Positions 1-64,000 of a stretch of DNA of 64,000 bases are shown here, piece by piece. Source of the stretch: Sedimentibacter saalensis (GTDB taxonomy: Bacteria; Bacillota; Clostridia; Tissierellales; Sedimentibacteraceae); contig NZ_VLKH01000001.1 in NCBI RefSeq assembly GCF_007830175.1, positions 124,001-188,000 on the forward strand. Direction: 5' to 3'. The notes under the pieces are model-generated. The model was given only the letters and a program-made list of their open reading frames with translations. It had not been told where the DNA came from and did not search any database. The translations under genes and the position numbers were made by a program. The stretch's first letter is position 1; every line of letters begins with the position of its first letter.

Positions 1-1166
1 TAAAGAAAAGCGAAATAGCATACACGTATCCAAGAGTTTTGGAAATACTGGTTTCATATATTACAATTCCTCTGATCTCAATATTTTCAATAGTGCTGAT
101 AATATACTTCATCAAGATTCTATCAACAAGAGTTTGGCCGGTGGGTCAGGTGGGACCAATGGTGCTTGGTTATTCAGCAGCAGTCTACGTTATTTATATA
201 CTTGGATCAAATCTTACAAACCGTCTTGTAGTCATGTTCAGAAAAGTGTTTCCCTATGTGCTGATTCCACTGGTGGCAATGCAGCTTGTTTCTTCATATA
301 TACGAATTGAAGCATATGGAATAACAGAGTCAAGGTACTATGTTGTGCTCTTTGGAATATTCTCCATAACAGGAGCGCTGATGCTGATTTTAAGAAAAAA
401 TAAAAACCCCGGAGCGATTGTTCTTCTTGCAGCTTGTTTTGCTGTCATATCAATCATTCCTCCCGTGGACGCCTTTACTGTTTCCATGAACTCTCAAAAA
501 TCCAGGCTTGAGGAAATTCTTACAAGGAATGAAATGCTAAAGAACAATGAAATAATTCCAAAGTCAGATCTGACTGTACTGGACAGACATGAAATCACCA
601 GCATCACAGATTACATGTTCAGGATGGGATATCTTGATGACGTTGAATTTTTCCCTGAAAAGTATGCAAAAGAAAACACCTATTACGGGAACTTTGACAA
701 AATTTACGGTTTCAACCCTCAGTATGGAATCTATGTGCCTGAGGAAGAACCTAGATTCATGTACGCCATGCTTGACGTGAGCAAACAGATGGATATTGAA
801 GGATATGATCAATTTATAAAAGCGAACATCTTCACAAGCTCTAGTGAAAAAGTAAAAATCGGAGACATAAATCTCGACGGTAAAAATTATACCATAAACC
901 AAAAGTTTATAGATAACGAATTGATTATTTATGCATCCGATGAAAATAATGCAACTTTAGTTGAAGTTTCTCTTAAGCAGTTGATCGACGGTCTTTTAGA
1001 ATTTGCAGGCGATTCAAAAGCAGTCATGGCACCTGAGGTTTTAACAGTCAACAGAACAACAAAAGCAATGAAAATGAAGGTAATAATAAATGAACTCAAT
1101 GTTGACTTGACAGCTGACAACATGAACATTAATGGAAATATCTTCGTATTTGTAGCTATACCTTAG
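1..1166 (+). CDS. DUF4153-like membrane protein, 3' part
   Basis: The reading frame is open from the left edge with no stop, so this is the 3' end of a longer gene. The TTG at 39 is probably internal, because the upstream in-frame residues (KSEIAYTYPRVLEIL) run straight into the first membrane segment. About five hydrophobic segments come first, then a soluble C-terminal domain of roughly 220 residues without cysteines. The pattern of membrane helices with a WPVGQVGPMVLGYSA-type segment resembles DUF4153 proteins, whose function is unknown. It was probably ended by the hairpin at 1334-1364, which is now separated from the gene by an R1 repeat. The family call is moderately sure; no function can be assigned. 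Confidence 0.6.
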   Translation, partial: KKSEIAYTYPRVLEILVSYITIPLISIFSIVLIIYFIKILSTRVWPVGQVGPMVLGYSAAVYVIYILGSNLTNRLVVMFRKVFPYVLIPLVAMQLVSSYIRIEAYGITESRYYVVLFGIFSITGALMLILRKNKNPGAIVLLAACFAVISIIPPVDAFTVSMNSQKSRLEEILTRNEMLKNNEIIPKSDLTVLDRHEITSITDYMFRMGYLDDVEFFPEKYAKENTYYGNFDKIYGFNPQYGIYVPEEEPRFMYAMLDVSKQMDIEGYDQFIKANIFTSSSEKVKIGDINLDGKNYTINQKFIDNELIIYASDENNATLVEVSLKQLIDGLLEFAGDSKAVMAPEVLTVNRTTKAMKMKVIINELNVDLTADNMNINGNIFVFVAIP

Positions 1167-1179
1167 TAATTTAACATAT

Positions 1180-1350
1180 AAGCACATCAGAAATATTGTG
1201 CTCTGACCATTGACAAACCTCGGTACTGTCATCCTGAACGATAGTGAAGGATCTCATCTTTGTTGAAAACATGAGATTCTTCGAGCAAGCTCTCAGAATG
1301 ACAACGCCAAATTTAAACTTTGTCATCAACCGAAGCACATCAGAAATATT
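1180..1350. repeat. R1 repeat copy a, inserted in a terminator
   Basis: The hairpin core at 1228-1302 pairs GTCATCCTGA...GATCTCAT with ATGAGATTC...AGAATGAC. Outer ends are TTGACAAAC (1210-1218) and GTCATCAACC (1322-1331), which are imperfect inverted ends. The whole unit is flanked by a perfect 18-bp direct repeat, AAGCACATCAGAAATATT, at 1180-1197 and 1333-1350. The right copy is the 5' arm and loop of the terminator hairpin. The core matches the other R1 copies at 10910, 36183 and 61836. No coding capacity. Confidence 0.8.
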
Positions 1351-1364
1351 CTGATGTGCTTTTT
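1334..1364 (+). terminator. Intrinsic terminator of the DUF4153 gene
   Basis: AGCACATCAG and CTGATGTGCT form a 10-bp perfect stem with a 7-nt loop, followed by TTTT. It lies about 170 bp after the stop codon because the R1 repeat sits between them. Confidence 0.8.
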
Positions 1365-1399
1365 GTATTCAAAAATATTTTTAATTTTTAAAATATTAG

Positions 1400-1427
1400 T
1401 TGTGTATTTATAAAGGTATGTTATAAT
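1400..1427 (+). promoter_or_regulatory. Sigma-A promoter of aminotransferase operon 1
   Basis: TTGTGT at 1400-1405, a 16-bp spacer and TATAAT at 1422-1427. It lies just upstream of the GGT-N3-ACC operator and the aminotransferase start at 1475. Confidence 0.65.
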
Positions 1428-1439
1428 AGTTATACATTA

Positions 1440-1452
1440 GAGGTCTTACCTT
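1440..1452. promoter_or_regulatory. Putative FadR-type operator 1
   Basis: The inverted repeat AGGT-CTT-ACCT (1441-1451) lies downstream of the -10 box. The same GGT-N3-ACC core, with the same CTT or AAG centre, occurs at 4161-4173 and 7626-7638 beside two other sigma-A promoters. FadR-subfamily GntR repressors typically bind short TGGT-N-ACCA palindromes, so the regulator at 6772-7470 is the likely ligand. Confidence 0.65.
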
Positions 1453-1474
1453 AATATAACTTTACGGAGGTATA

Positions 1475-2659
1475 ATGAAAAACAAATTCATATCAAAAAG
1501 ATACTGGAAAAATAACTCCACACCTATGGGCCAGGTGGATGAACTTGCTAAAAATTTCGATGATGTAATCAATTTAAGCCTTGGTGATCCTGATTTGATT
1601 ACTCACAACATCATAATTGATAACGCATTTAAGGATGCTAGGCAGGGACACACAAAGTATACGGATTTTAGAGGCGACCCTGAACTTAGATGCGAAATAG
1701 CAAAATTCTACAAAGAAGAATATGCACTTGACGTCCATGATAAAGAAATATTTGTAACAACAAGCGGATGTCTGGCAATGTACCTGGTTCTTGAAGCAAT
1801 TCTCGATGATGGCGATGAGGTCATATTGCAGGCACCATACTTCACTCCTTACTATCAGCAGGTTGAACTGGCAAGAGGAATTCCCGTGGAACTTTCCACC
1901 TATGAAGAAGATGATTTTCAAATAAGCTTTGATAAACTTGAAAAATTAATCAATGAAAGAACAAAAGCAATAATAATAAATTCCCCATGCAATCCCACAG
2001 GCAACATTCTGTCAAGACAAACACTTGAAAGCATCAGGGACATTGCAGTGAAGTATGACCTCATTGTTATATCCGATGATATTTATACTTCGTTCAGCTT
2101 CAACGAACCATTCATTCCTATTGCATCTATTGAAGGCATGAAGGAAAGAACAATAATAATAAACAGTTTCTCCAAGAACTTCACCATGACCGGATGGCGT
2201 ATAGGAAACATAATTGCACCTGGCTACATAATCAATGTAATTCAGCAGATAAATGAAAATCTTGTGTTTACTTCCCCTTCCATTTCTCAAAGAGGAGCCA
2301 TTCATGCCTTGAGAAACAGAAAAGAAATACAGCCTGAAATAATAAAAGAATACAAGGACCGCGTGTTTTATGCAGCTGACAGAATCAATCGCATACCAAA
2401 CATGTCTGTTATAAGCCCCAAGGGAACATTTTATCTGTTTGTAAACATCAAAAAAACAGGATTGAGTTCAATAGAAGCAAGCGATGCAATACTAAAGGAA
2501 GCTCATGTTCTGACAATACCGGGAATTGCATTTGGAGACTGCGGCGAAGGATATTTGAGACTTGCCTGCACCGTTGGTGTTGAAAAGCTTAAGGAAGCTT
2601 TTGACAGAATTGAAAAAATGGATATTTTTAAAATTAAAGGAGAACATCATGAACAATGA
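1475..2659 (+). CDS. PLP-dependent class I aminotransferase, copy 1
   Basis: A 394-residue fold-type I aminotransferase. The PLP site is clear: NPTGN at 173-177, the Schiff-base lysine K234 in SFSKNF, and the alpha-carboxylate-binding arginine R362 near the C-terminus. It should transfer an amino group between an amino acid and a 2-oxo acid in the cytoplasm; the amino donor cannot be read from the sequence. The start is ATG with GGAGG 5-6 nt upstream. The stop overlaps the transporter start by 11 bp, so the two are translationally coupled. It is a close paralogue of the gene at 4196, and several stretches of the C-terminal half are nearly identical in DNA. Likely controlled by the operator at 1440. 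Confidence 0.92.
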   Translation: MKNKFISKRYWKNNSTPMGQVDELAKNFDDVINLSLGDPDLITHNIIIDNAFKDARQGHTKYTDFRGDPELRCEIAKFYKEEYALDVHDKEIFVTTSGCLAMYLVLEAILDDGDEVILQAPYFTPYYQQVELARGIPVELSTYEEDDFQISFDKLEKLINERTKAIIINSPCNPTGNILSRQTLESIRDIAVKYDLIVISDDIYTSFSFNEPFIPIASIEGMKERTIIINSFSKNFTMTGWRIGNIIAPGYIINVIQQINENLVFTSPSISQRGAIHALRNRKEIQPEIIKEYKDRVFYAADRINRIPNMSVISPKGTFYLFVNIKKTGLSSIEASDAILKEAHVLTIPGIAFGDCGEGYLRLACTVGVEKLKEAFDRIEKMDIFKIKGEHHEQ

Positions 2660-4010
2660 CAATACAACAAAAATAGATTCTAAAAGCATAATGAAATTTG
2701 CAATACCATCAGCACTTGGAGTTTTTATATTTCTTTTCCCTCTGCCATGGAATGGTTCCGTAAACATACCAATAGGAATTTTATCCGAATGGCTGGCAGC
2801 CTTAATAGCTCCTGCTGCTCCAACTTTAATAACAATATTTATTCTGATATCTGCAATAATGACAGCAATTACTTCGTTACTTAAGCCTAAGGCAATTATT
2901 GACAACAAGCTTTTATCAAAACTTTTTACATCCAGCCCATTTTATCTGCTTTTTAAAATAATAGGTGCTGTGGTTGTTTTGATGGTTTATTTTAACGTAG
3001 GACCTGAGTACGTGATTTCCGGCGACACAGGTGGAACAATGCTGTCACTTTTAAAAACCCTGGTTGCATGGTTTTTTGCAGCATCATTTCTGATTCCTCT
3101 CTTGATGGATTTCGGCATTATGGACTACACAGGAACATTGGTCAGAAATTTTACTCAGCCTCTTTTCAAACTTCCTGGCAGATCTGCAATTGACCTTCTT
3201 GCATCCTGGGTTGGAAACTGCAACGTGGGAGTTGTTCTTACAACAACACAGTACGAACAGGGATATTACACAGCCAGAGAAGCAATAACAATTGCCACAT
3301 GTTTTTCTGCAGTATCTCTTCCTTTTTGTCTTGTTATTGCTGCACTTTTAAAAGTTGAACACCTGTTCATTCCGTTTTATGCAATACTCACAATAACAGG
3401 AATATTGAGCGTAGTAATAATGACAAGAATTCCGCCTTTGAGCAAATATCCCAATGAATACTATGCTCCTGTAGGCAAGCAGGTAAATGAAGTTGAACCG
3501 CAAGGAATAACAAAATCCCAATGGGCTCTGAAACTTGCTGTGGAAAGAGCCGCAACAGCACCAGATGCCAAGGGTGTTTTAAACAAAGGATTTGAAATGT
3601 TTATGGGCATTGTATTCCAGCTCACTCCTCTTGTAATGTCCTTTGGAACCATCGCCTGCATACTTGCTACTTACACACCCATATTTAACTGGCTCTCAGT
3701 ACCATTTGGATACTACCTGCAGATGCTTGGTGTAGAAGAAGCATTTGCTGCAGCTCCTGCAACCATCGTTGGATTTGTAGATATGTTCCTTCCTGCTGTC
3801 CTTGCTGCAAACATCGTGTCCTTAAAAACAAGGTTTATAATAGGAATATTGTCACTGGTTCAAATAATTTACATGACAGAAGTGGGAACTCTTATAATTA
3901 CATCAAAAATGCCTGTTGATTTCAAAGGAGTGCTTATATTGTTCCTTGAAAAAACTATCATAGCCCTTCCTATTATAGTTCTTCTCACAAACATATTCGG
4001 CATAGCATAA
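2649..4010 (+). CDS. YjiH-family (Gate domain) membrane transporter, copy 1
   Basis: A 453-residue polytopic membrane protein of the YjiH type, which carries nucleoside-recognition (Gate) domains. About ten or eleven hydrophobic segments are visible, with the family-like N-terminus MKFAIPSALGVFIFLFPLPW. The ATG at 2649 is preferred over upstream in-frame codons because AGGAG lies just before it and the paralogue starts at the same place. It overlaps the aminotransferase stop by 11 bp. The substrate is unknown for the family; linkage to an aminotransferase suggests an amino acid or its keto/hydroxy acid, which is inference. Over most of its length the DNA is nearly identical to the copy at 5372. 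Confidence 0.85.
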   Translation: MNNDNTTKIDSKSIMKFAIPSALGVFIFLFPLPWNGSVNIPIGILSEWLAALIAPAAPTLITIFILISAIMTAITSLLKPKAIIDNKLLSKLFTSSPFYLLFKIIGAVVVLMVYFNVGPEYVISGDTGGTMLSLLKTLVAWFFAASFLIPLLMDFGIMDYTGTLVRNFTQPLFKLPGRSAIDLLASWVGNCNVGVVLTTTQYEQGYYTAREAITIATCFSAVSLPFCLVIAALLKVEHLFIPFYAILTITGILSVVIMTRIPPLSKYPNEYYAPVGKQVNEVEPQGITKSQWALKLAVERAATAPDAKGVLNKGFEMFMGIVFQLTPLVMSFGTIACILATYTPIFNWLSVPFGYYLQMLGVEEAFAAAPATIVGFVDMFLPAVLAANIVSLKTRFIIGILSLVQIIYMTEVGTLIITSKMPVDFKGVLILFLEKTIIALPIIVLLTNIFGIA

Positions 4011-4013
4011 TAG

Positions 4014-4047
4014 AAGGCGTTTCGTATAATCAGCGAAACGCCTTTTT
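4014..4047 (+). terminator. Terminator of operon 1
   Basis: AAGGCGTTTCG and CGAAACGCCTT form an 11-bp stem followed by a T-run, 4 bp after the transporter stop. Confidence 0.9.
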
Positions 4048-4118
4048 GTATGCCTATTTTTGTCACCATAAATTTTTAATTTTTTCACCAAAAAATATAT
4101 TTGAAAACGAAAAAACGC

Positions 4119-4146
4119 TTGCATAATTATTTGACTGTGTTATAAT
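4119..4146 (+). promoter_or_regulatory. Sigma-A promoter of aminotransferase operon 2
   Basis: TTGCAT at 4119-4124, a 16-bp spacer and TATAAT at 4141-4146. The promoter and operator arrangement matches that of operon 1, so regulatory DNA was duplicated with the genes. Confidence 0.7.
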
Positions 4147-4160
4147 TATGCTATGGATTA

Positions 4161-4173
4161 GTGGTCTTACCTT
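4161..4173. promoter_or_regulatory. Putative FadR-type operator 2
   Basis: GTGGTCTTACCTT, core GGT-CTT-ACC. It occupies nearly the same place relative to the -10 box as operator 1. Neighbouring promoter DNA differs more than the operator does, which suggests the site is conserved. Confidence 0.68.
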
Positions 4174-4195
4174 AAAACAACAATGGAGGTGAAAT

Positions 4196-5356
4196 ATGAA
4201 ACACAAATTTATTGCAAAAAGATATTGGAAAGACAAATCAACACCAATGGGTCAGGTAGATGAGCTGGCTAAAAATTATGATGATGTGATTAATCTTAGT
4301 CTAGGTGACCCTGATTTGATTACACATGACATCATTATTGACAATGCATTTAAGGATGCAAGACAAGGTCATACGAAGTACACAGATTTCAGAGGCGACC
4401 CTGTACTTAGAAAGGAAATCATCAACTATTACCGAGAGGAATACGATTTACCGGTAAAGGATGAAGAAATATTTGTAGCTGCCAGCGGATGTCTAGGAAT
4501 GTACCTTGCTCTTGAAGCAATTCTTGATGATGGTGACGAAGTCATTCTGCAAGCCCCATTCTTCACACCATATCCCCAACAGGTGGAACTAGCAAGAGGA
4601 ATACCTGTTCCTTTAAACACATATGAAGAGGAAGATTTTCAGATTAACATTAAAAGACTTGAGAGCCTTATTACGGAAAGAACAAAAGCCTTAGTTATTA
4701 ATTCACCCAGCAATCCCACAGGCAACATCCTGTCAAGACAAACACTTGAAAGCATCAGGAACATTGCAGTAAAGTATGACCTCATTGTTATATCCGATGA
4801 TATTTATACTTCATTCAGCTTCAATGAACCTTTTATTCCTATTGCTTCAATTGAAGGAATGAAGGAAAGGACAATAATAATAAACAGTTTCTCCAAAAAC
4901 TTCACCATGACCGGATGGAGGATAGGAAATATAATAGCCCCAGACTACATTATAAAGGTTATTCAGCAGATAAATGAAAACGTTGTATTCACTGCTCCAT
5001 CTATTTCTCAAAGAGGTGCAATACATGCTCTGAGAAACAGAAATGAAATACAGCCCGAAATGATCAATGAATACAAGAATCGTGTGTTTTATGCAGCAGA
5101 CAGAATCAACCGCATTCCAAACATGTCTGTCATAAGCCCCAAGGGAACATTTTATCTGTTCGTTAACATCAAAAAAACAGGATTGAGCTCAATTGAAGCA
5201 AGCGATGCTATACTAAAGGAAGCTCATGTTCTGACAATACCGGGAATTGCATTTGGAGACTGCGGCGAAGGATACGTAAGAATCGCCTGTACATTAGGCA
5301 TTGACAAACTAAGGGAAGCATTTGACAGAATTGAAAAAATGAATATTTTCAAATAA
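4196..5356 (+). CDS. PLP-dependent class I aminotransferase, copy 2
   Basis: A 386-residue paralogue of the enzyme at 1475 with the same PLP-site motifs (NPTGN, SFSKNF lysine at about 234, C-terminal arginine in YVRIACT). The two proteins differ mainly in the middle: copy 2 has FTPYPQQVE and NSPSNPTG where copy 1 has FTPYYQQVE and NSPCNPTG. These positions lie near the active site in this fold, so the substrate range may differ, which is inference. The start is ATG after GGAGGTG. Unlike copy 1, it does not overlap the next gene; a 15-bp gap with its own GGAGG precedes the transporter. Likely controlled by operator 2. Confidence 0.92.
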   Translation: MKHKFIAKRYWKDKSTPMGQVDELAKNYDDVINLSLGDPDLITHDIIIDNAFKDARQGHTKYTDFRGDPVLRKEIINYYREEYDLPVKDEEIFVAASGCLGMYLALEAILDDGDEVILQAPFFTPYPQQVELARGIPVPLNTYEEEDFQINIKRLESLITERTKALVINSPSNPTGNILSRQTLESIRNIAVKYDLIVISDDIYTSFSFNEPFIPIASIEGMKERTIIINSFSKNFTMTGWRIGNIIAPDYIIKVIQQINENVVFTAPSISQRGAIHALRNRNEIQPEMINEYKNRVFYAADRINRIPNMSVISPKGTFYLFVNIKKTGLSSIEASDAILKEAHVLTIPGIAFGDCGEGYVRIACTLGIDKLREAFDRIEKMNIFK

Positions 5357-5371
5357 AAATGGAGGCTACCT

Positions 5372-6730
5372 ATGGAATACGATGTAAATAATTTGAATAA
5401 AAAAAGTATCATGAAATTTGCAATACCATCAGCACTTGGAGTTTTTATATTTCTTTTCCCCCTGCCATGGAATGGTTCCGTAAACATACCAATAGGAATT
5501 TTATCCGAATGGCTGGCAGCCTTAATAGCTCCTGTTGCTCCAACCTTAATAACAGTGTTTATTTTAATATCTGCAATAATGACAGCAATTACTTCGTTAC
5601 TTAAGCCTAAGGCAATTCTTGACAACAAGCTTTTATCAAAACTTTTTACATCCAGCCCATTTTACCTGTTTTTTAAAATAATAGGTGCTGTGGTTGTTTT
5701 AATGGTTTATTTTAACGTAGGACCTGAATACGTGATTTCCGGCGACACAGGCGGAACAATGCTGTCACTTTTAAAAACTCTTGTTGCATGGTTTTTTGCA
5801 GCATCATTTTTGATTCCTCTCTTGATGGATTTTGGCATTATGGACTACACAGGAACATTGGTCAGAAATTTTACTCAGCCTCTTTTCAAACTTCCTGGCA
5901 GATCTGCAATTGACCTTCTTGCATCCTGGGTTGGAAACTGCAACGTGGGAGTTGTTCTTACAACAACACAGTACGAACAGGGATACTACACAGCAAGAGA
6001 AGCAATAACAATTGCCACATGTTTTTCAGCAGTATCTCTTCCGTTTTGTCTTGTTATTGCTGCACTGCTAAAGGTTGACCACCTGTTCATTCCGTTTTAT
6101 GCAATACTCACAATAACAGGAATACTGAGCGTAGTAATTATGACAAGAATTCCACCTTTGAGCAAGTATCCCAATGAATATTATGCTCCTGTAGGTAAGC
6201 AGGTAAATGAAGTAGAACCGCAAGGAATAACAAAATCCCAATGGGCTCTGAAGCTTGCTGTGGAAAGAGCCGCAGCAGCACCTGATGTGAAGGGTGTTTT
6301 AAATAAAGGCATTGACATGTTCTTAGGCATTGTATTCCAGCTTACTCCTCTTGTTATGTCCTTTGGAACCATTGCCTGCATACTTGCTACATACACACCT
6401 ATATTTCAATGGCTCTCAGTACCGTTTGGATACTACCTGCAGATGCTTGGTGTAGAAGAAGCATTTGCTGCAGCTCCTGCGACCATAGTTGGATTTGTGG
6501 ATATGTTCCTTCCTGCTGTCCTTGCTGCAAACATCGTGTCCTTAAAAACAAGGTTTATAATAGGAATATTGTCACTGGTTCAAATAATTTACATGACAGA
6601 AGTTGGAACCCTTATGATTACATCAAAAATGCCTGTTGATTTCAAAGGAGTGCTTGCTTTATTCCTTGAAAAAACAATAATAGCCCTTCCTATTATAGTT
6701 CTTCTCACAAACATATTCGGCATAGCATAA
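5372..6730 (+). CDS. YjiH-family (Gate domain) membrane transporter, copy 2
   Basis: A 452-residue polytopic membrane protein, nearly identical to the transporter at 2649 apart from the first dozen residues and scattered substitutions such as a conservative Glu-to-Asp change. DNA identity is visibly higher between the transporters than between the two aminotransferases. That points to recent gene conversion or strong constraint on the transporter while the enzymes diverge. Start ATG with GGAGG upstream. The substrate is unknown. It is the last gene of operon 2. Confidence 0.85.
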   Translation: MEYDVNNLNKKSIMKFAIPSALGVFIFLFPLPWNGSVNIPIGILSEWLAALIAPVAPTLITVFILISAIMTAITSLLKPKAILDNKLLSKLFTSSPFYLFFKIIGAVVVLMVYFNVGPEYVISGDTGGTMLSLLKTLVAWFFAASFLIPLLMDFGIMDYTGTLVRNFTQPLFKLPGRSAIDLLASWVGNCNVGVVLTTTQYEQGYYTAREAITIATCFSAVSLPFCLVIAALLKVDHLFIPFYAILTITGILSVVIMTRIPPLSKYPNEYYAPVGKQVNEVEPQGITKSQWALKLAVERAAAAPDVKGVLNKGIDMFLGIVFQLTPLVMSFGTIACILATYTPIFQWLSVPFGYYLQMLGVEEAFAAAPATIVGFVDMFLPAVLAANIVSLKTRFIIGILSLVQIIYMTEVGTLMITSKMPVDFKGVLALFLEKTIIALPIIVLLTNIFGIA

Positions 6731-6733
6731 TAG

Positions 6734-6764
6734 AAGGTGGTTTCCATACCGGAAACCACCTTTT
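6734..6764. terminator. Bidirectional terminator
   Basis: AAGGTGGTTTCC and GGAAACCACCTT form a 12-bp stem between two convergent genes, transporter copy 2 and the GntR regulator. T-rich flanks are present on both sides. Confidence 0.85.
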
Positions 6765-6771
6765 GATTTAA

Positions 6772-7470
6772 TTATTGTTCATTGAGCAAATACACATCTA
6801 TGTTGTTCATATGAATATGCATCCTTCTGGCAGCCTCTTTGGCATCGTGTTTTTCAATAGCCTCAATTATACGAAGGTGTTCTTCATAAATTTTGTCTAT
6901 TGAATCTTCGCCGAAGAAAGACATTCTTACAGTCTTGTTGATAAAACTGTCAAAAAGATATGACGTACTTTCAAGCAAGCTGTTTATCAATATGTTTTTG
7001 CTGATTCTAGCAATTTCATAATGAAACTGCTTATCGTACTGCGACTTTTGCTCTGTAGTATCTGCATTTACCATAGCATTGTGTATTTCCTGAAGTATCA
7101 CTGTGTCTTTTTTATCAGCCAGAATAGCTGCCTGCTTCACTGTGTAGTCTTCAATTAAGCGCCTCAGCTCCAGAATTTCTTCAATATTTCCGTTGGAAAG
7201 CTTGAAAGATAGAGAAAGCGGTTTAAACACACTGTTTTCTGTGTTATTTACAACGAAATTTCCCTGTCCATGACGGCTTTCAATAACACCAATTACTTCC
7301 AGGGCCTTTAATGCTTCTCTCAATGCAGGTCGTCCGATATTTAAGGTTTGGGTGAGTTCTCTTTCAGGAGGAAGCTTGTCGCCATTTTTAAGTTCGCCTC
7401 TCATGATCATACCCTGTATCTGCTCTATTACCATTTGGGATATTTTTTTATTTTCAATTGTTTCGAACAT
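6772..7470 (-). CDS. FadR-subfamily GntR transcriptional regulator
   Basis: A 232-residue regulator. Residues about 10-73 form a GntR winged helix (KLPPERELTQTLNIGRPALR followed by the HGQGNFVV wing). Residues about 90-225 form an FCD ligand domain with histidines in QFHYEIA, EEHLRIIEA and RMHIHM that fit the FCD metal site. FadR-type members such as LldR and PdhR sense organic acids. It is divergent from etfB and convergent with aminotransferase operon 2. The matching palindromes at 1440, 4161 and 7626 make it the likely repressor of all three operons, which is inference from position and operator type. The effector is unknown; a hydroxy acid or keto acid is plausible. Confidence 0.88.
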   Translation of the reverse strand: MFETIENKKISQMVIEQIQGMIMRGELKNGDKLPPERELTQTLNIGRPALREALKALEVIGVIESRHGQGNFVVNNTENSVFKPLSLSFKLSNGNIEEILELRRLIEDYTVKQAAILADKKDTVILQEIHNAMVNADTTEQKSQYDKQFHYEIARISKNILINSLLESTSYLFDSFINKTVRMSFFGEDSIDKIYEEHLRIIEAIEKHDAKEAARRMHIHMNNIDVYLLNEQ

Positions 7471-7595
7471 GGTTGCTCCTTATATGTTATAATATTTACA
7501 ATTTTATACCATTTGAATAAATATTTCAATAAATTGTTGCAATAATTTAATAATAGTTTTAAATATTCATCTACATAATATTTTATAAATAATGC

Positions 7596-7624
7596 TTGAA
7601 ATTTCTATGATGATATATTATAAT
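7596..7624 (+). promoter_or_regulatory. Sigma-A promoter of the etf operon
   Basis: TTGAAA at 7596-7601, a 17-bp spacer and TATAAT at 7619-7624, directly abutting the operator at 7626. Confidence 0.75.
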
Positions 7625-7625
7625 A

Positions 7626-7638
7626 GTGGTAAGACCAC
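7626..7638. promoter_or_regulatory. Putative FadR-type operator 3
   Basis: A palindrome with 5-bp arms, GTGGT-AAG-ACCAC, starting 1 bp after the -10 hexamer. Binding here should block transcription initiation or early elongation. It is the most symmetrical of the three sites and lies between the divergent regulator and etfB, so it could also serve autoregulation. Confidence 0.72.
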
Positions 7639-7681
7639 AAATCCATTAAAAGTAAAATACTTTAACCACTAGGAGTTAAAA

Positions 7682-8476
7682 ATGAATATACTTGTGCTTG
7701 TCAAAGAAGTACCTGATATGACTAAAGTGAAATTTGACTGCGAAAGAGGCGTTGTTGACAGATCATCAGCTGAGTCTGAAATCAATCCATTTGATATTAA
7801 CGCCCTTCAAACAGCAGTAAACATAAAAAACCAATTTGGTGCAACAGTATCTGTATTAACCATGGGACCACCAAAAGCAGAAAAATCCTTAAGAGATGCT
7901 TATGCCCGTGGAGCTGATGAAGGAATTCTTTTAACAGACAAAAAATTCGGAGGCGCTGACACCTGCGCCACAGCAATGACATTGTCATCTGCTGTTAAGT
8001 ATCTTGGGAACTTCGATTTAATAGTATGCGGTGAAAAATCCGTTGACGGCGACACTGCTCAGGTCGGAGCTGAAGTTGCTGAATTTTTAGACATTCCACA
8101 TGCTTACTATGTTGATAAAATAATTGATACTAATAGTGAACATATAACAGTGGAAACAGAAGAGATTTGCGGCAGCAAACAAATAAGAAAAATGAAGATG
8201 CCTGCCCTCATAGGAGTTACTAAAAATATTAATTTTCCGAAACTCCCCACTGTAAACCGAAAGCTTAAGTCCATGTTAATTGATGTAAAAAAAATATCGC
8301 TTGAAGACTTGTCCCTTTATATTTCAGAAGAATCCACAGGCTTCAAGGGTTCTCCTACAAAGGTTTCAAAAATTGAAATTCCGAGGGCCATTAAAAGAGA
8401 AAGCTTAATTATAAGAGACGATTACAATACATTTAAAGAAATAATTCAAAACAAGACAAAGGGAGCCAGGAGGTAG
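7682..8476 (+). CDS. etfB: Electron transfer flavoprotein subunit beta
   Basis: A 264-residue EtfB with NPFD at 35-38 and the AMP/FAD-binding stretch DGDTAQVG at 122-129. It pairs with EtfA to carry electrons between a dehydrogenase and NAD or ferredoxin. First gene of a three-gene operon with etfA (4-bp gap) and an FAD-dependent dehydrogenase. This order resembles lctBCD of Acetobacterium woodii, where an Etf-lactate dehydrogenase complex couples lactate oxidation by NAD to ferredoxin oxidation. Whether this Etf bifurcates cannot be decided by eye. Start ATG with AGGAG upstream. Confidence 0.93.
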   Translation: MNILVLVKEVPDMTKVKFDCERGVVDRSSAESEINPFDINALQTAVNIKNQFGATVSVLTMGPPKAEKSLRDAYARGADEGILLTDKKFGGADTCATAMTLSSAVKYLGNFDLIVCGEKSVDGDTAQVGAEVAEFLDIPHAYYVDKIIDTNSEHITVETEEICGSKQIRKMKMPALIGVTKNINFPKLPTVNRKLKSMLIDVKKISLEDLSLYISEESTGFKGSPTKVSKIEIPRAIKRESLIIRDDYNTFKEIIQNKTKGARR

Positions 8477-8480
8477 CACC

Positions 8481-9464
8481 ATGGACAATGTTGGAATATT
8501 AGTTTTAGCGGAACATAAAAATGGTTCCATTCACAAAATTAGTTATGAGCTCCTTGGAAAAGCTAAGGAACTGGCAAATGAACTGAATGAACCAATCAGC
8601 TGCCTTATGGTTGGCCCCGCAGGAATTGACTTAAAAGAGCTTAATCAAAGAGGAGCAGAAACTGTATATTACATAAAATCAGATGTTTTTTCAAATCCCG
8701 AAGAATATCTTTACAAGAAAAACATTGTTGATTTCATAAATGAACACAAGCCTAAAATAGTTCTAGTAGGAGCAACCAACTTCGGCCGTTCCCTGGCCCC
8801 TAGAATTGCAGCAGCATTAAAGACAGGACTTACGGCAGACTGTACAGATTTAAAAATTGATGAAGACGGAAATCTCATACAAATACGTCCTGCGTTCAGC
8901 GACAACATACTTGCTCATATAAAGACTGTAACTTATCCTCAGATTGCAACCATAAGATACAAGGAATTTACAGAAGCTGAAAGAGATGTAGATGCAAAAA
9001 TAAATATTGTTGAAATGAAGCCATACATGGACAGCTATCCACAATCGGAAGTTCTTAGAATATTTTCTGATGAAAAAGACGACATAACTGAAGCTCAAAT
9101 AGTTGTGGCAGCAGGCAGAGCCATAAGAAAAAAAGAAGATCTGAAAATGATTCAGGATCTTGCAGATACATTAGGCGGAGTAATGGGAGCATCCAGAGCA
9201 TTAGTTGATGCAGGCATGGTATCAAGCGCATTTCAGGTTGGATACAGCGGAAACCGTGTAAAACCAAAAGTCTATATAGCCTGCGGTATATCCGGAGCAC
9301 CTCAGCACCTGGCGGGTATGAAAGAATCAGGAACCATAATAGCAATAAACTCTGACCCATCAGCCCCTATTTTTTCCATAGCAGACTACGGCTATGTGGG
9401 AGATATTTATGAAATTGTACCTCAGCTCATAAGAGATTTGTCACAGGAGGAACCATGGAATTAA
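8481..9464 (+). CDS. etfA: Electron transfer flavoprotein subunit alpha
   Basis: A 327-residue EtfA. The C-terminal FAD domain is clear from GASRALVDAG near residue 236, QVGYSGNRVKPK near 252 and CGISGAPQH near 268. There is no N-terminal ferredoxin-like extension with cysteine clusters, unlike some longer Etf alpha subunits of clostridial lactate dehydrogenase complexes. Its GGAGG lies inside the end of etfB, and its stop overlaps the next gene by 10 bp, so the three subunits are probably made in fixed ratio. Confidence 0.93.
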   Translation: MDNVGILVLAEHKNGSIHKISYELLGKAKELANELNEPISCLMVGPAGIDLKELNQRGAETVYYIKSDVFSNPEEYLYKKNIVDFINEHKPKIVLVGATNFGRSLAPRIAAALKTGLTADCTDLKIDEDGNLIQIRPAFSDNILAHIKTVTYPQIATIRYKEFTEAERDVDAKINIVEMKPYMDSYPQSEVLRIFSDEKDDITEAQIVVAAGRAIRKKEDLKMIQDLADTLGGVMGASRALVDAGMVSSAFQVGYSGNRVKPKVYIACGISGAPQHLAGMKESGTIIAINSDPSAPIFSIADYGYVGDIYEIVPQLIRDLSQEEPWN

Positions 9465-10840
9465 AAACTGTAAATGAATTAATCGGTATTGTTGGTGAAG
9501 ATTACGTAATCACTAATCCGTCCCAGAAAATTTCATATATGTATGACCAGGTTGAAATGGCAATGAGGCCTGAAGCCAATGAAAATTCCATTGTTGTAAA
9601 GCCTAAAAACACTGATGAAATTTCTAAAATAATGAAGTATGCAAATGAACACAATATTGTGGTGGTTGTAAGAGGAGGAGGAACCGGTCTATGCGGAGCC
9701 TGCACTCCTGTAAGAGAAAGCATAATTCTTTCAACAGAAAGGCTTAATAAAATCATTGAAATTGATGAAGACAACATGGTGGCCGTTCTTGAAGCCGGAG
9801 TAACGCTTTATGATCTCCTTGAAGAACTAGAAAACCACGAAGGCGTAGGATTTCCTGTTCACCCTGGGGATGAAGGAGCACAGATGGGAGGCATGGCAGT
9901 TACAAATGCCGGAGGAGCCCGTGCTGTAAAACACGGCGTAATGCGCAAGCACATTCAGGGAATGGAAGTTGTTCTTCCTTCAGGTGAAATCATGGAACTT
10001 GGAGGGAAGCTCATAAAAAATAACGCAGGCTACAATCTCATGCAGCTTATTATAGGAAGCGAAGGAACACTGGCTGTTGTCACAAAAATAATACTTAAAA
10101 TTTATCCCAAGGATAAGTATTCAGCAACAATAATTGCCCCATTTGAAAGCTTTGATGATGCATCAAGAGCGGTTCTTGAAATATTAAAAAGCGGAGTTAC
10201 ACCACTGGCTGTTGAATATCAGGACAAACATCTTTTTGTTGACACTGCAAAAATGCTGGGCACACAGTGGCAGGCTGAAAAAGGAAATGCAGACCTCATG
10301 ATAATCATATCAGAAAAAACAGAAGCTGCACTTTATGAAACATGCAGTCTCATAAATGATATATGTGAAAAGAACAATTCATACGAAACATTGTTTGCAG
10401 GCAAGAAGAGCGAACAGGACGAATTGTTATTAATAAGAAGCCAGCACTACGAGCTCATAAAGGATATCATAGGCCATTCTTTCGACACTGCTGTTGCAGT
10501 TGCTGATGTTCCTGCATACCTCAAAGAACTTAAATCACTGGCTGAGGAATACAACACCATAACAAATATCACAGCCCACATTGCCGATGGCAACATACAC
10601 AGCGACATTGTGCTTGTTGATGGAAAAATGCCACCTTACGCTGAGGAGTTGAAAGAAAAAATATTCAAAACATGCTTCAAGTACAACGGAACAATTACCG
10701 GTGAACATGGAATCGGAAAACTAAGAATCAATGACCTGAAGTTACAAAAATCCTCCACTGAGCTTGATTTGATGAGAGGAATAAAAAAACTGTTCGACCC
10801 TAACAACATTTTAAATCCAGGAACAGTTATAGAAGTTTAA
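9455..10840 (+). CDS. FAD-linked 2-hydroxyacid dehydrogenase (GlcD/LctD type)
   Basis: A 461-residue FAD-binding oxidoreductase. Residues about 40-180 are an FAD_binding_4 (PCMH) domain with RGGGTGLCGACTP at 73-85. The C-terminal half is a FAD-oxidase_C domain with HIADGNIHSD near 374 and GEHGIGKLR near 416. Such enzymes oxidise D-lactate, glycolate or other 2-hydroxy acids. Cotranscription with etfB and etfA indicates that electrons pass to or from an Etf. The aminotransferases sharing its operator suggest the substrate is a hydroxy acid derived from an amino acid by transamination. That substrate link is inference; D-lactate is the conservative alternative. Confidence 0.88.
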   Translation: MELKTVNELIGIVGEDYVITNPSQKISYMYDQVEMAMRPEANENSIVVKPKNTDEISKIMKYANEHNIVVVVRGGGTGLCGACTPVRESIILSTERLNKIIEIDEDNMVAVLEAGVTLYDLLEELENHEGVGFPVHPGDEGAQMGGMAVTNAGGARAVKHGVMRKHIQGMEVVLPSGEIMELGGKLIKNNAGYNLMQLIIGSEGTLAVVTKIILKIYPKDKYSATIIAPFESFDDASRAVLEILKSGVTPLAVEYQDKHLFVDTAKMLGTQWQAEKGNADLMIIISEKTEAALYETCSLINDICEKNNSYETLFAGKKSEQDELLLIRSQHYELIKDIIGHSFDTAVAVADVPAYLKELKSLAEEYNTITNITAHIADGNIHSDIVLVDGKMPPYAEELKEKIFKTCFKYNGTITGEHGIGKLRINDLKLQKSSTELDLMRGIKKLFDPNNILNPGTVIEV

Positions 10841-10866
10841 TCATCGCCCAAAGATTAATATAAAAA

Positions 10867-11035
10867 AATAACACCTGATCATGTCAGACTGTTGACAAAC
10901 CACGACGCTGTCATCCTGAACGATAGTGAAGGATCTCATCCTTAAAATATGAGATTCTTCGAGCAAGCTCTCAGAATGACAACGTCATAAGTTACTTAGT
11001 CATCAACCTAATAACACATCAGGTGTTATTTTTTT
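10867..11035. repeat. R1 repeat copy b inside the etf operon terminator
   Basis: The core at 10910-10980 is the same hairpin as copy a (GTCATCCTGAACGATAGTG... to ...CTCAGAATGAC). Ends are GTTGACAAAC at 10891-10900 and GTCATCAACC at 10999-11008. It lies between AATAACACCTGAT (10867-10879) and its complement ATCAGGTGTTATT (11018-11030), that is, within the terminator. AATAACAC is repeated directly at 10867-10874 and 11010-11017. The gene 3' of it (metQ) is convergent. Confidence 0.78.
11010..11035 (+). terminator. Terminator of the etf operon, rebuilt around a repeat
   Basis: AATAACAC and GTGTTATT form an 8-bp stem with a 5-nt loop followed by seven T. A longer stem with the arm at 10867-10879 is also possible across the inserted R1 repeat. 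Confidence 0.7.
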
Positions 11036-11036
11036 A

Positions 11037-11903
11037 TTAGTCCATTGCTATAACTGCACCCTGGTAAGTTTCTGCAATGTATGATTTAATTTTATCGCTC
11101 TTCAAAGCATCAATCAATGCTTTGATTTCTTCTTTTTCTTCATTGCCTGCTTTTACACATAGGATGTTTGCATAAACCTGAGCTGCTTCTGAATCCTGTT
11201 CTTCCTTAGCAAGGGCATCAGTTGCAACATTAAATCCTGCGTCAAGGGCGTAATTTCCGTTTAATACAACGAAATCTGTTTCTCCTGCAACTCTTGCCAC
11301 CTGTGCAGCTTCAAGTTCTACAATTTCAAGATTGTGAGGATTTTCAACTATGTCTTTTTTAGTTGCAGAAAGTCCTGCGCCTTCTTTAACTTTAATAAGT
11401 CCGTTTGCTTCAAGAAGCAGAAGGGCTCTTGCTTCATTTGTTGTATCATTTGGAACTGCAATTGATGCTCCGTCAGGAATGTTTGAAAGGTCATTTGACT
11501 TTCCGGGATATATTCCAAGAGGCTCATAGTGAACAACAGCTACAGGAACAATATTTGTTTTGTTTTCTTTATTGAAATCATCCAGGTATGGTTTGTGCTG
11601 GAAGAAGTTTGCATCTATGTCTCCTGCTTCAACTACAAGGTTTGGCTGTACATAATCTGAAAATACAACTATTTCAAGCTCATAGCCTTCTGCCTTGAGG
11701 TCTTCCTTAACTTGTTCCAATATTTCTGCGTGTGGCACTGCTGTGGCAGCAACTGTAATTTTTTTAAGTTCTGCAGTGTCAGCTGCAGGTGTTTCTGCTG
11801 CAGGCTTCTCTGCAGGTGCTTCTTCTTTTTTCTGGCAGCCTGCTGCTCCAAGAGCAAGTGCTGCTACTACTAATAATAAAAATAATTTTTTAATGTTTTT
11901 CAT
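11037..11903 (-). CDS. metQ: Methionine ABC transporter substrate-binding lipoprotein
   Basis: A 288-residue NlpA/MetQ-family lipoprotein. The signal peptide ends in a lipobox LGAAGC with the lipidated cysteine at 23, followed by a Glu/Pro/Ala-rich linker and the MetQ domain. Family landmarks are ATAVPHAEIL, GDIDANFFQHKPYLD and AVPNDTTNEARALLLL. It should bind methionine outside the membrane and deliver it to MetNI. Last gene of the SAM-I-controlled operon, 137 bp after metI with no obvious terminator between them. SD AGGAG upstream of ATG. Confidence 0.95.
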   Translation of the reverse strand: MKNIKKLFLLLVVAALALGAAGCQKKEEAPAEKPAAETPAADTAELKKITVAATAVPHAEILEQVKEDLKAEGYELEIVVFSDYVQPNLVVEAGDIDANFFQHKPYLDDFNKENKTNIVPVAVVHYEPLGIYPGKSNDLSNIPDGASIAVPNDTTNEARALLLLEANGLIKVKEGAGLSATKKDIVENPHNLEIVELEAAQVARVAGETDFVVLNGNYALDAGFNVATDALAKEEQDSEAAQVYANILCVKAGNEEKEEIKALIDALKSDKIKSYIAETYQGAVIAMD

Positions 11904-12026
11904 AATTTTCTCCTTATGTCCTTTATTTTGAGTACTTTGAAATTATGAATATATGAACGGATCTTTCTCCCGGGTACGACCTGAACATCATATTGTATTT
12001 CTTGTACTTGTTAACTATAATTTTGA

Positions 12027-12689
12027 CTAAACAACTCTTTTGTCCGTTTTTTTAGCGATTTTCATTCCTATGGACTGCAGAATCTGCACAAGTATTATCA
12101 ACAGTATTACGGTAATCAGCATTATTTCTTTTTGATACCTGTAATATCCATACTGTATGGCTATGTCTCCCAGTCCTCCTCCTCCAACAACTCCTGCCAT
12201 GGCAGAGTAGCTGAGGATTGTTCCTATGGCAATTGTTCCTCCCACAATGAGAGAAGATTTTGCTTCCGGAACCAACACTTTAAAAATTATTGTAGAAAGA
12301 GAAGCACCCATGCTTTGAGCTGCTTCAATTACTCCATTATCAACCTCTTGAAGAGATGATTCTATGAGCCTTGCAATAAACGGTGTTGATGCAATTACCA
12401 ATGGAACTATTGTGGCAGTTGAACCGTAACTTTTACCGGCAATGAGCTTTGTCAAAGGTATAACTGCAATCAATAGTATTAAAAATGGTATTGAACGACC
12501 GATATTTACTGTAACATCAAGAATTCTATTAAAAAGTCCCATGGGGCTCAAACCGTCTTTTTTAGTTACAACCAAAGCTATTCCAATGGGAAAGGCAAAC
12601 ATATATGCAAATATGGTTGAAACAAATGTCATATATAGAGTGTCGATTGTTCCTTCAATAAGCATTGTCACAGTAGTATTATCCAACAT
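12027..12689 (-). CDS. metI: Methionine ABC transporter permease
   Basis: A 220-residue permease with about five membrane helices and the BPD-type EAA loop (EAAQSMGASLSTIIFKVLVP) that contacts MetN. The ATG at 12689 is chosen over the TTG at 12695 because of its spacing from GAGGAG. The start lies inside the end of metN (11-bp overlap), the usual coupling for metN-metI. Confidence 0.94.
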   Translation of the reverse strand: MLDNTTVTMLIEGTIDTLYMTFVSTIFAYMFAFPIGIALVVTKKDGLSPMGLFNRILDVTVNIGRSIPFLILLIAVIPLTKLIAGKSYGSTATIVPLVIASTPFIARLIESSLQEVDNGVIEAAQSMGASLSTIIFKVLVPEAKSSLIVGGTIAIGTILSYSAMAGVVGGGGLGDIAIQYGYYRYQKEIMLITVILLIILVQILQSIGMKIAKKTDKRVV

Positions 12690-13695
12690 AATCAACCAAC
12701 TCCTCTACATTTACATTTTTGCTTTTGAGATAATGTATTATTTTGTCTGATATAATTTCGTCTTCAGGCAGCTGAAGGACCATTTGTCCGAATGCCTGTC
12801 CGTTTATGTCTCTTGTGTCTGCAAACAATATGTTAACCTGAGCCCTGCATTCCAAAACCATGTTTGCTATAACAGGCTCAAAGGATGATTTTCCGTCGAA
12901 TACAATTCTTATGCATCTTTTTCCGGTCATTTCGCTTACTGCATTGCTGCTGTGGTATACAAGTTTTTTTGCTGCATCTGTCTTAGGTTTTGAAAATACT
13001 TCTTCTACTTTTCCGGTTTCTGCCAATCTGCCTTTATCAATTATTGCAACCTGATTGCATATTTCCTCTACTACTGCCATTTCATGAGTTATGATAATTA
13101 TTGTGATTCCTAGTTTCTTATTGATATCCTTCAAAAGCCCCAGTATTGAACGGGTTGTAGTAGGGTCCAGGGCGCTGGTAGCTTCATCGCAAAGTAGTAT
13201 ATCAGGATTTGTAGCCAGCGCTCTTGCAATGGCAACTCTTTGTTTTTGCCCGCCGCTTAACTGTGATGGATATGATTTTTTCTTGTCTGAAAGTCCTACA
13301 AGTTCCAGAAGCTCAGAGGCTCTTTTTCTTCCTTCGCTTTTGCTCATTCCGCTTATTTCAAGAGGGAAGCAAATATTGTCTTCAACATTTCTTTGCATTA
13401 GCAGATTAAACTGCTGAAAAATCATTCCTATTTCCTGTCTTACGCTTCTTAGCTCCTTGTCGTTCAACAGGGATAAATCCTTGTCCCCTATTATAACTGT
13501 TCCACCCGTTGGCTTTTCCAGGAAGTTTATGCACCTTACCAGCGTGCTTTTTCCCGCGCCGCTCATTCCTATTATTCCAAAAATGTCTCCCTTGAGTATG
13601 TCAAGGTTTATACCGGAAAGAGCTGTCACCGCATTGTTCTGGCTTATATATTTTTTTTCTAAATCTACTAATTTAATTAATGGAGTTGTCCCCAC
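12679..13695 (-). CDS. metN: Methionine ABC transporter ATP-binding protein
   Basis: A 338-residue ATPase. Walker A is GMSGAGKST at 43-51, the signature LSGGQ lies near 149, Walker B is ILLCDEATSALD, and a C-terminal NIL (ACT-like) domain starts near 265 and typically gives feedback inhibition by bound methionine. It drives uptake with MetI and MetQ. Start ATG follows AGGAGG, 13 bp after the tcdA stop. Confidence 0.96.
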   Translation of the reverse strand: MGTTPLIKLVDLEKKYISQNNAVTALSGINLDILKGDIFGIIGMSGAGKSTLVRCINFLEKPTGGTVIIGDKDLSLLNDKELRSVRQEIGMIFQQFNLLMQRNVEDNICFPLEISGMSKSEGRKRASELLELVGLSDKKKSYPSQLSGGQKQRVAIARALATNPDILLCDEATSALDPTTTRSILGLLKDINKKLGITIIIITHEMAVVEEICNQVAIIDKGRLAETGKVEEVFSKPKTDAAKKLVYHSSNAVSEMTGKRCIRIVFDGKSSFEPVIANMVLECRAQVNILFADTRDINGQAFGQMVLQLPEDEIISDKIIHYLKSKNVNVEELVDYVG

Positions 13696-13708
13696 GATGT
13701 TTCCTCCT

Positions 13709-14461
13709 TTAAGCTATTATATCCTTCACTACCTCGCCTGCGATTATAAGTCCTGCTACAGAAGGAACAAAGGAAACACTCCCCGGTATTGCTCTTCTAG
13801 ATGTGCATTTTCTTGTGGTGCCAGGAGGGCAGACACAGCCTGTTTTACAGCTGTTTTCTCCGCTGTCTGCTGGTGTTATAGGTTTTTCTTTTGAATAAAC
13901 AACTTTTAATTTTTTGATTCCTCTTTTTTTAAGTTCACTTCGCATTACTTTTGCCAGAGGATCCATGGATGTCTTGTAAATGTCCGTCACTTCAAACTTT
14001 GTTGGATCCAGTTTGTTTCCTGCTCCCATGCTGCTCATGATTGGAACTCCTGCAGCATTGGCTCTCACTATGAGCTCAAGCTTTGCCGTAACAGTGTCTA
14101 TGGCATCCACCACATAATCATATGATGACAAATCATATTCATCTGCATTGTCTGGCATGTAAAAGCATGCATTTGTTTCAACATTGGCTTTTGGATTTAT
14201 ATCAAGTATCCTTTCTGCCATAACCTCAACTTTTTTTCTTCCAATTGTTTTTCTTGTTGCAATTAATTGCCTGTTTATGTTTGTAAGGCACACCTTGTCG
14301 TCATCAAACAGCACAAAGTTTCCCACTCCGCTCCTTGCCAGGGCTTCAGCAACATATGACCCTACGCCGCCTATTCCAAATATGGCAACCTTAGCATTTT
14401 TTAACTTTTCCATGGCTTCTTCGCCCAATAAAAGCTGTGTTCTTGAAAATTCGTTTAACAT
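13709..14461 (-). CDS. tcdA: tRNA threonylcarbamoyladenosine dehydratase (TcdA/CsdL)
   Basis: A 250-residue E1-like enzyme. The nucleotide-binding motif GIGGVGS is at 29-35, and the ThiF-family DDDKVCLTNINRQ follows. TcdA cyclises t6A37 to ct6A in tRNAs decoding ANN codons, using ATP. A C-terminal cysteine cluster (SCKTGCVCPPG and RKC) is typical of clostridial members. It lies between a ybaK-like gene and metN in the SAM-I operon. A generic ThiF/MoeB E1 is less likely because length and motifs match TcdA. Confidence 0.88.
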   Translation of the reverse strand: MLNEFSRTQLLLGEEAMEKLKNAKVAIFGIGGVGSYVAEALARSGVGNFVLFDDDKVCLTNINRQLIATRKTIGRKKVEVMAERILDINPKANVETNACFYMPDNADEYDLSSYDYVVDAIDTVTAKLELIVRANAAGVPIMSSMGAGNKLDPTKFEVTDIYKTSMDPLAKVMRSELKKRGIKKLKVVYSKEKPITPADSGENSCKTGCVCPPGTTRKCTSRRAIPGSVSFVPSVAGLIIAGEVVKDIIA

Positions 14462-14492
14462 ATTACCTTCCCGATTTATATTTTAATTAAAG

Positions 14493-14966
14493 TTATTGTT
14501 CCCAATTTTTGCACACGTCAATCCATTTTTTGCTTCTTGATGTTTTTTCCAGCTCATCCAGCGTAAGTTCAATTGCAGAATTGCTGCTTCCGCAAGCAGG
14601 AAACATTGTTTCAAATCTTTTCATGGAATCATCAAGGAATACATCAACATTTTCAGATAGAGCAAATGGACAAACACCGCCTATGGCATGACCAGTATAT
14701 TTTACTGTATCCTCCGGGGCAAGCATTTTTGCCTTGAATCCAAATTCATCCTTGAACTTCTTGTTGTCTATTTTTGCATCACCTGCAACCACTATAACCA
14801 TAGCACTGTCGCCATTGTAAAACGATAGTGATTTTGCAATTCTTGCTTCTGCCGTTCCAAGAGTTCGAGCAGCCAGTTCCACTGTTGCAGTTGATTCATC
14901 CATTTCAAGAATATCTTTATCCTTGTTGAATTGCTTTAAATAAATTCTTACTGTTTCTACAGACAT
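14493..14966 (-). CDS. YbaK/ProX-type aminoacyl-tRNA deacylase
   Basis: About 157 residues. The YbaK/EbsC fold is recognised from ELAARTLGTAEARIAKSL, MVIVVAGDAKIDNKKFK and GHAIGGVCPFAL, followed by the ACGSSNSAIELT loop. These proteins hydrolyse mischarged tRNA, classically Cys-tRNA-Pro. The second of two tandem ATG codons (14966) is preferred: AGGAGG is 7 nt from it but only 4 nt from the first. It is the first gene after the SAM-I riboswitch and so should be induced when S-adenosylmethionine is low. Confidence 0.85.
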   Translation of the reverse strand: MSVETVRIYLKQFNKDKDILEMDESTATVELAARTLGTAEARIAKSLSFYNGDSAMVIVVAGDAKIDNKKFKDEFGFKAKMLAPEDTVKYTGHAIGGVCPFALSENVDVFLDDSMKRFETMFPACGSSNSAIELTLDELEKTSRSKKWIDVCKNWEQ

Positions 14967-14982
14967 CATTAAGCCTCCTAAA

Positions 14983-15130
14983 ATAAAAACCCTCTACAAA
15001 GAGAGGGCAATATACATATACCGTCTCCTCATCTCCCAAAGAATCCTTTGTCGGAATTAGCACCTTTCAGCATACTGCAGGTTGCCGAGACATCACAGGG
15101 CCGATCCCTCCGTCTCTCTTGATAAGAAGT
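14983..15130 (-). promoter_or_regulatory. SAM-I (S-box) riboswitch with terminator
   Basis: Read on the minus strand, the element starts CTTATCAAGAGAGACGGAGG, continues with ATCGGCCCTGTGATGTCTCGG, GGTGCTAATTCC and ends GATGAGGAGACGG, the conserved S-box landmarks. The terminator is CCCTCT...AGAGGG followed by a T-rich run at about 14983-15007. It should switch off the downstream operon (deacylase, tcdA, metNIQ) when SAM is bound. Confidence 0.95.
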
Positions 15131-15158
15131 TTTTATTTAATTGATTAACGTTGTGACT

Positions 15159-15187
15159 ACTTTATACCATACATAATTATTTGTCAA
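15159..15187 (-). promoter_or_regulatory. Promoter of the SAM-I operon
   Basis: On the minus strand, TTGACA (15187-15182), a 17-bp spacer and TAAAGT (15164-15159), about 25 bp upstream of the aptamer. Confidence 0.65.
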
Positions 15188-15189
15188 TG

Positions 15190-15844
15190 GTAAATTTTAA
15201 TTTTTTTCAAATATTTATTTAATATACATCATTTTAAAAATTAAACAGTTAAATATCAGCCTTATACAATTTATAGTTTTAAATTTTCATGGCGGTATTT
15301 ACTTGCATCATTGTTAAACAGTACTGGTCTTTTGTGGATTTTAATATATCATTTAATAAAAAAATTTGCTTATCATTTATATCAATTCATATGCATAAAA
15401 TTACTGTAGAAAAACATACATAATTTTAACGAAATAAAACTTCATTGATACAACTGTATTTTTTAGCATTTGAATGTATTAGGACGTGCAAACGTTTGAT
15501 TATTTATACCGTTATATATATTAATGTAAATTTTTCCGCATTATTCTGCAAAATCAGATTTTTTTCGTATCAAATGCTCGAAAAAGATAAAAAATTATTA
15601 TGAATTGTTAAACAACTGTCAGCTCCGCAGAGAAAAACAGAGCTTTATTAAGATAAACACACTTTTGACACATTTTTAACAACTTTGCTAATCATTAACA
15701 ATAAATTGGAACATTCAATAAGGTTGAATTTAATTCAGTATAGTAATAAAATTACTGTGGTTCATTTAATCTAAGTTTCATTGATGAGTTACATATGAAT
15801 GTAATGGCAATTGCCAATACAATAAAAATTTAGGAGGAATTTTT
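15190..15844. other. Long AT-rich intergenic region upstream of the fatty acid transporter
   Basis: No convincing gene in about 650 bp. Visible elements are the perfect palindrome CAAACGTTTG at 15489-15498 inside a CRE-like GTGCAAACGTTTGAT, a TTGACA at 15665-15670, the inverted repeat TTGCTAA-TCA-TTAACAA at 15685-15701, and the 12-bp palindrome TGGCAATTGCCA at 15805-15816 just before the ribosome-binding site. The length and these palindromes suggest multi-input regulation of the transporter. Confidence 0.5.
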
Positions 15845-17206
15845 ATGTTTAAAAAATTCACAAACGGCTGTGTATATGTTATGAACAAATACCTGCCAGA
15901 CGCATTTATTTTTGCTATTGTTCTGACAATCATCACATTTATCGGCGGTGTGACTTTAACAGGACAATCACCATTTCAAATGATTCTGCACTGGGCAGGA
16001 CCAAAAGGATTTTTCGGATTACTATCATTTACTATGCAAATGGTCTTGGTTCTTGTACTTGGAAGCGCAATGGCTCAGGCCAAAGTATTCAAAAACTTGC
16101 TTAAAAAGATAGCAAAAGCTGCTAAAACACCTGTAAGAGGAATTATGATCACTGCTTTTGTATCAGTTGTAGCATGCTGGATTAACTGGGGATTTGGTCT
16201 TGTAATAGGAGCTTTACTTGCAAGAGAAATCGCCAAAGAAGTAAAAGGAATTGACTACAGACTTTTAATTGCGACAGCTTATTCAGGTTTCGTCGTATGG
16301 CACGGTGGAATTTCAGGCTCTATTCCGCTTCAAGTAGCTAACCCGGGCGCTCTTGAAAAAGTAGCTCCTACAATATTTGACGGCACATTTACTATAGCAA
16401 CAAGCAATACTATATTCTCGCCTATGAACTTATTTATTTCAGGAATTATAATATTTGGTCTTCCATTTGTATGCAAGGCTATGATACCTGACAAAGAACA
16501 TACAGTTGAAGTTGACCCTGCATTATTAGTTGAAAAAGAAGCTCGTTCCGAAGATGCAAGCAAATTTTCTCCAGCCGATAAAATGGAACGCAGCAAAATT
16601 TTATGGATTATCACTTTGGCATTTGGTTTTGTATATATAGTTTACAACTTCACTCAGGTTGGTTTAAACTTAAGTCTTGACTTTGTAAACTTCATATTCC
16701 TGTTTGTTGGAGTACTTCTCCATGGAAACCTTAGAAATTACATTGACGCAGTTAATGAAGCTGCTGCCAGTGCTGCCGGCATCATTTTGCAGTTCCCGTT
16801 CTATGCAGGAATAATGGGAATGATGGTTGGTGCAAATCCTGAAACAGGTATATCTCTAGCAGGAGTTATATCCAACGGTTTTGTAAGCATTTCAAACAAT
16901 GTGACTTTCCCGCTGTTCTCATTCTTAAGCGCAGGTATTGTTAACTTCTTCGTTCCTTCAGGCGGAGGACAATGGGCAGTACAGGCTCCTATAATGATGC
17001 CTGCTGGTCATGCTCTCGGAGTTGATCCTGCTAAGACTGCAATGGCTATTGCTTGGGGAGATGCATGGACAAACATGGTACAGCCTTTCTGGGCACTGCC
17101 TGCACTTTCCATAGCTGGTTTGAATGCAAAAGACGTTATGGGATATTGCGTAATTACCCTGTTGTTCAGCGGTATTATTATATCAGCAGGATTCCTGATT
17201 TTCTAG
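15845..17206 (+). CDS. Short-chain fatty acid transporter (AtoE family)
   Basis: A 453-residue protein with about twelve hydrophobic segments. It matches the AtoE family along its length, including the N-terminus KYLPDAFIFAIVLTIITF, the WHGGISGSIPL segment and the C-terminal FVPSGGGQWAVQAPIMMP motif. Relatives move acetoacetate, butyrate and similar acids across the membrane. In a fermenter it could import or export short-chain acids. Monocistronic: TAGGAGG upstream, its own terminator downstream, and a long regulatory region in front. Confidence 0.9.
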   Translation: MFKKFTNGCVYVMNKYLPDAFIFAIVLTIITFIGGVTLTGQSPFQMILHWAGPKGFFGLLSFTMQMVLVLVLGSAMAQAKVFKNLLKKIAKAAKTPVRGIMITAFVSVVACWINWGFGLVIGALLAREIAKEVKGIDYRLLIATAYSGFVVWHGGISGSIPLQVANPGALEKVAPTIFDGTFTIATSNTIFSPMNLFISGIIIFGLPFVCKAMIPDKEHTVEVDPALLVEKEARSEDASKFSPADKMERSKILWIITLAFGFVYIVYNFTQVGLNLSLDFVNFIFLFVGVLLHGNLRNYIDAVNEAAASAAGIILQFPFYAGIMGMMVGANPETGISLAGVISNGFVSISNNVTFPLFSFLSAGIVNFFVPSGGGQWAVQAPIMMPAGHALGVDPAKTAMAIAWGDAWTNMVQPFWALPALSIAGLNAKDVMGYCVITLLFSGIIISAGFLIF

Positions 17207-17216
17207 AAGTAAAATT

Positions 17217-17250
17217 AAAAGCTGTCTCGGCATTGCCGGACAGCTTTTTT
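17217..17250 (+). terminator. Terminator of the fatty acid transporter
   Basis: AAAAGCTGTC and GACAGCTTTT stem followed by a T-run, 10 bp after the stop. Confidence 0.9.
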
Positions 17251-17258
17251 TAACTTTT

Positions 17259-17984
17259 CTATCTTACAAGCTTTTCAATTGAAAGGCAGTTCTTCAATTC
17301 ATAAAGTTTTTCCTTCAGCAATGGTTCAACGCCTTCAAGCCTGTATGCTACGTTTAATTCGCTGTATTTGTACACTCCAAGGGTGTGATAGGGCAAAAGT
17401 TCAACCTTTTTAACCATATCATCCGGAAATGTAATCACTTCCCTTTCAAATTCCCTCATGTTATTTAAGTTGTCATTTATTCCCGGCGTTACAACATGCT
17501 TTATCCAGATATCATTCTTATTTCTGATCAACGCTTCTTTGAATTCATTGTAACATCCTATATCCATACCTGTGATATCTTTGTACTTAATAGAATTTGA
17601 ATGCTTGATGTCAAGAATAACCAAATCTGTGTAATTGAGAATTTCTTCATAATCACCCATACCCACTCCTGCAGTGTCCAGAACCGTATGAATTCCTTCC
17701 CTTTTGCACAGCTTAAGACATTCCAGCAGGAACTCCGGCTGCATGAGAGGCTCTCCTCCTGAGAAGGTTACTCCTCCGTCATTAAATTTAAAATAGGGCT
17801 TGTATCTTTTGGCTTTCTCAACTATATTTTCAGATGTTGTACTTATTCCTTTTCTAAAGGCCCAGGTGTCAGGATTGTGGCAGTAGGCGCACCTTAGTCT
17901 GCAACCCTGAAAAAATACAACCATGCGTATACCGGGGCCGTCCAGAGTACCTAAAGTTTCTATTGAATGTATATTTCCCTGCAC
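17259..17984 (-). CDS. pflA: Pyruvate formate-lyase activating enzyme
   Basis: A 241-residue radical SAM enzyme with C28-x3-C32-x2-C35 binding the [4Fe-4S] cluster and the SGGEP motif near residue 77. It uses S-adenosylmethionine to generate the glycyl radical on PflB. The start is a GTG, 4 bp after the pflB stop, and its ribosome-binding site lies in the end of pflB. Only the cluster for SAM is present; there are no extra ferredoxin-type clusters, consistent with a PflA rather than a general glycyl-radical activase. Confidence 0.95.
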   Translation of the reverse strand: MQGNIHSIETLGTLDGPGIRMVVFFQGCRLRCAYCHNPDTWAFRKGISTTSENIVEKAKRYKPYFKFNDGGVTFSGGEPLMQPEFLLECLKLCKREGIHTVLDTAGVGMGDYEEILNYTDLVILDIKHSNSIKYKDITGMDIGCYNEFKEALIRNKNDIWIKHVVTPGINDNLNNMREFEREVITFPDDMVKKVELLPYHTLGVYKYSELNVAYRLEGVEPLLKEKLYELKNCLSIEKLVR

Positions 17985-17988
17985 TTCA

Positions 17989-20217
17989 TCACATCCTGTC
18001 GTGGAACGTCCTGCCTATAACATCCATCTGCTGTTCTCTTGTGAGCCTGTTGAAGTTAACAGCATATCCGGAAACACGTATTGTAAGATTTGGATATTTG
18101 TCCGGATTTTCCATTGCATCGTACAATGTGTGGCGGTTCATGACATTAACGTTTATGTGATGAGCATCTTGTACAAAATATCCATCCAGTATGTTTGCAA
18201 GGTTGTCTATTCTGTGCCTTTCAAGTTTTCCCAGAGTTTCGGGAACAACCGTGAATGTGTTTGATATTCCATCTTCGCACACATTTTTGTACTTTAATTT
18301 TGCCACTGAATTTAGAGATGCAAGTATGCCGCTTTTATCTCTTCCGTTCATTGGATTTGCTCCCGGAGCAAATGGCTCCCCTGATTTTCTTCCGTCAGGA
18401 GTGGCTCCTGTTTTCTTTCCATACACAACGTTTGAAGTGATTGTAAGAACCGAAAGTGTGTGGTGAGCGTTTCTGTATGTCTGGTGCTTCTTAAGCTCTT
18501 TTGAGAAAAATTCCAGTATTTCTTCTGCAATAATGTCAACTCTGTCATCGTCATTGCCGTACATGGGGAAATCCCCTTCAATTTTAAAGTCAACAGCTGT
18601 TCCGTCTTCATCTCTGATTGGTTTAACCTGTGCATACTTTATTGCGCTCAGAGAATCTGCAACTATGGAAAGACCTGCCACTCCAAATGCCATAAGCCTT
18701 CCAACATTATAGTCGTGAAGAGCCATGAGGCCTGCTTCATAGGCGTATTTGTCATGCATGTAATGGATTATGTTCATTGTGTTTACATAAAGTTCTGCAA
18801 CATATTCCATGACTTTTTTGTAGCTTTCCAGAACTTCTTCATAATTTAAAATTTCTGAATCGATTTTTTTAATGTTGTCAATGACCTTTATTTTACTTTT
18901 TTCATCAATGCCACCGTTTATGGACATCAAAAGAGATTTTGCAAGGTTGCATCTCGCTCCGAAAAACTGCATGTCCTTTCCAATCCTCATAGCTGAAACG
19001 CAGCATGCTATGCCGTAATCATCTCCGTGCATTGTACGCATTATATCGTCATTTTCATATTGAATGGCAGATGTTTCAATGGACATTTTTGTGCAGTACT
19101 TTTTAAACCCTTCCGGTAAATTGTTTGACCAAAGAACCGTCATGTTAGGTTCGGGAGCCGATGACAAATTAGTTAATGTGTGAAGAAATCTGAAAGTTGT
19201 CTTTGAAACCAGTGTCCTTCCGTCAAGACCCATTCCTCCAAGGGATTCTGTCACCCAGTTAGGGTCTCCTGCAAACAGTTCATTGTATTCAGGAGTCCTC
19301 AAATGTCTTACCATTCTCAATTTAAGCACAAACTGGTCTATGATTTCCTGAGCCTCTGTTTCACATAATGTTCCTTCACAAACATCTCTTTCAATGTAAA
19401 TGTCAAGAAACGTGCTCACTCTTCCCAGAGACATAGCTGCTCCATTGTTTTCCTTTACTCCTGCAAGATATCCAAAATACACAGCCTGTACAGCTTCCTT
19501 TGCATTTTCAGAGGGTCTTGATATGTCTGAGCCGTATTTTGCGGCCATTGACTTCATTTGTTTCAGAGCTCTTATTTGTTCCATAATTTCTTCTCTTGCC
19601 CTTATATTTTCTTCATTCATGGGCAAGGTTATATTACTATATTCTTCTTTTTTCTTTTCTATTAAAATATCTGTTCCGTAAAGGGCAACTCTTCTGAAAT
19701 CACCGATTATCCTACCTCTTCCGTATGCATCGGGTAGACCTGTTAAAAGCCCCACGCTTCTTGCATTTTTAATTTCAGGAGTGTATGCATCAAATACTCC
19801 TTGATTGTGAGTTTTTCTGTACTTGTGGAATACATCCAATAGTTCCTGAGGTGCAGTGTAACCGTAAGCTTCCAGGGACTGCTCAACCATCCTTATTCCT
19901 CCAAATGGATTAAGCATCCTTTTTAAAGGAGCATCTGTCTGAAATCCTACAATAATTTCATTTTGTTTATCCAGATATCCTGGAGCAAAATTATCAATTC
20001 CTGAAATGTGTTCAGTGTCAATATCAAGAACTCCCTTTTGAAGCTCTTCCTTCATGAGAGCAGATGCCTTTTGGAACAAGTTTCTTGTTCTTTCAGTTGG
20101 CATGCTTAAAAAATCTTCGTTTCCTTCATAGGGCTTATAGTTTTTCTGTATAAAATCCCTTACATCAATTTCCTTTGTCCAGTTGCCACCTTTAAAACTT
20201 TTCCATGCTTCTTTCAT
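17989..20217 (-). CDS. pflB: Formate C-acetyltransferase (pyruvate formate-lyase)
   Basis: A 742-residue glycyl radical enzyme converting pyruvate and CoA to acetyl-CoA and formate. The catalytic cysteine pair is C405-C406 in GIACCVSAM, and the radical glycine is G717 in RVSGYAVNF. Length and both sites are those of true PFL, not of the dehydratase relatives. Besides energy metabolism, formate supplies one-carbon units for purine synthesis, which fits control by the ZTP riboswitch in its leader. Confidence 0.97.
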
Positions 20218-20242
20218 TGTTCCTCCTAAGAAATTGTCCAGG

Positions 20243-20338
20243 AATACAAAAAAACCACCTGGACGCAGCCCAGGCGGTCGACTTTTAAATTTTCACACTC
20301 CCTCGTGGTGACCCACAATTCCGCCAGTCATGTGATAA
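20243..20338 (-). promoter_or_regulatory. ZTP riboswitch (pfl motif) with overlapping terminator
   Basis: Minus-strand landmarks are GACTGGCGGAA, GTGGGTCACCACGAGGGAG and the conserved CCGCCTGGGC. CCGCCTGG also pairs with CCAGGTGG, followed by seven T (about 20250-20275), so the aptamer 3' part is the terminator 5' arm. ZTP or ZMP binding should prevent termination and raise pflB-pflA when 10-formyl-tetrahydrofolate is short. Confidence 0.9.
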
Positions 20339-20341
20339 CTC

Positions 20342-20370
20342 ATATTACATTAATTTATTTTTCTTGTCAA
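20342..20370 (-). promoter_or_regulatory. Promoter of the pfl operon
   Basis: Minus-strand TTGACA (20370-20365), 17-bp spacer, TAATAT (20347-20342), directly before the ZTP aptamer and just past the stop of the coiled-coil gene. Confidence 0.75.
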
Positions 20371-20375
20371 TATTT

Positions 20376-21311
20376 TTATGCATTTTCTATGATGCGGTTT
20401 ATTTGTTCTTCTATTTGGTTTATCATGAATTCTTCAGTTACTTTTTCCTCATACAGCTTAGACATAGCCTTATCTGTCTGATTTTTTATGTTCTTTACAG
20501 TATCAAGTGACTTACCTATGTCAGACAGCACTACCCAGTCATAAATGAGTCCATCAAAAAAATAATCAGCAAAAGTATCAAATGAAGTCACAGAAATTTC
20601 AGATCCTGTAATCATTATAATGTCAGAAATTTCTTTTTTGAAACGACTGAGCATTCTCTGAGATTCTTCAGCGTAATTTCTAGCCTCATCAACTGGACTT
20701 ATGTTTTCTGAAGCAGATCTCATAGTGCGTCCTTTAACATCTGTACCCCAACCTTCTGCTCTTTCAAGTTTGTAGATTGTATTTTCCACAGAATTCAAGG
20801 CTTCTTCTCCGGAAGCAATCGCCTCATCAATTTCCTTGATGTTTGCTTTCATGCCTTCCTTGCGTTTTATGAGCTTCTTAATCTCTTCTCCTGTTTCTTT
20901 TGCTTCAATGTGTATTTTTTCAAGCTTTTTGTTTATAAGTTCTTCATAGTCAGCTTCACAACCATCTATTTCAGCTATTTCGTCAACAAGCCTTTTTGAT
21001 TCTTCAGCAAGGTACTCAACATTATGTATGCACTGGTCATATCTGAGCCTGGCTTTCAACAGTTCCTGTCTTTCCTTTGTCTGATCTTCTTCCTTGTCTC
21101 CTAATATGGCGTAAAATAATGAAGTTGTATTAGTCGATTCAATTTTTAAAACATCCTGATTTTGCTTTTCAATGTCGCTTGCAAGTTTGTTCAACAGCAG
21201 CTTTTCTCTGATCATGTCCTGCTCTGTCTGTTTTAAAAGTCCCTTCAACTTATTCTTTTTCTGAATACATTCTTTCATGTAACTGATCTTTTCATTATAT
21301 TCGCAATGCAT
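20376..21311 (-). CDS. Coiled-coil protein of unknown function
   Basis: 311 residues from the ATG at 21311, which has AGGAG 8 nt upstream; the in-frame ATG 14 codons earlier has no such site. Residues about 1-210 are charged and helical with long heptad-like stretches; residues about 240-285 are more hydrophobic (VTSFDTFADYFFDGLIYDW). There is no signal peptide, no membrane helix and no catalytic motif that I recognise. It stands alone with its own sigma-A promoter, so it is probably a real cytoplasmic structural or regulatory protein. No function is proposed. Confidence 0.75.
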   Translation of the reverse strand: MHCEYNEKISYMKECIQKKNKLKGLLKQTEQDMIREKLLLNKLASDIEKQNQDVLKIESTNTTSLFYAILGDKEEDQTKERQELLKARLRYDQCIHNVEYLAEESKRLVDEIAEIDGCEADYEELINKKLEKIHIEAKETGEEIKKLIKRKEGMKANIKEIDEAIASGEEALNSVENTIYKLERAEGWGTDVKGRTMRSASENISPVDEARNYAEESQRMLSRFKKEISDIIMITGSEISVTSFDTFADYFFDGLIYDWVVLSDIGKSLDTVKNIKNQTDKAMSKLYEEKVTEEFMINQIEEQINRIIENA

Positions 21312-21386
21312 ATTAGTTTCTCCTTTGTATATCTGTTCATAGTCATATGTCAACCTAAACAGTATATCAGCTTCATAACTTTTTAA

Positions 21387-21415
21387 ATTATATCATACAT
21401 CAATTGTCTATTCAA
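21387..21415 (-). promoter_or_regulatory. Promoter of the coiled-coil gene
   Basis: Minus-strand TTGAAT (21415-21410), 17-bp spacer, TATAAT (21392-21387). Confidence 0.7.
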
Positions 21416-21513
21416 ACAGTTTTTAGCTTCTCAAAACAGGAATACGTTGCTAATTTTTTTGGCACTTTGCATGATTTAACAAAATATTTACATTGTTCTT
21501 AAAAATTATTTTG

Positions 21514-21542
21514 TTGAATATATTTATAACCTAATGTATAAT
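21514..21542 (+). promoter_or_regulatory. Promoter of the DUF1858 gene
   Basis: TTGAAT at 21514-21519, 17-bp spacer, TATAAT at 21537-21542. Confidence 0.75.
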
Positions 21543-21579
21543 GATATAAAGTATGTACTAACTAAAGGAGGAAATTGCA

Positions 21580-21765
21580 ATGGCTATTACAAAAGACATG
21601 GTAATCCGCGAAGTAATAAATGCAAGACCTGAAGCTGCTGAAATATTAATGGCTCACGGAATGGGATGCGTTGGATGTCCTGGAGCTCAAATGGAAACAT
21701 TAGAAGAAGCTGCAGCTGTTCATGGCATGAATCTTGATCATTTACTGGCTGCATTAAATAAATAG
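21580..21765 (+). CDS. DUF1858 redox-disulfide domain protein
   Basis: A 61-residue protein consisting only of a DUF1858 domain with the motif HGMGCVGCPGAQMETLEEAA. The two cysteines (C28 and C31, CVGC) match the domain often found with hybrid-cluster proteins and described as a redox disulfide domain. It starts after AAAGGAGG and has its own strong promoter and terminator, so it is expressed as a separate small protein. The partner is unknown and no hybrid-cluster protein is in the window. Confidence 0.9.
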   Translation: MAITKDMVIREVINARPEAAEILMAHGMGCVGCPGAQMETLEEAAAVHGMNLDHLLAALNK

Positions 21766-21770
21766 ATGCA

Positions 21771-21798
21771 AAAACCGGCTTCAAAAAGCCGGTTTTTT
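21771..21798 (+). terminator. Terminator of the DUF1858 gene
   Basis: AAAACCGGCTT and AAGCCGGTTTT form an 11-bp stem with a 4-nt loop and T-run. Confidence 0.92.
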
Positions 21799-21901
21799 AT
21801 TTGAAAAGCAATCAATTAAACAGCTGTTTCATGTTTGCTTATGATACTATTATTTACACATTTCAGATTGCTAGTATGTAAATTTTTGTTAATTGATCAT
21901 T

Positions 21902-22969
21902 TTAAAGTTTAAATTCTTTTTGATCTTCTCCCCATAGTTCTTCCTGCATGGCTTGAGAATGGCTGTCTGAAAATATTCCCGGTATTCCTCCTGTGTGCAG
22001 AAGCATTACATTTTTATCCTTGGATATTTTTCCCTCCTGAATCATTTCTATCATTCCTCTGAAAACTTTTCCAGTGTAGCATGCATCAAGAATTATTGCT
22101 TCTTCTCTTGCCATCATATACATGTATTTTCTTGTTACTGGATCCGGAATGTTGTAGGATATTCCAACATACCCTTCTTCAATCCACAAGTCGTCTCTTG
22201 AAACATCTATTCCCAGTTCAAGATAATCGCTTGTTTCTTGTATGTAATTAATTTTTTCCTGCAGTTCCTCTTCATTTTTGTGAGATATGCTTATTCCTAT
22301 TGGTTCAAAGCCGGCATTAAAATATTTTGCACCAAGGTACAATCCGCCGTATGTTCCCACTGAACCAAATCCAGTGAATACATAATCTATTTTTACTTTC
22401 ATTTCTTCAAGCTGGTCTTTTATTTCCTTTGCTGCCATGACATATCCTGCTGCTCCTAAGGGAGAACTTCCCCCTATGGGAATCATGTATACTTTTTCAC
22501 CCTGATCCTCATACATCTTAACTACTTCAGCAGTAGTTTTGTCCACAAGCTGCTTGTATTTATCTGCCTTTACGTCCGGCTTCTCATCCTTAAAACTTGT
22601 GTCGTCCATAAAAAACAAATCAGCGCCCATCATCTTGTCAAGAATCAGGTTTCCTGATGCTTTCTTTGGGGCAGGTCCATCCATTATAATTCCGCATTTG
22701 AGACCGAATCTGGCTGCCACAGCTGCAGTAAGCCTGCCGTGGTTCGTCTGCTGTCCTCCGTATGTAAGAAGGACTGTGCACTCCTTGTCCAAGGCATCCT
22801 TTAACAAGTAGTCTAACTTTCTAAGCTTGTTTCCTCCTGTTGCATATCCCGTAAGGTCATCTCTCTTGATGTATATATTAATGCCGTATTTTTTGCTTAA
22901 GTTTTCAAGCTTGTGAATTGGTGTGTTGTAAAAACCCGTAGTTATCTTTTCCATATTTTCCAGCTTCAT
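21902..22969 (-). CDS. D-cysteine desulfhydrase / ACC deaminase family PLP enzyme
   Basis: A 355-residue fold-type II PLP enzyme. YIKRDDLTGYATGGNKLRKLDYLL contains the PLP lysine (in GGNKLRK, near residue 48), and YGGQQTNHGR follows. Relatives break down D-cysteine to pyruvate, ammonia and sulfide, or open aminocyclopropane carboxylate. The closest-looking group is annotated as D-cysteine desulfhydrase, but the substrate cannot be proven by eye. AGGAGG precedes ATG. A 120-bp hairpin-forming leader separates it from the upstream redoxin gene on the same strand. Confidence 0.88.
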   Translation of the reverse strand: MKLENMEKITTGFYNTPIHKLENLSKKYGINIYIKRDDLTGYATGGNKLRKLDYLLKDALDKECTVLLTYGGQQTNHGRLTAAVAARFGLKCGIIMDGPAPKKASGNLILDKMMGADLFFMDDTSFKDEKPDVKADKYKQLVDKTTAEVVKMYEDQGEKVYMIPIGGSSPLGAAGYVMAAKEIKDQLEEMKVKIDYVFTGFGSVGTYGGLYLGAKYFNAGFEPIGISISHKNEEELQEKINYIQETSDYLELGIDVSRDDLWIEEGYVGISYNIPDPVTRKYMYMMAREEAIILDACYTGKVFRGMIEMIQEGKISKDKNVMLLHTGGIPGIFSDSHSQAMQEELWGEDQKEFKL

Positions 22970-22981
22970 ATATCCTCCTAA

Positions 22982-23083
22982 AATTGCCGCGCTTCCCTAA
23001 AGTTAAGGCCGAACACTCGTTTTATATAAAAAGGCTTTCCTGATTCATAAAAACTGAGGGCAGCGCTAGGCATACCCTTCCAT
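22982..23083 (-). ncRNA. Hairpin-forming leader of unknown class
   Basis: On the minus strand TGCC-TA-GCGC-TG-CCCT is matched about 65 nt later by AGGG-AA-GCGC-GGCA, with an inner GGAAAGCC...GGCCTT pairing. The elongated imperfect hairpin ends just before the AGGAGG of the desulfhydrase gene. There is no T-run typical of a terminator. It matches no riboswitch class I know; an unrelated structured RNA (6S-like hairpin) or a processing site is possible. Confidence 0.4.
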
Positions 23084-23091
23084 AATGATTG

Positions 23092-23316
23092 TTATAACAA
23101 TTCGTCCAACTTGCTCTTGTTGAATCCCACAACAACATCTTCATCAATCATAATTACAGGAACACCCATGTATCCCATGGAAATGAGCTCTTTTTTAGCA
23201 GCCTGGTCTGTTGAAACATTTTTTTCCTCGTACTCATATCCTTTTTCTTTCAAGTATTCCTTTGCAGCAGTACAATTAGAACATGTATTGCTTGAATAAA
23301 TTTTTATATTTTTCAT
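23092..23316 (-). CDS. Glutaredoxin-like small redoxin
   Basis: A 74-residue protein with the active-site CSNC (C12-C15) and the cis-proline segment MGVPVIMIDED, as in NrdH-type or Uxx-star-type redoxins. It should reduce disulfides in the cytoplasm. AGGAGG precedes ATG. It is upstream of the desulfhydrase gene on the same strand, possibly in one transcript. Confidence 0.9.
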   Translation of the reverse strand: MKNIKIYSSNTCSNCTAAKEYLKEKGYEYEEKNVSTDQAAKKELISMGYMGVPVIMIDEDVVVGFNKSKLDELL

Positions 23317-23473
23317 ACTAGCCTCCTGTATTTTGTAATTTTATCACTATTAATTGTAAGTAATTTTAACATAAATTATGCCAAAACTCCATAATTTAAT
23401 TATAATTTTTTCACAAAATGAACTCTGCGGAATAAAATAAACTATGCGCATTATATATGAAAGGAATGATTAA

Positions 23474-24343
23474 ATGAAAGAATGTACTATTTCTATAGAT
23501 GCTCCGGACAAAATACTGAAAGGAGCAGGTATTCCTGACAGTTCATTTGTTCCATCAGGCATTTACAATATTAAAATCAAATTTTCGAACACCGGTGAAA
23601 ATTCTAAAATTTGCTCCTTCAGCTCAACATTAGGAAACGGAATAAGATACCTGAAAAACTTCAGCCTGGAAGGACCGGATGAATCCTTAAAAAGCAAGTT
23701 AATTGTGGTTGAGCCCAACGCCCTGCTTGGAAATAACAATTGTATAATTTTTGCTAATAACTTCATTTTATCCCCCGGTTCAACAAATGTCCTCTCATTT
23801 AATGTTGCTCTCTGCGACAGATATACTACAGGTAGCGTTGAAAATTCCGGTGATAAAATACCTCATAAAGAAAAAATAAACTTCTTTGCCCATTTAATAG
23901 AAGGAGAAAATGTTGATTCCTGCAGTGCTTCATCATCTGCTCACGATTATGAAATGAAAGTTATGTGCCAGGAAGAAAACATAAAGCCCGGAGAAACCAC
24001 AAAGTTTTATGTCCACTGCTGCACAGGACAATATGATGTTGCAAGAAGCGTATACATAAGGAGCATTTTAGACGACGGGCTTGAGTTTGTTGCTGATTCA
24101 TGCAACTTAGAACCAAGAAATGTCTACAAGTTCAATGGAAAGACTGTTATTAAATGGGATGTGGGAACACTTCAGCCTTCAGAAACAAGACGCATAGGAT
24201 ACATGGTTAAACTCAGAAGTGATTTTAATAAAGAGTCTGGAACCATGCTTAGAAACAAGCTGAATTCAAACTGCATAAACAACTCAGAGTACACACAATG
24301 CCCATCTAGCTGTTCTTACAGCCTCAGAGTGATTAATACATAA
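23474..24343 (+). CDS. Protein with DUF11-like beta repeats, unknown function
   Basis: 289 residues without signal peptide or membrane helix. Two segments resemble DUF11-type beta sandwiches: residues about 1-125 (FVPSGIYNIKIKFSNTGEN) and about 155-285 (NIKPGETTKFYVHC, DGLEFVADSC, IKWDVGTLQPSETRRIGYMV). It contains about ten cysteines, mostly in the second half. Such repeats are usual in surface or spore-surface proteins, so a spore-layer role is possible but not shown. No recognised partner. Confidence 0.65.
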   Translation: MKECTISIDAPDKILKGAGIPDSSFVPSGIYNIKIKFSNTGENSKICSFSSTLGNGIRYLKNFSLEGPDESLKSKLIVVEPNALLGNNNCIIFANNFILSPGSTNVLSFNVALCDRYTTGSVENSGDKIPHKEKINFFAHLIEGENVDSCSASSSAHDYEMKVMCQEENIKPGETTKFYVHCCTGQYDVARSVYIRSILDDGLEFVADSCNLEPRNVYKFNGKTVIKWDVGTLQPSETRRIGYMVKLRSDFNKESGTMLRNKLNSNCINNSEYTQCPSSCSYSLRVINT

Positions 24344-24367
24344 TTATAACAAAACTATTGATTAACA

Positions 24368-24393
24368 CGGGCGGACACAAGGTCCGCCCCTAC
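24368..24393. repeat. R2 repeat, single half-element
   Basis: CGGGCGGACACAAGGTCCGCCCCTAC: an R2 right half with hairpin GGGCGGAC/GTCCGCCC. It lies between convergent genes, inside possible complementary arms CAAAACT (24349) and AGTTTTG (24427). Confidence 0.8.
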
Positions 24394-24436
24394 AATTTAC
24401 AGAATTCAAAATTTGAATACATAACAGTTTTGAAAT

Positions 24437-26407
24437 TTATTTATTTCCTAGAACTATGCTGTAATAATCATCGTCCAGAATTTTCGCTGCATATTTAAAC
24501 TTATCTTTTACCTTGGAAGATATTTCTTCCACATAAGAATCATTTATGTTTTGACCTTCCTTCACAGCTGAGATTCCCGTCTTTGCATCAAAATATACCT
24601 TATCAGTTACCCAGCTTCTGTCAGAAAACATTACAAGAGGCTGAGAATCGGACAATATATCGCTTCCCATAAGAAGCCTTGAGTCATATTCAACACCCAT
24701 GAGGTTGGACAATGTTGGTATGATGTCCAGACTTGAACATGTCTTGTTTATTTCTACTGGCTCCATTCCTTCAGACCAAAGGATAAAAATTCCCTTATAC
24801 AGATCAAACTCAGAACTTATTTCATGTCCCGCCAGCTCGCTTATTTCTGATTTTTCAAGACCGTATGGATAATGATCCGGGCTTATGGCAATGAGAGTGT
24901 CATCAGCTATTCCTTTTGCTTCAAGACTTTTTATCAATTTTTCCATTGCTCTGTCAAGCTCAATGTTGCAGGCAATGTAAGCCTTAACCCTTTCAGAATA
25001 AGGAAGATCTTCCACAAGTGCACGGTTCTTGCTTGCTATGAAATTTCCTGAAAATGTGTACTGTAAATGTCCGCTCACAGTCATATAGTATGTGTGAAAC
25101 GGCTGATTGTCTATATATTCGGGAATTGTAAGCTCCATCATCTCAATGTCTGACTCAGGCCATGTTTCAGTTACATCAAGTCCGTTTCCAAGGCCCTTGT
25201 ACTCATATCCAAGATTTGGATGAGACAAGTTTCTGAAATAGTAGTCAAAATAATGGTCGTGATAGGCATTTGCAGTATAGCCTATATTTTTAAGCTGATT
25301 TCCCATGGCAAAAGGCATGTAATTTTCGGAGGACTTATAAAAGCTCCATATTCCTTCCTTAGGCAGAAGGCTTGTGCATGCCACATACTCTCCGTCAGAG
25401 GTGCTCACTCCCCACAGAGGAGTGTAAAAGTCAGTGAATCTGAAACCTTCCTGCTGCATTTTGTACAGGGTGGGAGTAAGCTTCTCATCCACTGCATATG
25501 GAGAAAAACCTTCGGCAGTTATCATTATTAAATTTTTACCCTTGAACATTCCTGTGTATTTATTTTTTTCAGTGGGCTTTAAGTTACCGAAATATTCATG
25601 CATTGCTCTGATTTCCTTGTTGCCTTCAACGGAGGCTAATTCTGCAAAATCAATATCCATGACGTTGTATTCAGCTTCCGCCTCATCTTCAACAATTGGA
25701 TTTTTTTCCTCTGAATTTGTCTCATCAGGTACTTCTTTTTTCACTACCGGTTCGGATTCGCTGGCGAAAACCTCTGAATTTTTCAGAATATTCTGAATAT
25801 CAAGCCTTCCTGTTGTAAGAAGGCCAAAACGGTCAATAGAATCCACCACCAAAAATGTTTCCCTGTAAAGATATGAGGAACTTAACATTCCCTTGTCAGA
25901 AGATAAAACAAGCATTACAACAAAAATCTGCAGGCATAAGGCTGCTGCAGCAGAAAACTTTATGTTTCTTGAATTATTTTTCGGGAACTTCATTTTTTTA
26001 ACAAATATTAAAGACAATGCTGAAGGTATGAGCATAAGGATTAACATGTGAATATTTCTAAGCACTGCATCTTCAAGAACGTCCATAAATTGAGCAGCCT
26101 TCCCAGCTCCTATGAAAAAGTAAAGGCTTGCAAATGTTGAAAATATTTTAAAATAAGTCATCTGTGCTGCATAATAAAATGTGAGGATAGATGTAACTGC
26201 AACGTAGATGATTTTGTTCCATTTTTCACTGAATGCTGATGTTGCTATGAAAAAAACAATACCTGCTGGCAGAGAAAAAAGGCACATAAAAACATAGCCT
26301 GCATTAAAAACATTGTCATATGATGAGATTTTAAGAATTGTTTCAAAATAGACAATCATTGCAGGAAAAAACAATATTCGCGCTATTTTTTTCAAATGAT
26401 CATTCAA
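24437..26407 (-). CDS. LtaS-family membrane sulfatase/phosphoglycerol transferase
   Basis: 656 residues. Residues about 1-175 hold five hydrophobic segments, then a Glu-rich linker (about 210-245), then an alkaline-phosphatase-like extracellular domain. The nucleophile is T336 in GVSTSDGEY; SPDHYPYG and SLDIIPTLSNLMG supply further family landmarks. LtaS enzymes build polyglycerolphosphate lipoteichoic acid; other members are phosphoethanolamine or sulfate-ester enzymes, so the precise reaction is open. The reading frame begins at a TTG codon. Confidence 0.87.
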   Translation of the reverse strand: MNDHLKKIARILFFPAMIVYFETILKISSYDNVFNAGYVFMCLFSLPAGIVFFIATSAFSEKWNKIIYVAVTSILTFYYAAQMTYFKIFSTFASLYFFIGAGKAAQFMDVLEDAVLRNIHMLILMLIPSALSLIFVKKMKFPKNNSRNIKFSAAAALCLQIFVVMLVLSSDKGMLSSSYLYRETFLVVDSIDRFGLLTTGRLDIQNILKNSEVFASESEPVVKKEVPDETNSEEKNPIVEDEAEAEYNVMDIDFAELASVEGNKEIRAMHEYFGNLKPTEKNKYTGMFKGKNLIMITAEGFSPYAVDEKLTPTLYKMQQEGFRFTDFYTPLWGVSTSDGEYVACTSLLPKEGIWSFYKSSENYMPFAMGNQLKNIGYTANAYHDHYFDYYFRNLSHPNLGYEYKGLGNGLDVTETWPESDIEMMELTIPEYIDNQPFHTYYMTVSGHLQYTFSGNFIASKNRALVEDLPYSERVKAYIACNIELDRAMEKLIKSLEAKGIADDTLIAISPDHYPYGLEKSEISELAGHEISSEFDLYKGIFILWSEGMEPVEINKTCSSLDIIPTLSNLMGVEYDSRLLMGSDILSDSQPLVMFSDRSWVTDKVYFDAKTGISAVKEGQNINDSYVEEISSKVKDKFKYAAKILDDDYYSIVLGNK

Positions 26408-26482
26408 GATTATACTTCTTTCTGGTTATTTTTTAGTTGCTGCTCCGACTATTTCGTGATTATTGAGTCAGAGCAGCATATT

Positions 26483-27505
26483 TTACAATAAGTCTCTCAG
26501 TGATTCTCTTGTGTTTCCATTGATTCCCACTGTTGTTTCAGCGTGATACATTGAACTAATTATTGATTCTTCAACAGCCTCGGCAGCAGCTCTGAACACC
26601 TGGTCGATTGCTTCATCATCAAGCATTTTCATGCTTACAATGTTTGTGTCTGAATAGTGCTTTAGTATGTTAGCTGTTGTAAATGATATGCATATGTCAC
26701 CGCTTCCGTTTCCCAGATAAGATCCTGTTCTTCCAAGACCTATAACTGCTCTTTTTGAAACTCTCTTAAGCTGTCTTTCACTTAATGGAATGTCTGTTGC
26801 AATAATCATAATGATGGAGCCTTTGTCTTTTTCTTGCTGCTGGTTGTTATAAATTCTTTCTCCTGCTTTGTCGCCGCCTATGATCAAATCCTTCAATGAG
26901 CCGAAGTTTGACATAACTATGGCACCCAGGGTGTATTCCTTGTTGTCAAGTTCTACAATTCTTGAAGAGGAACCAATTCCTCCCTTAATACTGTAACACA
27001 CCATTCCTGTTCCGGAACCTACGGCTCCTTCTTCAAAATCTTCTGAAGCGTTTTTAATTGCTTCTAAAACGTGTTCTTCCTTCACATGAAGGCCTCTTAT
27101 GTCGTTGAGTCTTCCGTCGTTGCATTCTGTAACAACACAGTTTACGGTTCCCGTAGTTGAGCCTATGTCTTCATTTTGTTCCAGCATATATTTAACAAGT
27201 CCTGTGGCTGCAGTTCCAACGCTGAGGGTGTTTGTCATGATTATTGGTGTTTCAATGGTTCCAAGTTCTTCAATCTGAAGTATGCCCATGCTTTTTCCAA
27301 AACCATTAATCACACATGAAGATGCCATCACTTTTTCCTTGAAAATATTCCCTTCATGAGGAAGCACTGCCGTCACTCCTGTCTTTATGTTTCCGTCGTT
27401 CAATGTCACATGTCCGACCTTCACACCCTTTACATCAGTAATGAGGTTTCTTTTGCCTTTTTTTAAAGACCCTATGGCAATGCCAAAATCTTTGTCTAAA
27501 CCCAT
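26483..27505 (-). CDS. P1-family peptidase (DmpA/S58)
   Basis: A 340-residue member of the S58 family of self-cleaving N-terminal-nucleophile aminopeptidases. Landmarks are ITDVKGVKVGHVTL near the N-terminus, GAVGSGTGMVCYSIKGG in the middle, and IGLGRTGSYLGNGSGD. Relatives such as DmpA cleave D-amino-acid or beta-amino-acid peptides. GGAGG precedes ATG, and it follows a 2-hydroxyacid dehydrogenase by 16 bp, so the two are cotranscribed. Confidence 0.88.
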   Translation of the reverse strand: MGLDKDFGIAIGSLKKGKRNLITDVKGVKVGHVTLNDGNIKTGVTAVLPHEGNIFKEKVMASSCVINGFGKSMGILQIEELGTIETPIIMTNTLSVGTAATGLVKYMLEQNEDIGSTTGTVNCVVTECNDGRLNDIRGLHVKEEHVLEAIKNASEDFEEGAVGSGTGMVCYSIKGGIGSSSRIVELDNKEYTLGAIVMSNFGSLKDLIIGGDKAGERIYNNQQQEKDKGSIIMIIATDIPLSERQLKRVSKRAVIGLGRTGSYLGNGSGDICISFTTANILKHYSDTNIVSMKMLDDEAIDQVFRAAAEAVEESIISSMYHAETTVGINGNTRESLRDLL

Positions 27506-27521
27506 TTGTTCCTCCGAAATT

Positions 27522-28427
27522 TTATTTGATTACATTTATAAGCGCTTCATTGTCAACAAAATTTTGTATGTTGATTTTAATGAGCTTCTCCCACCTTGTC
27601 TTGTTGTTCTTTACAATTCCAGACGTGTGTGGAGTTAAATATACATTTTTCATATCCCACAATTCATTGTTTTCTTCTAGAGGCTCTGTTTCGAAAACAT
27701 CCATTGAAGCATAGCTGATTACATTGTTTTTCAATGCTTCAGCTAAGTCTTTCTCATTGATAATGCTTCCCCTTGCTATGTTTATTAAGGAAGCGCTGTT
27801 CTTCATGAGATTTATGTTATCCTTGTTGATCATGTGGTATGTGTCCTTATTTAAGTCCACTGTCACAACAATGTAATCGCTGTTAGCCATTACATGTTCA
27901 AGACCTTTTTTTCCTGAATATATTTCATCAAAATATGCCATAGCGAGAACCGGTGTCCTCTTAAAACCTAAAACTTTCACTCCAAAGCCCTGCAGTCTTT
28001 TTGCAATTTCAGTTGCAATGGAGCCGGTGCCTATGATACCTATGGTCTGCCCCATGAGCTCTGTTCTTTTAAATCTTTCCCACTTGTGTTGTTTCTGATT
28101 ATCAATATATTTAAGTGCATTGGCGTTGTGCATGAGAATTCTCAACACTACCTCCTCTGCTATGGGCACTGAGAAAATATCTCTTCCGTTAGTAAATGTT
28201 ATTTTTCTCTTTTTCAGATACTCCATGTCTATGTTGTCATAGCCTGCCCTGAATGATTGAATCCATCTTAAGTTAGGCATTTTATCAAGAATTTCAGGCT
28301 TGAAGTTGTGAGGCTCCCCTATGAGAGCTTCTGCTTCAGGGCACTGGTCAATTTCTTCGAAAAATTTTATATCAGGATACGTCTTCCTTGCATATTCCAA
28401 ATAATGCTTATCAATTATTATATTCAT
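27522..28427 (-). CDS. D-isomer-specific 2-hydroxyacid dehydrogenase
   Basis: A 301-residue NAD(P)-dependent dehydrogenase. The Rossmann motif is GIIGTGSIATEIAKRL near residue 133, NIARGSIINE provides the substrate-side arginine near 219, and LTPHTSG holds the catalytic histidine. It interconverts a 2-hydroxy acid and a 2-oxo acid; the substrate is not evident. Start ATG after GGGAG. Confidence 0.9.
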   Translation of the reverse strand: MNIIIDKHYLEYARKTYPDIKFFEEIDQCPEAEALIGEPHNFKPEILDKMPNLRWIQSFRAGYDNIDMEYLKKRKITFTNGRDIFSVPIAEEVVLRILMHNANALKYIDNQKQHKWERFKRTELMGQTIGIIGTGSIATEIAKRLQGFGVKVLGFKRTPVLAMAYFDEIYSGKKGLEHVMANSDYIVVTVDLNKDTYHMINKDNINLMKNSASLINIARGSIINEKDLAEALKNNVISYASMDVFETEPLEENNELWDMKNVYLTPHTSGIVKNNKTRWEKLIKINIQNFVDNEALINVIK

Positions 28428-28465
28428 ATTATTCTCCCATATTTATGATTTATTGTCAAATATAA

Positions 28466-28493
28466 AACAAAAGGCGCCTCAGCGCCTTTTTGT
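28466..28493 (-). terminator. Terminator of the nitroreductase gene
   Basis: GGCGC-tgag-GCGCC stem with flanking A and T runs, 5 bp past the minus-strand gene's stop. Confidence 0.8.
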
Positions 28494-28497
28494 TGTA

Positions 28498-29361
28498 TTA
28501 ACTGATGCAGTATCCAACAATTTCGTAATCAGCCGGAACTTCATAATTTTTTTCAGTCTTTCCTAATTTCCATTTCATATCAAACAATGTACTGTCTATT
28601 ATTGCCTCAAAATAAAGCATTATAACACCTGTATCAATTTTTTCCTCATAGTTGTCTGCGTATGAATCAGACCTCAATGCCAGCACTATTGTTCCGTCGT
28701 CAACTATGAATCTCCACGGCTGTCTGTTCTTTGTGGAAGGAGCCCTTCTTGCGCTTACAAAAGCTTCAAGCAGTCCCATATTTGCCAGCTCATCCGGGTC
28801 TGCATTTTCTCCCCACTTTTTCATGAACACAACGTCTCTGATGCCAAGCCTGTCTGAAACATTGTCTTCTATTATTTTAACTTCAGTCTTTGTAGGGTTG
28901 TGTTCATACACTGTTTCATAAATCACTTTATTCTTATTGTCGTCAAATCCCAGTGATATAAGTGCAGTTACTTTTTTGTCGGATTGGATGTTAAGTTTCT
29001 TTTTAAGATCTTCTCCATCCTTAAATGTAATCCAGCATGAGCCAATACCAAGTTCCCATGCCTTGAGCATTATGTCTTCTGCTGCATAGCCAGTATTTTC
29101 TATATAATGATCTTTTTCTTCGGAAAGGATGATCATATAGTGCGGAGCTTCAATCATCCGGTCGTTATAGCCTGCGCTATTTTTAAGATTATCATAAACT
29201 TCATTTTTATTCTTTAATAAAACTTCTATATTAATGTCTTCAAACAATCTTTTCCCTTTGTCAAAATAATCTTTCAACTGGTCTAATTTCTGAAGACTGA
29301 CTTCTTCTTTCTTGTAATCTCTGATTGATTTTATAGATGCGATAGTATCCTTGTAATTCAT
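28498..29361 (-). CDS. Nitroreductase-family protein
   Basis: 287 residues from the ATG at 29361, which has TGGAGG upstream; the earlier in-frame codons lack a ribosome-binding site. The N-terminal half contains SIRDYKK, and LKAWELGIGSCWI is a typical nitroreductase segment. The C-terminal part has a second FMN-type motif (FVSARRAPSTKNRQPWRF), as in larger two-part nitroreductases. It should bind FMN and reduce an unknown substrate with NAD(P)H. Confidence 0.86.
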   Translation of the reverse strand: MNYKDTIASIKSIRDYKKEEVSLQKLDQLKDYFDKGKRLFEDINIEVLLKNKNEVYDNLKNSAGYNDRMIEAPHYMIILSEEKDHYIENTGYAAEDIMLKAWELGIGSCWITFKDGEDLKKKLNIQSDKKVTALISLGFDDNKNKVIYETVYEHNPTKTEVKIIEDNVSDRLGIRDVVFMKKWGENADPDELANMGLLEAFVSARRAPSTKNRQPWRFIVDDGTIVLALRSDSYADNYEEKIDTGVIMLYFEAIIDSTLFDMKWKLGKTEKNYEVPADYEIVGYCIS

Positions 29362-29440
29362 TTTATTACCTCCATGTAAGTTATATTTTATATATACCCA
29401 CATTTAGAATAAATTAACATAGTAATTTAAAATTTACTAT

Positions 29441-30265
29441 TTAAAATGCAATTACAATTCCTCCGTCATCTGCATAGACAGTGCTCAATCCTGACGACTT
29501 GAAAATTTTTACATCCTTGAAAGGATATCTTGCCATTATCTGGTCTCTTAATTTTTCTGCTTTTTCCAGACAATCAACATGAGTTATGCCAAGAACAGTG
29601 TTTTCAAAATCCACATTGTATTCGGCTATCATGTCCACCAGTCTCTCAAAAGCTTTTTTCTTTCCTCTTACTTTTTCCTTGAGCTCAATTTTTCCGTTGC
29701 CGTCTTCTCCCATTATGGGAACTATGTGCATAATGTTTGCAAGCATTGCCTTGAAGTTTGTTATTCTGCCGTTTTTTGCAAGATTGTCCAGGGACTCAAG
29801 TATAAAAAATGTTTTCAATTTTGAAATATATTTGTTTGTCTGCTCAATTATTTCTGCAGTATTGATATTTTCTTCAATAAGCTGCTTCACTTTCATGGCA
29901 ATCATTGTTTCCCCTGCTGCTGCAGATTTTGAATCAATAACATGGACAAAACTCTCGGGAAATTTTTCCCTGAATGAATCAACAGCAACCATAGCGCTGT
30001 TGTATGAACCGCTTAATTGGCTTGATATTGTTACTATAAAATTGTCAGTATGGTCCTTGAGTTTATTGATAAATTCTTCCGGAGGAGCACATGCTGTTTT
30101 TATCTGAGAAGTACTGTTTTTCATTTTGCGGATAAGTTCATTAATATCCAGATTTTCATCAACTATCTCTTCATTTTCTATAAGTATTCTAAAGGGAACC
30201 CTTTCAATATCTTCCGTATAATCGTTAAAATCAACACAACTGTCGACAATTAAATTTTTCTTCAT
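29441..30265 (-). CDS. DegV-family fatty-acid-binding protein
   Basis: 274 residues from the ATG at 30265, chosen because GAGGAG overlaps the earlier GTG. DegV landmarks are LIVDSCVDF, TSQIKTACAPPEEF, TISSQLSGSYNSA and LDNLAKNGRI. DegV/FakB proteins bind a fatty acid and, with FakA, allow its phosphorylation for lipid synthesis. No FakA is in the window. Confidence 0.92.
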   Translation of the reverse strand: MKKNLIVDSCVDFNDYTEDIERVPFRILIENEEIVDENLDINELIRKMKNSTSQIKTACAPPEEFINKLKDHTDNFIVTISSQLSGSYNSAMVAVDSFREKFPESFVHVIDSKSAAAGETMIAMKVKQLIEENINTAEIIEQTNKYISKLKTFFILESLDNLAKNGRITNFKAMLANIMHIVPIMGEDGNGKIELKEKVRGKKKAFERLVDMIAEYNVDFENTVLGITHVDCLEKAEKLRDQIMARYPFKDVKIFKSSGLSTVYADDGGIVIAF

Positions 30266-30332
30266 ACAGATCACTCCTCATAAATTTTATATACAATTAT
30301 AACAAAATTCAACAACCTATTCAATTGAATTT

Positions 30333-30575
30333 TTAAATATTATGGAAAAGCAGTTGCTTTTTAGGCCTCGTCAGTTTTTTTATCTGTGCTTCTCTTTTAA
30401 GAGCATCACCCTTGCACTGATATTCTTCAAAATACTTGAGCTCTACGGGATTTCTGCCCCTTGTGTACTTTGCCCCCTTGTTCTCGTTGTGGGCTTTGAT
30501 TCTTTTCTCCAGGTTGTTTGTATACCCCGTGTACAATGTTCCGTCACAGCACTGCACGATATATATGTAATGCAT
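30333..30575 (-). CDS. GIY-YIG domain protein (UPF0213 type)
   Basis: 80 residues from the ATG at 30575, preceded by AAAGGTG. The GIY-YIG elements are YIYIVQCCDGTLYTGYT and the conserved EYQCKGDALKREAQIKKL. Stand-alone members are small nucleases of unclear role. The longer in-frame start at 30608 lacks a ribosome-binding site. Confidence 0.9.
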   Translation of the reverse strand: MHYIYIVQCCDGTLYTGYTNNLEKRIKAHNENKGAKYTRGRNPVELKYFEEYQCKGDALKREAQIKKLTRPKKQLLFHNI

Positions 30576-30704
30576 ATTTTCACCTTTATTATTTTCAGAT
30601 AAAATCATTTTAACATATTTTTATAAAAAATTCAGCATTTTATGTCCAGAAAATTTATATAGATTATTTTAACTTGTTATGCGATGATAAATCAATTGTT
30701 TAAA

Positions 30705-30733
30705 TTGACATTTAGATTTTGCTATATTAAAAT
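30705..30733 (+). promoter_or_regulatory. Promoter of the MTA/SAH nucleosidase gene
   Basis: TTGACA at 30705-30710, 17-bp spacer, TAAAAT at 30728-30733. Confidence 0.75.
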
Positions 30734-30756
30734 AACCTTATACAGTGGAGGTTAAT

Positions 30757-31449
30757 ATGAAAATAGGAATAATTGGAGCCATGGATGTTGAAGTTGCAGA
30801 ACTGATTGAATCCATGGAGAACATAAAAAAAGACACAATAAGCGGTATAGTGTATTACGAAGGAACACTTCAAGGAAAAGATGTTGTTGTTGCAAAATGC
30901 GGAATAGGCAAGGTACATGCTGCAGTGTGTACTCAGACCATGATACTTAAATATAATCCTGCAGCAATCATAAACACAGGAGTTGCAGGAAGTCTAAGCG
31001 CATCTCTTGACATAGGAGATCTTGTTGTTTCAAACAAGGTTGTTCAGCACGACTTTGACACTTCAGGAGTAGGCGACCCAATTGGGCTTATTTCCGGAAT
31101 TGATCTTATTGAAATACCATGCCCTGAAATGCTGGTTGAAAAAATAGAAGCAAGTGCAAAAAAAATTGAAAACACAAAAGTATTTGTAGGTACAATTGCT
31201 TCCGGAGACCAGTTCATTTGCAGTGCATCAAAAAAAGATTACATTGTTGAAAACTTCAAGGCTCTTTGCGCAGAAATGGAAGGTGCTGCCATAGGACATG
31301 TGTGTTATCTGAACAATGTGGATTTCTGCATAATAAGAGCCATCTCCGACAAAGCAGACGGCTCAGCTCACATGGATTTTCCTGCCTTTGTCCAAGTAGC
31401 AGCGAAAAAATCAATAAATCTCATAAACAATTTTTTAAAAACTGTTTAA
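30757..31449 (+). CDS. mtnN: 5'-methylthioadenosine/S-adenosylhomocysteine nucleosidase
   Basis: A 230-residue nucleoside phosphorylase-fold enzyme splitting methylthioadenosine and S-adenosylhomocysteine to adenine and the thio-sugar. Landmarks are MKIGIIGAMDVEV at the start, GIGKVHAA, NTGVAGSL, the catalytic-base region EMEGAAIGHV and ISDKAD near the C-terminus. The ATG at 30757 is used because GGAGG overlaps the in-frame GTG four codons earlier. It ends 1 bp before the convergent lipid kinase gene, and no terminator is visible between them. Confidence 0.96.
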   Translation: MKIGIIGAMDVEVAELIESMENIKKDTISGIVYYEGTLQGKDVVVAKCGIGKVHAAVCTQTMILKYNPAAIINTGVAGSLSASLDIGDLVVSNKVVQHDFDTSGVGDPIGLISGIDLIEIPCPEMLVEKIEASAKKIENTKVFVGTIASGDQFICSASKKDYIVENFKALCAEMEGAAIGHVCYLNNVDFCIIRAISDKADGSAHMDFPAFVQVAAKKSINLINNFLKTV

Positions 31450-32340
31450 TTAAGGAACCAGAAGTTCAATGGCATTGTGGACAGAAGATATTTCAAGTGG
31501 TGCGTATCCCCCGAAATCTCCGTCGGCATCCACTGACAAATCCTTGTCAGAAATAATTTTAATATTTTTCCCCTGGTAGTAATGAACCTTGGGGTGCTTA
31601 ATGTGCTGACCGTTAAAAACCTTCGTAAATATTTGAAGGAGGTCAGCATTATTTGTTTTTTCGAAAATAACCAAATCAAGGAGACCGTCGTTTATTTTAG
31701 CATCGGGACACAAATATTTGAATCCTCCAGCTCCAGACGAATTTACAACAAGAAAAAGCAGCGTGCTGAACTTGTATTGATTTCCGTCAATTTCATATGT
31801 TATGTTGTGTGAGCTTTCAAGTTCTTCCGGAACCTGCACAGCAGCCTTGAAATAATATGCGTATTTTCCCAGTATTGTCTTAGCTTCAACTGTGACGTTG
31901 TGTGGTATACTGGTAAATGCCCCTCCGCCCACAACATTTACAAAATAATCATCATTTATTTTCCCAACATCTATGGAAATAAACTTTTTCTTTAATAAAA
32001 GTGATGCAAAATTAGCATAAGCCTTTGGCATTTTCAGCTGTTCAGCGAAATCGTTAACTGTTCCAGCAGGAAGAATTGCAAGATTTGGTCTTTCTGGACA
32101 TTTCATCATGCCGTTTACAACTTCATGGACTGTACCATCACCTCCGCAGGAAATTATCATGTCAAATCCTTCTTGGCATCCCCTTATGGCAGCAGCTTCA
32201 CCGTCTCCCTTTTTCTTTGTTGCAAAAAATGTAAATTCAGTATCTTCAATTTCCATTATGGATTCCGCAGCATGAAATATTTTTTGCGGAGCCAGTTCCT
32301 TACCTGATGATGGGTTATATATTACAAAGTATTTTTTCAT
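31450..32340 (-). CDS. Diacylglycerol/lipid kinase family protein (YegS/DgkB)
   Basis: A 296-residue lipid kinase. The catalytic domain has SCGGDGTVHEVVNG near residue 65 and LPAGTVNDFA near 97; the C-terminal domain has VVNSSGAGGFKYL and DGLLDLVIFE. DgkB members recycle diacylglycerol released during lipoteichoic acid synthesis, which fits the LtaS-like gene at 24437. Other lipids are possible. GGAG precedes ATG. Confidence 0.9.
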   Translation of the reverse strand: MKKYFVIYNPSSGKELAPQKIFHAAESIMEIEDTEFTFFATKKKGDGEAAAIRGCQEGFDMIISCGGDGTVHEVVNGMMKCPERPNLAILPAGTVNDFAEQLKMPKAYANFASLLLKKKFISIDVGKINDDYFVNVVGGGAFTSIPHNVTVEAKTILGKYAYYFKAAVQVPEELESSHNITYEIDGNQYKFSTLLFLVVNSSGAGGFKYLCPDAKINDGLLDLVIFEKTNNADLLQIFTKVFNGQHIKHPKVHYYQGKNIKIISDKDLSVDADGDFGGYAPLEISSVHNAIELLVP

Positions 32341-32401
32341 TTTATCTCCGTATTCATATGATACATAATTATATCAATTAATGAAAATTTTTCAATCTAA
32401 A

Positions 32402-33850
32402 TCATAAAAGTGGAGCCAGAAGTCTGCAAATTGATTCCTTCATCCTGATAATAACCCCTCTTTCAAGATAAAGCTCTCTTGTGAGCTCCATGGAATAATT
32501 TAAATCCTCCATGAAAATATCATAGAGATTGCCTGAAATTTTCTGGTCATAAATCAATGCATTGCTTTCGAAATTCAGTTTGAAGCTCCTCATATCAAAG
32601 TTGGCCGTCCCTGCAGAAGAAACCACTTTGTCTATCACAATTGTCTTGGCATGAAGAAAACCATATTCATAGGTATAAACCTTCACTCCGTATTTTAAGA
32701 GCCCTCCGCAATACCAGTATGTCGCCCAGTAAACAAATGGATGGTCAGGCTTGCAGGGAATCATTATTTTCACATCCACTCCTGACATGGCAGCAATTTT
32801 AATGGATTCAAACACGCTGGCATCAGGTATGAAGTAGGGTGTCTGGATTAAAATGCTTTCCTTTGCTGAATTGATCATTTTAACATAGCTGCTTTTTATT
32901 GTCTGGTCTGGTGTATCCGGACCGCTGCTTATAATTTGTATGCCCACTGCACCTGAGTTGTTGCTGTCAGGAAAATATTTGGGCAAAAATATGAGGTCTT
33001 CTTCCTTGGATGCATGGCCCCAGTCCAGAAAAAATCGTGTCTGAAGATCAATGACTGCATCTCCTGTTATTTTCAAATGTGTATCCCGCCAGTATCCGAT
33101 TTTCTTATTCAAACCCAGGTATTCATCACCTATGTTGAATCCTCCTATAAAAGCTGTATTACCGTCTATTACAACAATTTTCCTGTGGTTTCTGTAATTT
33201 ATCTTAAAGTTAAAAAACGGAAAGCGACTTTCAAAAAACACTGCAACTTTTACTCCTGAAGAAGTCATTTCCTTGATTTTTTCCTTAGGCACATGTCTTC
33301 CTCCTACAGAATCAAACAAAAGCCTCACTTCAACTCCTTCGGCTGCTTTTTTCTTTAAAATTTCAAAAAGTTTGTTTCCTAAACCATCATTTTTAATGAT
33401 GTAATATTCAATGTGGATGTGGTGCTGTGCTTTTTCCAGCAATCCGAAAAGTTCGTAGAACTTTTCCTGACCATCAGTATATATTGTTACATCATTGTTT
33501 TGAGTGTATGAAAAACCATGAAAAAAAAGGTTCATCTTAATTAAGTCCTTGAAACGTTCAGCATTTTTGTCATTTAACACCAGTTTACCCGAACTGAACA
33601 GTTCCTGCTGAACCTTGATGTAATCACCGAATGTTTTCCTGGTGTATATTTTCATTGCAAAAAGTTTTTTCCTGCTGAAGTTTTGAGAAAGCATGAGATA
33701 GAGCAAAAATCCGAATCCGGGAAATATGAGTAAGACAAGCACCCAGGCCAGCGTTGCTGTAGGGTCCTTCCTTTCAAGAAAAATCACAACGACAGCCATA
33801 GCGATGTTTATAAAATAAATTATTGAAATAGAACTGAAAATATTTAACAT
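32402..33850 (-). CDS. cls: Cardiolipin synthase
   Basis: 482 residues with two N-terminal membrane helices (about 5-25 and 32-52), a PLDc_N segment (TLAWVLVLLIFPGFGFLLY) and two phospholipase D motifs: NHRKIVVIDG near residue 220 and HAKTIVID near 400. It condenses two phosphatidylglycerols to cardiolipin at the membrane. Start ATG after AGGAGG. Confidence 0.95.
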   Translation of the reverse strand: MLNIFSSISIIYFINIAMAVVVIFLERKDPTATLAWVLVLLIFPGFGFLLYLMLSQNFSRKKLFAMKIYTRKTFGDYIKVQQELFSSGKLVLNDKNAERFKDLIKMNLFFHGFSYTQNNDVTIYTDGQEKFYELFGLLEKAQHHIHIEYYIIKNDGLGNKLFEILKKKAAEGVEVRLLFDSVGGRHVPKEKIKEMTSSGVKVAVFFESRFPFFNFKINYRNHRKIVVIDGNTAFIGGFNIGDEYLGLNKKIGYWRDTHLKITGDAVIDLQTRFFLDWGHASKEEDLIFLPKYFPDSNNSGAVGIQIISSGPDTPDQTIKSSYVKMINSAKESILIQTPYFIPDASVFESIKIAAMSGVDVKIMIPCKPDHPFVYWATYWYCGGLLKYGVKVYTYEYGFLHAKTIVIDKVVSSAGTANFDMRSFKLNFESNALIYDQKISGNLYDIFMEDLNYSMELTRELYLERGVIIRMKESICRLLAPLL

Positions 33851-33968
33851 GACTGCCTCCTTGTCAATACTTTATTATTACATATATATTGTTTATTATT
33901 CTTTTTGTTCCTGTATTGAAATAATAATGCTCTTATGCTAATATTATCTATACGAAAGGCAGGCACAT

Positions 33969-34859
33969 ATGGAAAAATCACCTTCTAAATACTGGATTCT
34001 GGCAGGAACTTTTTTTACTTCCCTGTCATCAATAATAATAAGATATTCAACTGCTCCGGCTTTGGTCATATCGGCCTACCGCATGCTGTTTACATGCATG
34101 ATGTTATTGTTTCCTGTCATGATTAAAAGCAGGAAAGAGTTTCAGGAAATACGCAAAAAAGATTTTATTCTTTGCATTTTAAGCGGTATTTTCCTTGCCC
34201 TTCATTATGCGTCCTGGATATCTTCCATTAAAATGACCACCATTGCTAACTCAACTGTATTGGTGGCATGCAGCCCCATGTTTGTTGCTCTTGCAAACTT
34301 TTTTTTCCTTAAGGAAAAGCCTTCCGGCAGGATGGTAATTGGAATAGCAATGTCTCTGACAGGAACAGCAATCATTGCCATGGGTTCTGCAGGCAGCACT
34401 CAGACTAGCATGATGACAGGCAACATCCTTGCTTTCTTAGGAGCAATTTTTGTTGCTGGTTACTTGGTTATAGGTGGAATTGTAAGGAAAAATTTAAGCG
34501 CCGGCACATATGTGTTCATAGTGTATTCTGTCTCGGCTGTCGTTTTGTTTGCAATGTGTTTTTTAAGCAGCACTCCTGTCTACCCGTACCCTGTAAGAGA
34601 ATTTGCACTGTTTTTTGCTCTGGCATTTTTCTGCTCCATACTTGGTCACACGGTGTACAATTACCTTGTCAAATATTTTTCCTCTACTCTCATATCAGTA
34701 TCCACCTTGAGCGAGCCTATATTTGCAAGTATACTTGCTTTGATCATATTCAGAGAAATACCTTCAGTATACACACTGGCTGGAGGAATAATAATTATAA
34801 CGGGTATTTTTTATTACATAATTACACAAAATAAAGAATCGGGAATTAATAACAATTGA
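33969..34859 (+). CDS. DMT-superfamily (EamA) transporter
   Basis: 296 residues with ten predicted membrane segments arranged as two EamA repeats, the usual architecture of drug/metabolite exporters. Motifs are ALHYASWISSIKMTTIANS in repeat 1 and LISVSTLSEPIFASILALI in repeat 2. The substrate is unknown. The next gene starts 7 bp after its stop. Confidence 0.9.
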   Translation: MEKSPSKYWILAGTFFTSLSSIIIRYSTAPALVISAYRMLFTCMMLLFPVMIKSRKEFQEIRKKDFILCILSGIFLALHYASWISSIKMTTIANSTVLVACSPMFVALANFFFLKEKPSGRMVIGIAMSLTGTAIIAMGSAGSTQTSMMTGNILAFLGAIFVAGYLVIGGIVRKNLSAGTYVFIVYSVSAVVLFAMCFLSSTPVYPYPVREFALFFALAFFCSILGHTVYNYLVKYFSSTLISVSTLSEPIFASILALIIFREIPSVYTLAGGIIIITGIFYYIITQNKESGINNN

Positions 34860-34866
34860 GGTTTTT

Positions 34867-36054
34867 ATGGACTACGAAATTTTAAACAGCAAACTTAACT
34901 CCGGGGCATCTGTCAAGATAGGCTCCATTCCTTATATAACGTTGATTTTATCTGTTGCATTCATTCCTGCTGCATATGTTACAGTTGCAGCAGTTTTTGT
35001 TGCCCATTGGTCAAACAAAGACATGTTCTTTATTTCAAGGGACTACGAATTCAAGATGTTAAAAGTATACATATTCATGGGCGTACTTTTTTCTCAATTT
35101 AAAGCAATATCATTTGTTTATGCAATAATTTATATTCTTTGCTTGTTTTCATACTACATGTTCTTTGAATCCATGAGTGAAGAAGAGGCTGTTAAGCTTA
35201 AGAAAATAATATATATTGTTTCAATAATTGCATTTTTCATTGGAATAATACAATATTTCAACCCCGGATTTTCAATTCCGGGAAAATGGGTGGATGCAAA
35301 TCAGTTCAAATTGAACAAAAGAATTTATTCAACATTTTTTAATCCCAACATATTCGGTTTTTACATCAATCTACTAATAATTTCAGCATGCGGAAATCTT
35401 GATTTCAAAAAAATAAATTTGTCACTGGCTGTATTTTTAACGGGGATTAGTTGCTTGTTCCTTACTTTTTCAAGAACATCATGGATTTCTCTCATAGCAT
35501 CCCTTTTAATTGCAAGCATATTTAATAAAAAATATCTTAAATATGCAGCAATAGTTTCGGCTGTTATGTTTGGTATGGACTATGTGTTTGGAATCGGAAG
35601 ATTAAATCCATCAAGCGCTGCAAGTGACAGCTCTTTTCTTTACAGGATTGAAATATGGAAAGCATGCATTCAAATAATTAAGGATAATCCCCTTACCGGA
35701 ATAGGCTTTGGGACATTGTTCAAACACATTTCTGCATATTCAACTGTTGTTAAAACAAATATAGAGCACTGCCACAACATATATATACAGTCATTAACTG
35801 AAACCGGAATTATTGGATTTGGAATTTTTTTATTTATTATATTTAAATCAGCAGCTACAATAATCAAGAACATAAAAACAGCACAAGACAATCAAATTTG
35901 GATAACAGCATTTATTATACTATCAATGGCACTCATACACGGTCTGGTGGATTCTGTGCTCCTGACCCCACAGATCTTGTTGATAATGTCCATGTACGCA
36001 GGAACTTTAAAGGCAATTAAGAATGAAGAGTTAAGAATGAAGAATTTTAAGTAA
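34867..36054 (+). CDS. O-antigen ligase-like (Wzy_C) membrane protein with repeat-derived tail
   Basis: 395 residues with about ten hydrophobic segments and the Wzy_C/WaaL-type loop NPLTGIGFGTL...HCHNIYIQSLTETGIIGF. Relatives polymerise or ligate surface polysaccharide on the outer face of the membrane. The last codons (from about 36016) encode KNEELRMKNFK, which is a reading of the AT-rich AGAGTTAAGAATGAAG repeat found again inverted at 36385-36428. The original C-terminus was therefore probably replaced or extended by the repeat. A weak GAGG precedes ATG. Confidence 0.82.
   Translation: MDYEILNSKLNSGASVKIGSIPYITLILSVAFIPAAYVTVAAVFVAHWSNKDMFFISRDYEFKMLKVYIFMGVLFSQFKAISFVYAIIYILCLFSYYMFFESMSEEEAVKLKKIIYIVSIIAFFIGIIQYFNPGFSIPGKWVDANQFKLNKRIYSTFFNPNIFGFYINLLIISACGNLDFKKINLSLAVFLTGISCLFLTFSRTSWISLIASLLIASIFNKKYLKYAAIVSAVMFGMDYVFGIGRLNPSSAASDSSFLYRIEIWKACIQIIKDNPLTGIGFGTLFKHISAYSTVVKTNIEHCHNIYIQSLTETGIIGFGIFLFIIFKSAATIIKNIKTAQDNQIWITAFIILSMALIHGLVDSVLLTPQILLIMSMYAGTLKAIKNEELRMKNFK
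36016..36050. repeat. AT-rich heptad repeat at the end of the O-antigen ligase-like gene
   Basis: AATTAAGAATGAAGAGTTAAG with a second AATGAAGAATT unit. The complementary strand recurs at 36363-36428 and a relative is at 39912-39948. Confidence 0.7.
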
Positions 36055-36110
36055 AAAATTTAAAATCCGTTGATTCAATCAACAAATCAGATTCCTTAAA
36101 TCTACAAATT

Positions 36111-36300
36111 GTAGGGGAGGACCTCGTGTCCTCCCGCGGGCGGGCACAAGACGAGTCCACTGAAAAACTATACATTTATTCACTGTCATTCTGAGGCATA
36201 GCCGAAGAATCTCATGTTTTCAACAAAGATGAGATCCTTCACTGTCGTTCAGGATGACAGGAAAGACTTTTTCAGTGACGTCCACAAGACCCGCCCCTAC
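36111..36300. repeat. R2 repeat interrupted by R1 copy c
   Basis: The R2 left half GTAGGGGAGGACC...GTCCTCCCG is at 36111-36136. The right half starts GGGCGGGCACAAGAC and is split by R1 copy c, resuming as ACAAGACCCGCCCCTAC and ending at 36300. Without the insertion it would be an ordinary R2 element. Intergenic between the O-antigen ligase-like gene and pyrG. Confidence 0.85.
36153..36282. mobile_element. R1 copy c: MITE-like insertion with 8-bp target duplication
   Basis: A 130-bp unit. CACTGAAAAA at 36158-36167 and TTTTTCAGTG at 36268-36277 are perfect 10-bp inverted ends. The interior carries the R1 hairpin GTCATTCTGAGG...GAATCTCAT / ATGAGATCC...CAGGATGAC. CACAAGAC is repeated directly at 36145-36152 and 36283-36290. 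The 120 bp between the inverted ends are identical to copy d (61812-61931) except for one base. No coding capacity, so movement would need a transposase elsewhere. Confidence 0.8.
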
Positions 36301-36332
36301 GATCATTAGAAGCTGATTTCTAAGCATATAAC

Positions 36333-36361
36333 AAAAATCCGTTCAGCTGAACGGATTTTTT
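36333..36361 (-). terminator. Terminator of pyrG
   Basis: AAAAATCCGTTCAG and its exact complement CTGAACGGATTTTT form a perfect palindrome, T-rich on both sides. A near-identical hairpin ends the sipL-like gene at 39952-39979. Confidence 0.85.
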
Positions 36362-36362
36362 C

Positions 36363-36428
36363 ATTTAATTCTTAATTCTTAACTCTTAACTCTTAATTTT
36401 ATTCCTTAACTCTTCATTCTTAATTTTA
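36363..36428. repeat. AT-rich heptad repeat between pyrG and its terminator
   Basis: Runs of TTAATTCTTAACTCTTAA. Together with the hairpin at 36333 it forms a block of about 70 bp that recurs in inverted orientation at 39912-39979. Confidence 0.75.
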
Positions 36429-36429
36429 A

Positions 36430-38034
36430 TTACTTGTTTTCTATTGCTGCCTTAATCAGGTGTTTGAACAACGGATGACTTCTTGTAGGTCTTGACTTGA
36501 ATTCCGGATGGAACTGAGCTGCCACATACCACGGATGGTCTTTAAGCTCAACTATTTCAACAAGCTTGTTGTCAGGAGAAGCACCGGAAATTATGAGCCC
36601 GTTTTCTTCGCACACTTGCCTGAAGCTGTTGTTGAATTCATATCTGTGCCTGTGTCTTTCATGGATTATGTCAGCACCGTCATATGCTTCCTTTGCTTTT
36701 GTCCCTTCCACAAGCTTGCATGGATATGTTCCAAGCCTCATGGTACCGCCCTTGTTTTCAATATCCTTCTGGCTTTCCATAATGTCAATCATAGGATAAT
36801 TTGTTTCAGGACTGAATTCTGTGCTGTCTGCTCCCGCGTATCCCAATACGTTTCTTGCAAATTCAACCACAGCCATTTGCATTCCAAGGCATATTCCCAA
36901 AAATGGTTTTTTGTTTTCACGTGCATACCTTGCAGCAAGAATTTTTCCTTCTATGCCTCTGTCACCAAAACCGCCCGGAACAAGAATTCCATCATGACCC
37001 TTCAATATTTCCTCATAGTTTTCCTCATTCACTATTTCAGAATGAATCCATGAAATTTCAACTTCTGCCGAGTTGTCAATTCCTGCATGCCTCAATGCCT
37101 CTGCAACTGATAAATACGCATCTCTTAATTCTACATATTTTCCCACCAGAGCTATTTTTACATTATGAACGTGGTTCTTGGACCTCTTCACCATGTCTTT
37201 CCACTCTGAAAGATCAGGCTCCTTACTGCAGCAAAGATCGAAGTGCTTGCAAACTAAATTTGCCAGGCCTTCCTTTTCCAGCAAAAGAGGGATTTCATAA
37301 AGTGAATCTGCATCTGTATTTTGAATAACATTTTGTTTGTCTACATTGCAGAACAATGCAATCTTGGATTTCAAATCTCCTGTTAATTCTTTTTCTGTCC
37401 TGCACACAAGCATGTCCGGCTGAATACCAATGCTCAAGAGTTCCTTTACGCTGTGCTGAGTTGGCTTTGTCTTAAGCTCCCCGGCCTTGCTCAAGTAAGG
37501 CAAGAGTGTCACATGTATGTACATTACATTTTCTCTTCCCACTTCATAACGCATTTGGCGTATTGCCTCCAAAAACGGAAGGCTTTCTATGTCTCCTACA
37601 GTACCGCCTATTTCCGTTATGACCACATCTACATCACTTACAGTTGATATTCGTGTAAGCATACACTTGATTTCATTTGTGATGTGAGGAATTACCTGGA
37701 CAGTTCCACCGAGATAATCTCCTTTTCTTTCCTTGTTAAGTACGGACCAGTAAATTTTACCCGATGTGATGCTGCTGTACTTTGTCAAATCAACATCCAC
37801 TATTCTCTCATAATGACCCAGGTCTAAATCTGTTTCTGCTCCGTCATCTGTAACATATACTTCCCCATGCTGGTATGGGCTCATGGTTCCCGGATCTACA
37901 TTCAAATATGGATCAAATTTCTGCAATGTTACTCTCAGCCCTCTGGCTTTTAAAAGTCTTCCAAGCGATGCTGCTGTTATCCCCTTTCCAAGGGAAGAAA
38001 CAACTCCTCCTGTGATAAAAATGTATTTTGGCAT
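36430..38034 (-). CDS. pyrG: CTP synthase
   Basis: A 534-residue enzyme making CTP from UTP, ATP and glutamine. The N-terminal synthetase domain shows [19 protein letters not shown] and [19 protein letters not shown]. The C-terminal glutaminase shows GGFGDRG, the nucleophile in LGICLGMQ and a late HPEF motif. AGGAGG precedes ATG. Its 5' leader of about 180 nt contains a terminator-like hairpin, so the gene is probably attenuated. Confidence 0.98.
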
Positions 38035-38096
38035 TTTCTCCTCCTATACTCCAATTTCTGCTTAATAAATTAATTAAATTAGTATTGCAAACTGAC

Positions 38097-38143
38097 AAAA
38101 ATAAAAACAGAGACCAAAAAAGGGGTTTTTTTTTTAGTCTCTG
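38097..38143 (-). terminator. Attenuator-like hairpin in the pyrG leader
   Basis: On the minus strand CAGAGAC and GTCTCTG close a hairpin whose interior holds ten A, CCCC and six T, so the stem can be extended by A-U pairs. TTTTTATTTTT follows. It lies between the pyrG promoter and its start codon, so it cannot be the end of a neighbouring gene. Confidence 0.7.
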
Positions 38144-38219
38144 CTATATTTTAATTATTAATTTCGCACATCACATAAATCATTAATCTAAAACAAATAA
38201 ATCAGATATTTACTAAACA

Positions 38220-38248
38220 ATTTTATATTAAAAGAATAAAAAGGTCAA
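38220..38248 (-). promoter_or_regulatory. Promoter of pyrG
   Basis: Minus-strand TTGACC (38248-38243), 17-bp spacer, TAAAAT (38225-38220). Confidence 0.65.
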
Positions 38249-38364
38249 TGTTTTTTTAAAATTTTTTATTTTTATTGTATGTAAGTTGTACTAACTGAAA
38301 ATTAAGCGGCATATACATTTATAAAAGAATACTGAAATACTGTAAACTAAAGGAGGATTTAATA

Positions 38365-39912
38365 TTGTTTAAATTATTCAGCGATACTTTTAATATTAAT
38401 GAAGTCATCGATTCAAGCTCCAATGAAGTATTATTAGAGAACGAATTTACCGTTGCCGATAACCTGCCTGATATAGAAAAAATAATATCAACAGAGGGAA
38501 AAATTAAAATAACCAATGCAACGGTTAACAATGGAACGGTTACGGTAAACGGAGAATTGGTGTACAACATCATATACCGCTCACCTGATGAAGAAGTAAC
38601 AGCATGTTCCATGTCAGACAAGGTTCCGTTTTCAGCAGAATTTGCAGTACCCGGCGGTACAGACCTCATGAATGTACAAGTAAACGCATACATCGATTAC
38701 ATTGATGCCGAACCCATCACAGAAAGAAATTACATGGTTAAGTCAGTAATAATATTGGAAACAGATGTAATAAGCAAGCATCCGGTGGACTTTGTTTCAA
38801 ACCTTGAGTCAGACGGAAGCTTTCAAGCAAAGACCAAAAACATCAGGTACACAGACGTTATAAACGAAATTTCCGAGGAAGCAAGCATTGATGATGCAGT
38901 TGAACTCAACAAGAACTCCGATGAAATTGCAAGAATATTGAAGGTAGAATCAGATGCATACATAACAAACGTTGAAACAATGGACGAAAAAATGCTGGTT
39001 GAAGGAATCTGCAAAGTTGGTTTCCTCTATGCAGAAGACAACAGCTTAAATTCCACTGGATACATTTCTGAGGAATTTCCGTTCACCCACTACCTGGAAG
39101 TGAAAAATTCCAATGACCATATGCTCAAGGACATAAATATTGTTTTAAATGAAATGACATATGCAGCAGCAGAAAATTATGACAATGAAAAAAGGATGAT
39201 TGAGTTCAACCTTCCTTTCACCATCAATGCAACATTGTATGATACTGTTGAAAAAAACATAATAACTGACTGTTATTCAACTGAATCACTTCTTGATCTT
39301 ACGTCTGCAAAGGTAAACTTAAGTTCATTGAAGGATATTACAAACAAGACACTCAAATATGAAAATAACCTTGATGTTGTTTCAGGAACAGTAAAAGACA
39401 TTTACACAGTTGATATAAGTCCAAAAGTTTCTGAAAAAAGAATGTATGATGACAAATATGTAGTTGATGGATTTTTGGATGTAAACATTCTTTATTTGAA
39501 CTCTGACATCAACAAAATCGACAAGGCCTACGGTTCAATGCCATTTACAGCATCGGTTGACCTCAATGAAGGGGAAGCACAAAGCATTATAGACTCCACA
39601 GTAAAAATCAGCAAGTGCGGAGCTTACAGAAAAGGAAGCAATTCCGTAATAGTAAACTGCGACATCAACGTTGGAATGAAATTAAAAGACAATGAAGAAA
39701 TAGAGATTATCAGCAACATTGTTGAAACAGGGGCAGTTGATCACAGCAAAATGCCAAGTTTGCTTTTCAGAGTTGTTCAACCCGGTGAAACAGTGTGGGA
39801 AATAGCCAAAAATTACAATCTTTCAATCAATTATCTCAAGGAACTAAACGACATCCCTGCAGACAATGCACTGACACCGGGAACAAAGATTATAATTGCA
39901 AGAAAAGTTTAG
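38365..39912 (+). CDS. sipL: SipL-like spore protein (SPOCS/DUF3794 plus LysM)
   Basis: 515 residues. Three SPOCS (DUF3794) domains fill residues about 10-460 and a LysM domain (VVQPGETVWEIAKNYN) fills about 465-515. SipL of Clostridioides difficile has this architecture and links the SpoIVA basement layer to the spore coat on the forespore surface. The start is a TTG with AAAGGAGG 8 nt upstream; no ATG fits better. It is divergent from pyrG. Confidence 0.88.
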   Translation: MFKLFSDTFNINEVIDSSSNEVLLENEFTVADNLPDIEKIISTEGKIKITNATVNNGTVTVNGELVYNIIYRSPDEEVTACSMSDKVPFSAEFAVPGGTDLMNVQVNAYIDYIDAEPITERNYMVKSVIILETDVISKHPVDFVSNLESDGSFQAKTKNIRYTDVINEISEEASIDDAVELNKNSDEIARILKVESDAYITNVETMDEKMLVEGICKVGFLYAEDNSLNSTGYISEEFPFTHYLEVKNSNDHMLKDINIVLNEMTYAAAENYDNEKRMIEFNLPFTINATLYDTVEKNIITDCYSTESLLDLTSAKVNLSSLKDITNKTLKYENNLDVVSGTVKDIYTVDISPKVSEKRMYDDKYVVDGFLDVNILYLNSDINKIDKAYGSMPFTASVDLNEGEAQSIIDSTVKISKCGAYRKGSNSVIVNCDINVGMKLKDNEEIEIISNIVETGAVDHSKMPSLLFRVVQPGETVWEIAKNYNLSINYLKELNDIPADNALTPGTKIIIARKV

Positions 39913-39979
39913 AGAATTAAAAATTAAGAGTTAAGAGTTAAGAATTAAACGAAAAAATCCGTTCAGCCGAACGGATTTT
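39912..39979 (+). terminator. sipL terminator in a mobile-looking repeat block
   Basis: The heptad repeat (AGAGTTAAGAGTTAAG type) at 39912-39948 is followed by AAAAAATCCGTTCAG-CCGAACGGATTTTG at 39952-39979. The block is the inverted near-copy of 36333-36404. Confidence 0.82.
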
Positions 39980-40012
39980 GTTTATATGACGAATATTCGG
40001 CTTTCATTGACC

Positions 40013-40092
40013 GTAGGGGCGGGTTACTGCCCGCCCGTGTTATTAATTCAATAATTTCGTTATCTCCGGGAGGACACGAGGTCCTCCCCTAC
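40013..40092. repeat. R2 repeat between sipL and dnaB
   Basis: An uninterrupted element: GTAGGGGCGGGTTACTGCCCGCCCG, an AT-rich spacer, then CGGGAGGACACGAGGTCCTCCCCTAC. Outer ends GTAGGGG and CCCCTAC are inverted. Confidence 0.88.
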
Positions 40093-40106
40093 ATTATTGA
40101 AAAAGG

Positions 40107-41441
40107 TTATTTCTGAATGTTGCCGAACTTCGTGTACTGTCCTATCCAGGCAAGCTCCACTGTTCCAACCGGGCCGTTTCTTTGCTTTGTAATGATTACG
40201 TCTGTGATGCCTTTCTTCTCGGATTCTTCCTTCAAATAATATTCATCTCTGTAAAGCATCATTACAACATCGGCGTCCTGCTCTATGGCTCCTGACTCTC
40301 TCAAGTCAGACATTATAGGCCTGTGGTCGTTTCTGAGTTCAGGTGCACGGGAAAGCTGCGACAAAGCAATTACCGGGCAGTTAAGTTCTCTGGCCATTGC
40401 CTTCAGTCCTCTTGAAATATTTGAAATTTCCTGCTGCCTGTTGTCTCCGCTTCTTCCTCCGTCAGTCATGAGCTGGAGGTAGTCCACTATTACCATGTCA
40501 AGTCCCGACTCTATTTTAAGTCTTCTGCACTTTGACATTACTTCAAACAATGAAACAGAAGCCGTGTCGTCTATGAACACATTGTAGTTTGAAATAGTGC
40601 TCATAACTGAAATCAGCCTGCTCCAGTCATCATCATCAAGATTGCCTGACCTGAGTTTTGTGCTCTCAACCATTGATTCCATGCTTATGATTCTCTGTAC
40701 ATATTGTTCTTTGGACATTTCAAGACTGAACAATGCAACAGAAGCACCGGATTTTACGGCGTTCATGGCAATGTTAAGCGCCAGGGCTGTCTTTCCCATG
40801 GAAGGTCTGGCGGCCAGTAAAATCAAATCAGACCTTTGAAGACCAGATGTCATTCTGTCCAGATCGTCATAGCCTGTTGTGATTCCTGTGAGGCTTCCCT
40901 TGTTCATGGCTCTTTCTTCAAGCTGGTTGAAGACATTCATGAGAACATCCTTGATCTGGGAAAATGAATTGACACCACGATTTTGAGATATGGAAAAAAT
41001 TCTTGACTCTGCTAGTTCAATTATTTTTTGTACGTCGTCACTTTCCTTGAATCCCTTTTCAATTATTTCACTTGAAGCGCTTATGAGTTTTCTTAGAGTA
41101 GATTTTTCCTTAATGATGTTGCAATACGCTTCCACGTTTTTTGAAGTTATTATATTTTCGGTAAGTCTCGCCAGGTACTCAAAACCGCCCACATATTCAA
41201 TTTTTCCTCTTTTTTTCAATTCTTCAGTTACAGTCAGCGCATCCACAGGAATGTTCTGTGAGTGCACCTGCTTTATGCTGTCAAAAATTTCTCTGTTTGC
41301 TTCAAAATAAAAATCTTCATTGTTAAGCAAGTCCACAGTTTTTTCAACAGCAACGTGATCTATGAGCGCAGCACCAAGCACAGTCTGTTCTGCTTCTGAA
41401 TTGTGAGGCGGAATTTTTCCTAAATTCATTAAATCTGACAT
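40107..41441 (-). CDS. dnaB: Replicative DNA helicase
   Basis: 444 residues, normal for DnaB. The N-terminal domain shows GKIPPHNSEAEQTVLGA, the C-terminal RecA-like domain has Walker A ARPSMGKTALAL near residue 205 and VDYLQLM. It unwinds DNA at the replication fork. The ATG at 41441 follows GAGGG and lies just past the rplI stop; upstream in-frame codons overlap rplI and lack a site. Last gene of the yybS-gdpP-rplI-dnaB cluster. Confidence 0.97.
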   Translation of the reverse strand: MSDLMNLGKIPPHNSEAEQTVLGAALIDHVAVEKTVDLLNNEDFYFEANREIFDSIKQVHSQNIPVDALTVTEELKKRGKIEYVGGFEYLARLTENIITSKNVEAYCNIIKEKSTLRKLISASSEIIEKGFKESDDVQKIIELAESRIFSISQNRGVNSFSQIKDVLMNVFNQLEERAMNKGSLTGITTGYDDLDRMTSGLQRSDLILLAARPSMGKTALALNIAMNAVKSGASVALFSLEMSKEQYVQRIISMESMVESTKLRSGNLDDDDWSRLISVMSTISNYNVFIDDTASVSLFEVMSKCRRLKIESGLDMVIVDYLQLMTDGGRSGDNRQQEISNISRGLKAMARELNCPVIALSQLSRAPELRNDHRPIMSDLRESGAIEQDADVVMMLYRDEYYLKEESEKKGITDVIITKQRNGPVGTVELAWIGQYTKFGNIQK

Positions 41442-41451
41442 GTCAACCCTC

Positions 41452-41898
41452 TTATTTTTCTGTAACAATTACCTTTACCTTGGCATTAACTGTAGGATGT
41501 AGTCTTACTTTAACAAAATATTCGCCCACAGATTTAATAGTGTCATCAAGTTCAAGTTTTTTCTTGTCAAACACAAAGCCATGATCTTTTTCCAGAATTT
41601 CGGCAAGTTCTTTAGTTGTTATTGAGCCGAATAGCTTTCCGTTTTCGCCTGTCTTTGTTTTTATGACAATAGTAATCTGCATTAGTTTTTCTTCAAGTTG
41701 TTTTGCTTCTTCAAGAATTTCTTTTTCTTTTGCTTCCTTTTGTTTTTTTGCATTTTCAAGATTCTTTAAATTTACATCATTTGCTTCTATGGCTAAATTT
41801 TTAGGAAAAAGGAAGTTTCTTGCATATCCGTCTTTGGCATTTATAATTGTTCCTTTTTTTCCTACATTCTTAACATCTTCCAACAATATTACTTTCAT
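41452..41898 (-). CDS. rplI: Large ribosomal subunit protein bL9
   Basis: 148 residues, the normal length. The N-terminal RNA-binding domain starts [16 protein letters not shown] and contains NFLFPKNLA; a charged connecting helix (about 40-75) leads to the C-terminal domain with LFGSIT. Its start overlaps the gdpP stop by 4 bp. Confidence 0.98.
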
Positions 41899-43904
41899 TT
41901 GTCTTTACTCTCCTTTTTATAATTGGTTATAGCTTCGTAGAGCTTTGTTTTGGCCTCTTCCATATCCTGTGTCTGTACCTGTGCACCGGCCATGTTCAGG
42001 TGTCCTCCACCTCCAAGAGATTCCATTATTACCTGCACGTTCACATTACCTTGAGAACGTCCGCTTATGTTGATGTAATCTTTATTTCTCACAAGCACGA
42101 AGCTCAATTTGACATCCTTTATGGTCAGAAGTTCATCTGCGCTTTGAGCAGCTATTACATTTGAGTCTTCCGACAGTTCGTCTATATATGATACCGCAAC
42201 ATCACCAAACAATATTTCAGATCTTTCGATTATTTCTGTCTTTTTCTTCATGGAGTCAAGGCTTTCATTGAAAAGCTGCTTGACATCAGCAGTGTCTGCA
42301 CCGTTTCTTCTCAGGAAGGACGCTGCTTCAAATGTTCTCACTCCTGTCTTGAATGTGAAAGAATTAGTGTCCACAACAATTCCTGCAAGAAGAGCATCTG
42401 CTTCAAACTTTGTTAGCTTTATGTGGTCATCCATGTACTGCACTATTTCCGAAACAAGCTCACAAGTGGAGGAAGCGTATGGCTCAATGTAATCCAGCAG
42501 AGTATTTTCAATGTATTCTTCACTTCTTCTGTGATGGTCTATCAGAACAATTTTGTCAATTTTACCGAGCAGCTCAGGAGCTTCAGTATAGCTTCTCCTG
42601 TGAGTGTCAAGAACAACAACAAGAGTGTTTTGATCAATCATGTTCATGGCAGCTTCAGTTGTTATTAAAGCCTCCTTGTAGTGGCTTTCCTCATGCTTCA
42701 TTCTTTCATGCATGTTTTTCAAGGCATAGTTTACTTTGTTCAATACAATATTAGCCTTTTTGCCCCTGCTTCTTGCTATGCTGTAAAGTCCTATGGAAGC
42801 ACCAAGACTGTCCATGTCTCCGACCCTGTGCCCCATTATCAGCACATTGGAGCTTTGGTCTATTATCTGCCTCAAAGCGTAGGAAATAATCCTGGCCTTT
42901 ACCTTTGTTCTCTTTTCCACTGCCTTGCTTGTTCCGCCGTAAAACTTAACAGAATTTATTCTCTTGACAACTGCCTGATCTCCGCCTCTTCCAAGAGCCA
43001 CATCAAGTGCCCCCTTGGCATAATCTATAAGCTGCGTCAGATTCTTGGCAAGAGCTCCTGCTCCTATGCTTAAGGTGAAGTTGAAGTCTCCGCTTCCCTT
43101 AAGATTTTTTACATCGTCAAGCATTGGGAATTTCTTGGCTTCAAGAGTGTCAAGAAATTTGTTTTCTATCATCATGAGAAACTTGGATGTGTCATATTTA
43201 AGGACATAACCGTTCATTTCCGAAGCATATCTGTTGAGAATCTTTTCAACCTCTGCAGTCATTGCGGATTTTTCGCCCTTGTCAAGTTTTTCTGATATTT
43301 CATCATAATTATCAATTTGTACAAGTACAGCTATAGGTCTTTCATCGTTGTACCTTGACTTAAGACTTGTGTATGCGGTGTTTTCATTCCAGTAGCACAC
43401 ATATGACATGTCCTGACCGAACCGTCCTTCTTCAAGCTGGTAATACATGACATTGAAGCTTTTCCCGGATTTATCTATTTCTATATTATTGATTGTTCCT
43501 TCCTTGTTGCCTTCCATTGACTTCAAAGGAAAATCACTGTCATACTCTTCAATATTTTCTATGCTGTCAGCCAGTGCTCCGATAAGTTCCTTGAACTTGC
43601 TGTTGAACCAGAAAATCTTTCCTGCCGTTCCTATAATGCATATTGGCAAAGGAGAATAATAAAAAGAATTCACAGATAAGTTTTCTATGTTTTTTGTATA
43701 TTCTATAATGTAATTTTTAAGTTCTTTTTCTCTGACAACTTGTTTCCTCAATGTGATAGCAGCCACTCCAAGCAAAATAAGTGCTGCAAATCCCACATAG
43801 ACATACATTCCTTCTATGAGAAACACTGCTATCAAGCAGATAATCACTATAAAATATAATATGCTGTCATCCTTTAAAAACTTTGGAGTCATTTTATTAT
43901 CCAT
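41895..43904 (-). CDS. gdpP: Cyclic-di-AMP phosphodiesterase GdpP
   Basis: 669 residues: two N-terminal membrane helices (about 15-52), a PAS-like domain (about 65-150), a degenerate GGDEF domain (about 175-305), and a DHH/DHHA1 phosphodiesterase (about 340-660) with [15 protein letters not shown], the metal motif VLIDHHRRS and the C-terminal [15 protein letters not shown]. It hydrolyses c-di-AMP at the membrane. GGAGG precedes ATG; it overlaps rplI. Confidence 0.95.
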
Positions 43905-43924
43905 GCATTACCTCCATACAAAAC

Positions 43925-44878
43925 TTATTTTATCTTTCTCAAATCTATTGCCAAATCCACAAGTCCGACAATGGCCAGCATCTGAGCAAATCCTCCGCTC
44001 ATTAATAAGACCATTGCCAGTATTATGGTTCTTAACGTCTTGTTTATGCTTGATCTCATAAGGAAAAATTTCAACACTGCAAATCCCTGGAAAAACATTG
44101 CAGCAAATACAATCATGAACAAATTCACTTGAATCAAGCTTACATTTATATTGAACAAATTAAGTACAAACGACAAAATAAGAAGTGCTGCCATGGCCGC
44201 CATAAATGTTCTCGGAAATGAAAAATAGCTCAAACCTTCATGTTGCCTTATGCTTATGGAAAAGCGCTTTGCAAATTTGCTTGCAACCAGGTAATTGATA
44301 TAAGATGTCACGACAGAAGCAACAACCAGAATAGCCGGAAAAACATTTGTTATGATGAAATTCATGGTTTTGCCCATATCGTCGAAAGTTTTAATCATTT
44401 GCTCTGTACCTGCGGTGTTTGTTCCTGCAGGCATATTGGAAACCATCTCTTTCATTATGTTAATACTTTCATCGTACATTTCAGTCATCTGCTGTACAAA
44501 ATTTACACCCATTACAGCATTCATCAAGAGAATAAGCACAACAAAAGAAACCATGTACGCTGCCGAGCCGTATAAAATGGTTTTGTTTGCATCTTCATCC
44601 TTACATACGCCATAAGCAAGAGCAATGGCAAGCGGTGTGTATAAAATCAGAAATATCATTCCTGTTTGAATACCTAAAAGCATTGAAACCAAAATATCAG
44701 AGGCCATCAAAGAAAGTGCTGCATACTTTAATCCCTTCCTTTTAGCCAGAATAATTGCAGGAGTAGGGTAAAAAAACATTACAAGCGAAAAAAAGTTTGA
44801 CAGATATGCCAGGATAACAAGGATTCCCGTTATCATTGCTGATTCTGTAATACTGGATGTTTTAAAATTTCTGTTCAT
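43925..44878 (-). CDS. yybS: DUF2232 membrane protein (YybS)
   Basis: 317 residues with about eight hydrophobic segments and a soluble loop near 135-165. YybS-type proteins precede gdpP and rplI in many Firmicutes, which supports the name; the function is not established. GAGG precedes ATG, and 20 bp separate it from gdpP. Confidence 0.83.
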   Translation of the reverse strand: MNRNFKTSSITESAMITGILVILAYLSNFFSLVMFFYPTPAIILAKRKGLKYAALSLMASDILVSMLLGIQTGMIFLILYTPLAIALAYGVCKDEDANKTILYGSAAYMVSFVVLILLMNAVMGVNFVQQMTEMYDESINIMKEMVSNMPAGTNTAGTEQMIKTFDDMGKTMNFIITNVFPAILVVASVVTSYINYLVASKFAKRFSISIRQHEGLSYFSFPRTFMAAMAALLILSFVLNLFNINVSLIQVNLFMIVFAAMFFQGFAVLKFFLMRSSINKTLRTIILAMVLLMSGGFAQMLAIVGLVDLAIDLRKIK

Positions 44879-44985
44879 TATTACCTCAACTTATTTATAA
44901 TTCTAATATATTATTTTACCCTAAAAACTATATAAAGTCAAAATTAATTTGAATAGGCCTAAAAGTCAATAACAGTTTATAAAAA

Positions 44986-46719
44986 TCAGCTTTCAAGTTT
45001 TCTGTACAAAGTTGCTATGCTTATTCCAAGCTGGCGGGCTGCTTCTTTTTTTGAGTCCACTGAATCACCCAGACTTCTGATTCTGTTTGTTATGATTGAT
45101 TTTTCATAAGATTTTGTAAGGTCAGACAGCTTTAAGTTTTCAGTTTCCTTTTCTTTCCCGATTTTCTTTCTAAGATTATGTGCTCCGATAATGCTGTCTT
45201 CCTCGAAAATTACAGCATATTCTATTAAATTTCTCAGTTCCCTAATATTGCCTGGGAAATTGTGTTTCATGAGAATTTTTTCTGCTTCTGGAGTAAATCC
45301 TGCAAGGTCCTTGCTGTATGCTTTAGAAAAACGATTCAGGAAAAATCTTGCAAGAATAATTACATCGTAACCCCTGTCCCTTAAGGCAGGGAGATGTATG
45401 GGTACAACATTTAACCTGTAATAAAGATCCTCTCTGAACAGATTTTTCTCTGCAAGAGAGTTTAAATTTCTGTGGGTTGCTGATATTATTCTGGGATTTA
45501 CTTTAATGGGAGAATTTCCTCCAACCCTGACAATTTCCTTTTCCTCAAGAGCACGGTTTAATTTGACCTGCATGAGGAAAGGAAGATCACCTATTTCATC
45601 CAAGAAAAGGGTACCATCCTTGCATATTTCAAATTTTCCTGCCTTTCCCGAACTATTTGCTCCGGTAAAGGATCCCTTTTCATATCCGAAAAGCTCACTT
45701 TCAATTAAATTTTCAGGAATGGCTCCGCAGTTCACAGCCATGAACACGTCATCTTTTCTCCTGCTGGCTGAATGAATGGCCCTTGCAAACACTTCCTTGC
45801 CCGTACCTGTCTCACCCATAATGAGCACCGCTGCATCCATCTGAGCAACCTGAATGGCTTCCCTTCTGGCCTGAAGTATGGCTTCACTTTCACCTACAAT
45901 TTCTTCAAATGTTACAAGGTCCTTTTTCCTGTTTTCTTCAAGAACAGATTCCTTCATTTTGTCAAAGTCTGAAAGCACAAAGACTATTCCTTCCTGTTCA
46001 CCCTTAATCACTATGGGATTTGCATTTATTACAAATTCCATTCCCTCAAGAGTCACAGGCCCAACCTGATCATTAAAATGCAGGGATGCAAGCTTTTTAT
46101 ATGCCTTTTCAGTCAAAAGCTCAGTGATGTCAGGCATGGTGTTTGTTTTTACATTCAATTTTTCCTTGATGTAATTGTTGATTGTGATTATTTCCTTGTT
46201 GTTGTTAATGATGATAATTCCTTCATTTATGGAATTTATGAGCGTAATAAGCTCAGAGGATCTATACTCAAGCTTGCGTGTTATGTTTTTTTCACTGAGT
46301 ATTGTGGATATGATCCTGCTTAACTGGCTTTCAAAATTCATGTAGCTCTCCTTGTTTGTAAGGAGATTTTTCTTAGCCAGCTCATCATAAGCACACATAC
46401 CAAGAACACCTATAATCTCGTTGTTAAATCTCACAGGTATGCAAAATTCAACAAGCTCTCTGCAAATTTCCTTAGAAGCACAGTTGCGGCAGATCTTGTC
46501 ATCCTTGGGATCCTCTATAAAATACTGCTCACCGGTTATGATGCAATTGTGAAATGCTGAAAAAAGCGGAGCCTTGTTGCCTGAAGCAAACTTTTTTCCT
46601 ACTGTTGAAACAATTCGGTCAAGCTTCTCATCAACTATAATTATGTCAACATTTGTAACCGCCTTTAGAGCTTCCACTATATGCGTGAGTTCAGATCTGA
46701 TGCTCATCAATACGCTCAT
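44986..46719 (-). CDS. Sigma-54-dependent transcriptional activator
   Basis: 577 residues. Residues about 1-140 are a sensory domain with a cysteine-rich patch (ICRNCASKEIC), residues about 150-255 are a PAS-like domain, then an AAA+ domain with Walker A GETGTGKE at 302-309 and the sigma-54-contacting loop GSFTGA at 349-354. A Fis-type helix-turn-helix lies near 535-577. It should open sigma-54 promoters. The nearest candidate is at 48353, upstream of the cysteine desulfidase. In C. difficile a sigma-54 activator (CdsR) controls the desulfidase gene cdsB, so this is a plausible CdsR equivalent. AGAGGG precedes ATG. Confidence 0.92.
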   Translation of the reverse strand: MSVLMSIRSELTHIVEALKAVTNVDIIIVDEKLDRIVSTVGKKFASGNKAPLFSAFHNCIITGEQYFIEDPKDDKICRNCASKEICRELVEFCIPVRFNNEIIGVLGMCAYDELAKKNLLTNKESYMNFESQLSRIISTILSEKNITRKLEYRSSELITLINSINEGIIIINNNKEIITINNYIKEKLNVKTNTMPDITELLTEKAYKKLASLHFNDQVGPVTLEGMEFVINANPIVIKGEQEGIVFVLSDFDKMKESVLEENRKKDLVTFEEIVGESEAILQARREAIQVAQMDAAVLIMGETGTGKEVFARAIHSASRRKDDVFMAVNCGAIPENLIESELFGYEKGSFTGANSSGKAGKFEICKDGTLFLDEIGDLPFLMQVKLNRALEEKEIVRVGGNSPIKVNPRIISATHRNLNSLAEKNLFREDLYYRLNVVPIHLPALRDRGYDVIILARFFLNRFSKAYSKDLAGFTPEAEKILMKHNFPGNIRELRNLIEYAVIFEEDSIIGAHNLRKKIGKEKETENLKLSDLTKSYEKSIITNRIRSLGDSVDSKKEAARQLGISIATLYRKLES

Positions 46720-46729
46720 TTAAATCCCT

Positions 46730-48049
46730 CTATTTTCCAAAATTAAGTTTTTTCTGATAGTTTTTTATGATTGTCCTCACTTCACCAATCATGTACAATG
46801 ATCCTACAAATGCTGCCACTTCGTCCCCGCCCATATTGTCAATAATATCTATTATGTCCTCAACATTATGTAAAGGCACAGTATCCACATCTGTGTGTTT
46901 TTTAATCAGCTCAGCCATTTCATTAGAACTCATTGCCCTGTGGCTGTTTGGAGTAATTGTGTATATTTTCTTGCTTATTGGAAACAAGTAGCTTAAAACT
47001 GATTCAGGGTTTTTGTCTTTCAGCATTCCATAAAACAACGTAATTTTTTTGTCTTTAAAATTATGTGACACAGTCCTTGAAAAATATTCTATGCCATTGA
47101 TGTTATGTGCTCCGTCAAGAATAACCACAGGACTTTCGCATACTACTTCGAACCTTCCTGGGTATTTGCTCCCTTCAAGTCCGGATACAATGCTTTGTTC
47201 AGTTATGTTGAACCCTGCCTTTTTTATTACCTCTAAAGCCAAAAGCACTGTTGCTGCATTGAAAACCTGGTGTTCTCCAAGAAAATTTATTTTCAGTTCA
47301 TTTATATTGAACACATCTTTTTTCATATATTCAAAAACTTGTCCTGTTAAATCACTTTTAATGATCCTTATGTTTTCCGGGTCAGCCAAATAGGTTTTCG
47401 AATTTTTCTTTCTAGCTTCTTCAACTATTACATCCACTATTTCATCCTGCTGAGGATATATGACAACATTTGAATTTTCCTTAATAATTCCTGCCTTTTC
47501 CCATGCAATTTCCCCGAGAGTATTTCCCAGAAATTCTGTATGATCAAGGCTAATAGATGTAATCACTGAAACAACGCTGTCTTTTATAACATTGCTTGCA
47601 TCATGTCTTCCGCCCATTCCTACTTCCAGCACCAAGACATCTATGTTCTGCTCCTGAAAATACTTAAACCCTATTGCAGTAACAACTTCAAATTCTGTAA
47701 ATTCTCCGAATCCTTCCTCGTGCATTATATCTATTTTTTCTTTTACAACCTGCGTTATTCTTACAAGTGATTCTTTGTCAATAGGGACTTTATTTATTTG
47801 AATGCGTTCTGTAAAGTCTTCAAGATGAGGGCTTATAAATAAGCCGGTTTTGTAACCTGATGCAACAAGAACATCATGTATCATGTTGCAGGTTGAACCC
47901 TTTCCATTGGTGCCTGCAACGTGTATAATTTTATAACTGTCCTGGGGATTTCCAAGAAGTTCAGCCAGACGCAATCCTCTTTCAAGTCCCAGCTTTGTAC
48001 CGTTGTTGTGCACTGCTCTTATATAGCTTATTGCTTGTTCGTAATTCAA
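46730..48049 (-). CDS. folC: Folylpolyglutamate synthase
   Basis: 439 residues. Landmarks are VAGTNGKGSTCNMIHDVL (ATP loop), ISPHLEDFTERIQIN and ILDGAHN. It adds glutamate to folates, and may act on dihydropteroate. The best start is a TTG at 48049, giving MNYEQAISYI as in other FolC proteins, 6 nt after AAGGGGGTG. The GTG at 48058 sits inside that ribosome-binding site. It lies 10 bp upstream of the sigma-54 activator gene, so both are probably one transcript. Confidence 0.93.
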   Translation of the reverse strand: MNYEQAISYIRAVHNNGTKLGLERGLRLAELLGNPQDSYKIIHVAGTNGKGSTCNMIHDVLVASGYKTGLFISPHLEDFTERIQINKVPIDKESLVRITQVVKEKIDIMHEEGFGEFTEFEVVTAIGFKYFQEQNIDVLVLEVGMGGRHDASNVIKDSVVSVITSISLDHTEFLGNTLGEIAWEKAGIIKENSNVVIYPQQDEIVDVIVEEARKKNSKTYLADPENIRIIKSDLTGQVFEYMKKDVFNINELKINFLGEHQVFNAATVLLALEVIKKAGFNITEQSIVSGLEGSKYPGRFEVVCESPVVILDGAHNINGIEYFSRTVSHNFKDKKITLFYGMLKDKNPESVLSYLFPISKKIYTITPNSHRAMSSNEMAELIKKHTDVDTVPLHNVEDIIDIIDNMGGDEVAAFVGSLYMIGEVRTIIKNYQKKLNFGK

Positions 48050-48058
48050 AAATTCCAC

Positions 48059-48393
48059 CCCCTTTAATATTTTATATATATTATAATATAAAAAATGCTC
48101 TTATACAAAATTTAAATTAATATAATTTAAATATTTTTTAAAATATTTAAATTGTGTTTGTTTTGCTGTCGATAAACAAAGATGAAAATTATCATTATTG
48201 ATAATCAGTTTTCAAAATTAATAAATTTAAAATTTGCTTAAAAAACAGCACTGTTTTTAACCAAGCATTAACCTCGTATCATTTTTGAGAATTTTCTACA
48301 ATCTTATGCACAATCTATCTAGTACTTTTGCTGATTTTTAATAATTCAAAAATTGGTATGAATTTTGCAACTTAACAGTAAGGAGGTAGTGCT
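48059..48393. other. Divergent regulatory region folC/cysteine desulfidase
   Basis: AT-rich, no gene. It holds the inverted repeat ATTATCA-TTAT-TGATAAT at 48188-48205, framed by GAAAA and TTTTC, and the -24/-12 promoter at 48353-48370. The palindrome lies about 150 bp upstream of the promoter, a usual distance for the binding site of a sigma-54 activator. Confidence 0.55.
48353..48370 (+). promoter_or_regulatory. Sigma-54 (-24/-12) promoter
   Basis: TTGGTATGAATTTTGCAA. The GG at 48355-48356 and the GC at 48367-48368 are 12 bp apart, as required; compared with TTGGCACG-N4-TTGC only two bases of the -24 block differ. The start of transcription would fall near 48380, just before the AGGAGG of the next gene. 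Confidence 0.68.
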
Positions 48394-49680
48394 ATGGATA
48401 AAAGTTTACTTATTAACATATTAAAAAATCAGGTTACACCTGCTCTGGGGTGTACAGAACCAGGCGCAGTGGCATATGCTGTTGCAAGAGCAAAGGAAAT
48501 TTTAGGCACCGAAGTAAGCAAGCTTACTATTGAGGTTGACAAAAATATATTAAAAAATGGAATGAGTGTAGGAATACCCGGAACCAACGAGCACGGAATA
48601 GTCTTTGCAGCGGCATTGTCACTGGTAATAGGAAAATCGGAATATGTGCTTGAGGTTTTAAAGGACGTTGACGATAAAAGCATAAACAAGGCTTTGGAAA
48701 TAGTAAAAAAAGACATTATAAAGCTTAATCTTAATGAAAACATAAGCGGGCTTTACATAAGGGTGGATGCCGAAGGAAACGTTGAAAAATCAACGGTCAT
48801 CATCAAAAACGCACACAGCCGAATTGTCTTTGAGAGTAAAAACAACAATGTTCTGTTTGACAACACTGCCCCTGTGGGTATACAATCAACAAATAAACAA
48901 AATTCCGGCAATGAGATAAAGTATGAAATTAAAAATTATTCCATTGATGATTTGATTCTTTTTGCTGGTGAATGTCCAATTGAAGAACTGGATTTCATAA
49001 AAACCGGCATAGAAATGAACATGAGAATTGCAAATGTGGGTTTGACTGAAAACACCGGTGTTGGCATGGGAGATTATTTTTACAAAAATGCAACTGACGT
49101 ATTTTCCATGGCCAAAGCATACACTGCTGCAGCTTCTGAAGCAAGAATGTCCGGATATCCCCTGCCCGTTATGAGCAGCGCAGGTTCCGGCAATCATGGA
49201 CTTGTTGCAATAATACCGATCGCATTTATAGGAAACAAAAAAAATCTTCCTGAGGAAAAAATTATCCGTGCCGTAGCACTCAGTCATCTTGTTACAATAT
49301 TTGTAAAAGTCCATCTTGGAGCATTGTCTCCCGTGTGCGGCTGCGGTGTTGCAGCAGGAGTTGGCTGTGCTGCAGGTCTTACATTTCTTTTGGATGGAAG
49401 CAGCAAACAAATAAAGTCATCCATAAACAACATGGTGGCAGGAATTTCAGGAATGCTCTGCGACGGAGCCAAGCTTGGCTGCTCGTACAAGCTGTCCATT
49501 TCTGTTGATGCAGCTGTTGACGCTTCTGAAATGGCCCTTAAAAACATATTTATTCCCGATGACAACGGCATATTGGGTGATACGCCGGAAAAAACAATAA
49601 TGAATCTCGCTCATGTATCGAACATCGGCATGAAAAATACAGATGGAGTAATATTAGAAGTTATGCTTAACAAATGTTAG
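48394..49680 (+). CDS. cyuA: L-cysteine desulfidase (CyuA/CdsB, UPF0597 family)
   Basis: 428 residues of the iron-sulfur serine-dehydratase-alpha-like family. C20 in LGCTEPGAVAYA, C315/C317 in PVCGCGVA, C356 in MLCDGAK and C363 form the conserved cysteine set used for an [4Fe-4S] cluster. It breaks cysteine to pyruvate, ammonia and sulfide. AGGAGG precedes ATG. Expression probably depends on sigma-54. Two M20 amidohydrolases follow, perhaps supplying free cysteine from an N-acyl or peptide form. Confidence 0.88.
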   Translation: MDKSLLINILKNQVTPALGCTEPGAVAYAVARAKEILGTEVSKLTIEVDKNILKNGMSVGIPGTNEHGIVFAAALSLVIGKSEYVLEVLKDVDDKSINKALEIVKKDIIKLNLNENISGLYIRVDAEGNVEKSTVIIKNAHSRIVFESKNNNVLFDNTAPVGIQSTNKQNSGNEIKYEIKNYSIDDLILFAGECPIEELDFIKTGIEMNMRIANVGLTENTGVGMGDYFYKNATDVFSMAKAYTAAASEARMSGYPLPVMSSAGSGNHGLVAIIPIAFIGNKKNLPEEKIIRAVALSHLVTIFVKVHLGALSPVCGCGVAAGVGCAAGLTFLLDGSSKQIKSSINNMVAGISGMLCDGAKLGCSYKLSISVDAAVDASEMALKNIFIPDDNGILGDTPEKTIMNLAHVSNIGMKNTDGVILEVMLNKC

Positions 49681-49703
49681 CATAATATATAGTAAATACA
49701 TTT

Positions 49704-49722
49704 CCCGGGCTCACAGCCCGGG
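49704..49722 (+). terminator. Hairpin after the cysteine desulfidase gene
   Basis: CCCGGGCT-cac-AGCCCGGG, a perfect 8-bp GC-rich stem, but without a T-run. It may be a partial terminator or an RNA-stabilising hairpin within the operon. Confidence 0.5.
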
Positions 49723-49747
49723 TTACTTTATAAATGAGAGGTGCAAA

Positions 49748-50923
49748 ATGGATATTAAAAATTTAGCTGAGAAATACAGCGACTACATAATTGAGCGCAG
49801 GAGATTTTTCCATTCAATTCCGGAACTCAGTTTTGAAGAAGTGAAAACAACAGAAGAAATTAAACAAAACCTGGAATCTATGGGCATTGAAGTCGAAACC
49901 TTCCCTGACTACAACGGACTGGTTGGAACAATACGCGGCTCACAGCCCGGAAAGACTGTAATGCTCAGGGCTGACATAGATGCCCTTCCTGTAGAGGAAC
50001 ACACGGGTCTTAGCTATGCCTCCACAAACGGCAACATGCATGCATGCGGACATGATGCTCACATTTCAATGCTTTTAGGTGCATCAAAAATATTATGTTC
50101 TATGAAAGAAGAAATTAAAGGAACTGTTAAACTATTGTTCCAGTCTGCGGAAGAATCATGCTACGGAGCAAAATACTACGTTGAGAACGGAGTTCTTGAT
50201 GGTGTTGATGCCATATTTGGAATGCACATCTGGGGAACGCTTGATGCTCCGTACTTCAACCTTGAAGCAGGCAACAGAATGGCTTCAGTTGACAATTTTA
50301 AAATAACAGTTGAAGGTGTATCATCTCACGGCTCAGCTCCTCACCTTGGAAAAGATGCTGTAATTGCTGCATCATCAATAATCATGAACATTCAGACAAT
50401 AGTGAGCAGAATAAACAATCCTTTAAATCCTCTTGTTGTTTCCATAGGAACAATAAAAGGCGGGAAGAGGTTTAACATTATAGCTAACCATGTAGAAATG
50501 GAAGGAACCATAAGGACCCATTCCAGAGAAGTCAGAGCTGAAATTGAAGGGCATTTAAGAAACATAGTTGAAAATACAGCAAAAGCTCTCGGCTGCAATG
50601 CTCAGCTTGACTATACATACTATGCTGCTCCCGTAATCAATGAACATGACCACATAAACAACATAGTACGAAATGCGGCAGTGAAGCTTTATGGTAAAGA
50701 AAGCCTCACACCAATGCCAAAACTCATGGGCTCCGAAGACTTTTCATACCTTGCTGAAAATGTTCCTGGTTTTTACGGATTCATAGGTACAAGAAATGCA
50801 GACAAAGGTTATATTTATACAAATCACAACGATAAATTCACTGTGGATGAGAGTGTACTTCACAGAGGAGCTGCTCTGTACGCACAGTTTGCATATGATT
50901 TTCTTGAAGAAAAATCAAAATAG
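49748..50923 (+). CDS. M20-family amidohydrolase, copy 1
   Basis: 391 residues of the M20D type. Metal-binding signatures are GNMHACGHDAH near residue 97 and QSAEESCYGAKYYVENG near 133; a dimerisation domain (about 180-290, FKITVEGVSSHGSAPH) is inserted before MGSEDFSYLAENVPG. Relatives hydrolyse N-acetyl- or N-acyl-amino acids and peptides. Here the second signature reads EESCYG, with a cysteine where copy 2 has Ala. AGGTG precedes ATG. Confidence 0.92.
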   Translation: MDIKNLAEKYSDYIIERRRFFHSIPELSFEEVKTTEEIKQNLESMGIEVETFPDYNGLVGTIRGSQPGKTVMLRADIDALPVEEHTGLSYASTNGNMHACGHDAHISMLLGASKILCSMKEEIKGTVKLLFQSAEESCYGAKYYVENGVLDGVDAIFGMHIWGTLDAPYFNLEAGNRMASVDNFKITVEGVSSHGSAPHLGKDAVIAASSIIMNIQTIVSRINNPLNPLVVSIGTIKGGKRFNIIANHVEMEGTIRTHSREVRAEIEGHLRNIVENTAKALGCNAQLDYTYYAAPVINEHDHINNIVRNAAVKLYGKESLTPMPKLMGSEDFSYLAENVPGFYGFIGTRNADKGYIYTNHNDKFTVDESVLHRGAALYAQFAYDFLEEKSK

Positions 50924-50936
50924 TATTGGAGGCATT

Positions 50937-52106
50937 ATGACTATTAAAGATCTAGCTAAAAAATATGAAAATTACATAATAGAACAACGACGTTTTTTGC
51001 ACGGGATACCTGAACTCAGCCTTAATGAAATAAACACCACAAAAAAATTAGTGGAAGAGCTGGAGAAAATGGGTATAGAAACCATACACTTTCCTGATTA
51101 CAACGGATGCATAGGAATAATCAGAGGCGGAAAACCAGGGAAGACAATCATGCTAAGGGCAGATATAGATGCTCTGCCGGTTGTTGAAAAGACAGGTCTT
51201 TCATTTGCTTCAACCAACGGCAACATGCATGCATGCGGACATGACACCCACATGGCTGTACAGCTTGGAGCAGCAAAGATTCTAAACGACATCAGACATG
51301 AACTGCCGGGAACAGTGAAACTACTTTTCCAGTCAGGAGAAGAAGCAGGAATTGGTTCACATTATTATGTTGAAAATGGATACCTTGACGATGTTGATGC
51401 AGTATACGGCGCACATGTGTGGTCCGGAATAGAAGCAGGAAAATTCAATCTGGAACCAGGTGAAAGAATGGCTTCCTGCGACACATTTAAAATCATTGTA
51501 GAAGGCGTGTCATCACACGGTTCAGCACCAAACCTAGGCAATGATGCCCTTTATGCTGCTGCCTCCATAGTAATGAACATACAGTCATTTATGAGCAGAA
51601 GAAACAACCCTCTTGAGGCTGCTGTAGTTACTGTGGGAACCATAAACGGAGGGCAAAGGTTCAACATAGTAGCCAATGAAGTGGAGATGGAGGGAACGAC
51701 AAGGGCATTTAACAAAAAAGTCAGAAACTCCATAGAAGGTGAACTCAGAAAAATAATAGAAAACACTGCAGAAGCTCTTGGGGTTAAGGCAACTCTGGAA
51801 TACAACTACCTCACTCATCCAATAACAAATGAAGATGAACTCCTTAACAAAATAGCACACAATGCTGCAGTTAAACTTTTCGGAGAAGATTCACTTGTAT
51901 CAATGGAAAAGGTAATGGGAGCAGAGGATTACTGCCACCTTGTGGCCGACAGACCAGGCTTCTTTGGATTCTTCGGGTGCTACAATGAAAAAATCGGAGC
52001 CGTGCACAACAACCACAGCGAATATTTTCTGGTTGATGAAAGCACATTATACATGGGGGCAGCCCTGGCAGCTCAATTTGCATACGACTACCTTACAGAA
52101 AAATAA
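50937..52106 (+). CDS. M20-family amidohydrolase, copy 2
   Basis: 389 residues from the ATG at 50937, which follows GGAGG; in-frame codons upstream overlap copy 1. Motifs parallel copy 1: GNMHACGHDTH, QSGEEAGIGSHYYVENG, FKIIVEGVSSHGSAP and MGAEDYCHLVADRPG. The two proteins align end to end and are separated by 13 bp, a tandem duplication with moderate divergence. They may form a heteromer or handle different acyl groups, which is inference. Confidence 0.92.
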   Translation: MTIKDLAKKYENYIIEQRRFLHGIPELSLNEINTTKKLVEELEKMGIETIHFPDYNGCIGIIRGGKPGKTIMLRADIDALPVVEKTGLSFASTNGNMHACGHDTHMAVQLGAAKILNDIRHELPGTVKLLFQSGEEAGIGSHYYVENGYLDDVDAVYGAHVWSGIEAGKFNLEPGERMASCDTFKIIVEGVSSHGSAPNLGNDALYAAASIVMNIQSFMSRRNNPLEAAVVTVGTINGGQRFNIVANEVEMEGTTRAFNKKVRNSIEGELRKIIENTAEALGVKATLEYNYLTHPITNEDELLNKIAHNAAVKLFGEDSLVSMEKVMGAEDYCHLVADRPGFFGFFGCYNEKIGAVHNNHSEYFLVDESTLYMGAALAAQFAYDYLTEK

Positions 52107-52112
52107 ATTTTT

Positions 52113-52139
52113 ACGCTGAAGTTATTTTCAGCGTTTTTT
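52113..52139 (+). terminator. Terminator of the desulfidase-amidohydrolase operon
   Basis: ACGCTGAA and TTCAGCGT stem with a 6-nt loop and T-run. Confidence 0.9.
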
Positions 52140-52198
52140 CTTTACACAATTGCTTTTTTAAAATATACTTAAATGAGATTAATCTAACGAGGTGAAAC

Positions 52199-53572
52199 AT
52201 GAAAAGAAAAATATGTTTGTTTTTGGCTGCAGCCATGATGATTTTCTCTATGAACTCAGCAGCCTATGCAACGGAACTGGACAAGGAGAAATTTGAACAG
52301 GACGTTGATTTTATGGAAAAGGTAATATATTTTGTACTTGATAATTATCAGTATGAAGTTTCCCAGGAAGACGTGATGAACGGACTTTATGACGGTTTCT
52401 TTGGAGTACTTGATGATTACAGCGTATACTACACTCCCAAGGAATACCAGGCAATGCTTGAAGACACTGCAGGTGAATTTTCAGGCATAGGAGTTCAGAT
52501 CATAGATGTTGACGGTAATGTTGTTGTATTGACTCCTCTTCCAGGCTCACCTGCCATTGAAGCAGGAATCAAAGCAGGAGATATCATAAAGTATGTGGAC
52601 GGAAAAGACATTACAGGTCTCACTGTAAATGAAGCTTCCATGATAATCCGCGGACAGGAAGGGACAAAAGTTAAAATCGGCGTTGTACGAGACGGAAAAG
52701 ACATAAATTTTGAACTTACAAGAAGAACAATTGTTACAAGCTCTGTGGAAGGAAACATTATGGATAACAACATAGGATACCTAAAGGTTACAGAGTTTTC
52801 AGATAACACTGTAAAATATGTAAAAGAAGAGCTTGCAGAATTTGACAAAAACAATGTAGAAAAAATAGTAATAGACATGAGAAACAACGGAGGCGGAACT
52901 CTTGATGCAGCAGTTGACATGCTCAACCTCTTTGTTACGGAAGGCGATGTTGTTTATGTGGACTATGCAACCGGAAAAGAGGATGTTTATACAAGCGATT
53001 TGAAAGAGCAAAAATATGAAATTGCAGTGCTCATCAATGAAGGAAGTGCCAGCGCCACTGAAATTTTTGCAGGGGCTGTAAAGTATAAAAAAGAAGGAAC
53101 AATTGTAGGAACACAGTCCTTTGGCAAAGGCATAGTGCAGACGCTCTACCCTCTTATAAACGGCAGCGGTGTTAAATTTACAACTGCGGAATATTTTTCA
53201 GTTGACAGAACACCCGTACATAAAATAGGAATAACACCTGACATAGTAGTAGAAAACGAAACTATGGATTTATCACGTTTTCCTGCATTCAGCAATACAA
53301 ACAAGCCGGTCATGGGCTCCGTGAGCCTGGATGTTCTTGCTGCAGAAATGATTCTTGATACTCTTGGATATGATGTTCCTGATCCTGATGGAGTTTATGA
53401 CCAATCATCATTTAACCAGATGATAAAATACCAGGAAGACAATTCCTTGTACCCATACGGCACCATAGATTTTGCAACTCAAAAATCTTTGTACAGCTCA
53501 CTTTTAGACCATGCTAAAAACAGCGTAGTTGATAAACAGCTCCAGACTGCTGTGGATGTACTCACAAAATAA
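52199..53572 (+). CDS. ctpA: C-terminal processing protease CtpA (S41)
   Basis: 457 residues: signal peptide (about 1-25, ending SAAYA), PDZ domain (about 85-170), S41 protease with the nucleophile S283 in NEGSASATEI and general-base lysine K310 in SFGKGIVQT, then a peptidoglycan-binding-like domain (about 375-445). It acts outside the membrane on protein C-termini and in spore formers may take part in signalling. GAGGTG precedes ATG; own terminator follows. Confidence 0.94.
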   Translation: MKRKICLFLAAAMMIFSMNSAAYATELDKEKFEQDVDFMEKVIYFVLDNYQYEVSQEDVMNGLYDGFFGVLDDYSVYYTPKEYQAMLEDTAGEFSGIGVQIIDVDGNVVVLTPLPGSPAIEAGIKAGDIIKYVDGKDITGLTVNEASMIIRGQEGTKVKIGVVRDGKDINFELTRRTIVTSSVEGNIMDNNIGYLKVTEFSDNTVKYVKEELAEFDKNNVEKIVIDMRNNGGGTLDAAVDMLNLFVTEGDVVYVDYATGKEDVYTSDLKEQKYEIAVLINEGSASATEIFAGAVKYKKEGTIVGTQSFGKGIVQTLYPLINGSGVKFTTAEYFSVDRTPVHKIGITPDIVVENETMDLSRFPAFSNTNKPVMGSVSLDVLAAEMILDTLGYDVPDPDGVYDQSSFNQMIKYQEDNSLYPYGTIDFATQKSLYSSLLDHAKNSVVDKQLQTAVDVLTK

Positions 53573-53597
53573 TATATTAATCACTGCATAAAAATAC

Positions 53598-53640
53598 AAA
53601 TTCAAGCCACGGTTTAACATTGTCGGCTTGAATTTTTTTT
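53598..53640 (+). terminator. Terminator of ctpA
   Basis: AAATTCAAGCC and GGCTTGAATTT stem, 16-nt loop, T8. Confidence 0.88.
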
Positions 53641-53675
53641 AGAAAATTTTTATAAAAATTTTTCTAAAAAGACTA

Positions 53676-53704
53676 TTGACAAACATTTTTTTCTCTGTTA
53701 CAAT
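53676..53704 (+). promoter_or_regulatory. Promoter of the leu operon
   Basis: TTGACA at 53676-53681, 17-bp spacer, TACAAT at 53699-53704. Confidence 0.75.
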
Positions 53705-53727
53705 TCATAAAAATTAATCAACAAAAG

Positions 53728-53992
53728 CTGTGACGGAGAAAAAACTTTTCAATATGACAAGTTACAGAGAGTCGGCGTACGCTGAAAGCCGATACTGTCA
53801 AGAAAACACACTCGCTCCAGAGCTGATCGTCTGAAAACAGTAGGATGATACGTTGCCCCGTTAAAGGCTAAGATTTGTCAGAATCTGAATCGAGTGGTTT
53901 AGTGTATTTTTTTATACATAAACAATATGGGTGGTACCGCGGATATATCCGTCCCTGAGAGCTAATGCTTTCATGGACGGATTTTTTATTTC
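53728..53992 (+). promoter_or_regulatory. T-box leader, probably leucine-specific
   Basis: The T-box bulge sequence GGGTGGTACCGCGG is at about 53929-53942. The terminator ATCCGTCC...GGACGGATTTTTT ends near 53987. Two possible CTC (Leu) specifier triplets lie at 53811-53813 and 53815-53817 in the stem I region. Uncharged tRNA-Leu should pair with both sites and let transcription continue into leuA. Confidence 0.93.
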
Positions 53993-54043
53993 CATCGGAA
54001 GCCAGATTCTGCAATTACAAACAAACATTACAGGAGGTTTCAA

Positions 54044-55567
54044 ATGGAAAGAATAGTAAAAATTTTCGACACAACATTAAGAGACGGAGAGCAGTCACCT
54101 GGCTGCAGCATGAACCTGAAGGAAAAAATCGAGATGGCCACTCAGCTTGAACGTATGAATGTTGACATTATTGAAGCAGGATTTGCTGCAGCTTCACCGG
54201 GAGACCTGATGGCAATTCAGGAAATTTCTAAACACATAAAAAATTGTACCATTGCCAGTCTTGCACGTTCTAACAAAGATGACATCGACAAAGCATGGGA
54301 AAGTTTGAAATATGCTGTTCGTCCGCGCATACACGTCTTCATTGCAACGTCACCAATACACATGGAATACAAGCTTAACATGACACCGGAGCAGGTTGTT
54401 AAGACTACTGAGGAATTGGTTTCTTATGCAAAATCTAAATGCAGCGACATTGAATTTTCATGCGAAGATGCTACAAGAAGCGACGTTGATTTCATCGCAA
54501 GAGTCATTGATACAGCTATCAAGGCAGGAGCAACAACAATAAACATTCCTGATACTGTGGGATACACAACACCTGATGAATATTACAACTTCATAGTTTC
54601 AATCACTGAAAAATGCCCGGCAATAAAGACAGTTGACATTTCTGTCCACTGCCACAATGATTTGGGCATGGGAGTTGCAAACACACTGGCGGCCATAAAA
54701 GCAGGAGCCACTCAAATCGAATGCACAGTAAACGGAATAGGAGAAAGGGCTGGGAATGCAGCACTTGAGGAAATAGTCATGGCTATAAAGACAAGAAAAG
54801 ACTATTTCAAAGCTGACACAAGAATAGACACAAAGCAGATAATGAGAAGCAGCAACCTGTTAACAAGAATAACCGGCATCAAGGTACAGCCCAACAAGGC
54901 AATTGTAGGAAACAATGCATTTTCTCACGAGTCAGGCATTCACCAGCATGGAGTTTTGAAAAACAAACAGACTTATGAAATAATGACTCCTGAATCTGTG
55001 GGGCTTGACAAAAACAAGCTTGTTCTTGGGAAACACTCCGGAAGGCACGCATTCAGGGACAAATTGGAACAATTGGGTTACAAGCTGACAAACGAAGAAC
55101 TGGATGAAGCATTCAAAAAGTTCAAGGCACTGGCAGACAAAAAGAAAGATGTATTCGACAAGGACATCGAAGCATTGGTTTCAAGACAAAAAATTGATGT
55201 TCCAAGAACATACGAGCTTCACAATTATGTAATTAACACCGGCAACGTTATAACACCTACAGCAACAGTTTCAATCAAAAAAGACAAAATGATCAGAGAA
55301 GAAGTTGCAACAGGCGATGGTCCCATATACGCTTCATTTAAAGCCATAGAAAAAATATTGGGCAGGGACTACCGGCTTGATGATTTCTCAATCAATTCAA
55401 TCACAGAAGGCGAAGATGCACTGGGAGACGTTATGGTAAGATTGAGCGACAACGGTGAGAAGTTCGTTGGAAGAGGAATGAGCACCGATATTATTGAAGC
55501 CAGCATTACCGCTTATATAAATGCAATAAACAAAATGATATATGAAAAACAAAATATTGTACAATGA
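54044..55567 (+). CDS. leuA: 2-isopropylmalate synthase
   Basis: 507 residues. The HMGL-type TIM barrel starts with [16 protein letters not shown] near residue 6 and has the metal motif [10 protein letters not shown]; the C-terminal LeuA regulatory domain (about 385-500) gives leucine feedback. It condenses acetyl-CoA with 2-oxoisovalerate. First gene after the T-box; AGGAGG precedes ATG. Confidence 0.96.
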
Positions 55568-55577
55568 GGAGATTATC

Positions 55578-56843
55578 ATGGGTATGACAATGACACAAAA
55601 AATCCTGGCAGCACATGCAGGATTGAATGAAGTAAAAGCAGGACAATTTATTGAAATGAACCTTGATCTGGTACTTGGCAATGACATAACAGCCCCTGTA
55701 GCCATTAAGGAATTCAAAAAAATGGGGGCAGAAAAAATATATCACAAAGACAAGGTAGTCATTGTTCTTGACCACTTTGTTCCAAATAAGGATATAAAAT
55801 CAGCACAGCAGTGCAAAATATCAAGAGAATTCGCCAAGGAACAGGAAATCACGAATTTCTTTGATGTGGGACAAATGGGAATCGAGCACGCTCTTATTCC
55901 TGAAAAGGGACTCATTGTTGCAGGCGAAACATGCATTGGAGCAGATTCTCACACATGCACTTACGGCGCCCTGGGAGCTTTTTCAACAGGCATTGGTTCC
56001 ACAGACATGGCCGCCGGAATGGCAACAGGTCAGGTGTGGCTTAAAGTTCCTTCAGCAATAAAGTTTAACCTCACAGGAAAGCCAAACAGATGGATAAGCG
56101 GCAAAGACGTCATTCTCTACATCATTGGAAAAATCGGAGTTGACGGAGCTTTGTACAAATCAATGGAATTCACAGGAGACGGTGTAAAGGAACTTTCAAT
56201 GGATGACCGCTTTTCAATTGCTAACATGGCCATTGAAGCAGGCGGAAAAAACGGAATTTTCCCTGTAGATGAAAAGACCATTGAATACATGAAAGAACAT
56301 TCAGTTAAAAATTATACTATCTTTGAAGCTGACGAGGATGCAGAATATGACCAGGTAATAGACATTGACTTAAGCACGTTGAAATCAACGGTATCATTCC
56401 CCCACCTTCCCGAAAACACAAGAAGCATCGATAATGTGGGCGAAGTTAAAATTCATCAGGCAGTTATCGGCTCATGCACAAACGGCCGCATAGAAGACAT
56501 GAGAGTTGCAGCAGAAATATTAAAAGGCCGCAAGGTTCATCCGGATGTAAGAACAATAATCATTCCTGCAACACAATCTATTTACAAACAGTGCATCACT
56601 GAAGGGCTGGCTGAAATATTCATCGATGCGGGAGCAGCCATAAGCACACCTACCTGCGGACCATGCCTGGGAGGCTACATGGGAATATTGGCAGACGGAG
56701 AAAGAAGTATTTCCACAACAAACAGAAACTTTGTAGGCCGCATGGGCCACACAGGTTCAGAAGTGTACCTGGCAAGCCCGGCAGTGGCAGCCGCTTCTGC
56801 CATAGCAGGAAAAATTGCTGATCCAAGCGACATAGTTAAATAA
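55578..56843 (+). CDS. leuC: 3-isopropylmalate dehydratase large subunit
   Basis: 421 residues, the shorter LeuC type seen in Clostridia and archaea. Iron-sulfur cysteines are in GSCTNGR and TCGPCLGG, with [16 protein letters not shown] near residue 115. It isomerises 2- to 3-isopropylmalate with LeuD. The start is the ATG at 55578, after GAGGAG; the upstream in-frame codons overlap leuA. Confidence 0.96.
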
Positions 56844-56865
56844 TTAAAATACCGGAGGAATAAAA

Positions 56866-57360
56866 ATGATTGTACAAGGAAAAGTTTTCAAATACGGCAA
56901 TGACATAGATACAGATGTAATCATACCTGCAAGATACCTGAATGTAACAGACCCCAAGGACTTGGCATCACACTGCATGGAAGACATAGACAAGAATTTC
57001 ATCAATGAAGTCAAAGACGGAGATATCATGGTGGCACTGAAAAACTTTGGCTGCGGCTCATCAAGAGAACATGCTCCCATAGCCATAAAAGCAGCAGGCA
57101 TATCATGCGTCATTGCTAAAAGCTACGCCCGAATTTTTTATAGAAATGCTTTTAACATCGGTCTTCCAATACTTGAATGTGAAGAAGCAGCAGACAAAAT
57201 ACAAGCTGGCGACGAAGTGAACGTAGATTTCAAAAACGGCACTATAAAGAACATAACAAAAAATGAAACTTATCAGGCAGAGCCGTTCCCGGAATTCATC
57301 GAGCAGATAATCAATGCAGACGGACTTGTAAATTACGTAAAAAACAAAATCCAAAAATGA
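56866..57360 (+). CDS. leuD: 3-isopropylmalate dehydratase small subunit
   Basis: 164 residues with the swivel-domain motifs [17 protein letters not shown] and [12 protein letters not shown]. Partner of LeuC. GGAGG precedes ATG, 22 bp after leuC. It is separated from leuB by 291 bp of repeats, unusual within a leu operon. Confidence 0.96.
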
Positions 57361-57651
57361 AGAATTAATTTAGGTTGATGACAAGTTATTTAAATTAATT
57401 AACATCGGTAATTGTCGATGAATTTGAAATCACATTTTGTAGGGGAGGACTACTGTCCTCCCGAAAAAAATATTGAAATAGCAAAACGGGCGGATACAAG
57501 ATCCGCCCCTACGTACTGGTTAATCTGGCATTAAGCGGTGAATCCGGATTTCAATGCGTAGGGGAGAGCCTTGTGCTCTCCCGCATTAATAACCTCGGGC
57601 GGATACAAGATCCGCCCCTACAATATGTAGAAATTAATAGCGGAGGGTTCA
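57361..57651. repeat. Two R2 repeats between leuD and leuB
   Basis: R2 elements are at 57439-57512 and 57558-57621. Each begins GTAGGGGAG and ends CCGCCCCTAC; both right halves read CGGGCGGATACAAGATCCGCCCC. Before them, GGTTGATGACAAG at 57374 resembles an R1 outer end, without an R1 core. The region has no gene. The hairpins could attenuate or stabilise the leu transcript between leuD and leuB. Confidence 0.85.
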
Positions 57652-58713
57652 ATGAATTATAAAATAGCAGTTATAAAAGGCGACGGAATCGGCCCTGAAA
57701 TAGTTGATGAAGCCGTCAAGGTTTTAAATAAAGTAGGAGAAGTATACGGTCACACATTTGAATACACAGAGGCTCTTGCAGGAGGCGCTGCCATAGACAA
57801 GACCGGAGTTCCTCTTCCGGAGGAAACATTGGAAGTCTGCAGAAAAAGCCATGCTCTTTTGTTCGGAGCAGTTGGCGGACCTAAATGGGACAGCCTGCCA
57901 AGTGAAATAAGACCTGAAAAGGGACTTCTTTCATTAAGAAAGGAACTCAACTTATACACAAATATCAGACCTGCCATAATGTTCGATGAATTGAAGGACA
58001 CATGCCCCTTAAGACCGGACATTGTTGAAGGAGGTTTAGATGTTGTAATACTGAGAGAGCTTACAGGAGGTATTTATTTCGGAAAGAAATTTACCGAAGG
58101 AGATTATGCCTGTGACTGCATGGAATACTCCAAGTATGAAATTGAAAGGATTGCCCATCAGGCATTTAAAATTGCCCAAACAAGAGACAAGAGAGTAACA
58201 AGCGTGGATAAATCAAATGTGCTTGAAACTTCAAGGCTGTGGAGAAAGACTGTTGAAGAAACAGCAAAAAAATATCCGGACGTAAAATTAAACCACATGT
58301 ATGTTGACAATGCCGCAATGCAGCTTGTAACAAACCCCAAACAATTTGACGTCATAGTAACTGAAAACATGTTTGGAGACATTCTTTCTGACGAAGCAAG
58401 CATGATTACCGGTTCAATAGGAATGCTTCCATCTGCTTCATTAGGTGACAACAACTTTGGAATGTATGAACCTATTCATGGTTCAGCGCCTGACATTGCC
58501 GGTCAGGGAAAGGCAAACCCCATTGCAACAATTATTTCCGTATCAATGATGCTCAAATATACCCTGGGATTGCCAAAAGAGGCACAGTCAATAGAAGATG
58601 CTGTAAAAAAATCATTGAAAGATGGTTACAGAACCATGGACATTGCTAAGAAAGGCGAAAAGGCCATCAGCACACAGGAGATGGGAAAAATAATAACAGA
58701 AAACATCAAGTAA
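57652..58713 (+). CDS. leuB: 3-isopropylmalate dehydrogenase
   Basis: 353 residues. Landmarks are [45 protein letters not shown] and the C-terminal [18 protein letters not shown]. It oxidises and decarboxylates 3-isopropylmalate with NAD. CGGAGG precedes ATG. Last gene of the leucine operon; its terminator carries an R2 insertion. Confidence 0.97.
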
Positions 58714-58748
58714 AAAAACAGAGGACCGTGAACTTGAATTCACATTTT

Positions 58749-58828
58749 GTAGGGGAGAACCTCGTGTTCTCCCGCAAAAAAGATGTTATTGAATCAACAG
58801 CACTGGCGGACACAAGATCCGCCCCTAC
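58749..58828. repeat. R2 repeat in the leuB terminator
   Basis: GTAGGGGAGAACCTCGTGTTCTCCCGC, a spacer, then TGGCGGACACAAGATCCGCCCCTAC. It lies between two copies of GAGGACCGT (58721-58729 and 58860-58868), the second of which belongs to the terminator hairpin. Confidence 0.85.
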
Positions 58829-58858
58829 CATATGTAGAAATTAGGTTTGTCAATAGTC

Positions 58859-58878
58859 TGAGGACCGTAAGGTCCTCA
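58859..58878. terminator. Terminator hairpin between leuB and yyaC
   Basis: TGAGGACC-gtaa-GGTCCTCA, an 8-bp stem between convergent genes. T-run is poor. Confidence 0.65.
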
Positions 58879-58881
58879 TGT

Positions 58882-59445
58882 TTATGTGCTGCTTAGAGAT
58901 GCCTGTTCATTAATGGCCGAAGAAAATCTGTTGTTCATGTCTGCTGCCAGAAGTATTCCTTCACATATGACTTCAGCCATTTCATAAATTAAGGAAAGCC
59001 TTGTATCCTGAACCAGGTCATGAAATTCCTTGTCGCTTGAATCAACAACCCCTATTATTGAAACATCCCCTATTTCCGGAAGCAGCTTCCCAATTCCCTT
59101 TCCGGGAGTTATGGAACCTTCCCGCACCTCTATTATTCCTTGGTTTTTTTTATTGCTTAAGCATGCATCAATCGCTATGATGCTATCATAATTTTTCTTT
59201 TTTAATGTTTTTATGTAATCGTTGATATTTATTGCATGGACAGGTTTTTCCAGCGTACCGTAAATATCGCCGCAAAAATTTTCTTTCATAAGCAATGTTC
59301 CGGTTAACGGACCCAGGCTGTCAATTATACATTTATCTGTTCCGATACATACCAAAGCAAAATTGTTTTTCATATGTTCAGCCAGATAATTTCCGATTTT
59401 TATGGCTGCAAAGCTGTTTTTGTAATGCACTTCCAATGGATTCAA
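58882..59445 (-). CDS. yyaC: YyaC-family sporulation protein (germination-protease-like)
   Basis: About 187 residues. YyaC landmarks are VCIGTDKCIIDSLGPLTG, YGTLEKPVHAIN and IIAIDACLSNKKNQG, in a fold related to the germination protease GPR. The best start is the TTG at 59445, 6 nt after AGGGGGTG; the in-frame GTG at 59454 lies inside that ribosome-binding site. A hairpin pairs this site with CACCCCCT upstream. The role in sporulation is from family knowledge; substrate unknown. Confidence 0.85.
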   Translation of the reverse strand: MNPLEVHYKNSFAAIKIGNYLAEHMKNNFALVCIGTDKCIIDSLGPLTGTLLMKENFCGDIYGTLEKPVHAININDYIKTLKKKNYDSIIAIDACLSNKKNQGIIEVREGSITPGKGIGKLLPEIGDVSIIGVVDSSDKEFHDLVQDTRLSLIYEMAEVICEGILLAADMNNRFSSAINEQASLSST

Positions 59446-59451
59446 AGGAAA

Positions 59452-59487
59452 CACCCCCTATGCATTAGTATATACAGCCAGGGGGTG
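59452..59487 (-). promoter_or_regulatory. Hairpin sequestering the yyaC ribosome-binding site
   Basis: On the minus strand CACCCCCT (59487-59480) pairs perfectly with AGGGGGTG (59459-59452) across a 20-nt loop. The 3' arm is the ribosome-binding site of yyaC. It could instead be a weak terminator of the upstream DUF975 gene, but the T-run after it is interrupted. Confidence 0.55.
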
Positions 59488-59518
59488 CTTTATGTGCAGC
59501 ATTTATTCAATTTTATTT

Positions 59519-60259
59519 TTAATCGCGATAGTACCTGTCATAATCGTTGTATCCGTCTTGTGCGTTAAAATCATTTAAATTAAAATCGCCTGAAGTTGCC
59601 GTTCCGTTGTCCAGCGAAATTTTTCTGAGAGCCACATAAAGCTGTGCACATGTTGCATCGTAATAAGGATTCACGAAAAGCATTCCTATGACCAGCGCCA
59701 ATAATCCCAGAAGATACCATCCCAAAAATGATATATCAAGTACAAAAGCTTCAAATTTGTTTCCATCCATCATTTTTCTGCTCAGGGTAATTGCCTCATT
59801 TGCCCCTATGTTTGGATTGTCTCCCAGTATGTACGGAACCATCCTGTACGAATATGCTTTTATTATGCCCGGAATAACAAAAAGCAGCGTCCACAAGATG
59901 TTGTAGACATTCATAAGAAACATTGTTGATACAATTCCCTTGTAATTCATGCTGTCAAAAGAAAACCCGTAACATCCCTTTGTATTTTTGTACTGTGAAA
60001 GCTTTACAAAATACCTCCTTGAACCAACTTCCAGCGAATATCCAACTAAGACCCTGAATACTAAAAGAAGAGTTACTACAACTAAAAAAATCATATAATA
60101 TTCCGGATGACGTGCTAAATATTCCCCTGTATCTTCGCCTCTTGAACTTCCTCCTCTGCCTGTTACCAGCATCAAAACCAAGCTTACTAAAAAAGCATTC
60201 CAGTAGTTGTTTTTAAGAGACGCCTTTGCTAATGATTTAAGCTCTACCCTATCCCACAT
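59519..60259 (-). CDS. DUF975 membrane protein
   Basis: 246 residues with about five or six hydrophobic segments and the family's LKNNYWNAFLVSLVLML start. The C-terminal third ends with a charged, tyrosine-rich tail (YNDYDRYYRD). DUF975 proteins are integral membrane proteins of unknown function. AGGAGG precedes ATG. It is the gene just upstream of yyaC on the same strand. Confidence 0.85.
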   Translation of the reverse strand: MWDRVELKSLAKASLKNNYWNAFLVSLVLMLVTGRGGSSRGEDTGEYLARHPEYYMIFLVVVTLLLVFRVLVGYSLEVGSRRYFVKLSQYKNTKGCYGFSFDSMNYKGIVSTMFLMNVYNILWTLLFVIPGIIKAYSYRMVPYILGDNPNIGANEAITLSRKMMDGNKFEAFVLDISFLGWYLLGLLALVIGMLFVNPYYDATCAQLYVALRKISLDNGTATSGDFNLNDFNAQDGYNDYDRYYRD

Positions 60260-60280
60260 ATTACCTCCTATTATAAACAG

Positions 60281-60871
60281 CTATTTAGCTGCAAATATTT
60301 GAACCAATAGCTTCATATATTTTCTCATTCCTTCACGCAAATTGTAGCTGCCATCATGGGATGCCCAGTCATAACACAGTCCCCTTGCGGCAATAAAAAG
60401 ATATTCCGTTATTCCTTCAGGACCATAGTCTTTAATGATCTCCCCAGACTCCTGACCTTTTTTGATTGTGTCAATAAGAACTGCCTGCATATTTCTGCCC
60501 TTGGAAATGTATAGTTTATTTGCCGAAGCAAAAAGCTGCTTTGTTGTTTCAACACCTGTTATTTCATTGTACCTGGCATAATATTCAAAAAAATCAATTA
60601 TATTTTCAACAGTGCTTTTTCCGCTGACATTAGGTCTTACTGTTTCTTCGAAATACACATCTCCCCTCTTGTATATTTCAATTAAAATATCATCCTTGGA
60701 TTTGAAATAATTGTAGAAGGAACCAACAGACACACCAGCCTTGGTGCATATGTCGTCAATTTTCATGTTGTTGAATCCTTTTTGTTCCATGAGTTTTATT
60801 GCAGTCTTGTAAATTTTGTTTTTTGTAGCCTCAGCCTGAATTTTTCTGCTGTTTATTTTCTCTGCAGCCAT
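60281..60871 (-). CDS. TetR-family transcriptional regulator
   Basis: 196 residues. A typical TetR helix-turn-helix fills about 12-62 (TKNKIYKTAIKLMEQKGFNN then AGVSVGSFYNYFKSKDDIL). The C-terminal ligand domain is unspecific. It is divergent from the YczE-like gene, whose promoter holds the palindrome ACACCGGTGT, so it probably represses that gene. AAGGAG precedes ATG. Confidence 0.9.
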   Translation of the reverse strand: MAAEKINSRKIQAEATKNKIYKTAIKLMEQKGFNNMKIDDICTKAGVSVGSFYNYFKSKDDILIEIYKRGDVYFEETVRPNVSGKSTVENIIDFFEYYARYNEITGVETTKQLFASANKLYISKGRNMQAVLIDTIKKGQESGEIIKDYGPEGITEYLFIAARGLCYDWASHDGSYNLREGMRKYMKLLVQIFAAK

Positions 60872-61015
60872 TTCAGTCTCCTTACATTATATTTAAAGTA
60901 TCATTTGAATTATAACAAATTAATTATGCAATTACTATTGAAATCATAAAATATTCAAATATTTTTTAATAATACTAAATTTATTCTTCCCTGAAAAATT
61001 ATTGTCTTTATTTTG

Positions 61016-61044
61016 TTGACACCGGTGTTCAAAGACAATATAAT
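61016..61044 (+). promoter_or_regulatory. Promoter of the YczE-like gene with internal operator
   Basis: TTGACA (61016-61021), 17-bp spacer, TATAAT (61039-61044), a consensus sigma-A promoter. The palindrome ACACCGGTGT (61019-61028) overlaps the -35 box and spacer, within a longer imperfect repeat TTGACACCGGTGTTCAA (61016-61032). Likely TetR operator. Confidence 0.75.
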
Positions 61045-61072
61045 GATTTCATTACATCAAGAAGGTGAAAAT

Positions 61073-61732
61073 GTGGAAAATTATATTAAAAGAACTGCCA
61101 AAGTAATGTTTGGACTTGTACTATACTCAGTTGGTCTTTTGTTCAGCATCAATGCAAACATAGGACTTGCTCCATGGGATGCTTTCGGAATCGGAGTATC
61201 GAACTTAACTGGAATTTCATATGGAAATGTCAGCATATTGACCGGTATTATAATATTGTTTTCGGTTGTGCTTCTAAAGGAAAAAATAGGCATTGGGACA
61301 GTCTTGAACACCGTCCTCATAGGTATATTTGTTGATATTCTTCTTTCATTGAATATATTGCCTAAGATGACAAACTTTTTTGCCGGCTTGTTGGTTATGG
61401 TCATAGGTCAAGTAATAGTAAGCTTTGCCAGCTATTTTTACATAAGCCCCGGCATGGGATGCGGACCAAGAGACACACTCATGGTTGCTCTGGGCAAGAG
61501 GTTTCCCACTGTTCCAATCGGAGCAATCCGCGGACTCATTGAAGGCACAGTGCTTATCATAGGCTTCCTTCTTGGAGCAAAGGTCGGAATAGGAACTGTA
61601 ATTGCAGTTTTCGGAATAAGCTTCATAATGCAGACAACATTCAAATACCTTAAGTTTGACATAAAGGCTGTTGTACACGAAAGCCTTTTCGATTCATTGA
61701 AAAATTTCAAGGTTATATTTGCAAAATCATAA
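61073..61732 (+). CDS. YczE/YyaS/YitT-family membrane protein
   Basis: 219 residues from the GTG at 61073, which follows AAGGTG. Earlier in-frame starts at 61013 and 61043 overlap the promoter's -35 and -10 boxes, so they cannot be used. Five hydrophobic segments and the family motifs NIGLAPWDAFGIGVSN and SPGMGCGPRDTLMVALG are present. Function is unknown; relatives include small membrane proteins next to TetR regulators. Confidence 0.86.
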   Translation: MENYIKRTAKVMFGLVLYSVGLLFSINANIGLAPWDAFGIGVSNLTGISYGNVSILTGIIILFSVVLLKEKIGIGTVLNTVLIGIFVDILLSLNILPKMTNFFAGLLVMVIGQVIVSFASYFYISPGMGCGPRDTLMVALGKRFPTVPIGAIRGLIEGTVLIIGFLLGAKVGIGTVIAVFGISFIMQTTFKYLKFDIKAVVHESLFDSLKNFKVIFAKS

Positions 61733-61735
61733 ATA

Positions 61736-61757
61736 AAAAGCTATGTTTCCATAGCTT
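61736..61757 (+). terminator. Terminator stem after the YczE-like gene
   Basis: AAGCTATG-tttc-CATAGCTT. The T-run stops after two T, where a repeat-associated ATTGACAAAAC follows, so the terminator may have been interrupted. Confidence 0.6.
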
Positions 61758-61788
61758 AGACTATTGACAAAACTAATTTTCAAAAGTT

Positions 61789-62002
61789 GTAGGGGCGGAT
61801 CTTGTAGAGGCCACTGAAAAACTATACATTTATTCACTGTCATTCTGAGGCGTAGCCGAAGAATCTCATGTTTTCAACAAAGATGAGATCCTTCACTGTC
61901 GTTCAGGATGACAGGAAAGACTTTTTCAGTGACGTCATCTTGTATCCGCCCGTATTATTAAATAATTTTGTTATCTTCGGGAGGACAGTAGTCCTCCCCT
62001 AC
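61789..62002. repeat. R2 repeat interrupted by R1 copy d, overlapping the thioesterase end
   Basis: The left half GTAGGGGCGGATCTTGT is split by R1 copy d and resumes ATCTTGTATCCGCCCG; the right half CGGGAGGACAGTAGTCCTCCCCTAC ends at 62002. Bases 61958-62002 are also the last 14 codons and the stop of the thioesterase gene. Confidence 0.87.
61806..61936. mobile_element. R1 copy d: MITE-like insertion with 7-bp target duplication
   Basis: A 131-bp unit with inverted ends CACTGAAAAA (61812-61821) and TTTTTCAGTG (61922-61931). The 120 bp they bound differ from copy c at one base. ATCTTGT is duplicated at 61799-61805 and 61937-61943. It lies in the R2 loop like copy c, but in opposite orientation relative to R2. 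Confidence 0.82.
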
Positions 62003-62470
62003 ATTTTCCCTTGTCGACTTTCTTGCCAAATATCTTTGTTTTCCTTCTTCAAAAAGTTTTTCTTCTTCTTCGTTCACAAGCTTCAATGGCGGTACAGCAA
62101 CAGGTTTCCCATTTTTATCCAGGGCAACAAATGTAAAATAACCTGTCAATGCAACCTTGGGAGGTTCATCAAACCTCAGGTCCTCCACCATAACCGTTGC
62201 CAGAACCTCAATGGAACTTATTCCAACGAATGTAACCTGGCATATACACTTAACATAATTACCTATATGTATGGGAAGATGAAATTCCAGACTATCTACT
62301 CGCGCAGTAACAACGCTTGACCTGCAATGTCTCATTGCAGCTATACCTGATGCGTTGTCCATCATTTTCATTATTTCGCCGCCGTGGACATTTCCTGCTA
62401 TGTTGGCATGCTCCGGCTGCATGAGACTTCCCATTATTATTTTAGATTGTTCTACTGTCTTGGCTTCTAT
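61958..62470 (-). CDS. Hotdog acyl-CoA thioesterase with probable AUA start and R2-encoded tail
   Basis: About 170 residues if started at the ATA codon at 62470. That codon lies 6 nt after AGAGGTG and begins IEAKTVEQSKIIMGSLMQP, the usual N-terminus of this family. The in-frame ATG at 62434 has no ribosome-binding site and would cut the first 12 residues. The fold shows PEHANIAGNVHGGEIMKMMD and RVDSLEFHLPIHIGN. It hydrolyses acyl-CoA to acid and CoA. The final VGEDYCPPEDNKII comes from the R2 repeat. Confidence 0.83.
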   Translation of the reverse strand: MEAKTVEQSKIIMGSLMQPEHANIAGNVHGGEIMKMMDNASGIAAMRHCRSSVVTARVDSLEFHLPIHIGNYVKCICQVTFVGISSIEVLATVMVEDLRFDEPPKVALTGYFTFVALDKNGKPVAVPPLKLVNEEEEKLFEEGKQRYLARKSTRENVGEDYCPPEDNKII

Positions 62471-62537
62471 TTAATACACCTCTTTCATTGGATGATTATA
62501 TCAAATTGCATTAAACATTTCTACATTTTTATATTGC

Positions 62538-63194
62538 TCATACCAAAGTGAGAATTTCTCTTATGTCCTTGATTTTTGCAGAAGCCATGTCACCTTCTTT
62601 TTCTTCTCCGTAACCATACTGGCAGTAAACAGAATATATTTCGTTTTTCACCCCTGCTTCGATATCATGAAATCTGTCACCCACAATTACCTGATTCATA
62701 GGATAATTGTTTTTAATGATTTTTAAAACCTCATGTTTGGGAATGAAATCATACATTTCAGAACAAATGAAATCATCAAAATAACCATCGAGATTGAATG
62801 CAGCAACAGCTGCTTCCATGTACCTTACACTGCAGTTGCTTAAAAATACAAGCTTTAAACCTCTTTTTTTAAGTGATTGGAGTACTTCTGCTGCATTGTC
62901 ATAAAGACAGCCATTTCCTGAAAGCAGCTGATTATGCATTTCTCTACCGATTATTGCTCCGGCTCTGTCTTTAAATGTTTCATCCAGATCTTTCATGAAA
63001 TCGTCCCACATCTCAATCCTGGTGTACCCAAGCCATCTGGAAATTTCATCATCCTTCCACTCTCTTGATTCTGCTTTTTTATTTTCTACAAGAAAATCAT
63101 AGGCCATTCTGAAAGCAGGCGAGTAAATTTTGATGCTGTTGTTAAGTGTTCCGTCAAAATCAAAATATATTGTTTTGACACCCGGAAACTTCAT
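62538..63194 (-). CDS. HAD-superfamily hydrolase
   Basis: 218 residues from the ATG at 63194; earlier in-frame ATGs at 63215 and 63212 overlap ribH and have no clear ribosome-binding site. The nucleophile motif is FDFDGTLNNS, motif II is LSNCS, and motif IV is VGDRFHDIEAG. It is a phosphatase of phosphoglycolate-phosphatase type; the substrate is unknown. Downstream of ribH, it could dephosphorylate a riboflavin precursor, but that is only a guess from position. Confidence 0.86.
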   Translation of the reverse strand: MKFPGVKTIYFDFDGTLNNSIKIYSPAFRMAYDFLVENKKAESREWKDDEISRWLGYTRIEMWDDFMKDLDETFKDRAGAIIGREMHNQLLSGNGCLYDNAAEVLQSLKKRGLKLVFLSNCSVRYMEAAVAAFNLDGYFDDFICSEMYDFIPKHEVLKIIKNNYPMNQVIVGDRFHDIEAGVKNEIYSVYCQYGYGEEKEGDMASAKIKDIREILTLV

Positions 63195-63195
63195 T

Positions 63196-63663
63196 TTACT
63201 TCTCAAGCTCATCAAAGAGATTTACCATTTCAATTGCTGTGCAGGCAGCATCATAACCCTTGTTTCCTGCCTTTGTTCCTGCTCTTTCAATAGCCTGTTC
63301 AATTGTGTCTGTAGTGAGCACTCCAAAGACTACCGGAAGTCCGGTTTCCAGAGAAACGTTGGCTATTCCTTTTGACACTTCGCTTGAAACAAAGTCAAAA
63401 TGAGGAGTAGATCCTTTTATTACTGCCCCAAGGCATATAACGGCGCTGTACTTGCCGGACTGTGCCATTTTTTTTGCAGCCAGAGGTATTTCAAAAGCTC
63501 CCGGAACCCAGGCAACTTCAATTTCTTCTTCATTTACACCGTGTCTTTTCAGAGCATCCAGTGCTCCGGCCAAAAGCTTTCCTCCAATAAATTCGTTGAA
63601 TCTTCCTACCACTATACCGTATTTCTTATTGTTTGATGTTAATCTTCCTTCATATATTCTCAT
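63196..63663 (-). CDS. ribH: 6,7-dimethyl-8-ribityllumazine synthase
   Basis: 155 residues. Landmarks are [52 protein letters not shown] and FGVLTTDT. It makes lumazine from the RibA/RibB products. The ATG at 63663 is used because AGGAGG is 6 nt upstream; the ATG at 63669 abuts that site. Confidence 0.97.
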
Positions 63664-63676
63664 GTTCATCCTCCTA

Positions 63677-64000
63677 TTAAAATTGTAAATCGTGACCCAT
63701 TTTTTCTTTTTTTGTTTTTAAATAAAATTCATTTTTTTCGTTGCTTTCCACCTGAATATTTTCCTTGCCTACAACTTCAATTCCAAAGCCTGACAGACCT
63801 ATAATCTTTTGAGGATTGTTTGTCATGAGCCTTATTTTTCTGATTCCAAGAGCATATAATATCTGCGCCCCAATTCCGTAATCTCTTAAATCTTCCTCGA
63901 ATCCAAGAGCAAGGTTTGCTTCCACAGTGTCCATTCCCTGGTCCTGCAGTGAATATGCCCTGATTTTGTTGATGAGGCCTATTCCTCTTCCTTCCTGCCT
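63677..64000 (-). CDS. ribBA: Riboflavin biosynthesis protein RibBA, C-terminal part
   Basis: The frame is open to the right edge, so the 5' part lies beyond the window. The visible GTP cyclohydrolase II end reads [19 protein letters not shown], then [19 protein letters not shown] and [23 protein letters not shown] cyclohydrolase II opens GTP to the pyrimidine precursor. Whether the DHBP synthase half is fused cannot be seen; RibBA is the usual form in Firmicutes. It ends 13 bp before ribH. Confidence 0.93.

Follow-up and report, generated by a model that had tools for sequence, protein, structure and literature searches.

How a short non-coding element comes to occupy the same position in two separate copies of another repeat, and in opposite orientations, is the question raised by a stretch of 64,000 nucleotides from Sedimentibacter saalensis (contig NZ_VLKH01000001.1, positions 124,001 to 188,000 of the forward strand), hereafter the window. 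At two loci of the window, the element R1 is found inside the repeat R2 (copies c and d), and a first-pass annotation had read these composites as two independent insertions into one site. The insertion pattern of R1 extends beyond copies c and d, and it is followed here through the genome of this organism and those of its relatives.

Copies c and d and Their R2 Hosts

Copy d of R1 (61807..61936, plus strand) is a 130-bp non-coding element with the inverted ends GAGGCCACTGAAAAAC / GACGTCACTGAAAAAG and the core TGTCATTCTGAG..ATGACA. This copy is flanked by an 8-bp target duplication, ATCTTGTA, present on the left (61799..61806, plus strand) and on the right (61937..61944, plus strand). Its host is an R2 unit, a GTAG-tagged REP pair that extends with R1 inside from the GTAG end to the CTAC end (61789..62002, plus strand). 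Hairpin 1 of this unit, consisting of two arms (61793-61798 and 61945-61951) and a loop, is split by R1, and hairpin 2 (61979-61998) is intact and followed by the closing CTAC (61999-62002). A terminator-like hairpin, AAAAAGCTATG-TTTC-CATAGCTT (61735..61757, plus strand), is located nearby. On the other side, the 3' end of a minus-strand ORF (61958-62434) enters the R2 unit, its last residues and stop codon being encoded by the repeat; we take the product of this ORF to resemble an acyl-CoA thioesterase.

Copy c (36153..36282, plus strand) lies between two copies of CACAAGAC (36145..36152 and 36283..36290, both on the plus strand) in an R2 unit of the minus strand (36111..36300) composed of two closely spaced REP hairpins, of which the one at 36115-36135 is intact. 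Copies c and d match without gaps at 128 of 130 positions; their close similarity had been recognized in the first-pass annotation, although its figure of 119 of 120 has to be corrected. The distance between both copies is 25,654 bp from start to start, in agreement with the 25 kb proposed earlier. The duplication of copy c, CACAAGAC, is GTCTTGTG on the opposite strand, as originally described, whereas that of copy d, which had been given as 7 bp, comprises 8 bp. Removal of R1 and one duplication restores the hairpin GTAGGGGCGG-ATCTTGTA-TCCGCCC for copy d and, on the other strand, GTAGGGGCGG-GTCTTGTG-CCCGCCC for copy c. The targets, formerly said to overlap in R2, go beyond mere overlap and occupy exactly the same eight hairpin positions, and R1 is seen in opposite orientations relative to R2, as had also been noticed.

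R2 itself is a pair of GC-rich hairpins that reads from GTAG to CTAC. In the genome of S. saalensis, 123 hairpins of the form GGGCGG(N4-14)CCGCCC and 107 of the form GGGAGG(N4-14)CCTCCC are found, while the control gave 1 match per strand for each of them. Moreover, of 18 reconstructed sites, 15 have GTAG next to the left arm. With its tag, short palindrome, and high copy number, R2 fits a GTAG-tagged REP pair.

R1 Copies in the Genome of Sedimentibacter saalensis

The search for R1 in the own genome yielded at least 45 matches (scoring covered 40 of 168 first-look candidates). The young copies are L001-L013, i.e., the 13 listed at an identity of at least 94%, with L001 being copy d, and an older set is formed by eight copies, L014-L021, with 86-90% identity. 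The counts of 13, 18, 19, and 29 used throughout exclude L172, L173, L174-L178, and L022, the latter having no definable ends. R1 is short and multicopy, carries no transposase gene, and displays terminal inverted repeats and a target duplication, which are the features of a MITE.

Among the listed matches of at least 94% identity, all 13 young copies are situated between R2 hairpin arms, at the hairpin centre. Twelve of them share one R2 position, and L012 is shifted, in a 20-nt hairpin. Ten of the 13 carry the terminal inverted repeat CACTGAAAAA without a mismatch at either end (the exceptions being L011, L012, and L013). The duplication matches at 8/8 bp in 10 young copies, the other three being L009 and L011 with 7/8 and L013 with 6/8; across the R2-type sites of S. 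saalensis and the related genome G003, it matches at 8/8 bp in 16 of 19. The recent activity of R1 suggested in the first-pass annotation is supported.

The older copies are found in a wider range of sites. L014, L015, L017, and L020 are located in R2-type hairpins, L021 in a hairpin of non-R2 sequence (ACAACCAT..TGGTTGT), and L018 and L019 in the middle of a palindromic repeat, R4 (GTCA..GAACCGTC..TGAC), where L016, with one damaged end, probably lies as well. R4, as GTCA..GAACCGTCC..TGAC, occurs at 9 places (e.g., G000:C3:233983-234012); its pairing spans only about 4 bp, and R4 sites score 2 or 3 in the one-mismatch stem test described below. Thus, L016, L018, L019, and L021, together with L028, are located elsewhere than at the single REP position of the young copies. 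The site of L028 (83% identity) was examined and no clean one was found. In L173 (81% identity, judged by eye and unscored), one end lies at an R2 loop and the other is rearranged, and in the partial matches L174-L178 clear R1 arms on both sides were not seen.

A second nested element, with an R1 core and ends like CAGACTATTGACAAAC / GTTTGTCATCAACCTG, is present at positions 1181-1360 of the window and at L025, L040, and L061. This element is flanked by copies of terminator-like hairpins, with exact left/right repeats of 18, 16, 20, and 13 bp. Considering 10 cases, the repeats reach at least 13 bp in 4, 12 bp in L060, and 7 to 9 bp in five, and this element may duplicate whole terminators upon insertion. 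At 1431-5701, blocks of direct repeats, spaced by about 2,720 bp and 76-96% identical, suggest that a gene region was duplicated in tandem. The window also gave matches to a T-box (53721-53959), a SAM riboswitch (15026-15128), and a ZMP/ZTP riboswitch (20261-20341), all above the gathering score.

Empty Sites and Copies in Related Genomes

The ortholog of the d site in the related genome G022 consists of R2 with one ATCTTGTA and without R1. In G003, the d locus contains neither R2 nor R1, and the matching terminator-like hairpin stands alone. These two states agree with the succession of terminator, R2, and R1, unless R2 was lost in G003. The comparison for presence and absence, which the first-pass annotation had proposed between strains, was decisive for copy d; at locus c, G022 has an R2 with a different loop at a different place, and the two G003 matches lie at contig ends. 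The same annotation had held that identical R2 arms would speak for the copying of one composite as a whole. This was examined in copy d (L001) and L002, where R1 is identical but the flanking arms differ, agreeing at 85% across 47 nt and at 80% across 76 nt. Together with the empty R2 of G022, this upholds independent insertion.

In the class-wide search, with two candidates scored per genome, R1 matches were obtained in 4 of 391 genomes, the own genome included, and the plasmid and phage collections gave no R1 match. In G003, L035 and L050 are located in R2 loops, whereas L172 is close to an intact R2 hairpin but outside its loop, and counts against the targeting reading. In G115, a genome from a different family of this class, the two copies listed (L167 and L170) are inserted in loops of terminator-like hairpins with long stems, flanking runs of A and T, and a sequence unrelated to R2; the duplication of L170 has 9 matching bases. 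L168 (G168) shows, by eye, the arms ACGGCATTA / TAACGCCGT around the element, with no clear duplication seen, and L169 (G141) is located at the base of a terminator. No clean duplication or site was found for L034 (G022) and L039 (G035). Most insertions of R1 fall at the centre of repeats that form hairpins and, among the relatives, also at that of terminator hairpins.

Loop Sequence, Register, and Palindrome

In all 18 copies with TTGT or TCGT loops, which include both orientations, the first base of the duplication is the one that follows the final G of the left arm, and in L017 it is the loop motif itself that is placed one base further on. The binomial figures on this register treat the sites as independent draws and indicate "far from chance" only. 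With one start in 18 of 18 loop-oriented copies, and with other members in unrelated hairpins, the claim of a site- or structure-specific insertion is supported in general. The orientation of R1 with respect to the loop strand is the same in 3 and opposite in 9 of the 12 classified young copies (p 0.15), and the same in 4 and opposite in 14 of all 18 classified copies, figures that are not used here as evidence.

TTGT loops are found in 11 of 13 young copies versus 37 of 100 listed intact hairpins (Fisher p 0.0018), the latter being the first listed of 230, with 50 per type. This excess implies that the loop sequence matters and that the choice depends on more than the hairpin shape. Moreover, L012-L014 lie centrally in hairpins of the GGGAGG type, whose loops are TCGT or CTGCTG. 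Since hairpins other than R2 are likewise entered at their centre, the R1 family does not require the R2 sequence.

The palindromic nature of the targets is reflected in their stems. Taking for each insertion whichever of its two duplication copies scored better, perfectly paired stems of 7 bp or more, centred no more than 1 bp from the duplication, are present in 11 of 13 young copies versus 166 of 63,964 window positions (0.26%). The stems of L003 and L004 are interrupted, and L004 folded alone favours a different pairing. When one mismatch is allowed, the stem reaches 7 bp or more at 20 of 29 scored sites versus 1.7% of 20,000 random window positions; these 29 sites comprise 26 from the own genome and its relatives plus L167, L169, and L170, with six centres set by hand. 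Below 7 bp in this test are L004, L016, L017, L018, L019, L028, L034, L039, and L169. Recognition of a cruciform or hairpin by the R1 transposase is plausible on these sequence grounds.

Search for the Transposase

PF01609 and PF00872 had no match in the own genome, and 49 transposase loci of relatives, several of them cut by contig ends, displayed no R1-like end pair with up to 2 mismatches per end. The end pattern was matched in 13 of 27 genomes of the family; almost all matches in the own genome are R1 copies, and those elsewhere are mostly single. Pairs of CACTGAAAAA located about 1 kb apart (L031 and L032) or 175 bp apart (L033) were rejected as an autonomous partner of R1, as they lie in or around ordinary reading frames or plain sequence in which no transposase was recognized by eye. 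Beside other non-MITE places of CACTGAAAAA, 37 stretches of about 2.2 kb (L130-L166) contain a weak second end, with up to 3 mismatches, in 8 cases, that of L137 being partly R1 itself. The 10 ORFs scanned from 7 of those 8 loci (all but L137) matched only non-transposase Pfam families. The transposase that moves R1 would be a DDE-type candidate, suggested by the ends and duplications of R1.

Proposed Mechanism and Alternative Explanations

R1 is probably a MITE moved in trans by a DDE-type transposase, which inserts it at palindrome dyads with a preference for the loop sequence. The ends of R1, its duplications, its dyad position, and the empty ortholog are direct observations. We infer the DDE class from the terminal inverted repeats and the 8-bp target duplications; the action in trans and the recognition of the hairpin or palindrome itself, beyond the loop sequence, would be further properties of this enzyme. 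Supplied in trans, the transposase would cut the dyad of a palindrome with an 8-bp stagger, preferably within the RYCTTGTR loop of REP hairpins of the GTAG type. By picking palindromes, it would let R1 spread without striking genes. Regarding copy d, R2 would have been established beside the terminator-like hairpin, and R1 would subsequently have entered the R2 loop, duplicating ATCTTGTA.

A transposase that reads the linear sequence GGGCGG-RYCTTGTR-YCCGCCC, the hairpin being incidental, would also explain the TTGT loops of 11 of the 13 young copies and the single start in 18 of 18. Nevertheless, pure sequence recognition is rather unlikely, since central insertion is also observed in the GGGAGG hairpins of L012-L014, in R4, in the hairpin of L021, and in the terminator-like loops of G115. 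It could further be argued that R1 inserts widely and persists only in dispensable intergenic repeats, given that R2 and terminators are mostly intergenic and that insertions there should presumably be harmless. However, intergenic DNA can be expected to exceed hairpin loops, and such a survival filter would neither yield one start in 18 of 18 copies nor place every one of the 13 young copies at the centre of a hairpin, which makes it very improbable as the cause of the pattern.

The role of R2 deserves separate consideration, since R2 is itself multicopy and could carry R1 along, in such a way that composites of both would be copied whole via recombination or REP mobilisation. This is extremely improbable, because identical R1 copies are found in arms that are 80-85% identical, in different loops, and in both orientations. 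For copy d it is refuted by the R2 of G022, empty and with one target copy, and the unlike arms together with this empty site rule it out as the source of c and d. Finally, R1 could be mobilised through single-stranded hairpins by an HUH-type enzyme (RAYT or IS200-like), in accordance with the hairpin nature of its targets and with the association of GTAG REPs with RAYT enzymes described in PMC3733652. Nonetheless, the 8/8-bp duplications at 16 of 19 R2-type sites and the inverted repeats at the ends of R1 agree with a staggered cut of both strands. To our knowledge, HUH elements make no such target duplications, and their involvement is highly improbable.

Beyond the movement of R1 by a DDE-type transposase, a broader proposal can be made tentatively, as a possibility that falls short of being likely: R1 would represent a MITE family of several bacterial families of the class, whose transposase targets extruded hairpins (cruciforms) in a structure-guided DDE transposition. 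If this were true, REPs and terminators of unrelated sequence would constitute safe havens. The 13 young insertions, several older ones, and the empty ortholog provide a natural data set on the question of whether a cut-and-paste enzyme reads hairpins by their shape and illustrate how nested mobile repeats (terminator, REP, and MITE) accumulate between genes. Moreover, the R1 system could point to insertion tools for non-coding palindromes.

Comparison with Known Systems

R2 resembles the superfamily of GTAG-tagged REPs and the REP dimers of Di Nocera et al. 2013 (PMC3733652): it has GTAG at one end and a short stem, exceeds 100 copies, and forms opposed pairs that close with CTAC. However, the terms "Clostridi" and "Firmicutes" are absent from the main text of that work, whereas the host of R2 belongs to the Clostridia.

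With bacterial MITEs, as presented in the available parts of the review PMC10969869, R1 shares its short length, non-coding nature, inverted-repeat ends, target duplications, and mostly intergenic location. It differs from them in that no parent IS was found and in its targeting of palindrome centres, which was not met in those parts of the review. The same source reports that IS1111 recognises a GTAG REP within a MITE and that pneumococcal repeats insert into one another. In the accessible portion of the open-licence literature on the insertion of MITEs and IS into hairpins or terminators, REP-targeting IS were encountered and no MITE with R1-like targeting was recognised; the papers listed in literature searches with the core and end sequences of R1 are unrelated, judging by their titles.

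The closest parallel is found in the IS elements from five IS families that target REPs, six of which (ISPsy8, ISRm22, ISPpu9, ISPpu10, ISPa11, and ISRm19) have every copy in a REP, according to the text available from Tobes and Pareja 2006 (PMC1525189). The young copies of R1 behave like these type 1 REP-associated IS, as they are inserted in a REP, at one position in 12 of 13, and lie on its axis of symmetry, as do ISPsy8 and ISRm22. Nevertheless, type 1 IS carry transposases, and their direct repeats, where given in that text, are absent (ISPa11) or of 2, 3, or 6 bp. Unlike them, R1 contains no gene, generates an 8-bp duplication, and belongs to a family that is also present in R4 palindromes and terminator-like hairpins. 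Thus, the targeting of REPs by IS was already known, and R1 adds to it the MITE form, the 8-bp duplication, and a wider range of palindromes.
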